In this document: one piece after another, positions 1 through 21,737 of the stretch
How positions within the stretch are numbered: the first letter of the stretch is position 1
How the letters are laid out: every line of letters starts with the position of its first letter
Virus record (IMG/VR): IMGVR_UViG_3300017989_000484
Span: 1 to 21,737 of that record
DNA: 21,737 nt
From: a virus
Strand: one strand, 5' to 3'
The notes under the pieces: model-generated
Seen by the model: the letters and a program-made list of their open reading frames with translations, nothing else
Databases searched by the model: none
Told to the model about the DNA's origin: nothing
Position numbers and translations under genes: made by a program

Positions 1-1331
1 AGCGCCTTCTGCGACGCGGTGTAAGCGTTGTTGACCTCGGCACCTCTGGCGAGCTCATTCGTCAGGGCGTTGATTCTGTTCTTGAGCGGATCGGAGTCGA
101 CGGCCTTGAGTCGGTTGCCAAGATCCTGAAGCCCCTCGCCCAGCCCGAACGCCTCCTCGGCGTCGGCTCGGAGCTGCTCGGCGAGCTCGTCGTCACCTCG
201 GAACTCGGCCTGGAACGCCTGGAACTTGAGCATCGCGCCCTGAATGTCGCCCAGCGGCGCGATGATCTCACCGAATCCGGCGAGCAGGTCGCCGAGAGAC
301 TTGAGCGCGAACTCCGACATCTCGATGAAGGCTGTGGCGATGCCTCCGACGGTGCGGATGATCTCCGGGGCGTTACGCGTGACGATCTCTGTCAGCTGGT
401 CGACGGACTCGGTGACTCCGCCGACACCGTCCTTGACGGGCTGGAAGAACGGCTTGAGCAGAGCCTCGCCGAGACGGTCGAATGCCGCCTCGGCATTCGC
501 CATCGAACCCTCGAAGCTCTCGCCCATCTTGAGCGCGGCTCCGCCGACGGTGTCCTCGAGAGCGGCGCGAACGGCACTGGCAGCGACGCCGGACTTCTCG
601 GCCAGCTTGATGACCTCGCCCGCCGACAGGTTCAGATTCTTGGCGAGGTTCTGGTAGATCGGCAGGCCGCGATCCGAGAGCATCTGAAGCTCTTGATTGG
701 TCGCGTAGCCCTGCGTGGTGACCTTGTTCAGGATGAAGCCGACCTCGTTGAAGGCGACACCCATGTCCTGACCGGCTTTGCGAGCCACTGCCGCCGTGTC
801 GGCTGTCAGCTTCAGATAGTCGGTGAGGGCCTTACCTGGCTTGACCCCTGCCGCCAGCGCGGACGCTGCTACAGTGGCCGCATCGCCGAGACCGAACGCA
901 GTTCCCTTGACGGCTTCGAGGGCATTCTTCATGACGACCTCGGTGTCGCCCGCCGACACCTTGAGCGCGAGCATCTTGGTCTTGGCGGTGTCGAGTGCTA
1001 CCAGACGATCCCAGCCGCCGGACAAGATACCGCGTACCGCGTCAGCGGCTTTGGACGCGAAGTCCTGTATGACTGCCAGGCCCTTGACAGCAAGCTGTGA
1101 ACCAAGCGCGCCGATGAACGATCCGGCGGCGATGTCACCCAGCTGACTCCAGCGTCCTCCGCCTCCCCCGCCGCCGGAACCGCCGCCGCCGCCGCCGACC
1201 ATGGCGGACTGCATGTCCTGCTGTACTTTGTCGAGCTGAGGTTTAAGCTGTCTCAGTACGGAGTCGGCGAAGCCGTCGAATGCCTTCGAGGCGTCGATCT
1301 CGACGCCTACTGTTAACTTGCCCTCCGCCAC
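1..1331 (-). CDS. Tape measure protein, N-terminal part (runs off the left edge)
   Basis: This protein sets tail length and is threaded inside the tail tube. About 443 residues are visible, read from a GTG at 1331; an in-frame TAG lies four codons upstream (1343-1341), so the start cannot be much earlier. An N-terminal segment of about 45 residues leads into a poly-glycine stretch (residues 46-59, six Gly, one Ser, seven Gly). A hydrophobic, Ala/Gly-rich region follows, then a segment of the tape-measure N-terminal type (LALKVSAGDTEVVMKNALEA, about residues 117-136, followed by VKGTAFGLGDAA). The frame stays open to the window edge. It lies 29 bases after the tail assembly chaperone, the standard neighbour. 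The Shine-Dalgarno sequence is weak, which fits translation coupled to the upstream gene. The family call is secure; the exact start is slightly less so. Confidence 0.9.
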   Translation of the reverse strand, partial: MAEGKLTVGVEIDASKAFDGFADSVLRQLKPQLDKVQQDMQSAMVGGGGGGSGGGGGGGRWSQLGDIAAGSFIGALGSQLAVKGLAVIQDFASKAADAVRGILSGGWDRLVALDTAKTKMLALKVSAGDTEVVMKNALEAVKGTAFGLGDAATVAASALAAGVKPGKALTDYLKLTADTAAVARKAGQDMGVAFNEVGFILNKVTTQGYATNQELQMLSDRGLPIYQNLAKNLNLSAGEVIKLAEKSGVAASAVRAALEDTVGGAALKMGESFEGSMANAEAAFDRLGEALLKPFFQPVKDGVGGVTESVDQLTEIVTRNAPEIIRTVGGIATAFIEMSEFALKSLGDLLAGFGEIIAPLGDIQGAMLKFQAFQAEFRGDDELAEQLRADAEEAFGLGEGLQDLGNRLKAVDSDPLKNRINALTNELARGAEVNNAYTASQKA

Positions 1332-1360
1332 CTGCTCAGGCTAACGCACGGGCAGTGTCG

Positions 1361-1735
1361 CTACGCAGAACCTGAGCTCTGAAGCCCTACGATGTCCCGC
1401 ATCAGTTCGCCGATCGTATCCAGCGTGTAGTCCGGATCGTCGGGGTCCATCAGCCGGGAGAACACCTGCGCGTAGCTGTCGGGTGACAGGTGCCGCGCGA
1501 TGAACAGGCCGGTCATGTCGTTCCGCATGGACGCGCTGACGTACTTGGACGACGCAAGGCTGTACGCCGCCAGTGCTTGCGCTGTCGGCTTGCGGACCTC
1601 GAGAGTGTCACCGAGAAACTGAATCGTGTCGTGCGGCCATGCCACGTCGGCTGGCTGATCCACGACCTCCTCGGTGTCGGACACGGGAGAGAGCTGTCGC
1701 GGCATCTCAGCGGCGAACGGGTTGGGCTGGCTCAC
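1361..1735 (-). CDS. Tail assembly chaperone (single ORF)
   Basis: A 124-residue protein starting with GTG at 1735. Its core (IQFLGDTLEVRKPTAQAL and the stretch from YVSASMRNDMTGLF to LMRDIVGL) resembles the G-type tail assembly chaperone of actinobacteriophages, which coats the tape measure protein during tail assembly. Position agrees: it sits directly before the tape measure gene and after an HK97 gp10-like gene. Usually such genes end in a slippery sequence that feeds a longer frameshifted product. Here the -1 frame reaches TAG at 1343-1341, only a few codons past the normal stop at 1361, and the +1 frame also ends at once. So no separate T-domain ORF exists. The function rests on weak sequence similarity plus strong context. 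Confidence 0.7.
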   Translation of the reverse strand: MSQPNPFAAEMPRQLSPVSDTEEVVDQPADVAWPHDTIQFLGDTLEVRKPTAQALAAYSLASSKYVSASMRNDMTGLFIARHLSPDSYAQVFSRLMDPDDPDYTLDTIGELMRDIVGLQSSGSA

Positions 1736-1754
1736 AGACGCGACGATACCACCA

Positions 1755-2210
1755 TCATCGAATGGTTCGTGCGACCTTGTTCATGGCCCGCTCGAGGAAC
1801 GTGTTCGGCTTCGTCCCCGGATGGTTCACGTGGTCGAAGAACACCCATCGGCCGACGCGGTTCCAGTAGAAGTGCAGTGCGTAAGCCGGGCGACGGCAGC
1901 GAATGATGTGCGGGCGTGTCCCCCAGCGGACGTAGCCCGCGTACGGCACAGCCGACTTGCTGATACCAACACCGCCCTCGCCCTTGTACGGGCCGGTCAT
2001 ACGGAACGGCTCCGAGCGGATGTTCCGCCGAAGCCGTCCCGTTCTGACCGGGGCCTCCTCCTGGGCTGCACGCACCATCCGTCGCGATATGTCCCGGTTG
2101 CGCTCGGTGATGAACTTGCGCGACCAGGACTGCGCCTCGTACGGATTGAGAACGAGCTTGGCAGTGACCCGTGTACCTCGCGGGCCAGTGCTCGACCGGT
2201 CAAGAGCCAC
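1755..2210 (-). CDS. HK97 gp10-like tail completion protein
   Basis: A protein of about 151 residues that likely sits at the head-tail or tail-terminator joint. The segment RRMVRAAQEEAPVRTGRLRR, followed by a predicted beta region and VPYAGYVRWGTRPHII, is the recognisable HK97 gp10 pattern (amphipathic helix, 'APVRTGRLR', then 'YA.YV..GT..H'). The chosen start is GTG at 2210, overlapping the upstream stop by 11 bases. The open frame extends further up to 2300, but that part is Arg/Pro-rich and lies wholly inside the upstream gene, so it is treated as shadow. No strong Shine-Dalgarno sequence precedes 2210, which suggests coupled translation. The family is fairly sure, the start less so. Confidence 0.75.
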   Translation of the reverse strand: MALDRSSTGPRGTRVTAKLVLNPYEAQSWSRKFITERNRDISRRMVRAAQEEAPVRTGRLRRNIRSEPFRMTGPYKGEGGVGISKSAVPYAGYVRWGTRPHIIRCRRPAYALHFYWNRVGRWVFFDHVNHPGTKPNTFLERAMNKVARTIR

Positions 2211-2418
2211 TGACGAAGCCCGTGGGCAGTTTCTTCGCGGGGGCCTTCTTGGCGGGCGCGTCCTTGATCGTGTGCGTCTCGACCACGGTGACGAAACCAC
2301 GGTCGATGAGTCGCTGAATCCGATCGGTCAGCACCACCGTCTTGGTGGCTCCGCGTGGCAGAACGACGCTCGGCATGACACTGCCTTTGATCGTGACCAC
2401 TGTCTTAGAACTGGACAT
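2200..2418 (-). CDS. Small connector-region protein with Lys/Ala/Pro-rich tail
   Basis: A 72-residue protein starting at ATG 2418, just after a GGGAG Shine-Dalgarno sequence with a 6-base spacer, and overlapping the end of the preceding gene by 14 bases. The first 50 residues look like a small beta-rich domain (KTVVTIKGSVMPSVVLPRGA), followed by a short helix (DRIQRLIDRGFV) and a basic tail with two APAKK repeats. Small proteins of this form occur between head-tail adaptor and gp10-like genes in actinobacteriophages; no enzymatic motif is visible. A role in head-tail joining is inferred only from position. Confidence 0.65.
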   Translation of the reverse strand: MSSSKTVVTIKGSVMPSVVLPRGATKTVVLTDRIQRLIDRGFVTVVETHTIKDAPAKKAPAKKLPTGFVSGS

Positions 2419-2935
2419 ATGCCTCTCCCATCCAGGCGACGACGCCGCCCTCCGGCCCATACGGGCTCACCTCACCAGAACCGGCCGAGTAGCCGATCCC
2501 CCGTATTCGGGCAGCCGCTCGGCAGAGCGCCAGCTCGATACGCCAACTGTCGTCGAGAGAGACCTCCGCCTCGGCGGCGTAGTCCTCCCAGGACGGATCA
2601 AGCTCGACTGTGGCACAGCGACCCGCGCCGATCTCGAGCGCGATGACGCGGGGCAGCGAGCAGGAGTCAATGCCGATCTCCTGATTCGGGAACTCGCGTG
2701 TACGAAACCGCCGGACCACGCGGACCCACAGAAACGGGATACGACAGTCGTCGCCGCCGGACGTGTGCGCGTTCCACGCCGCCATCGGAATGCCGTCACC
2801 ACCGAAGAATCGGACAGTTGTGGTGCCGCCGCCCACGGGAGGGCAGTCGCTCGTCGGGTCGAACACCTCGCCGAGCGCAGTGGTGTAGGCGTCGACAATG
2901 GCGCTCGCCGGATCGGTACAAGTCGGAGCCGTCAT
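2405..2935 (-). CDS. Head-to-tail connector protein (stopper or terminator type)
   Basis: A 176-residue protein starting at ATG 2935 with an AAGGA Shine-Dalgarno sequence 6 bases upstream, 9 bases after the adaptor gene. It has scattered Cys residues, a central region with FLWVRVVRRFRTREFP and a C-terminal helical and beta part (LDDSWRIELALCRAAARI). The pattern resembles the second connector protein that follows the adaptor in many actinobacteriophages. It probably closes the portal channel (stopper) or caps the tail tube (terminator); the sequence does not distinguish these. Assignment rests mainly on gene order and weak family resemblance. Confidence 0.6.
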   Translation of the reverse strand: MTAPTCTDPASAIVDAYTTALGEVFDPTSDCPPVGGGTTTVRFFGGDGIPMAAWNAHTSGGDDCRIPFLWVRVVRRFRTREFPNQEIGIDSCSLPRVIALEIGAGRCATVELDPSWEDYAAEAEVSLDDSWRIELALCRAAARIRGIGYSAGSGEVSPYGPEGGVVAWMGEAYVQF

Positions 2936-2944
2936 GACGAGTCC

Positions 2945-3694
2945 TTACAACACCGTCGGAGCCGCGAGAACACGGTACGGGTTGACGGCGGAGAGCCACA
3001 GGTCGATCTCGGGGATACCGGTCTTGCCCGACGCGTAGATGTCGTTCGGATTGAACACTCGGTGCGACACGCCCTGCCGCGTCACGTCGGTGATGGTGCG
3101 CGGTAGTCGGCACTTGCCGCCGGTGCAGGCGTTGTAGAACTCTGTCGCCAGCACCGCCACCAGCTTGCCGACACCAGCGGGAGGCTCAATGCCTCGTAGA
3201 TACTCCACCTGCCAGGTGCCGGAGTCGGTCACCGGTCGGCTCATGTCCTGCGAGGGCCAGAAGCCATCGACGCGGTAGAGCCGATCCTCCTCGAGCGCGT
3301 ACTCGGACGGGTCGAGCTCGACACCGTCCACGGTGACGGCGACGATCGAGGACACCGGGCCGGGCAGATGAACGACGCCGGGGCCGGAGCGAATGCAGCG
3401 CGTGGCACAACCGCAGCCAAGCACAGCCCAGCTGCTGTCACGCCAGGAGAACACCTCGTATTCGGTCGGCACAGGGCGGCGGCGAAGGCTCGGTGGGTAG
3501 TTCTCCGGACACGGGCGGACGGTGACGGGGCACGCACCGAACTGACGACCGGACAGCGCCCACAGAACCTCGACAGCGGTGTCCACCGCCACGGAGAGCG
3601 CCGCGACAGCCGATGCGTACGTCGGGTCGTCGCCGGAGCCCTGCTCAGGGAGATCCGGCAGGCAGCTCTCGTCCACAGGCCAGTTGCATGTCAC
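2945..3694 (-). CDS. Head-to-tail adaptor
   Basis: A 249-residue protein, GTG start at 3694. It shows the known actinophage adaptor pattern: an N-terminal Cys/Trp/Pro motif (CNWPVDESCLPDLP), a helix ending in VLWALSGRQFGACPVTVRPC, a Cys cluster (LGCGCATRC), the LPGPVSSIVAVTVDGVEL beta segment, then a helix with an AC-containing motif near residues 186-193. Such proteins form the ring under the portal that makes the head ready for tail docking. The next gene downstream is another connector protein, which agrees. No clear Shine-Dalgarno sequence is visible; the start is the only plausible one near the upstream small ORF. Confidence 0.8.
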   Translation of the reverse strand: MTCNWPVDESCLPDLPEQGSGDDPTYASAVAALSVAVDTAVEVLWALSGRQFGACPVTVRPCPENYPPSLRRRPVPTEYEVFSWRDSSWAVLGCGCATRCIRSGPGVVHLPGPVSSIVAVTVDGVELDPSEYALEEDRLYRVDGFWPSQDMSRPVTDSGTWQVEYLRGIEPPAGVGKLVAVLATEFYNACTGGKCRLPRTITDVTRQGVSHRVFNPNDIYASGKTGIPEIDLWLSAVNPYRVLAAPTVL

Positions 3695-3722
3695 GTCATC
3701 AGCGTATCGAGAACAGGTGCTG

Positions 3723-3821
3723 TCACTTGTCGCCCCACGTGATAAGAATCCACACCACGATCAGCCCGGCAACGTACGGCATCAGGACGAACACCAGTGC
3801 AGTGGTGAGATCGGCTTCCAC
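3723..3821 (-). CDS. Tiny single-span membrane protein (32 residues)
   Basis: A 32-residue frame in the 150-base gap between the major tail protein and the adaptor gene. It starts with GTG at 3821 (a weak GAGAG lies about 8 bases upstream) and ends with TGA at 3725-3723. After a short acidic start, residues 7-29 are almost all hydrophobic (ALVFVLMPYVAGLIVVWILI), followed by a polar WGDK end, so it looks like one transmembrane helix. Its same-strand position, filling the gap, favours a real gene. The function is unknown; holin-like or membrane-anchor roles cannot be tested from sequence. It could be a chance frame. Confidence 0.45.
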   Translation of the reverse strand: MEADLTTALVFVLMPYVAGLIVVWILITWGDK

Positions 3822-3845
3822 ACCACTGACTCTCGATCAGTCGGC

Positions 3846-4655
3846 TCAGGCAGACGATACGGGCTGATCCGGTGCGACGTCCGCTGCGGGCGCGCTGCCG
3901 GGGCCGCCGAAGTAAAAGTCCGGATCGGTGAAGATCGTCGCGATCTCCAGCGGCTGCGGCTCCTGATCGACGGTCGGCTCCGGCGGAGCGATCGGAGTAC
4001 GGAAGAACGTGTAGTGGCTCTCCTCGTTCACCGGCTCCAGCAGACGACCAGGCGTGTTGTCACTGTCGATGGCGGCGACGTTCCACGGCCCACGGCCCCA
4101 CTGAGGCATGGCGAGTGAGACACCGCTGAGCGTCATGGTCGAGATCGTCGCGTTGACGGTGATGCCGGACAGCTGGAACTCGGTCGCACCGACCAGCAGG
4201 TAGCCGTACTTCTTACCGGTGCCGGGATCGGTGAACACCGAGTCCTCCGTCGGAATCGGGCAGTCGTCCTCTGCGCGGCCACCGGTCCAGATCTCGAGCG
4301 CGACGCCGTAGTCGCCATCCACCGACTTCTGGTCGCGGAAACCGACGGCCTCGTCGTTGTAGTCGAGCACCTGCTCCCAGCCGTTGAACAGCGAGATCAG
4401 TCCCGTGTTCACGTTGCAGAGCTCGATGTCGACGGTGTAGTGCTTCCGCTCGGGCGGAGTGCGGTCGATGACGCACGTCTTGCCCTCAGCGTTGACCTGC
4501 TCGAGCTCGGAGGCGTCCTTCATGACCGGCTCCAGTGACGCGCTGACGTAGCCGTCGGTCACGATGTAGTTCGAGGCCCCGGCGATGGGCAGCCCGCACG
4601 AGTTGATCTTGGTCGCGCGCAACCGCACGCCCTTGACGATCGGGAACGTCGCCAT
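3846..4655 (-). CDS. Major tail protein (tail tube)
   Basis: A 269-residue structural protein with the best ribosome binding site nearby: AGGAGG 8 bases before ATG 4655, as expected for a highly made protein. The N-terminus (VRLRATKINSCGLPIAGASN) and the middle (HYTVDIELCNVN, then GVALEIWTG) match the actinophage tail-tube type with a conserved 'CG.P' near residue 20. An acidic and proline-rich C-terminal extension of about 45 residues (from roughly residue 225) ends the protein. It polymerises into the hollow tube around the tape measure. Oddly, the gene lies before the connector genes, while most phages place it after them. Confidence 0.75.
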   Translation of the reverse strand: MATFPIVKGVRLRATKINSCGLPIAGASNYIVTDGYVSASLEPVMKDASELEQVNAEGKTCVIDRTPPERKHYTVDIELCNVNTGLISLFNGWEQVLDYNDEAVGFRDQKSVDGDYGVALEIWTGGRAEDDCPIPTEDSVFTDPGTGKKYGYLLVGATEFQLSGITVNATISTMTLSGVSLAMPQWGRGPWNVAAIDSDNTPGRLLEPVNEESHYTFFRTPIAPPEPTVDQEPQPLEIATIFTDPDFYFGGPGSAPAADVAPDQPVSSA

Positions 4656-4721
4656 CTGGCTGTCCTCCTAGTTTGGTCCTGGTGGTGCTGACACTGACAT
4701 TAGAGCGGCAGGGTGCAGTTC

Positions 4722-5030
4722 TCAGACCGCCGACATCTTGGCGGCGTTGTTGACTTTCTTGAGCCTGTCCTTGGCGGGATGGTCGATCGGCAGGTCGTCG
4801 ATCACCGCATCGAGCACGTCGGTAATCGCGAGGATCGCAGACCGCATCCGAATGTTCTCCTTCTCCAATCTGTCGATGACTCGCGTGGCCGCTGACGTGG
4901 CGAGATCCGCCGCCTCGGCGCGGTCTCTGCCCCGCTTGCCGAATGTCTGTATCACCGCGACGGCGAGGCTCCCGACCAGCGTCCCGCCGCCGCCTGCCAC
5001 TATCCATGCTCCGACGCTGTGGTTCGTCAT
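4722..5030 (-). CDS. Small membrane protein with coiled coil
   Basis: A 102-residue protein. ATG at 5030 overlaps the upstream stop by 4 bases (ATGA). Residues 7-28 form a Gly/Ala/Val-rich transmembrane segment (AWIVAGGGGTLVGSLAVAVI), followed by a basic stop-transfer stretch (GKRGRDR) and a long charged helix, likely a coiled coil, through RVIDRLEKENIRMRSAI. One membrane span plus a helical domain resembles some class III holins and other phage membrane proteins, but nothing proves a lysis role. It forms a pair with the four-span protein upstream. The function is unknown. Confidence 0.7.
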   Translation of the reverse strand: MTNHSVGAWIVAGGGGTLVGSLAVAVIQTFGKRGRDRAEAADLATSAATRVIDRLEKENIRMRSAILAITDVLDAVIDDLPIDHPAKDRLKKVNNAAKMSAV

Positions 5031-5503
5031 GAGGCTCCCTGCTGTCGGGCGATCTGATTGCGAAGTCGGATCGCCCACAGGTCACGGATAATCAGCTCGA
5101 TGACGAACACCATGACCGCTGCTACGACGTAGCGAGAGAACATGTGCGTCTCGTCGCGCACCGGCAGCTCGGCGAGGTGATACGACAGCAGCACGGTCAG
5201 GACACCGATGTCCCCCGACAGGCGTATTCCCTGGCCCAGCACAATCGCGCGTCCGTAGCCGCGAATCAGAATCCAGGCCAGTAGACAGAGCAGTGGAGAA
5301 ACCACTCCGAGCGTCAGCCAGGCCGCATAGAACCAAGTACCGAATAACTTCTCGAACGGAGGCGGAGGTGTCGGAGTCAGCGCGAGACGAACCGCCGCTC
5401 CGAACATGAACAAGTTAAGGATCGGCTGAAACCAGACCAGCCGCCAGTCCTGGTCGTAGTACCTGTCCAGGCGATGAAGCAGCGCCCTCCATCGCCGTCT
5501 CAT
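5027..5503 (-). CDS. Multi-span membrane protein
   Basis: A 158-residue protein starting at ATG 5503, three bases after the stop of the Stealth-like glycosyltransferase gene. It has a basic N-terminus (MRRRWRALLHRL) and about four hydrophobic spans: around residues 23-42, 54-80, 97-112 and 125-140. The basic residues at both ends suggest a cytoplasmic N-terminus and C-terminus. No enzyme motif was recognised. Its position directly behind a glycosyltransferase and directly before another membrane protein (4-base overlap) suggests co-expression. It could anchor glycosylation, act as a holin or alter the host membrane; none of these is shown by the sequence. Confidence 0.7.
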   Translation of the reverse strand: MRRRWRALLHRLDRYYDQDWRLVWFQPILNLFMFGAAVRLALTPTPPPPFEKLFGTWFYAAWLTLGVVSPLLCLLAWILIRGYGRAIVLGQGIRLSGDIGVLTVLLSYHLAELPVRDETHMFSRYVVAAVMVFVIELIIRDLWAIRLRNQIARQQGAS

Positions 5504-5506
5504 GGT

Positions 5507-6268
5507 CTATGCCCTTCGTGCGGTACGAGCCGGGACCTTCGCCTCGTAGCGCGACGGGTCGGGAAACATGGTCGACAACGCTGTGCGGAAGTGTCGCCAG
5601 GACAAGTCGGTGGTCGAGTGGAACGGCGTGCGGAGCTTGCCGGGACGGAACGCCTTCGAGTCCTCGATGAGAACACTGTCCTCGCGGCGAATGTTCAGGT
5701 TCCCGTACAGCGTTCTCCACTGCGGTGGATTCGTGGGCGTGATCTCCGAGAAGCGGGTGAGCGTGTCGGCCATGAGCTGTCTGTCCGCCGGAAACGGCAC
5801 GTGCAGCTCGTAGCTCAACGGGTCGTCGACACCGATCGCTTGCAGGCAGATCTTCGTCGTCCGCAGCGACTCCGCCCACCACGAGGACTTGCCGTTCGTA
5901 GCCATACGGACACGGGGAAGCCGCAGGTGAGCGTCGAGCGAGCTTCGGTAGTACACGGGGAGGGCCGTCAGTGGCTCGGTCAGGAAGAAGTCGTCGTTGA
6001 ACACGATGACCTCGTCTGACACCCCTTGCGTTGAGCAGGCCGTGAGGATATTGCGAAACACGTTGGTCTGCGAACTCGCGCTCGTGTTGCCGGGGATGAA
6101 CTCGACGCCGGTCAGCCAGTTCGGCTTGTACCCCACCACCCACACGGTGCCGTGATCGGGGAAGAAAGCCTCCAGCGAACGGAGGCTGTACCGCAGCTCG
6201 TCGTTGGTGTCGCCGGGGCGAACCGGATAGATGACGTCGCGCATGATCGTGCTACGCCGCTGTGTCAC
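5507..6268 (-). CDS. Stealth-like glycosyltransferase / sugar-phosphate transferase
   Basis: A 253-residue protein. The start is GTG at 6268, which overlaps the previous stop (GTGA) as at other junctions here; ATG at 6244 (residue 9) is an alternative. Motifs in order: DVIYPVR (11-17), a helix ELRYSLRSLEAFFPDHG and strand TVWVVG (24-46), VIVFNDDFFL with the Asp pair (88-96), YELHVPFP (153-160) and WRTLYGN (184-190). The order of a nucleotide-sugar-like start, 'DD(F/M)F' and a later 'H.P' resembles the Stealth family, which transfers hexose-1-phosphate or related groups to glycans. Substrate unknown. It lies between two small structural genes and a membrane-protein pair, so a virion protein or the host envelope are the possible targets. 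Base composition is like its neighbours. Confidence 0.7.
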   Translation of the reverse strand: MTQRRSTIMRDVIYPVRPGDTNDELRYSLRSLEAFFPDHGTVWVVGYKPNWLTGVEFIPGNTSASSQTNVFRNILTACSTQGVSDEVIVFNDDFFLTEPLTALPVYYRSSLDAHLRLPRVRMATNGKSSWWAESLRTTKICLQAIGVDDPLSYELHVPFPADRQLMADTLTRFSEITPTNPPQWRTLYGNLNIRREDSVLIEDSKAFRPGKLRTPFHSTTDLSWRHFRTALSTMFPDPSRYEAKVPARTARRA

Positions 6269-6651
6269 AGGACGTCGTGAATGGCCTTGAGTACAGCGGC
6301 CTTGTTCGGGAGTCTGTGCGGATCTTCGATGCCGAGCTTGGCTGCGTAGTCGTTCAGCGCACCACGGTGCCAGTCGGCATCGGGAAAGCCGTCGTCGTAG
6401 TTCGGCCCGGTGACGGGAGGCTCGTAGGCAACAGGTGCCACCGCCGACGGAGTGTCCAACAGCCCCGCCGCGCTGGCATTGCCCTCGGGGATCCGATAGA
6501 GCCGACGCGGCCCGGTGCGGGTCAGCGTTTCGATGACCTCTGGGCCGTACAGCTCGATGAGCCGACGCAGACCGGGGCCGCGCTTGGACGGATCGACGAA
6601 GTCGACGATCGCGAATCCGTCCTCAATGGTGGTCACAATCCCGTCAGGCAT
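6265..6651 (-). CDS. Small head/connector protein with SAP/HeH-like C-terminus
   Basis: A 128-residue protein from ATG 6651, preceded by AAGGG at a 9-base spacing. The N-terminal half has a short beta part (GIVTTIEDGFAIVDFVDPSK) and a helix (GPGLRRLIELYGPEVIETL). The last 35 residues (GALNDYAAKLGIEDPHRLPN, then KAAVLKAI) look like a helix-extended-loop-helix or SAP-type mini-domain, often found in phage head proteins and able to bind nucleic acid or protein. It follows a probable head protein by 13 bases and overlaps the glycosyltransferase start by 4. A capsid or connector role is inferred from place only. Confidence 0.6.
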   Translation of the reverse strand: MPDGIVTTIEDGFAIVDFVDPSKRGPGLRRLIELYGPEVIETLTRTGPRRLYRIPEGNASAAGLLDTPSAVAPVAYEPPVTGPNYDDGFPDADWHRGALNDYAAKLGIEDPHRLPNKAAVLKAIHDVL

Positions 6652-6665
6652 CTACGGTTTCCCTT

Positions 6666-7439
6666 CTAGGTGATCTGTACGGCCGCGATCAGGCTCTCGT
6701 AGCCGACAACAACCGACCGCTCTGCAATCGCCGCGTACGTGTTCTCCTGCTCTGTCATGGTCGACCGGACCTGCACGGCGTCACGCCATCCGAACAGCGG
6801 AGACGTTGCGACAAGAACGTCGCCGAGAGTGTCGACGTAACCGCCGCCGAACACCCACCGATGCCCCAGCGTGGTCCGCATGGCACCGGACACGTTACGG
6901 ATCTGGTCCGGGTCGACGCTCGCCCAGGCTGCCGACGCGTGAATCACACCGACGGTGTTCGTTTTGGCGAGCTCGCCCTCGAGGTAGGCAACCGCAGTGG
7001 CGAGAGACGTACGTGCGACAGGGGCGGGTGCGTCAAGGATCAGCTGACCGCCGACAGCAGTCTCGACCGCTGTCTGTTCCTCCAGCCGAAGAATCTGCTG
7101 CACGCGCGCGTTGACCTCGGCTTGGCTCGCTGCTGTCAGATCACACTCGTCGTAGGCCCATACGGTGATCGGTGCGAACGGGTCGGGGTCCATGTCCGGA
7201 CGGACACCGGTCTTGAGGCTCTCGGAGCCGCTGTCGGGCACGGCGCACCATGGTTCGTCACCCCACACGCCGAACGCGTCGCTGCCGCCGTAGTTCCACG
7301 GACGAATCTTGACGCCGTCCGACAGGAACCGCGACGGGCCGCTGGCCTCGGTCCACAGGGTTGCGCTGTACAGGCCGGGAGCCGCCGGGCTGACCAGCGG
7401 AGGGTCGAAGATCAGTGCCTGAATCACTGGAGCCGTCAT
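6666..7439 (-). CDS. Probable second head protein
   Basis: A 257-residue protein with a strong AGGAG Shine-Dalgarno sequence 6 bases before ATG 7439, suggesting high output. It starts after the capsid gene and a large hairpin. The middle has a helical segment (NARVQQILRLEEQTAVETAV, residues 110-129), and the C-terminal half has GVIHASAAWASVD (164-176) followed by repeated beta strands (GHRWVFGGGYVDTLGDVLVA, 192-211). This layout recalls the C-terminal part of HK97-fold capsid proteins and a structural protein often placed after the capsid in actinophages. It may be a minor capsid, pentamer or other head protein. The assignment is tentative; no catalytic motif is seen. Confidence 0.5.
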   Translation of the reverse strand: MTAPVIQALIFDPPLVSPAAPGLYSATLWTEASGPSRFLSDGVKIRPWNYGGSDAFGVWGDEPWCAVPDSGSESLKTGVRPDMDPDPFAPITVWAYDECDLTAASQAEVNARVQQILRLEEQTAVETAVGGQLILDAPAPVARTSLATAVAYLEGELAKTNTVGVIHASAAWASVDPDQIRNVSGAMRTTLGHRWVFGGGYVDTLGDVLVATSPLFGWRDAVQVRSTMTEQENTYAAIAERSVVVGYESLIAAVQIT

Positions 7440-7461
7440 GGCTTACTCCTCATAGTGGTAC

Positions 7462-7508
7462 GGAGGCGGATGACGCGAGTTGTCGGGGTACTCACGTCAT
7501 CCGCCTCC
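7462..7508 (-). terminator. Large hairpin between capsid gene and the next head gene
   Basis: A perfect 14-base inverted repeat (7462-7475 and 7495-7508), extended inside by one mismatch and a further 4-base pairing (7477-7480 with 7490-7493), leaving a 9-base loop. It starts 22 bases after the capsid stop (7531) on the transcribed strand. No U-run follows, so it is either an intrinsic-type terminator of the GC-rich form, letting part of the transcripts through, or an RNA processing/stability element that keeps capsid mRNA abundant. Confidence 0.7.
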
Positions 7509-7530
7509 TATCCGATCAGCGTGGCTGCCT

Positions 7531-9210
7531 CTACACGCTCGGAGTATTGCACTCGACGGTCTGGCGCGCTCCGATAGCACCGGAGACACACAGCGGGATG
7601 GTCACCAGGATCGACTGGTTGCACCGCTTGCCGACGGCGTAGGCGTCCTCGGTGAAGAACCGCGTGTAGCGGTTCACCTGGAGCTGCTCCTTCGGGTACA
7701 TGACACCCAGCTCGATGACGTTGCTCATCGAGCGGAACCATGTCCCCGCCGGGTACAGCACCACGTCCACGGTGTCGGGCCAGAGCACCGTGTCGAGGTC
7801 ACCGGGCAGGTCGGTGTCCCGCGTCTGCCAGTCGCCGACGAACTGAAGGGCGATGTTCCGCGCCGACAGCCAGCTCGAGATCTGACCGTCGGAGACGGCC
7901 AGGACGTCGAGACCCTCGCGCAGCGCCAGGTCGGCGCGGAGCACCTCGTGGAACCAGCTCGGGGCGATGCCCTCGATGGTGGCGGTACGGGCCAGGCCCT
8001 TCTGGAGACGAAGGTTCGTTGCCATCAGAGCCAGGCTGTTCAGCACCGAAGCCGCCGAGCCGAGAACACTGGTCGGCGGAATCACCTTCGCTGCTCCCGA
8101 ACCGGCCACCACGTCAAGCACGGTGCGGCGGCTGACCGCCCGCAGATGCTCCTGAGCCAGCGAGCGCATGAACCACTCGATCAGCTCGGGCCAGCCCTGC
8201 GTCTGGAGGACTCCCGCCTCGACGCAGTACCCCATCGCGTTGAGGCGCAGCTCGACGAACTCGTCGGGGCACGGAATCTCCACGCAGGCCTTGAACGCTG
8301 TCGGCTCGCCGGTGCCGCTGTCCACTGCCTCGAGTTCGGGCTCGGTGAAGAAGAACTCGAAGGACTCGTAGATCGAGCTGAGATCCGGCTCGACCGGCCA
8401 GCGGATGCCGCCACGGTTAATCGTGATCTCCGGCAAGCTGACCAGGTCAGTCGCACTCGGCACGTCGCAGAAGTCGTACAGCTGCTCGGACGGAGCGCAC
8501 CAGCCACCGGCTGCGGTGAGGCTCCCACCGGGAAGCCGACGCTCGTCGGTGGCCTCGGTGATGGCCGCGACGAGAGCGTGGCTGTCCTCGACCAGCTTCA
8601 CGTCACGGTTGAGCCGTGCGAGAACCTGAGTCGCGAACGAGCCGCGCGCACCGGACGGACGACGCGCGCCGCGCGAACCGGGGCGAACGGAGTCCACCGC
8701 GAGGGCCAGCTCACGGAAGCCGACACGACCGCTGCGGTAACCCGGAGCGCCGGGCACCATCTCCCAGCCGGGACCGGTGGGGCCTTCGGGAGCGTCCACG
8801 GTGCCGACGTTGGCGAACGAAACGGGCGCGTTGCTGTTCGCAGCGACCGGCTCGGTCTCCTCGACGGTTTCGGCTTCAGCCTCGGCCTCGGTTTCCTCGA
8901 CCTCGGCTTCGACCTTCTCGGCCTCGGCTTCGGTCTCCTCGACCTTCTCGGCGGTGGCGGAGGCAGCGCGGTCAAGCAGCTCAGTCACGCTGCTGCGGTG
9001 CGCCTCCTCCTCGGCGGTGGCGGTGGCGAGAGCAGTGCTGAGCTTGTCGACGCTGTCGAGCAGAGAGCGGAGCGCCTCCACGTCGTCGCGTGACAGTTCC
9101 TCACCAGCTTCGTGGCGGGCCTGAATGACATTGATTGACCGCTGGGCCTGTGTCCGCAGCTCCTCGAGCTCCGAGACGGTGGCGGGCAGTTCCTCCGGCA
9201 GAGTGAACAC
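7531..9210 (-). CDS. Major capsid protein with fused scaffold-like N-terminus
   Basis: A 559-residue protein. The start is GTG at 9210, chosen because AAGGAG lies 7 bases upstream (9223-9218); the frame is open further upstream to 9462 but lacks such a site. Residues 1-80 are predicted helical and charged. Residues 82-121 are extremely rich in Glu/Ala/Val/Thr (KVEETEAEAEKVEAEVEETE). From about residue 135 on comes the HK97-fold capsid part: GWCAPSEQLYDF (236-247), PEITINRGGIRWPVE (260-274) and a C-terminal domain with Cys residues. The N-terminal region probably acts as the scaffold (delta domain) and is removed by the upstream-encoded protease. No separate scaffold gene is present. It is the most likely shell protein by context. 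Confidence 0.85.
   Translation of the reverse strand: MFTLPEELPATVSELEELRTQAQRSINVIQARHEAGEELSRDDVEALRSLLDSVDKLSTALATATAEEEAHRSSVTELLDRAASATAEKVEETEAEAEKVEAEVEETEAEAEAETVEETEPVAANSNAPVSFANVGTVDAPEGPTGPGWEMVPGAPGYRSGRVGFRELALAVDSVRPGSRGARRPSGARGSFATQVLARLNRDVKLVEDSHALVAAITEATDERRLPGGSLTAAGGWCAPSEQLYDFCDVPSATDLVSLPEITINRGGIRWPVEPDLSSIYESFEFFFTEPELEAVDSGTGEPTAFKACVEIPCPDEFVELRLNAMGYCVEAGVLQTQGWPELIEWFMRSLAQEHLRAVSRRTVLDVVAGSGAAKVIPPTSVLGSAASVLNSLALMATNLRLQKGLARTATIEGIAPSWFHEVLRADLALREGLDVLAVSDGQISSWLSARNIALQFVGDWQTRDTDLPGDLDTVLWPDTVDVVLYPAGTWFRSMSNVIELGVMYPKEQLQVNRYTRFFTEDAYAVGKRCNQSILVTIPLCVSGAIGARQTVECNTPSV
8848..8949 (-). repeat. Glu/Ala-rich low-complexity repeat within the capsid N-terminal region
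   Basis: The coding strand repeats short GAG-GCC/GTC-type units that encode alternating EETEAEAE and KVEAEV blocks. It is an internal degenerate tandem repeat covering residues 88-121 of the capsid fusion. It probably forms a long charged helix. Confidence 0.6.
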
Positions 9211-9217
9211 TCCCGAA

Positions 9218-9223
9218 CTCCTT
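9218..9223 (-). promoter_or_regulatory. Strong ribosome binding site deciding the capsid start
   Basis: AAGGAG on the minus strand, 7 bases before GTG 9210. It stands out against the weak or coupled starts nearby and fits the high output needed for a capsid protein. It decides the start among several in-frame candidates. Confidence 0.8.
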
Positions 9224-9287
9224 CTTGTACGACGGTAACCACTTGGTTGGATCGTCTCCCTGGCCCGCAGCCAACAGAAAACTCTCT

Positions 9288-9989
9288 CTACGGCAAGACC
9301 ATAACTGTGTCCGGTGCAGAGGTGTCGGGATCCCGGCGTTTCACCATGAAAGCGACACGGTTGTCGGTAGGCCGACGAGAGCCCTCGGCTTCGATCCGCT
9401 CGTAGCGACTGTGCCGGTGGAGATACCCGTGGACAGCGAGAGCGCACCCGTCCCAGTACCAATAGTCGTCGATGATGATGAGCCCGCCGGGATTGACGTA
9501 CGGAAACAGTGACTCGAGCACCTCGGTGGTGGACGAGTACCAGTCACCGTCGAGGCGCAGCAGTGCGATGCCGTCCGGATACCCCTCGTCGCCGGGCAGC
9601 GTCTGGGAGAACCACCCGACGTGTGTGCGGTAGTTGTCGACACCGGCGAGCGCCATGGCTTCGATCGCCTTGTCCTCGGAGGCGGCGCAGTTGTGTCCCG
9701 TCACCGCTTGCCACTCCACCGCCGATTGACCGGACGGTGTGCCACCGTCGATGTCCTCAGCGGGCGGGAGTCCACGGAAACTGTCGAACAGGTGGTATCG
9801 GCGCTCGTTGCCGAGCAGGCTGGCGATACCGGCGATCATGCCGCCGCGCCAGACACCGCACTCAACGACGGCTCCTGGCACGTTGCGGGTCTCGAGTGCG
9901 AGCTCAAGGTTCGTCACGTACCGGCGCTCCTTCACCATGGAGTGCCGACGGAATCGCCGCCATACGTCATGCAGTGAGCTGTTCTTCAT
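9288..9989 (-). CDS. TylF/MycF-type sugar O-methyltransferase
   Basis: A 233-residue SAM-dependent methyltransferase. ATG at 9989 overlaps the stop of the previous methyltransferase by 4 bases. Motifs in order: VVECGVWRGGM (41-51, SAM-binding motif I), HLFDSFRGLP (66-75, with the acidic residue after strand 2), LLRLDGDWYSST (143-154) and LIIIDDYWYWDGC (170-182), whose paired Asp residues fit the metal-binding site of the TylF/MycF family. These enzymes methylate hydroxyls of deoxysugars in macrolides and similar glycans; phage copies are thought to act on glycans. Length is close to the family norm. It lies inside the head gene cluster, 77 bases before the capsid start. The family is confident, the phage substrate unknown. 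Confidence 0.85.
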   Translation of the reverse strand: MKNSSLHDVWRRFRRHSMVKERRYVTNLELALETRNVPGAVVECGVWRGGMIAGIASLLGNERRYHLFDSFRGLPPAEDIDGGTPSGQSAVEWQAVTGHNCAASEDKAIEAMALAGVDNYRTHVGWFSQTLPGDEGYPDGIALLRLDGDWYSSTTEVLESLFPYVNPGGLIIIDDYWYWDGCALAVHGYLHRHSRYERIEAEGSRRPTDNRVAFMVKRRDPDTSAPDTVMVLP

Positions 9990-10543
9990 TTGTCGGCCCG
10001 TCGCGTGACGGCCATTCGCCTACCGACCAGTTCCAGCCACGAGAGGCTGCCGTTCAGAACGAGACTGTCAACGGCAGACACAACGCCGGGGAATCGGTCG
10101 TAGTAGTCGTCGAACACCACGGTGGCGTTGTCGGCCAGATGAACGTCCCAGGCCGTGAAGTCCCGCAGCACGGAGTCGTGCGTGTGTTCTCCGTCGATGT
10201 AGAGCAGGCCCACTTTCAGCCCGACCGTCCAGGTCGCTGCCGCGTCGGTGGACAGCGCCCGCTGAAACGTCGCACCTCGGGCGGTCTCCATCGCGATCTC
10301 CATGTCGCGGTGCCGGTAGCGGCGATGCATGTGCGGTCGCCCCTCATAAGCCCCCTCGAGCCCCCAGGAGTCGATGCCGAACACCGGAGCGCCCAGACCC
10401 GCCGCTGCGCCCTCGACGATGACACGCAGCGACCCGCCCTGATAAACACCGATCTCCACGCAGGCCGTGTCGGAGGGCGTCTGAGCCGCGAGTTCTCTCA
10501 GACGTTCGAGCGCGACGATCTCGGTCAGCGTCTCGGTGTTCAT
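9986..10543 (-). CDS. Second SAM-dependent methyltransferase (Methyltransf_24-like)
   Basis: A 185-residue class I methyltransferase. ATG at 10543 overlaps the stop of the small Cys-rich gene by 4 bases, and its own stop overlaps the next methyltransferase. Motifs: ACVEIGVYQGGSL (27-39, SAM-binding), VFGIDSWG (54-61), LLYIDGEHTHDSVLRDFTAW (113-132) and TVVFDDYYDRFPGV (141-154). The 'IDG.H....V..D' stretch and following 'DDY' are typical of the CmcI/TylF-related or Methyltransf_24 group. That group methylates small molecules and sugars rather than DNA. Being coupled to the TylF-like gene suggests a two-step modification of the same target. It could also form a heteromer with it. Confidence 0.8.
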   Translation of the reverse strand: MNTETLTEIVALERLRELAAQTPSDTACVEIGVYQGGSLRVIVEGAAAGLGAPVFGIDSWGLEGAYEGRPHMHRRYRHRDMEIAMETARGATFQRALSTDAAATWTVGLKVGLLYIDGEHTHDSVLRDFTAWDVHLADNATVVFDDYYDRFPGVVSAVDSLVLNGSLSWLELVGRRMAVTRRADK

Positions 10544-10719
10544 CGCGGTCGAACAACCTTCCGTATCGTCCCGCCGCCTGCCTGACGAACCTCGACCTTG
10601 GCCTCGATCAGTGACAGAAACTCGGATGAGCTGGTGCCGTCTGGATAGGTGACGACGTAGCCGACCACTGTCACGCCGCTGGCGGCAGCACGACGACGGG
10701 CACCGCAACCGCAACCCAT
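10540..10719 (-). CDS. Tiny Cys/Gly-rich protein between protease and methyltransferases
   Basis: A 59-residue protein whose ATG at 10719 shares one base with the protease stop (TGATG), and whose stop overlaps the next start by 4 bases. It begins MGCGCGARRR, then has a small beta-alpha-beta-like part (VVGYVVTYPDGTSSSEFLSL, EAKVEVRQAGGGTIRKVV). Similar small proteins with an N-terminal Cys pair and a 'TYPDG' strand occur after the capsid protease in actinophages. Function unknown. The tight overlaps support a real gene. Confidence 0.75.
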   Translation of the reverse strand: MGCGCGARRRAAASGVTVVGYVVTYPDGTSSSEFLSLIEAKVEVRQAGGGTIRKVVRPR

Positions 10720-13700
10720 CAGCGACGCGCCAACAGGTCGGCGATCTCCTCCGCCGGTGTCGGAGGACGAGTGATGCGCGAGGCCCGCTCGAGCAGCTCG
10801 GACTTCTCGGCTGCACGCTTCGCCTCGAGATCCGCGACGCGCGCTTCGCCGATCGCCTCCTTGACCGCTGCCTTGATCTCGTCGGCGGTAATGACCGGGG
10901 AGACGTCCTCGGCAACGTCCTCGTCGGTGGGGCCGAGTGACGCGACCAGGGCGATCGGACGCCCCTGCTCGTCGGAGCGGCCACGGGCCGAGAACCCTGG
11001 CGTGTTCACGGCCAGCGCGGCAACCAGCTCGAGCCCCTGACCGAAGTCCCGCCAGTCGCCGGACAGTGGCGACGAGAGACCCTGCTCGATCTGGTCGGCG
11101 GTCGCCCACGGAGCCGCGACGCCGGAGAACCAGATGCCGTGATCGTCCTCGCCCACTCTGACCAGCGCGAAGCAGGTTCCCGTGTTGTCGTAGTGTGCCG
11201 CTGCCGCTCGGCCGCTCGCGCCGGGGCTGGCGTGACCGGTGCCGACGGTGAGACGTCCCACCGGAAGCCGCTCGCCGTTGTCGAGACGTACAGCCGGGCT
11301 GGTGTGGAAGTGCGCGTAGTTCGCCCGGCTGCGGGGAGCAATGACGCACTCGGTCTGAATCGACCGATGGCACTCACCGAAGCAGGCGAGGTGGCCGTAG
11401 ATCCGGCCGTCGTCGCCCATCGTCGGAAGCGTCGGCCCCTCGAGCTGGGGATTCTGAAACAGCCGGTGGTCGTAGACGCGCGGGCGGAACTCCTCCGCTG
11501 CCGCCGCGACCAGTGCCACGTCGCGGGACTCGCGCTCCAGGTTCAGCGGCAGCGTGGTGTCGCCGAACGCCGGAGTCGCCACCAGCGTGGTGCCGATCAG
11601 CTCGGCCTCGGTGATCGTCATGAACACCTCACCGTCACTGTCCTCACTGATCTCGTTACCGTCGCGGTCGGTGACCACCCAGCTGGCCGCAGCGAGGTCG
11701 ACACTGGGACGGGTCACGCCGTGCGCGAGCTGGTCCGCCGCCTCGTCGGCCTCGGCCGTGTTCAGCAGGTACCCCGACGCGACGATCGTGTTGTCACGCT
11801 GCTCGGCGGACTCGATGACGCCGACGGTGTAGGCGCTGGTGTGCCCCTCAGCGCCCTGCTTCATCCACATGAGCGGAAGTGGAAACGCACGGAAGGTCAG
11901 AGTGATGTCCGACCGCAGCATTCGTCCGTCACTGGTCGGCGTGCCGATGAACGCCACGACGGCGTCGGTGAACGTGCGGAACTCTCCGTCGCTCATGATG
12001 TTCTCCTGTTCGGTCGGCGAGCTTGCTGTCATACTCTCAGCCAGCAGGGCAGGCGGCACGAAGCCGAGACCGGCCGGGTCCTCACGAGCACGGATAATCC
12101 CCTGCCGCTGACGGTGAATGATCTCGTTCCGTTGAGCGGAGTTACGTCGCTGCTCGCGCGGAAGCGGCGCGTCGGGCGGGGCCATGCCGACACGGCAGCG
12201 GCAGTTGCGGACCTCCTGAGACGGCCCACTCGGATCGCCGGGATACTCGAGCTCAGCACCGCCGACGAAGAACGGGTCCTCGACTCTGGCCTTCTGACCG
12301 TCGGCCGCGAAGTGCGTGTGCCGAGTGCGGCGGTCCATGTGCGCGCACCAGACCTTGTCGAACTCGACGCCCGATGTTGACGCGGCGTTGAGCATCGCCT
12401 GGTTAATGATCCCTGCCGCTTGCAGACCGCTCTCACGAGCGACGTCACGGAACCGTTGGAAAAAGTCGGCAGCCGGGCGGGTCGGTCCCGGTTCGTAGAT
12501 GTTCTCGTACGCCCGCTCCATCTGAGTGCCTTCGGACCAGTCTCCGCGTGATCGCGCCTTGGCGAGCTTGGCGGCGATCTCACGAAGCCCCTCGGGGCCT
12601 CTGGGCATCAGCTCGTTGGTCCGAACGCTGCTGAAGGCGTCCACACCGGTACCGAGCCAGGCTCCGAGCTCGGCTCTAAGCTCCGAGATAGGTATGGCGC
12701 GGCGGCTGTTCTTGTTCGTGGTACCCACAAGCAGATCTCGTAGGCGGCTCGGTATGGACTTGCCTGCTGGAGGGTCGTAGGAGCCGAGGAACATCTCGAG
12801 TCGGCGACGGCTGCCGACCTGATCCCAGAGCAGGAGAGCCGCCATCTTGACCTGGTCGGGATCGGTGTCCCAGGCCAGTGCCGTCATGCGGGCAACAAGA
12901 TCAAGACCGAGCCGCTGCTGCCCGGATCGGGGCGCTGTCGGTGCGGGCCAGTTGGCCTCAACCCACTTGGGCGAAGTGCGATCTTCGGTGTACGTGTTCG
13001 CGGCCGTCTGCTCGGGAAGGGCGTTACGGATCATCATGGTGCGGGGGAATAGGCGCTCGGGCTCGGGAGGTAGCTCACCGAACGTCGGTCCTCCGAACTT
13101 CTCTGCCAGCGCACGGAAGGTCGCTTGCTTCTCGTGCATGTGCTCAAGCCATGTCGGGAAGTCCGATGACCAGTTGGCAGATGCGCCTGATGGCGAGATC
13201 CCCTTCGTGGTCGGCGGGGGATTCATGATCTGGTCGCGGATTCGAGCGGATCGCCGCTCATACTCCTCTGGGGAATACGGGCTGTGCACCCACCACTCGG
13301 CTAGTCCGTACGGGTTGTCAGGAGTACCGATCGGGATAGGCGCGCCGGTGCGAGGGTCCGTTGTCCACTTGATCTTCGCGGCATCCTTGCGGCGCAGCTC
13401 TGCAAGCTGCTTCAGAGCCTCCTCGCGTTCCTCGGGTGTCGAGGGCGGGAGGTAGCCGGGATTACCCGGTATCTCCCACGGGGGACGATCGTCGTCAGGC
13501 TCGCCGTCAGCTGTCAGAGCTGGAACGGGACGAGTGTCCGACGCCAGATCCATGCACAGCACGTACGCGGTCTGAACGTAGGCGAAGCACCACATCATCG
13601 CCATCACGGGAATGACGCTCAGCTCGACGAGCTCGTCCCACAGGGCCTGCGCGTCCTCGGACACCAGAACATCGAGGTCGGGAGGCGTGGAGTCGTCACC

Positions 13701-13820
13701 TGCGAGAACCTTCGGGATCATCTCCGACAGCCAAAGTGCGAGCGGGGCGTGATAGGCCCGCTCGAGCGCCCACTCAGCGGCCTCGGTGGTGACGGTCTGC
13801 TCGTCGTAGTCAGGCCACAT
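10719..13820 (-). CDS. MuF-like head protein fused to capsid maturation protease
   Basis: A 1033-residue fusion. ATG at 13820 shares one base with the portal stop. The N-terminal 480 residues are mostly helical with no clear enzyme motif. A MuF-type domain spans about 485-546 (EFDKVWCAHMDRRTRHTHFA, GQKARV, VRNCRCRVGM), a minor head protein that contacts the portal. The second part, from M609, is a capsid maturation protease (about 610-765, with LIGTTLVATPAFGD). A further domain follows (about 805-925: YGHLACFGECHRSI, FHTSPAVRL, GTGHASPG, HYDNTGT, SGDWRDFG), seen behind many actinophage proteases. The tail (residues 968-1033) is helical. Protease and MuF being one frame is known in these phages. 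An internal AGGAG/ATG at 11996 may give the protease alone. Confidence 0.85.
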   Translation of the reverse strand: MWPDYDEQTVTTEAAEWALERAYHAPLALWLSEMIPKVLAGDDSTPPDLDVLVSEDAQALWDELVELSVIPVMAMMWCFAYVQTAYVLCMDLASDTRPVPALTADGEPDDDRPPWEIPGNPGYLPPSTPEEREEALKQLAELRRKDAAKIKWTTDPRTGAPIPIGTPDNPYGLAEWWVHSPYSPEEYERRSARIRDQIMNPPPTTKGISPSGASANWSSDFPTWLEHMHEKQATFRALAEKFGGPTFGELPPEPERLFPRTMMIRNALPEQTAANTYTEDRTSPKWVEANWPAPTAPRSGQQRLGLDLVARMTALAWDTDPDQVKMAALLLWDQVGSRRRLEMFLGSYDPPAGKSIPSRLRDLLVGTTNKNSRRAIPISELRAELGAWLGTGVDAFSSVRTNELMPRGPEGLREIAAKLAKARSRGDWSEGTQMERAYENIYEPGPTRPAADFFQRFRDVARESGLQAAGIINQAMLNAASTSGVEFDKVWCAHMDRRTRHTHFAADGQKARVEDPFFVGGAELEYPGDPSGPSQEVRNCRCRVGMAPPDAPLPREQRRNSAQRNEIIHRQRQGIIRAREDPAGLGFVPPALLAESMTASSPTEQENIMSDGEFRTFTDAVVAFIGTPTSDGRMLRSDITLTFRAFPLPLMWMKQGAEGHTSAYTVGVIESAEQRDNTIVASGYLLNTAEADEAADQLAHGVTRPSVDLAAASWVVTDRDGNEISEDSDGEVFMTITEAELIGTTLVATPAFGDTTLPLNLERESRDVALVAAAAEEFRPRVYDHRLFQNPQLEGPTLPTMGDDGRIYGHLACFGECHRSIQTECVIAPRSRANYAHFHTSPAVRLDNGERLPVGRLTVGTGHASPGASGRAAAAHYDNTGTCFALVRVGEDDHGIWFSGVAAPWATADQIEQGLSSPLSGDWRDFGQGLELVAALAVNTPGFSARGRSDEQGRPIALVASLGPTDEDVAEDVSPVITADEIKAAVKEAIGEARVADLEAKRAAEKSELLERASRITRPPTPAEEIADLLARR
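11996..12007 (-). promoter_or_regulatory. Internal ribosome binding site and start in the MuF-protease gene
   Basis: Inside the fusion frame, AGGAG (12007-12003 on the minus strand) stands exactly 6 bases before ATG 11996 (residue 609). This is better than the site of the full ORF, whose start overlaps the portal stop. It lies at the boundary between the MuF part and the protease part, so it could start a free protease of 425 residues in the same frame. Confidence 0.6.
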
Positions 13821-15607
13821 CAGACGTCCACCACCTGCCGCGTCAGCTCTCTGACGACACGGTCACGGACGGTGGCTCGGAGCTTGTCCGGTGAGATACC
13901 CAGCCGGTCGAGGAGATCCTCCTCGAGCGCGGAGTCCCAACCGCGAATCAGGTCGAGGACGTCCTCGTGCGCCACAGCTTGCATGAAATGGTGTGTCTCG
14001 TGCATGGGCACATCGCGGAGCCGGTCGTAGTCGGCACGAGTACGCCGTCGTTTACCGGCGAGCTCGAGCGCCCGTGTCACCATCAGGTCGATGACCGCGC
14101 TCTGAGCTGTGGCGTCCCTCGTCGGCGCGGGGCTGTTCTCGGTGTCGGGCTCACGCTGCGGGCTCTGCTCGATCGGAGGCGGCGGTGGGGATTCCTGAAT
14201 CGCCGCAGGTGGAGGCTCCACGACGCCGTCAAGAGGATCAAGCAGGGGAAGCAGCGAGGATAGGAGAGTCGGATCGGTCGAGACGCGATCCCGCGCCCAC
14301 TCCTGCCAACCCTGAATCGTCGACAGGTCGTAGCCGCTGTCGCCGAGTCCGAGGAACTCACGAAACGCCGTTCCGGTGATGACACCGCGATCGAAGGCGT
14401 TGGTCGCCTCGTCGGTGAGATCCGGGTCGGCAGTCAGAATCGACGCGTCGTGCCAGACGACGTATCGCTCCGGTTCGATACCCTCGGCCTCCAGCATTCT
14501 CGACAGAACCTGCTCGGTGAGCGCCGAGCAGATCGTCTCGACCGGAGGAACGATGTGCAGGCGCACGTCCTCGTCACCGATCTGCCAGGCGCTCCAGTGA
14601 TTACTGTTGCTGCCCAGACCCAGCAGGCGCTCGGGGCTGACGTCGAGGCCCATGGCGAGACGGGCGATGGCGTCCTTGCGCGTGGTGATGGCGATGTCGG
14701 TGACGCTGTTGTCGAACTTCAGGTGGCTGACGTTCTTGACCTGCTCGCCGGGGACGGCCGCGAACATGGGGATCAGCGCGGCCATGCTGTCCTCGTCGTC
14801 GTAGGCTGTCTGAGCGACTTGGAACAGCAGCTCCTGTAACTGCTTGACGGCTGGAGACCCGACCAGCTCCATCTCGGACTCGTAGCTGCCGTTCGGCGCT
14901 CCGGTGGGCGGCAGCGACATCTCCTGTGGAACGAACACGACGCCGTTGCCGATCAGTCGGGACTTGCTGGCGTTGCTGATCGTCTTGGTGGTGCGGACGA
15001 TCTCGCGCAGGCTGTCCATGGTCGCGCGTACCGGAGAGTCGGCCTCGCTGGCTTTGCGCGGCCGTGGATTCCAGACACGGAACATCGTGTCGACGCCGGG
15101 GACGATCTCGTACTTGTCGCCGTCGGGAAGCAGTACCTCGACGGAGTTACCCTTCCGTTTGATCTCGTCGCGGGTCAGCACGAGCCAACGCTCGCCGCCA
15201 TCGGACACGATAATGGCAAGCCACAGCTCGCCGGGGACGGTCAGGCACTCGACACTGCGTTTCAGCAGCTGGCCCTGGCCGAGCGGACCACCGGCGATGG
15301 CCTTGACGATGTCGTTCACACGGTCGTTGGTGCATTCTCCGGTCGGAAGGCCGGTCTCGTCGTCGAGCTCGGAGGCGATGAGCCGGACACGCGAGCACGA
15401 GTTGGCCCGCCACGCGACGTAGTACCGCAGTTCGCCGACGAGATCGAGCATGTCCCACGCCTGGTCCTGCCAGTCGGAGTTACGCGATCCGACAACGGAG
15501 GACTTGAAGGACGAAGCTGGGTCGTCGAGGAGCTGGCTCGCAGCGGTCAGTGCTCTGCGGGCACCGTTTTTCGGTCTCCGAACGACACGTAGATGCGAAG
15601 CAGGCAC
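13820..15607 (-). CDS. Portal protein
   Basis: A 595-residue protein that forms the ring through which DNA enters and leaves the head. The start is GTG at 15607, 26 bases after the stop of the upstream membrane-protein gene, without a strong Shine-Dalgarno sequence. The core (RYYVAWRANSCSRVRL, about 61-76; TDIAITTRKDAIARLAMGLD, 303-322; SPERLLGLG; HWSAWQIGDEDVRLHIVPP, 337-355) is the recognisable actinophage portal pattern. A proline-rich linker (464-497) is followed by a basic, helical C-terminal domain to residue 595. Length is somewhat above the usual portal. It overlaps the MuF-protease start by one base, the standard neighbour. Confidence 0.9.
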   Translation of the reverse strand: MPASHLRVVRRPKNGARRALTAASQLLDDPASSFKSSVVGSRNSDWQDQAWDMLDLVGELRYYVAWRANSCSRVRLIASELDDETGLPTGECTNDRVNDIVKAIAGGPLGQGQLLKRSVECLTVPGELWLAIIVSDGGERWLVLTRDEIKRKGNSVEVLLPDGDKYEIVPGVDTMFRVWNPRPRKASEADSPVRATMDSLREIVRTTKTISNASKSRLIGNGVVFVPQEMSLPPTGAPNGSYESEMELVGSPAVKQLQELLFQVAQTAYDDEDSMAALIPMFAAVPGEQVKNVSHLKFDNSVTDIAITTRKDAIARLAMGLDVSPERLLGLGSNSNHWSAWQIGDEDVRLHIVPPVETICSALTEQVLSRMLEAEGIEPERYVVWHDASILTADPDLTDEATNAFDRGVITGTAFREFLGLGDSGYDLSTIQGWQEWARDRVSTDPTLLSSLLPLLDPLDGVVEPPPAAIQESPPPPPIEQSPQREPDTENSPAPTRDATAQSAVIDLMVTRALELAGKRRRTRADYDRLRDVPMHETHHFMQAVAHEDVLDLIRGWDSALEEDLLDRLGISPDKLRATVRDRVVRELTRQVVDV

Positions 15608-15633
15608 AACGCTACGGTATCCGGTGCGGGTGC

Positions 15634-15960
15634 TTAATCGTCGTTAACGGTCTCGATGGCGATGTCCTCGTCGGAGGACAACGGAGCGAGCATTCCGATG
15701 AGTTGACTTGCGGCAAGGCCGAGCGGAAGCATCGACCACCACGGCCACTCGAGCAGCAGCACCGGCACGGCGGCTCCGGCGAGGCTGATCCAGAAGCCCA
15801 CACACCATGGGCAGCCGACGAACTCGAGGACACCGGACGTCGGACCGAACCGTCGTGCCAGCCGAATACGAACAGGGTCGAGAATCGTGTCAGCGTTGAC
15901 CAGACGTGTCAGTCGCATGACGGACAGAACGTACAGCGTGAGGATCAGCACCGTGCTCAT
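15634..15960 (-). CDS. DUF1360-like membrane protein
   Basis: A 108-residue protein from ATG 15960. An N-terminal hydrophobic segment (residues 3-16), then the motif CPWCVGFW (50-57) at the start of a second hydrophobic helix, then a third (about 74-92) and an acidic tail. The 'CP.C.GFW' signature after a polar loop is that of the DUF1360 family, known from sporulating Bacilli and from phages; the function is unknown. It lies between the terminase (with the opposite-strand HNH gene) and the portal, an unusual place for a membrane protein. No clear Shine-Dalgarno sequence; the two Cys may bind metal or form a disulfide. Confidence 0.7.
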   Translation of the reverse strand: MSTVLILTLYVLSVMRLTRLVNADTILDPVRIRLARRFGPTSGVLEFVGCPWCVGFWISLAGAAVPVLLLEWPWWSMLPLGLAASQLIGMLAPLSSDEDIAIETVNDD

Positions 15961-15989
15961 GGCAGTGACGATACAAGCTGTGGAGTAGC

Positions 15990-16433
15990 GTGCTCACCAT
16001 GGCGGACGTCCGGTGCATCGACTGTCTCGCCGAGGGCGTGACGCGCCCTCGCCCGACACCGCACGGAGGGCCTCGGTCGCCGCGATGCGTGACCCATCAC
16101 CGCGCCAAGAAACAGCGGGAACGGCTGCGTGCTCACGAGCTGAAGGTTCAAGCGGGGTACGGCATCAGTGGAGAGCAGTACTGGCAGTTGTACGCCGCTC
16201 AGGACGGCAAGTGCTTCATCTGCCAGCGCGCCACCGGCCAGCGGAAACGGCTGGCGGTCGATCACGAGCACAACAAGGACGGCTGCACGCATCCGCCGGA
16301 GACCGGCTGTCCGGCCTGCGTGCGGGCACTGCTGTGCGGCCCGTGCAATCAGATGATCGGTCGGCTCGGCGTCGCGGCCCTGACACGCGCGATCGACCTG
16401 CTTCAGAATCCACCGGCACAGAGCATTCTGTGA
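15990..16433 (+). CDS. HNH / recombination endonuclease VII-like nuclease
   Basis: A 147-residue protein on the plus strand, opposite to its neighbours. GTG at 15990 (GGAG 4 bases upstream) is the chosen start; ATG at 15999 is also possible. The N-terminus has a CIDC pair (9-12) and C33 with nearby His, possibly a small zinc finger. Then follow YGISGEQYWQLYAAQDGKCF (57-76), a CxxC at 75-78, VDHEH (90-94) and LLCGPCNQMIG (114-124). This is the endonuclease VII/HNH type with the second Cys pair of its zinc site, a nuclease that cuts branched or target DNA. It lies between terminase and a membrane gene in the minus-strand operon, as mobile HNH genes often do. Confidence 0.85.
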   Translation: MLTMADVRCIDCLAEGVTRPRPTPHGGPRSPRCVTHHRAKKQRERLRAHELKVQAGYGISGEQYWQLYAAQDGKCFICQRATGQRKRLAVDHEHNKDGCTHPPETGCPACVRALLCGPCNQMIGRLGVAALTRAIDLLQNPPAQSIL

Positions 16434-16469
16434 GGTACATCGTCGCGCTCGGTGGCATCGTCACCCGTC

Positions 16470-16503
16470 GGCGCGTACGAGCGAAAGCGTGCTGGTACGC
16501 GCC
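16470..16503. terminator. Bidirectional hairpin between convergent HNH and terminase genes
   Basis: A perfect 9-base inverted repeat (16470-16478 and 16495-16503) with a 16-base loop. It lies 36 bases after the HNH stop on the plus strand and overlaps the last base of the terminase stop on the minus strand, so it can end both transcripts. No T-run follows on either side, as is common in GC-rich genomes. Confidence 0.65.
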
Positions 16504-18146
16504 TATCCGATCCGTCGCTTCAGCCAAGCGGGAGTGTCCACAGGTCGAATCGGAAACGGAGCCGTCATCGTGATCTGGCCCGCACTGAGCGCAGCCAGCC
16601 GATCGTGGGCAATGAGAGCGGCAGCGACACGGTCGGGCTGATGCTGTCCGGACTGCCAGTCCGCCGCCTCCGCCTCGAACACCGCGAGCTTGTGTTCGAC
16701 GGTGCGGCACTTCCCCGTCTCGAACGCCTGCCGCAGCAGCGATGACCGGCCCACCGCGTCGACGGAACCACGTCCGCGCCACTTGTAGATCACGAAGGGC
16801 ATCTGCACGGGAAGTGCCCGCTCCTCCACCGCTGTCAGCGGAGCGCCCCGCTGCTTCTTGGTCACGACCTCGGTGTGCAGATCCTTCCAAGCTCGACGCA
16901 GAACCGCCTCGTACGTCGTCGCCGACGAGTACGCCTCCATCGCGATCTCGCGGGCGTTGACCTCGAGCGCCAGCAGCACCGCCTGCCTGGCCCATTCGTC
17001 AGCCGTCATCTGTCCCGACCAGTCCTCGGTCAGCGTCACGATGCCGTCGCCGCCAAGCGACGCGGCGATGATTCCGGTCTCGTCCCCTCGCCCTGAGTCG
17101 GCAGGGTCCACGCCGACAACGGACGCCACCACGCGTTCGGGAGGCTCGGGGACACGGGTCTCGAACCAGGACCGCATGAACAGCCCACCTGCGGGGTTGC
17201 GTGGACTGCCCTGATACAGCGCGTACCAGACACGCTCACCGATCTTGCGTCTCGTCTGCTCGAACTCGTGCCGCGTACGGCCTCGCGCACTCACCATGAC
17301 CTCGCCCGGCTCTCGGCCCAGCGAGTCGGTGATTCCGTCCTCGGCGATGGCCGGAATGTTGATATGACGCCACGTGCGGTACTGCGGAGCGATCTGCGAC
17401 TCACCGGCGATGATCTGACCGGCAAGGTCCTCGGGATGCCAGCGGGTCTGAATCAGAATCATGCTGGCCTCGGGCGAGAGCCGCGTCTGGGCCACGGAAG
17501 CGAACCATTCGTCGACCTTGCGCCGGTGGCTGGCGCTGTCCGCCTCGATCATGTTCTTGTACGGGTCGTCGATGATGAACAAGTCGGCAGCGCGGCCGGT
17601 GATGGACGAGCCCAGGCCCACGGCGATCATGCCCCCTCGAGCTCCAGCGATCCGCCAGGACTGCACACGGGACGACGTGGTGGACAGCTGAAGGCCCAGC
17701 TTGTCCTCGATGGAGACACCGGTCATGGCGTCGACCACGCCGGAGCCGTGACGGAGGATCAGATCTCGGCAGGCCCGGCTGTGGTCCTCGGCCAGCGCAT
17801 CGCCGTAGGTCGCCAGAATGATCCGTCGGTTTGGATTCAGCTGAAGCGCCCGCAGTGGTGTGAAGATCGCACAGAGCGAGCTCTTGCCCTCCTGCGGCGG
17901 CGTGGTGACCAGCAGGTTGTGGCGCGGCTTGGTCAGTACCACCTCGATCGCGTCGGCGATCATCTTCAGTGCAGGTGTGATGTGGTAGCCCGGATCGACC
18001 GCGTGCGCGAGCTCGGCCGCATTGCTGTAGAGCGTCTTGACACGCTCGCGCGACTGCGAGGCGCGGAGATACTCGAGCATCGCCTGCCTCGCCTCCGGCT
18101 GCCATGAGCTGGAGACGTTGCCGACGACGTCCGGCGAGTACGTCAT
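16503..18146 (-). CDS. terL: Terminase large subunit
   Basis: A 547-residue ATP-driven DNA packaging motor and nuclease. ATG at 18146 overlaps the stop of the glycosyltransferase gene by 4 bases. The ATPase part has a Walker A variant TTPPQEGKSS (81-90) and Walker B LFIIDDP (189-195), followed by a coupling segment with TRWHPEDLAG (234-243). The nuclease part has VVGVDPADSGRGDETG (343-358; the first catalytic Asp is 347), E404 in IAMEAYSS and QPDRVAAALIAHDR (503-516), which supplies the late Asp. Length and motif order are normal, so the enzyme seems intact. No small-terminase gene is visible beside it; the ParB-like gene may take that place or the small subunit may lie elsewhere. Confidence 0.95.
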   Translation of the reverse strand: MTYSPDVVGNVSSSWQPEARQAMLEYLRASQSRERVKTLYSNAAELAHAVDPGYHITPALKMIADAIEVVLTKPRHNLLVTTPPQEGKSSLCAIFTPLRALQLNPNRRIILATYGDALAEDHSRACRDLILRHGSGVVDAMTGVSIEDKLGLQLSTTSSRVQSWRIAGARGGMIAVGLGSSITGRAADLFIIDDPYKNMIEADSASHRRKVDEWFASVAQTRLSPEASMILIQTRWHPEDLAGQIIAGESQIAPQYRTWRHINIPAIAEDGITDSLGREPGEVMVSARGRTRHEFEQTRRKIGERVWYALYQGSPRNPAGGLFMRSWFETRVPEPPERVVASVVGVDPADSGRGDETGIIAASLGGDGIVTLTEDWSGQMTADEWARQAVLLALEVNAREIAMEAYSSATTYEAVLRRAWKDLHTEVVTKKQRGAPLTAVEERALPVQMPFVIYKWRGRGSVDAVGRSSLLRQAFETGKCRTVEHKLAVFEAEAADWQSGQHQPDRVAAALIAHDRLAALSAGQITMTAPFPIRPVDTPAWLKRRIG

Positions 18147-19015
18147 GTCGCGGAGTCATCCACCTTGCGGTATTCGTCGCTCAGAATCTGTGGCACCGCG
18201 AACCGCCACAGGACTCGGTGGTGGATCCGCTGCGAGGAGCCCATGGGCGTAATGATGACGCACGACGGTGCCATCATGACGGTGTAGAACGACTTCAGAT
18301 ACGTGCCATTGTCGCGGTACACGTCGGACATGCCGCCGTCGTTCATCTGCGTCGGAGGCTGGTGCAGCTGAAAGCCGGTGTGCGTGAGCAGCAGCTCGCC
18401 ACGGTTCCCCTGCGTGACGTACGTGTTCACGTCCTCGTTGATACGGCCGACGAACTCGACGGGACGGTCGGTGCGGATGAAGAAGCTGTTCATCGCCTTG
18501 CGGGCGAGCCCCCGCTGGAAGAACCCGCCTCGCTGTGTGCCGCTGATGTAGTCACCGCCCTGCGCGAAGGCGACGGTGAGGGCGTCGGTGTCGTCGAGAA
18601 ACCGCAGGTAGTGGCAGATCACCTCGTCGAGGCTCTTGGTCATGATGTTCTTGAGCTCGTCGCCGATGTTGATTCGATGCGAGAAGTACGTGTAGTCGTC
18701 GTCGAGCTGAATGTGCCACTTCAGGCCGAGGTCGGCCGCGATCTTGCTGGCCGCGTTCCGCGCGTAGACGATCGTGCGCCGGTTGTCGGACTGGTCGGCG
18801 GTGTCGAAGGTCTTGGATATGGCGAGCTTGTCGAACTCGATGACCTGATCTCCGTACCGCTCACGGTACTGCGGGGCGGTCTCGTCCTCGTTGTCGATGA
18901 CGATGTAGATCGGGCCGGTGTACCCGCGCTTACGGAGCGAGTTGTACGTGATGACACGGTCGGGCCTGCCATGCGTGAGGATCAGGGCCGCGAAGCCCTC
19001 GGGGACTCCGCTCAC
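18143..19015 (-). CDS. TET-associated-type glycosyltransferase (TAGT-like)
   Basis: A 290-residue protein, GTG at 19015 overlapping the ParB-like stop (GTGA). Motifs in order: LILTHGRPDR (11-20), IVIDNEDE (38-45), QLDDDYTYF (103-111, the metal-binding DxD), GRINEDVNTY (190-199) and a C-terminal pattern with TQMNDGGMSD (222-231) and GTYLKSFYTVMMAPS (237-251). This matches the phage glycosyltransferase family named for its links with TET/JBP dioxygenases, which is thought to add sugars to hydroxylated bases in DNA. The gene overlaps both the ParB-like gene and the terminase gene by 4 bases, so the product is made with the packaging proteins. No TET or cytosine methylase is in the window. An alternative is a virion protein or envelope target. 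Confidence 0.75.
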   Translation of the reverse strand: MSGVPEGFAALILTHGRPDRVITYNSLRKRGYTGPIYIVIDNEDETAPQYRERYGDQVIEFDKLAISKTFDTADQSDNRRTIVYARNAASKIAADLGLKWHIQLDDDYTYFSHRINIGDELKNIMTKSLDEVICHYLRFLDDTDALTVAFAQGGDYISGTQRGGFFQRGLARKAMNSFFIRTDRPVEFVGRINEDVNTYVTQGNRGELLLTHTGFQLHQPPTQMNDGGMSDVYRDNGTYLKSFYTVMMAPSCVIITPMGSSQRIHHRVLWRFAVPQILSDEYRKVDDSAT

Positions 19016-19818
19016 AGCTCCTCCGGCTGTTCCTCGAGATCCTTCGAGAGCGTGTCGCGGAGCGCGTTGGTCAGCCGGACGTAGCCTTTCTTGATCGCGT
19101 GGTCGAAGTCGATCAGCACGAGTGCCTGATCCTCCATCAGCCGCTGGACCTCGGCGGGTGCGCTCGCGTAGTAGTCCGCGACCTTGTGAAAGTCGATGAC
19201 GGTGTGCCGCTGCGCGGCACGGAGCAGGAACGCGGTCACGTCGTCGGGCAGCTTCGCCTTCGTGATGGCTTTCTCGAGCTCGAGTGTGCGGCTGACGTCC
19301 ATGCACTCGGACAGGTCCGGCGGATCGTCGGTCGGCGTGTAGTGCGGGACCTCGGTCTTGTCGCTGTACTTCGGCGTCGTGTCGGAGGCCCGCTGAAGCT
19401 GGTCGATGTCGGCCTGCGTGTAGCTCAGCCCCTCGAGGTCGTCGCCCATGTCGTTGAGCAGAGACAGCAGCTCGTCGGTGTCGTAGCCGCCCAGCTGGGA
19501 CGTGCGGTTGTCGACGAGCACGATCCGGTTGGCGCGGTCGTCGTCCACGTCGACCCAGTGAACGAGCATCGTGTCCCAGCCCTCGTCGGGATGCTGCTCG
19601 GCCAGGTCGCGGAACGCCATCAGTGTGTGGTTACCGGCGAGCACCTCGTTCTGCCGTCCGGTGTGCGTGCCGATGTTCACCACGATCGGCTTGTACTGAC
19701 CGTGCGCCCGCAGGCTGGCGGCGATGGCCTTGACGTCACCTCGTCTCGGATTCCGGTGGAACGTGGACAGGTCTTTGATCGGTACCGAGGTCGTCGCCCC
19801 GGTCAGCGATGTGGTCAT
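19012..19818 (-). CDS. ParB-like protein with C-terminal phage domain
   Basis: A 268-residue protein, start ATG 19818 (an ATG at 19887 in the same frame is disfavoured, since it would run through the divergent promoter region). Residues 1-120 carry the ParB/sulfiredoxin pattern: VPIKDLSTFHRNPRRGDVKA (12-31), SLRAHGQYKPIVV, VLAGNHTLMAFRDL (59-72), VDDDRANRIVLVDNRT (91-106) and GYDTDELLSLL (111-121). A second domain (about 170-262) has FLLRAAQRHTVIDFHKVADY (197-216) and EVQRLMEDQALVLIDFDHAI (223-242). Phage ParB-like proteins may bind DNA or act as nucleases or NTPases; the GNHT (62-65) replaces the usual Arg-bearing box. It is first in the minus-strand operon, coupled to the glycosyltransferase and terminase, a place where the small terminase often stands. 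Confidence 0.75.
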   Translation of the reverse strand: MTTSLTGATTSVPIKDLSTFHRNPRRGDVKAIAASLRAHGQYKPIVVNIGTHTGRQNEVLAGNHTLMAFRDLAEQHPDEGWDTMLVHWVDVDDDRANRIVLVDNRTSQLGGYDTDELLSLLNDMGDDLEGLSYTQADIDQLQRASDTTPKYSDKTEVPHYTPTDDPPDLSECMDVSRTLELEKAITKAKLPDDVTAFLLRAAQRHTVIDFHKVADYYASAPAEVQRLMEDQALVLIDFDHAIKKGYVRLTNALRDTLSKDLEEQPEEL

Positions 19819-19916
19819 ACGGGAAAGCGTAACCGACAATCGCTGGCCTGCTACGACGGTATGATAGAATGGATCCACGAGCGGCACGGAAGCCGCTCCC
19901 CACGGAAGGAACCGAC
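19819..19916. other. Divergent intergenic region between the minus-strand late operon and plus-strand accessory genes
   Basis: Only 98 bases separate the ParB-like start (19818, minus) from the accessory gene start (19917, plus). The plus-strand leader fills the right half. No convincing -35/-10 pair was found for the minus strand, so the late promoter may be weak, activator-dependent or overlap the plus-strand elements. Confidence 0.5.
19859..19916 (+). promoter_or_regulatory. Leader copy 1: -10 element, 5' hairpin and ribosome binding site
   Basis: GTATGATAGAATGG (19859-19872) contains a -10-like TATGAT (19860-19865); no good -35 is seen. Then comes a hairpin of 7 perfect base pairs (19879-19885 with 19892-19898, 6-base loop), and the ribosome binding segment ACGGAAGGAACCGA (19902-19915) just before ATG 19917. 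The same layout returns at 20899-20957. The hairpin would lie at the very 5' end of the mRNA. Confidence 0.7.
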
Positions 19917-20264
19917 ATGCGAAACATCCAGCAAATCCCCCAGGCGATCCTCGGCGGCGTTGATCTCGGAAAGCTGAGCCGGGAGCAGCTGAAGGCTCAC
20001 GTCATCGGCCTGCGACCCAGCCCCGTCGAGCACGCTCAGGTGCAGATCGCGTTTCAGATCGACGGTGCGCGGAAACGGGTCGAGGCCCAGCTCCAGCCGC
20101 TCGTGTTCGCGTCCGAGAACGAGGAGTCTCTGTGGCGCGAGGGTCTGCGCGACGAGGGTCTGTCCGACGAGCAGATCGACCTGATCGCCGCCGGGCAACC
20201 GGTGCCGGGTCTGGGTCGCGAGTGGCAGCCCATCGCACTGCTCGAGGCCGAGGGTCGGTGGTGA
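19917..20264 (+). CDS. Hypothetical protein, first gene of the plus-strand operon
   Basis: A 115-residue protein from ATG 19917, chosen because the conserved leader ribosome binding segment (19902-19915) ends there; the frame extends to 19869 but that would start in the leader. Composition is polar, with helices LGKLSREQLKAHVIGL and NEESLWREGLRDEGLSDEQI and a strand-rich middle (VQIAFQIDGARKRVEAQL). No known motif was recognised. Its promoter-leader copy marks it as the first gene of a divergent unit, likely expressed at a different time from the late genes. Confidence 0.75.
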   Translation: MRNIQQIPQAILGGVDLGKLSREQLKAHVIGLRPSPVEHAQVQIAFQIDGARKRVEAQLQPLVFASENEESLWREGLRDEGLSDEQIDLIAAGQPVPGLGREWQPIALLEAEGRW

Positions 20265-20266
20265 CC

Positions 20267-20419
20267 ATGAACCGCCCCACCGCCGCCAGCCCGGAGCAGA
20301 TGCGGAACCGGTTGGAGCTGCGCCGTAGTAATGCGGCCCAGCCCCACCGGAACCGCAAGGCCGAGGCGAAGAAGCCGGGCAAGGGTAACCGCAACAACTG
20401 GAAGCGAGAGGTCCGATGA
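20267..20419 (+). CDS. Small basic protein
   Basis: A 50-residue protein with many Arg, Lys and Asn residues (RNRLELRRSNAAQPHRNRKA, then AEAKKPGKGNRNNWKREVR). It begins at ATG 20267, or perhaps at GTG 20261, which overlaps the upstream stop by 4 bases and is better spaced from AGGG. Its stop overlaps the next ATG (20416) by 4 bases. The strong positive charge suggests nucleic acid contact, but no fold was recognised. Confidence 0.6.
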   Translation: MNRPTAASPEQMRNRLELRRSNAAQPHRNRKAEAKKPGKGNRNNWKREVR

Positions 20420-20892
20420 ACCGCTTCGTTCTGCACGCCGACCCGTTCGTCGCCGCTCGGATGCACTGCGACAAGCACGTCGTCAAGATGATCCTCGAAG
20501 AAGCCCAGATGCTGAGCACCGTGCAGCGGGCGCACGGCAATGAGGACGACCGGCTGTATCGGGCCACGCATCGGCACCACCCCTGCACCGTGTGGGCCGG
20601 TGAGAGCGTCGAGAACTATCGGTGGGCGTGGCTCCTCCTGTGCGCGCTGTTGCGTGAGTACGAGTACCGGTACGGCCGCGTCCACCTCACGTCACGGCTG
20701 CGCGACCTGCTGGCAGACCCGCCCGCCGATCTGCCGAGTCGCGGACTGACGCCGTTCCCGCAAGCGATGCCGGAGCAGTTTCGGGGCGACGACCCGGTGG
20801 CTGCGTACCGCCGGTTCTACCTCCTCGACAAGGTTCGGTTCGCTCGGTGGACCCGCAGGTCAGCACCGGAATGGTGGACCGCCGTCGCCTGA
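20416..20892 (+). CDS. Conserved phage protein with HCDKHVVKM motif, function unknown
   Basis: A 158-residue protein starting at ATG 20416 in a 4-base overlap. Signature: MNRFVLHADPFVAARMHCDK (1-20) with HCDKHVVKMI (17-26), ATHRHHPCTVWAGES, NYRWAWLLLCALLREYEYRY (68-87), then LTPFPQAMPEQF and a C-terminal aromatic-rich RFARWTRRSAPEWW. Proteins with the 'HCDKHVVKM...HPC..W...S..NY' pattern are widespread in unrelated phages (including cyanophages), usually annotated as hypothetical. The His, Cys and Asp residues of the first motif look like a metal or catalytic site, but no activity is known to me. Confidence 0.75.
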   Translation: MNRFVLHADPFVAARMHCDKHVVKMILEEAQMLSTVQRAHGNEDDRLYRATHRHHPCTVWAGESVENYRWAWLLLCALLREYEYRYGRVHLTSRLRDLLADPPADLPSRGLTPFPQAMPEQFRGDDPVAAYRRFYLLDKVRFARWTRRSAPEWWTAVA

Positions 20893-20898
20893 GACGGC

Positions 20899-20957
20899 GT
20901 ATGATAGAATGGTACTAGCGTCCGGCACTGAAGCCCGGACCCAACGGAAGGAACCGA
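20899..20957 (+). promoter_or_regulatory. Leader copy 2: -10 element, 5' hairpin and ribosome binding site
   Basis: GTATGATAGAATGG (20899-20912) is identical to leader copy 1. It is followed by a 6-base-pair hairpin (20920-20925 with 20935-20940; different stem bases, same place and shape) and by ACGGAAGGAACCGA (20944-20957), again identical, 2 bases before ATG 20960. It begins 7 bases after the upstream stop, so the next gene has its own promoter. Confidence 0.7.
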
Positions 20958-20959
20958 GA

Positions 20960-21172
20960 ATGACCGCAAACAAGCTGAGCCTCGTCAAGGTCGCCCCGCT
21001 GACCTGGACGGTCGGGGCCGGATCGCTGCACCACCACTACGTCGTTCGGAAGGTCTCGGGAGTGTTCGAGGTTCACCGCCGCGACGCTCGCGGAGTGACC
21101 CGCATCGGCACCGCCCACACCGTACCCAGCGTCAAGCAGCTGATCGCCGACCACGAAGGGACGTGGAACTGA
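20960..21172 (+). CDS. Hypothetical small protein
   Basis: A 70-residue protein from ATG 20960, which the second leader copy fixes as the start (an ATG at 20909 would lie inside the leader). It contains LSLVKVAPLTWTVGAGSLHH, then HYVVRKVSGVFEVHRRD and a C-terminal helix KQLIADHEGTWN. The beta-strand pattern suggests a small compact domain. No family recognised. Its stop overlaps the start of the next gene by one base. Confidence 0.75.
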   Translation: MTANKLSLVKVAPLTWTVGAGSLHHHYVVRKVSGVFEVHRRDARGVTRIGTAHTVPSVKQLIADHEGTWN

Positions 21173-21339
21173 TGGCGACGATGCTGGGCGACCGCACCAA
21201 GCACAAGCTCCCCTGGTCGCAGTGCGACTGCGGGTGCCGTGCCGGAAGCCGGAGCCGCAAGGCCGAGCGCCGCATTCAGCGCAAGGTCGAGAAGCTGGAG
21301 GTCCGTCGTCAGATCGAGGTGGAGCGGAGCGAGTCATGA
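21172..21339 (+). CDS. Small protein with CDCGC motif
   Basis: A 55-residue protein read from ATG 21172 (one base shared with the upstream TGA) to TGA 21337-21339, whose ATG/TGA overlap leads into the next frame. Three Cys in a CDCGC cluster (18-22) are followed by a strongly basic, helical tail (GSRSRKAERRIQRKVEKLEV). The Cys could bind a metal; no match to a known zinc motif was seen. The fit between its neighbours supports a true gene. Confidence 0.6.
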   Translation: MATMLGDRTKHKLPWSQCDCGCRAGSRSRKAERRIQRKVEKLEVRRQIEVERSES

Positions 21340-21382
21340 CCACACCGTTCAGCTCCACCGCCCGCCCCACCTCGTTCGCACC

Positions 21383-21396
21383 ACGGAAGGGACCGA
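21383..21396 (+). promoter_or_regulatory. Third copy of the ribosome binding segment, without promoter
   Basis: ACGGAAGGGACCGA (21383-21396) matches the ribosome binding part of both leaders in 13 of 14 positions and runs into ATG 21396. No TATGAT element or hairpin precedes it, so it serves translation only. It decides the start of the following gene over the in-frame ATG at 21336. Confidence 0.65.
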
Positions 21397-21737
21397 TGAA
21401 CAAGCGCGAGCAGTTCCTCAACCACGTGTTCGGCAACGGCTGGATGCCCGACACCACGCGGCAGGTCCGTTCGGGCGACGGGCTGGTGCAGGACCCTCAC
21501 GCGTTCGTGCGGGAGTCCCAAACCGGGCCGGACTGGAAGCTCCGGCTGGACTTCACCGACGCCGACGGATACCTGAGCACCAAGCTGCGCGGCGTGCTCC
21601 TGTTCCGCGAAGGCGAGGAGAAACTGCGCCTGCTCCCGCAAAGGGACTGGAGTCACAACCGCGTGCTCTGGGAGGTCACCGGACGAGACCTCGAGCCCGG
21701 CTGGCGGGAGGTCGCCCTGCGGCCCCGCGCCGAGCGC
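21396..21737 (+). CDS. Hypothetical protein, N-terminal part (runs off the right edge)
   Basis: 114 residues are visible from ATG 21396, set by the conserved ribosome binding segment; an ATG at 21336 in the same frame overlaps the upstream stop and is a less likely start. The start is polar (MNKREQFLNHVFGNGWMPDT); later segments look beta-rich (WKLRLDFTDADGYLSTKLRG, VLLFREGEEKLRLLP, VLWEVTGRDL). No motif recognised. The frame is open at the edge, so the C-terminus is missing. Confidence 0.65.
   Translation, partial: MNKREQFLNHVFGNGWMPDTTRQVRSGDGLVQDPHAFVRESQTGPDWKLRLDFTDADGYLSTKLRGVLLFREGEEKLRLLPQRDWSHNRVLWEVTGRDLEPGWREVALRPRAER

Follow-up and report, generated by a model that had tools for sequence, protein, structure and literature searches.

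The window analyzed here, all 21,737 bases of IMG/VR virus record IMGVR_UViG_3300017989_000484, belongs to a phage that is related to mycobacterial phages, and its head gene cluster contains two overlapping genes for SAM methyltransferases (MT-A and MT-B). Predicted folds, active site, and the gene neighborhoods of their relatives indicate that both are very probably sugar O-methyltransferases. Together with a glycosyltransferase encoded about 3 kb downstream on the same strand and in the same late run, they appear to form a virion-glycan cassette expressed with the head genes, an interpretation to which we assign a probability of roughly 0.6.

Organization of the Late Genes

The late run lies on the minus strand and proceeds in the following order:

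18146-16503, minus strand: terminase
15607-13820, minus strand: portal protein (phrog_776, E 2.3e-241)
13820-10719, minus strand: fusion of a MuF-like protein and the capsid maturation protease (phrog_859, E 7.9e-248)
10719-10540, minus strand: DUF7196 small gene, between protease and MT-A (PF23826, E 4.2e-21)
10543-9986, minus strand: MT-A, predicted Methyltransf_24-type SAM O-methyltransferase (185 aa; ATG at 10543, stop at 9988-9986; frame intact)
9989-9288, minus strand: MT-B, predicted TylF/MycF-type sugar O-methyltransferase (233 aa; ATG at 9989, stop at 9290-9288; frame intact)
9210-7531, minus strand: major capsid hexamer protein, candidate acceptor (phrog_777, E 2.9e-240; 65.8% to Gordonia phage Ligma gp11)
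7439-6666, minus strand: homolog of the major capsid pentamer protein (phrog_779, position, and 52% identity to Ligma gp12)
6651-6265, minus strand: phrog_970 gene
6244-5507, minus strand: Stealth_CR2-like glycosyltransferase (245 aa; phrog_7999, E 1.9e-89)
next after the glycosyltransferase: membrane protein gene (phrog_5552, 'moron' category)
4655-3846, minus strand: major tail (tube) protein, candidate acceptor (phrog_792, E 9.8e-117)

An earlier note on this DNA had described two overlapping SAM methyltransferase genes within the head cluster at 9288-10543, and both open reading frames are present there and intact. The note had set them between a protease-associated gene and the capsid gene; PHROGs confirms both flanks, but the DUF7196 gene intervenes before MT-A. 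The 4-base overlaps that it had described exist at two junctions, the DUF7196 stop with the MT-A start and the MT-A stop with the MT-B start (ATGA in each), but not at the third; the capsid gene begins with a GTG at 9210, 77 bases past MT-B, and has a good ribosome-binding site of its own. The layout suggests co-transcription of MT-A and MT-B with the head genes. NCBIfam profiles gave zero matches when compared with eight proteins of the window.

Two Predicted Sugar O-Methyltransferases

The family names in the earlier note, Methyltransf_24-like and TylF/MycF-type, agree with the profile scores: MT-A matches PF13578 (Methyltransf_24) at E 4e-16 (60.2 bits; gathering cut-off 26.3), and MT-B matches PF05711 (TylF) at E 1e-33 (117.2 bits; gathering cut-off 23). 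Structure prediction, which the note had proposed as a check, yields confident methyltransferase folds for both in AlphaFold2 models (pLDDT 95.2 for MT-A and 90.1 for MT-B). Because the family scores are far over the cut-offs, the catalytic residues are kept, and the predicted folds are confident, the pair is not a product of chance.

The first distinct enzymes found in a fold search of the PDB with MT-B are MycF (Z 23.7, rmsd 2.4 over 202), NovP (Z 24.6, rmsd 2.3 over 203), SpnH (a rhamnosyl 4'-O-methyltransferase; Z 24.9, rmsd 2.1 over 195), and CalS11 (a TDP-rhamnose 3'-O-methyltransferase). The scores of MycF, NovP, SpnH, and the best CalS11 chain range from Z 24.9 to 20.9, and those of all entries for the four enzymes from 24.9 to 18.4, against 18.6 for MeT1 and 16.6 for the first non-sugar enzyme, with catechol-type enzymes at 16.6 or less. 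Residues D147, D174, and D175 of MT-B align with the Asp positions of the MycF motifs LRMDGD and IIDDY, the metal ligands D191, D218, and D219 of that enzyme; D147, D149, D174, and D175 are invariant across 38 sequences in an alignment of relatives. Membership of MT-B in the TylF family is well supported by profile score, Asp triad, and predicted fold. MT-B resembles MycF, NovP, SpnH, and CalS11 in sequence family, fold, and metal-site Asp positions, whereas identity in the structural alignment is 24-33% and those enzymes serve antibiotic pathways with small aglycones.

For MT-A the top fold match in the PDB is MeT1 (Z 20.5, 175 residues, rmsd 3.3), which is also its sole PDB sequence match up to E 1. 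MeT1 is a mycobacterial mannoside 1-O-methyltransferase of the methylmannose polysaccharide pathway (PMC9883506). It is the best match by fold but a weak one by sequence, with 21% identity, and MT-A falls in a separate phage family (phrog_2675). The gap to catechol-type enzymes is narrow (Z 20.5 versus 18.5), and both catechol O-methyltransferases and TrmR occur among the fold matches with Z within 2-3 of the best; given this small lead over other O-methyltransferases, the sugar specificity of MT-A leans more on gene context. PHROGs labels phrog_2675 'DNA methyltransferase'. We rejected this label for MT-A, as it is unsupported by fold or neighborhood; none of the 50 best fold matches of MT-A is a DNA methyltransferase.

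A Probable Partner Glycosyltransferase

The glycosyltransferase at 6244-5507, which was absent from the earlier note, matches PF11380 at E 6.5e-8 with 33.2 bits, under the gathering cut-off of 39.4, and is for this reason named Stealth_CR2-like only. Its homologs occur in 50 records, of which 31 belong to mycobacteriophages, and relatives of MT-A in 31 mycobacteriophage records together with phiAsp2 and Thermobifida phage P1312. The two sets of 31 mycobacteriophage records are exactly the same, and stem from about three lineages. This enzyme is a probable partner of MT-A and MT-B, as judged from the sequence data. No publication on Stealth-type enzymes of actinobacteriophages turned up in a literature search.

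Gene Neighborhoods of the Relatives

Relatives of MT-A are repeatedly found next to glycosyltransferases. The genes for a glycosyltransferase and the MT-A homolog are adjacent in Gaia (gp170/gp171), with an ATGA overlap; in june the two are 1.3 kb apart, immediately ahead of the terminase; and in loci L166/L330, L336, and L372 they adjoin, in both gene orders, with terminase and portal coming after the pair in L166 and L336. In viral contigs, the upstream neighbors of diverse MT-A relatives include Glycos_transf_2 (14 of 38) and Gly_transf_sug (11 of 38), and the downstream neighbor is a phrog_854 glucosyltransferase in 21 of 35. The protease-capsid gene of L187 is directly followed by an MT-A relative, and in phiAsp2 the relative is part of a 596-aa protein that a glycosyltransferase precedes. 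Pas30 of phiAsp2, a capsid neighbor according to the naming in its record, is called a tail protein by PHROGs and was dropped as a head example. In several lineages MT-A relatives adjoin genes for packaging, head, or tail. The earlier note had considered such enzymes unexpected in a head operon; this view calls for qualification, as MT-A relatives are repeatedly encoded, along with a glycosyltransferase, beside genes for virion or packaging proteins, and glycosylation of phage virions has already been reported.

The nearest relatives of MT-B are bacterial, mostly at 44-57% identity (Verrucomicrobia, Bacteroidetes, cyanobacteria, and others), and often adjoin Wzt/Wzt_C O-antigen exporters and further methyltransferases. 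A trio consisting of a Wzt/Wzt_C exporter, a TylF-type methyltransferase, and a second methyltransferase is found in loci L084-L138 from Bacteroidetes, Verrucomicrobia, cyanobacteria, and others; it is a candidate O-antigen methyl-cap module. Phage relatives of MT-B are more distant than the bacterial ones. The best among sequenced phages is Che8-type gp108, a fusion of GT2 and methyltransferase located beside two further glycosyltransferases. TylF relatives in viral contigs lie among glycosyltransferases, GDP-mannose dehydratases, and other methyltransferases, as also seen by eye in L003 and L004. The interpretation of the pair as sugar-modifying enzymes, also put forward in the earlier note, draws good support from the folds, the active site, and these neighborhoods.

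Comparison with Known Virion Glycosylation Systems

Virion glycosylation has been reported in a few mycobacteriophages, where it shields particles from antibodies (PMC12363180); virion proteins of Che8, Corndog, and Myrna are glycosylated (Freeman et al. 2023, cited in PMC12363180 and PMC11600133). Glycosylation of capsid and tail tube is reported for Che8 (PMC12363180), and likewise for Corndog, and Che8 gp110 and Corndog gp38 are described as essential glycosyltransferases (PMC12363180); in cluster O phages, an O-methyltransferase is followed by three glycosyltransferases downstream (PMC11600133). The cassettes of Che8, Corndog, and Myrna resemble the window in having phage-encoded glycosyltransferases in actinobacteriophages, with an O-methyltransferase too in Che8 and cluster O, and the methyltransferase domain of Che8 gp108 is related to MT-B (about 31% over 71%). 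However, the window has two separate methyltransferases, and these are encoded within the head operon, between protease and capsid, whereas the Che8 genes are at the right end of the genome. The window glycosyltransferase, Stealth_CR2-like in type, lacks a match to Che8 gp108-110 at E 1e-5; in a tblastn comparison of the window glycosyltransferases with this Che8 locus (L008) at 1e-5, MT-B alone matched. Because its glycosyltransferase is without a sequence match to those of Che8, the window system is not classed as a Che8-type member, only as one that would work like it. Che8-type glycans are reportedly carried on the C-termini of capsid and tail-tube proteins; comparison with relatives that lack the pair revealed no C-terminal extension of a capsid or tail protein specific to the window phage.

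Gaia (gp170, gp171), the Fionnbharth-type phages, and Boilgate encode a homologous MT-A (42-47%) and a Stealth-like glycosyltransferase (52-56%). The two genes are adjacent on the right arm in Gaia and are located near the genome ends, by the terminase, in the Fionnbharth type and Boilgate; in the window, by contrast, MT-A and the glycosyltransferase are split by the capsid genes and MT-B is added. The MT-B homolog search found no MT-B relative in these phages.

Site of the Methyltransferase Pair

The order portal, protease, small gene, capsid recurs, without methyltransferases, in Gordonia phage Ligma, Skermania phage SPI1, and Mycobacterium phage ChrisnMich, and an IMG/VR control set of 63 capsid loci yielded no match to a methyltransferase or glycosyltransferase profile. 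In direct comparison, the MT-A/MT-B pair is found only in the window phage and duplicate contigs; single-protein searches of IMG/VR with the pair returned one duplicate contig and distant proteins sited among glycan genes. The nearest relative (L017; capsid 85%, portal 79%) has no such pair, although its glycosyltransferase (64%) is present at the equivalent place. Its similarity to the window reaches the last DUF7196 codons and restarts at about the MT-B stop codon, with the leader ahead of the capsid gene conserved. Given this clean empty site, either the window line has gained the pair or L017 has lost it.

Between the DUF7196 and capsid genes lies a permissive, recurrent landing site that holds other inserts, named by eye, in other relatives. 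In L036, L047, L068, L075, and L018-L020 the gap before the capsid gene is occupied by a secreted protein of about 97 aa or, on the opposite strand, by integrase-like genes or HNH-like proteins. A beta-rich, repeat-like module ('SGTPTAGTVDI', 'TGNPNGGGFRL') was also observed past the capsid gene, as a separate ORF, in L021 (7735-8070), L028 (7789-8067), and L077 (913-1188); it is fused to the capsid C-terminus in L012 and L065.

Proposed Role and Alternative Explanations

In the proposed scheme, MT-A and MT-B would be Mg/SAM-dependent sugar O-methyltransferases that form a cassette with the Stealth_CR2-like glycosyltransferase, probably sharing a late transcript with the head and tail genes. 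The glycosyltransferase would attach a host-derived sugar to a protein of the virion, for which the capsid hexamer and the tail tube are the likeliest candidates, and MT-A and MT-B would then cap two hydroxyls (one or two positions) of the glycan or its precursor, leaving the particle coated in methylated glycan. Such a coat may serve in surface shielding or stability; the sugar substrate, virion acceptor, methylation sites, and order of steps are those that we infer. Methylated glycans on virion proteins, the reading offered in the earlier note, are partly supported and constitute the best explanation. If the cassette interpretation is right, a different glycosyltransferase family together with O-methyltransferases does a similar job in Gaia, the Fionnbharth-type phages, Boilgate, and the window phage. 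Several of the carrier phages exist as isolates and can be grown on M. smegmatis, which makes the prediction testable by mass spectrometry. Annotations would also need correction: the MT-A family is called 'DNA methyltransferase' in PHROGs and some records, and the glycosyltransferase is annotated as a hypothetical protein.

Stealth proteins probably transfer a sugar phosphate rather than a plain sugar. It is conceivable, though doubtful, that the Stealth-like enzyme does the same and that the methyltransferases finish the product, giving a methylated phosphoglycan on the capsid by a second, independently evolved route of virion glycosylation; such a route would be unrelated to the Che8 and Corndog glycosyltransferases and used by several actinobacteriophage lineages. 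An unlikely alternative that deserves consideration is that the target of the three enzymes is not the virion but a glycan or glycolipid of the host envelope, modified in the course of infection so as, for instance, to prevent superinfection or re-adsorption to debris. Sugar O-methylation is common on mycobacterial surface glycolipids, bacterial relatives of MT-B occur in surface-polysaccharide export operons, and the phrog_5552 membrane protein gene comes after the glycosyltransferase; however, the methyltransferase genes lie within the late head operon and are coupled by ATGA overlaps, MT-A relatives in several lineages keep company with packaging, head, or tail genes, and the glycosylation reported for Che8 is of capsid and tail tube. 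Direct methylation, without a glycan, of side chains or termini of head proteins or of another small molecule by MT-A or MT-B would be compatible with the many substrate classes served by class I methyltransferase folds and with the closeness of catechol O-methyltransferases and TrmR to the best fold match of MT-A, but appears improbable in light of the glycosyltransferases that recur around MT-A relatives and the clear kinship of MT-B with sugar enzymes.

We consider it very improbable that the pair is a passing insert (moron) with no role in the particle, for which the DUF7196-capsid gap is merely a permissive landing site. The HNH-like, integrase-like, or small secreted proteins in the same gap of other relatives and the occurrence of the pair in 0 of 63 control capsid loci are in keeping with such an insert; against it speak the translational coupling, reading frames that are intact, catalytic residues that are conserved, and the presence of a glycosyltransferase that accompanies MT-A relatives elsewhere. 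Even so, the pair is limited to the window phage and duplicate contigs, and could be a recent, dispensable gain. There is equally little reason to favor hypermodified phage DNA, in which a TET-associated glycosyltransferase (TAGT, 19027-18143) would add a sugar to a base for the methyltransferases to cap. The TAGT gene is indeed present upstream of the terminase (PF20691, E 2.4e-32; phrog_842), and the PHROGs name for the MT-A family would fit, but a TAGT match was found in none of the mycobacteriophages that carry MT-A, whereas all 31 have the Stealth-like enzyme, and for this reason DNA modification via TAGT is unlikely and a link between the methyltransferases and TAGT was rejected. The fold matches of MT-A also speak against a DNA substrate, and no TET/JBP dioxygenase was found among the scanned proteins, which cover part of the ORFs of this 21.7 kb contig.

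Other Features of the Window

A 158-aa protein (20416-20892, plus strand) matches phrog_624, 'DNA binding protein', at E 1.4e-58, with no Pfam match at E 0.01. A ParB-like gene (19012-19887, minus strand) overlaps the TAGT gene (18143-19027, minus strand) just upstream of the terminase, and the same pairing of ParB and TAGT is found in Lactobacillus phages c5 and phiLdb and in Haloarcula hispanica tailed virus 2; the pair could mean hypermodified DNA. Between terminase and portal, on the opposite strand, is an endonuclease VII gene (15990-16433, plus strand; PF02945, E 1.5e-20). Ligma and ChrisnMich have a RuvC-like resolvase at this position, likewise on the opposite strand, apparently a non-homologous swap of the Holliday-junction resolvase at one site.

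Follow-up and report, generated by a model that had tools for sequence, protein, structure and literature searches.

What does a TAGT-family glycosyltransferase do when its gene lies between a ParB-like gene and the terminase gene of a phage, and on what does it act? The question is raised by a 21,737-nucleotide record (IMG/VR IMGVR_UViG_3300017989_000484; hereafter, the window), an incomplete contig that covers the head-and-tail region of a siphovirus, with genes for the portal, a head-maturation/portal-type fusion, and the major head, head-tail and tail proteins. A Stealth-like protein and two sugar-type methyltransferases are also encoded among the head genes. The locus consists of the following features (window coordinates):

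16503..18146, minus strand: terminase large subunit (TerL), 547 aa (PF03237, Terminase_6N, 31.7 bits; phrog_38, 315 bits)
18143..18146, minus strand: ATGA, 4-base overlap of the glycosyltransferase stop and the TerL start (sequence)
18143..19015, minus strand: TAGT-family glycosyltransferase (P0001), 290 aa, GT-A fold (PF20691, phrog_842, AlphaFold2 model, GT-A matches)
19012..19015, minus strand: GTGA, 4-base overlap of the ParB stop and the glycosyltransferase start (sequence)
19012..19818, minus strand: whole ParB-like gene (P0002) (phrog_6392, ParB/Srx fold match)
19393..19818, minus strand: ParB-like N-terminal domain, P0002 residues 1-142, putatively a swappable DNA-clamp-type module (ParB matches, ParB/Srx fold)
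19012..19392, minus strand: TAGT-partner C-terminal domain (C-domain), P0002 residues 143-268, all-helical, without Pfam match (matches only TAGT-partnered proteins; reciprocal pairing)

The initial annotation regarded the glycosyltransferase as TAGT-like, and this assignment was borne out: by Pfam family, the 290-aa protein is a member of TAGT (PF20691, 113.1 bits, E 2.3e-32, against a curated cut-off of 27.5 bits), and the match to phrog_842 scored 221 bits. All the motifs quoted in its support are present in the protein, which is translated from a GTG start codon (D105-D107, INEDVN 192-197, TQMNDGGM 222-229 and GTYLKSFY 237-244), and most of these motif residues do not vary across 55 relatives (D106, D107, N193, D195, T222, Q223, G227, G228, G237-Y239 and K241-F243). 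The AlphaFold2 model (pLDDT 86.6) has a confident GT-A fold, with D106/D107 as the conserved acidic DxD-type site, and its structural neighbors from viruses bear the name TET-associated glycosyltransferase, among them the T6-type enzyme from Klebsiella phage PKO111. A search of PDB sequences with the TAGT profile returned only noise. The proposed coupling to the ParB-like protein and the terminase holds as well, given the 4-base overlaps with both neighbors and the recurrence of the ParB-TAGT order in other phages. A second IMG/VR contig (L007), with a DNA identity of 99.9% overall and in the TAGT gene, continues 4.2 kb farther right than the window, and the order is repeated at or near the terminase in Nocardia phage NTR1, Escherichia coli phage 683R6, Lactobacillus phages jlb1 and c5, and the archaeal virus HHTV-2 (Haloarcula), so that the arrangement is not due to chance. 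No restriction or nucleoside data on HHTV-2 were found in the literature on this virus.

The ParB-like protein consists of two parts with different relatives. The match of P0002 to PF02195 (13.8 bits) is below the cut-off of 26.3 bits, that to phrog_6392 reaches 231 bits, and of 51 related proteins, 41 reach E<=0.01 with PF02195; Foldseek searches with the model retrieved ParB/Srx and ParB/Noc folds, with the N-terminal domain alone covered among the matches listed. This domain resembles the ParBs of cluster-B mycobacteriophages. In particular, it is 57-68% identical to mycobacteriophage and Gordonia phage ParBs and scores 207 bits with the Suigeneris ParB and 145-192 bits with other cluster-B/Gordonia ParBs, all of which have other partners, compared with 18 bits or no match for the TAGT-associated ParBs of the Lactobacillus, Escherichia and Haloarcula viruses. 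The C-domain (roughly 110 aa) shows the opposite distribution, matching every TAGT-partnered protein (86-97 bits) and none of the mycobacteriophage/Gordonia ParBs that share the N-terminal domain; a Pfam search with it produced no match. In a Vibrio phage, the C-domain is a separate 139-aa protein encoded next to TAGT. By these comparisons, P0002 is a chimera of a ParB N-terminal half and a distinct C-terminal half. Mirror-tree correlations modestly favor a tie of TAGT to the C-domain (0.72; 0.41 for distant pairs) over one to the N-terminal domain (0.61; 0.20). P0002 has GNHT where the CTP-dependent ParBs have GERR, which makes its clamp activity uncertain; at this position, 36 of the 51 relatives have G[N/H]xR and 15 have T.

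Profiles for the C-domain and for TAGT were run against 265 loci drawn from IMG/VR and GTDB genomes. The C-domain was identified in 261 of the 265 TAGT-clade loci; three of the four exceptions are contig ends, leaving L251 as the sole real one. The two components were adjacent in 78/80, 36/36, 78/80 and 63/69 loci of four locus sets; the set fetched with the C-domain alone contained TAGT throughout (78 adjacent and 2 with an insert between), and in 80 IMG/VR loci a homolog of the partner lay directly upstream of TAGT in all but one, at a contig edge. Among 50,697 phage records, 28 encode the C-domain, and all 28 belong to the 34 that carry this TAGT. The association is therefore near-perfectly reciprocal. 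The C-domain is absent from the complete genomes of T6 and ctUhy936, TAGT phages with a pyrimidine hydroxymethylase, and from eight complete phages that combine the same ParB N-terminal domain with another partner. Judging from this distribution, the obligate partner of TAGT is the C-domain, not ParB. Ten non-redundant loci contain tandem TAGTs, which suggests stepwise addition of sugars.

The location of the window cassette offers a further indication of function. In the phages Brownie5 and Sour, the same slot contains genes for ParB, TGT/DpdA, QueC, QueD, QueE and FolE, followed by TerL; TGT without the full Que/FolE set adjoins the same-slot ParB in Suigeneris and likewise in Zemanar (where TGT is not annotated), PAPS reductase does so in Marley1013 and Laroye, and a DNA methyltransferase fusion occupies the ParB slot in Shambre1. 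Brownie5 belongs to the genus Rosebushvirus, and dPreQ0 has been measured in the DNA of Rosebush, at about 28% of guanines (PMC6884629). By its gene content, the pre-terminase ParB slot is a DNA-modification slot. The Rosebush-type ParB-DpdA-QueCDE-FolE module shares with the window cassette the slot, the ParB N-terminal domain, TerL a few genes downstream and the four-base overlaps, but differs in its enzyme and in the ParB C-terminus, and it replaces a base rather than glycosylating one.

The most common neighbors following the C-domain/TAGT pair are TerL, TerS and the portal, and TerL is encoded within about 6.5 kb downstream of 76 of 95 ParB-fused cassettes compared with 3 of 15 ParB-free ones (p=1e-5). 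This strict placement of the fused versions, together with the cos site that adjoins the cassette in phage c5, might indicate that ParB guides TAGT to cos or pac and that the sugar, instead of protecting the whole genome, serves as a mark for packaging or counting. We consider this improbable, given that the ParB-free versions are mostly located away from the terminase and that the enzymes of the same slot install PreQ0 throughout the Rosebush genome.

The ParB-free cassettes point to a different kind of clamp. Among the classifiable non-redundant cassettes, 145 are ParB-fused and 19 (about 12%) have a free C-domain. A beta-sliding-clamp gene was found near 8 of the 19 ParB-free cassettes and near 1 of the 145 ParB-fused ones (p=6e-8), with beta-clamp profile scores that are mostly under the Pfam cut-offs, yet consistent across loci; several of these ParB-free cassettes are also close to a family A DNA polymerase gene. 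The clamp-associated loci come in part from one phage lineage, so the counts are not independent and the p-values overstate independence. The free C-domains also differ in their tails. The pattern Q..[LM]F is present in 7 of 18 distinct tails (shuffle mean 0.17) and [LM]F in 15 of 18 (shuffle mean 3.0), whereas Q..[LM]F was found in 0/135 and 0/157 of the N-termini or linkers of the ParB-fused proteins. Peptides such as KQASLFG, KQQSLFG, KQVTLFG and VQMALF, among others, resemble the beta-clamp-binding consensus QLxLF (PMC4549789), and this likeness is seen in the stand-alone relatives of the C-domain, not in the window protein. Thus, ParB is exchanged for a clamp-binding-like tail plus a clamp gene. 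The initial annotation had gone further and linked the modification to packaging, a claim that is too strong because ParB-free cassettes often lie beside DNA polymerase and sliding-clamp genes.

The same replication-module cassettes bear on the nature of the target. Foldseek hits of the TAGT model to protein-modifying glycosyltransferases (COLGALT1 and SunS) are as good as any, which counts against a DNA target, and such enzymes among the GT-A structural neighbors, the structural genes nearby, and the Stealth-like protein and sugar-type methyltransferases of the head region would all fit a TAGT that acts on a virion or packaging protein (capsid, portal or TerL). However, the cassette is also found among replication genes, next to those for DNA polymerase A and the beta clamp, its slot is otherwise occupied by DNA-modification genes, and the T6 homolog acts on DNA, so we regard a protein target as quite unlikely and DNA as the probable one.

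The T6 TAGT, which adds a second glucose to the cytosines of phage DNA (PMC13216743), is one of the closest known systems. It matches PF20691 at 37 bits, above the cut-off, and shares with the window enzyme the GT-A fold and a phage DNA-modification context; the relation between the two nevertheless appears very distant, BLASTP being not significant and profile comparison yielding weak, small alignments. The T6 enzyme (the T-even beta-glucosyl-HMC alpha-glucosyltransferase) differs in requiring glucosyl-hmC, in having its gene in contact with that for dCMP hydroxymethylase, and in belonging to a genome without the C-domain; in both T6 and ctUhy936, the TAGT gene touches or adjoins the hydroxymethylase gene. 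By Pfam family name and profile, the cassette also resembles the phage TET/JBP-associated glycosyltransferase operons, from which it is set apart by the C-domain and the ParB partner.

The hydroxymethylase linkage in T6 and ctUhy936, the family name and the incompleteness of the contig would fit a scenario in which TAGT glycosylates 5hmC or 5hmU produced by a hydroxylase whose gene lies beyond the contig. The initial annotation likewise proposed glycosylation of hydroxylated DNA bases; DNA is still the best candidate for the target, but dependence on a hydroxylase found no support. No hydroxylase (TET/JBP or other) and no pyrimidine hydroxymethylase (PF00303) was detected in the window record, which is incomplete, and visual inspection of the open reading frames in the 4.2-kb extension of L007 revealed no evident hydroxylase-like gene. 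The ThyA/hydroxymethylase family PF00303 was identified in 3 of 59 cassette records, two of them within about 6 kb of the cassette, in a search for which T6 and ctUhy936 served as positive controls and were both matched. Tet_JBP (PF12851) was found in 0/59 records, a weak negative since the search had no positive control (none in 397 genomes of one phylum). In the complete 31.8-kb genome of Lactobacillus phage c5, the cassette is present and no recognizable hydroxylase was found among the Pfam families listed. Given also the lack of the C-domain in both complete hydroxymethylase-linked genomes, we consider the hydroxylase scenario unlikely. Among locus neighbors, no enzyme that could supply an acceptor hydroxyl is found repeatedly; hence, the acceptor would be made by the host or by an unrecognized protein, possibly the C-domain itself, or would be a base position that is used without hydroxylation. 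Some cassettes are joined to nucleotide-sugar enzymes, namely, NAD-dependent epimerases (9 loci) and UDP-galactopyranose mutase (4 loci).

The sequence comparisons would be explained most simply if the C-domain served as an adaptor joining TAGT to a DNA clamp, a role that ParB would take in the packaging slot as the alternative to the beta clamp. In the full model, which we favor with moderate confidence, the two genes form a DNA-glycosylation cassette in which TAGT would transfer a sugar from a nucleotide-sugar donor to a base of phage DNA while the C-domain holds it on the DNA-tracking machinery. In the window phage, whose C-domain forms one protein with a ParB/Srx-type clamp domain and whose cassette lies in the pre-terminase DNA-modification slot, modification would probably occur late, on DNA that is nearing packaging; in other phages, a C-domain with a short beta-clamp-binding tail would work at the replisome. 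From the contexts described above, we infer a DNA acceptor, binding of the C-domain to both TAGT and the clamp, and a protective role of the sugar, probably against restriction. An analogous tie between a DNA glycosyltransferase and a DNA sliding clamp is known in T4, where alpha-GT binds gp45 (PMC13216743), although that enzyme is unrelated, with a GT-B fold, whereas in the cassette the tethering would fall to a separate adaptor domain whose tail ParB can replace. A broader proposal, which we consider tentative and on balance rather doubtful, is that the C-domain/TAGT pair is a widespread DNA-hypermodification system that has no dedicated hydroxylase or hydroxymethylase, acts on an acceptor new to phage glycosyltransferases, and reaches DNA through clamps that can replace each other, a ParB-type clamp before packaging and the beta clamp at the replication fork.

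A 2026 survey (PMC13216743) found that 288 of 753 phage genomes encode solitary TAGT homologs, without the known partner glucosyltransferases, and assigned no role to them. New here are the obligate C-domain and the clamp exchange, which define an obligate partner domain for a large group of TAGTs and suggest a testable recruitment mechanism. If the DNA mark is real, prophages from many phyla would commonly carry it, and if no hydroxyl-making enzyme is required, the acceptor chemistry would be new.

An accessible model is available in E. coli prophages, where intact cassettes are marked as broken by annotation. The E. coli counterpart of the window cassette consists of ynaK and the gene for a 'GREB1-related protein', located between trkG and the terminase in Rac-type prophages. 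Of 5,426 complete E. coli genomes, 905 (about one in six) contain 80% or more of this cassette. The ynaK open reading frame is intact (262-263 aa) in the two genomes in which the frames were read. Full-length copies are flagged as incomplete or as pseudogenes in RefSeq, probably because the laboratory-strain YnaK is a truncated form of 87 aa; the laboratory-type strain CM5 has ynaK only in truncated form. Short ynaK matches in E. coli and plasmids, first considered as candidate module swaps and then left out of the evidence, proved to be deletions in defective prophages.

A gene for UDP-galactopyranose mutase immediately follows the TAGT glycosyltransferase gene in the related loci L287 (8866-9993), L133 (7840-8988), L148, and L182, hinting that UDP-galactofuranose is the donor in some phages. 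TAGT genes also occur in tandem, with three consecutive copies in L138:5255-7922 and further cases in L015, L071, L107, L118, L171, L212, L256, L274, and L284, suggesting that sugars are added stepwise. In L260, one half of the contig duplicates the other exactly in inverted orientation, probably an assembly artefact.

A histidine-phosphatase/cytidylyltransferase-like fusion gene separates the TAGT from its partner C-domain in L219 (5308-6303), and the C-domain was not found anywhere in the 36.8-kb record of L251 (TAGT at 7956-8879), whose TAGT is the sole member of the clade with upstream room yet without a C-domain. For ynaK, the TAGT partner gene of the E. coli cassette, L290:6969-7760, L292:2969-3226, and L291:4969-5232 are the loci concerned: RefSeq labels the gene incomplete in E. 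coli genomes that have an intact 263-aa ORF, and in CM5, a laboratory strain, YnaK is truncated to 87 aa and TAGT is absent.

Other enzymes accompany the ParB N-domain. The product of Zemanar gp2 (L089:785-1759), whose annotation is hypothetical, belongs to the queuine tRNA-ribosyltransferase/DpdA type (phrog_6059, 556 bits). In Pseudanabaena phage Pam4 (L097:5896-8385), the ParB N-domain lies within a single protein annotated as a pyridoxal-phosphate-dependent enzyme, possibly another DNA-modification fusion.

Within the window, three possibly sugar-related genes are interspersed with head and tail genes:
5507-6268, minus strand, Stealth_CR2-like protein (33 bits, under the cut-off)
9288-9989, minus strand, TylF-type methyltransferase
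9986-10543, minus strand, Methyltransf_24-type methyltransferase
These might form a separate set for virion-protein glycosylation and sugar methylation. Also in the window are:
10719-13820, minus strand, 1,033-aa ORF with matches to families of the head-morphogenesis and portal/head-maturation-protease types
15990-16433, plus strand, endonuclease VII (PF02945, 73 bits)
The 1,033-aa ORF is apparently a fusion. The structural genes are encoded on the other strand from the endonuclease VII gene, which lies between portal and TerL.
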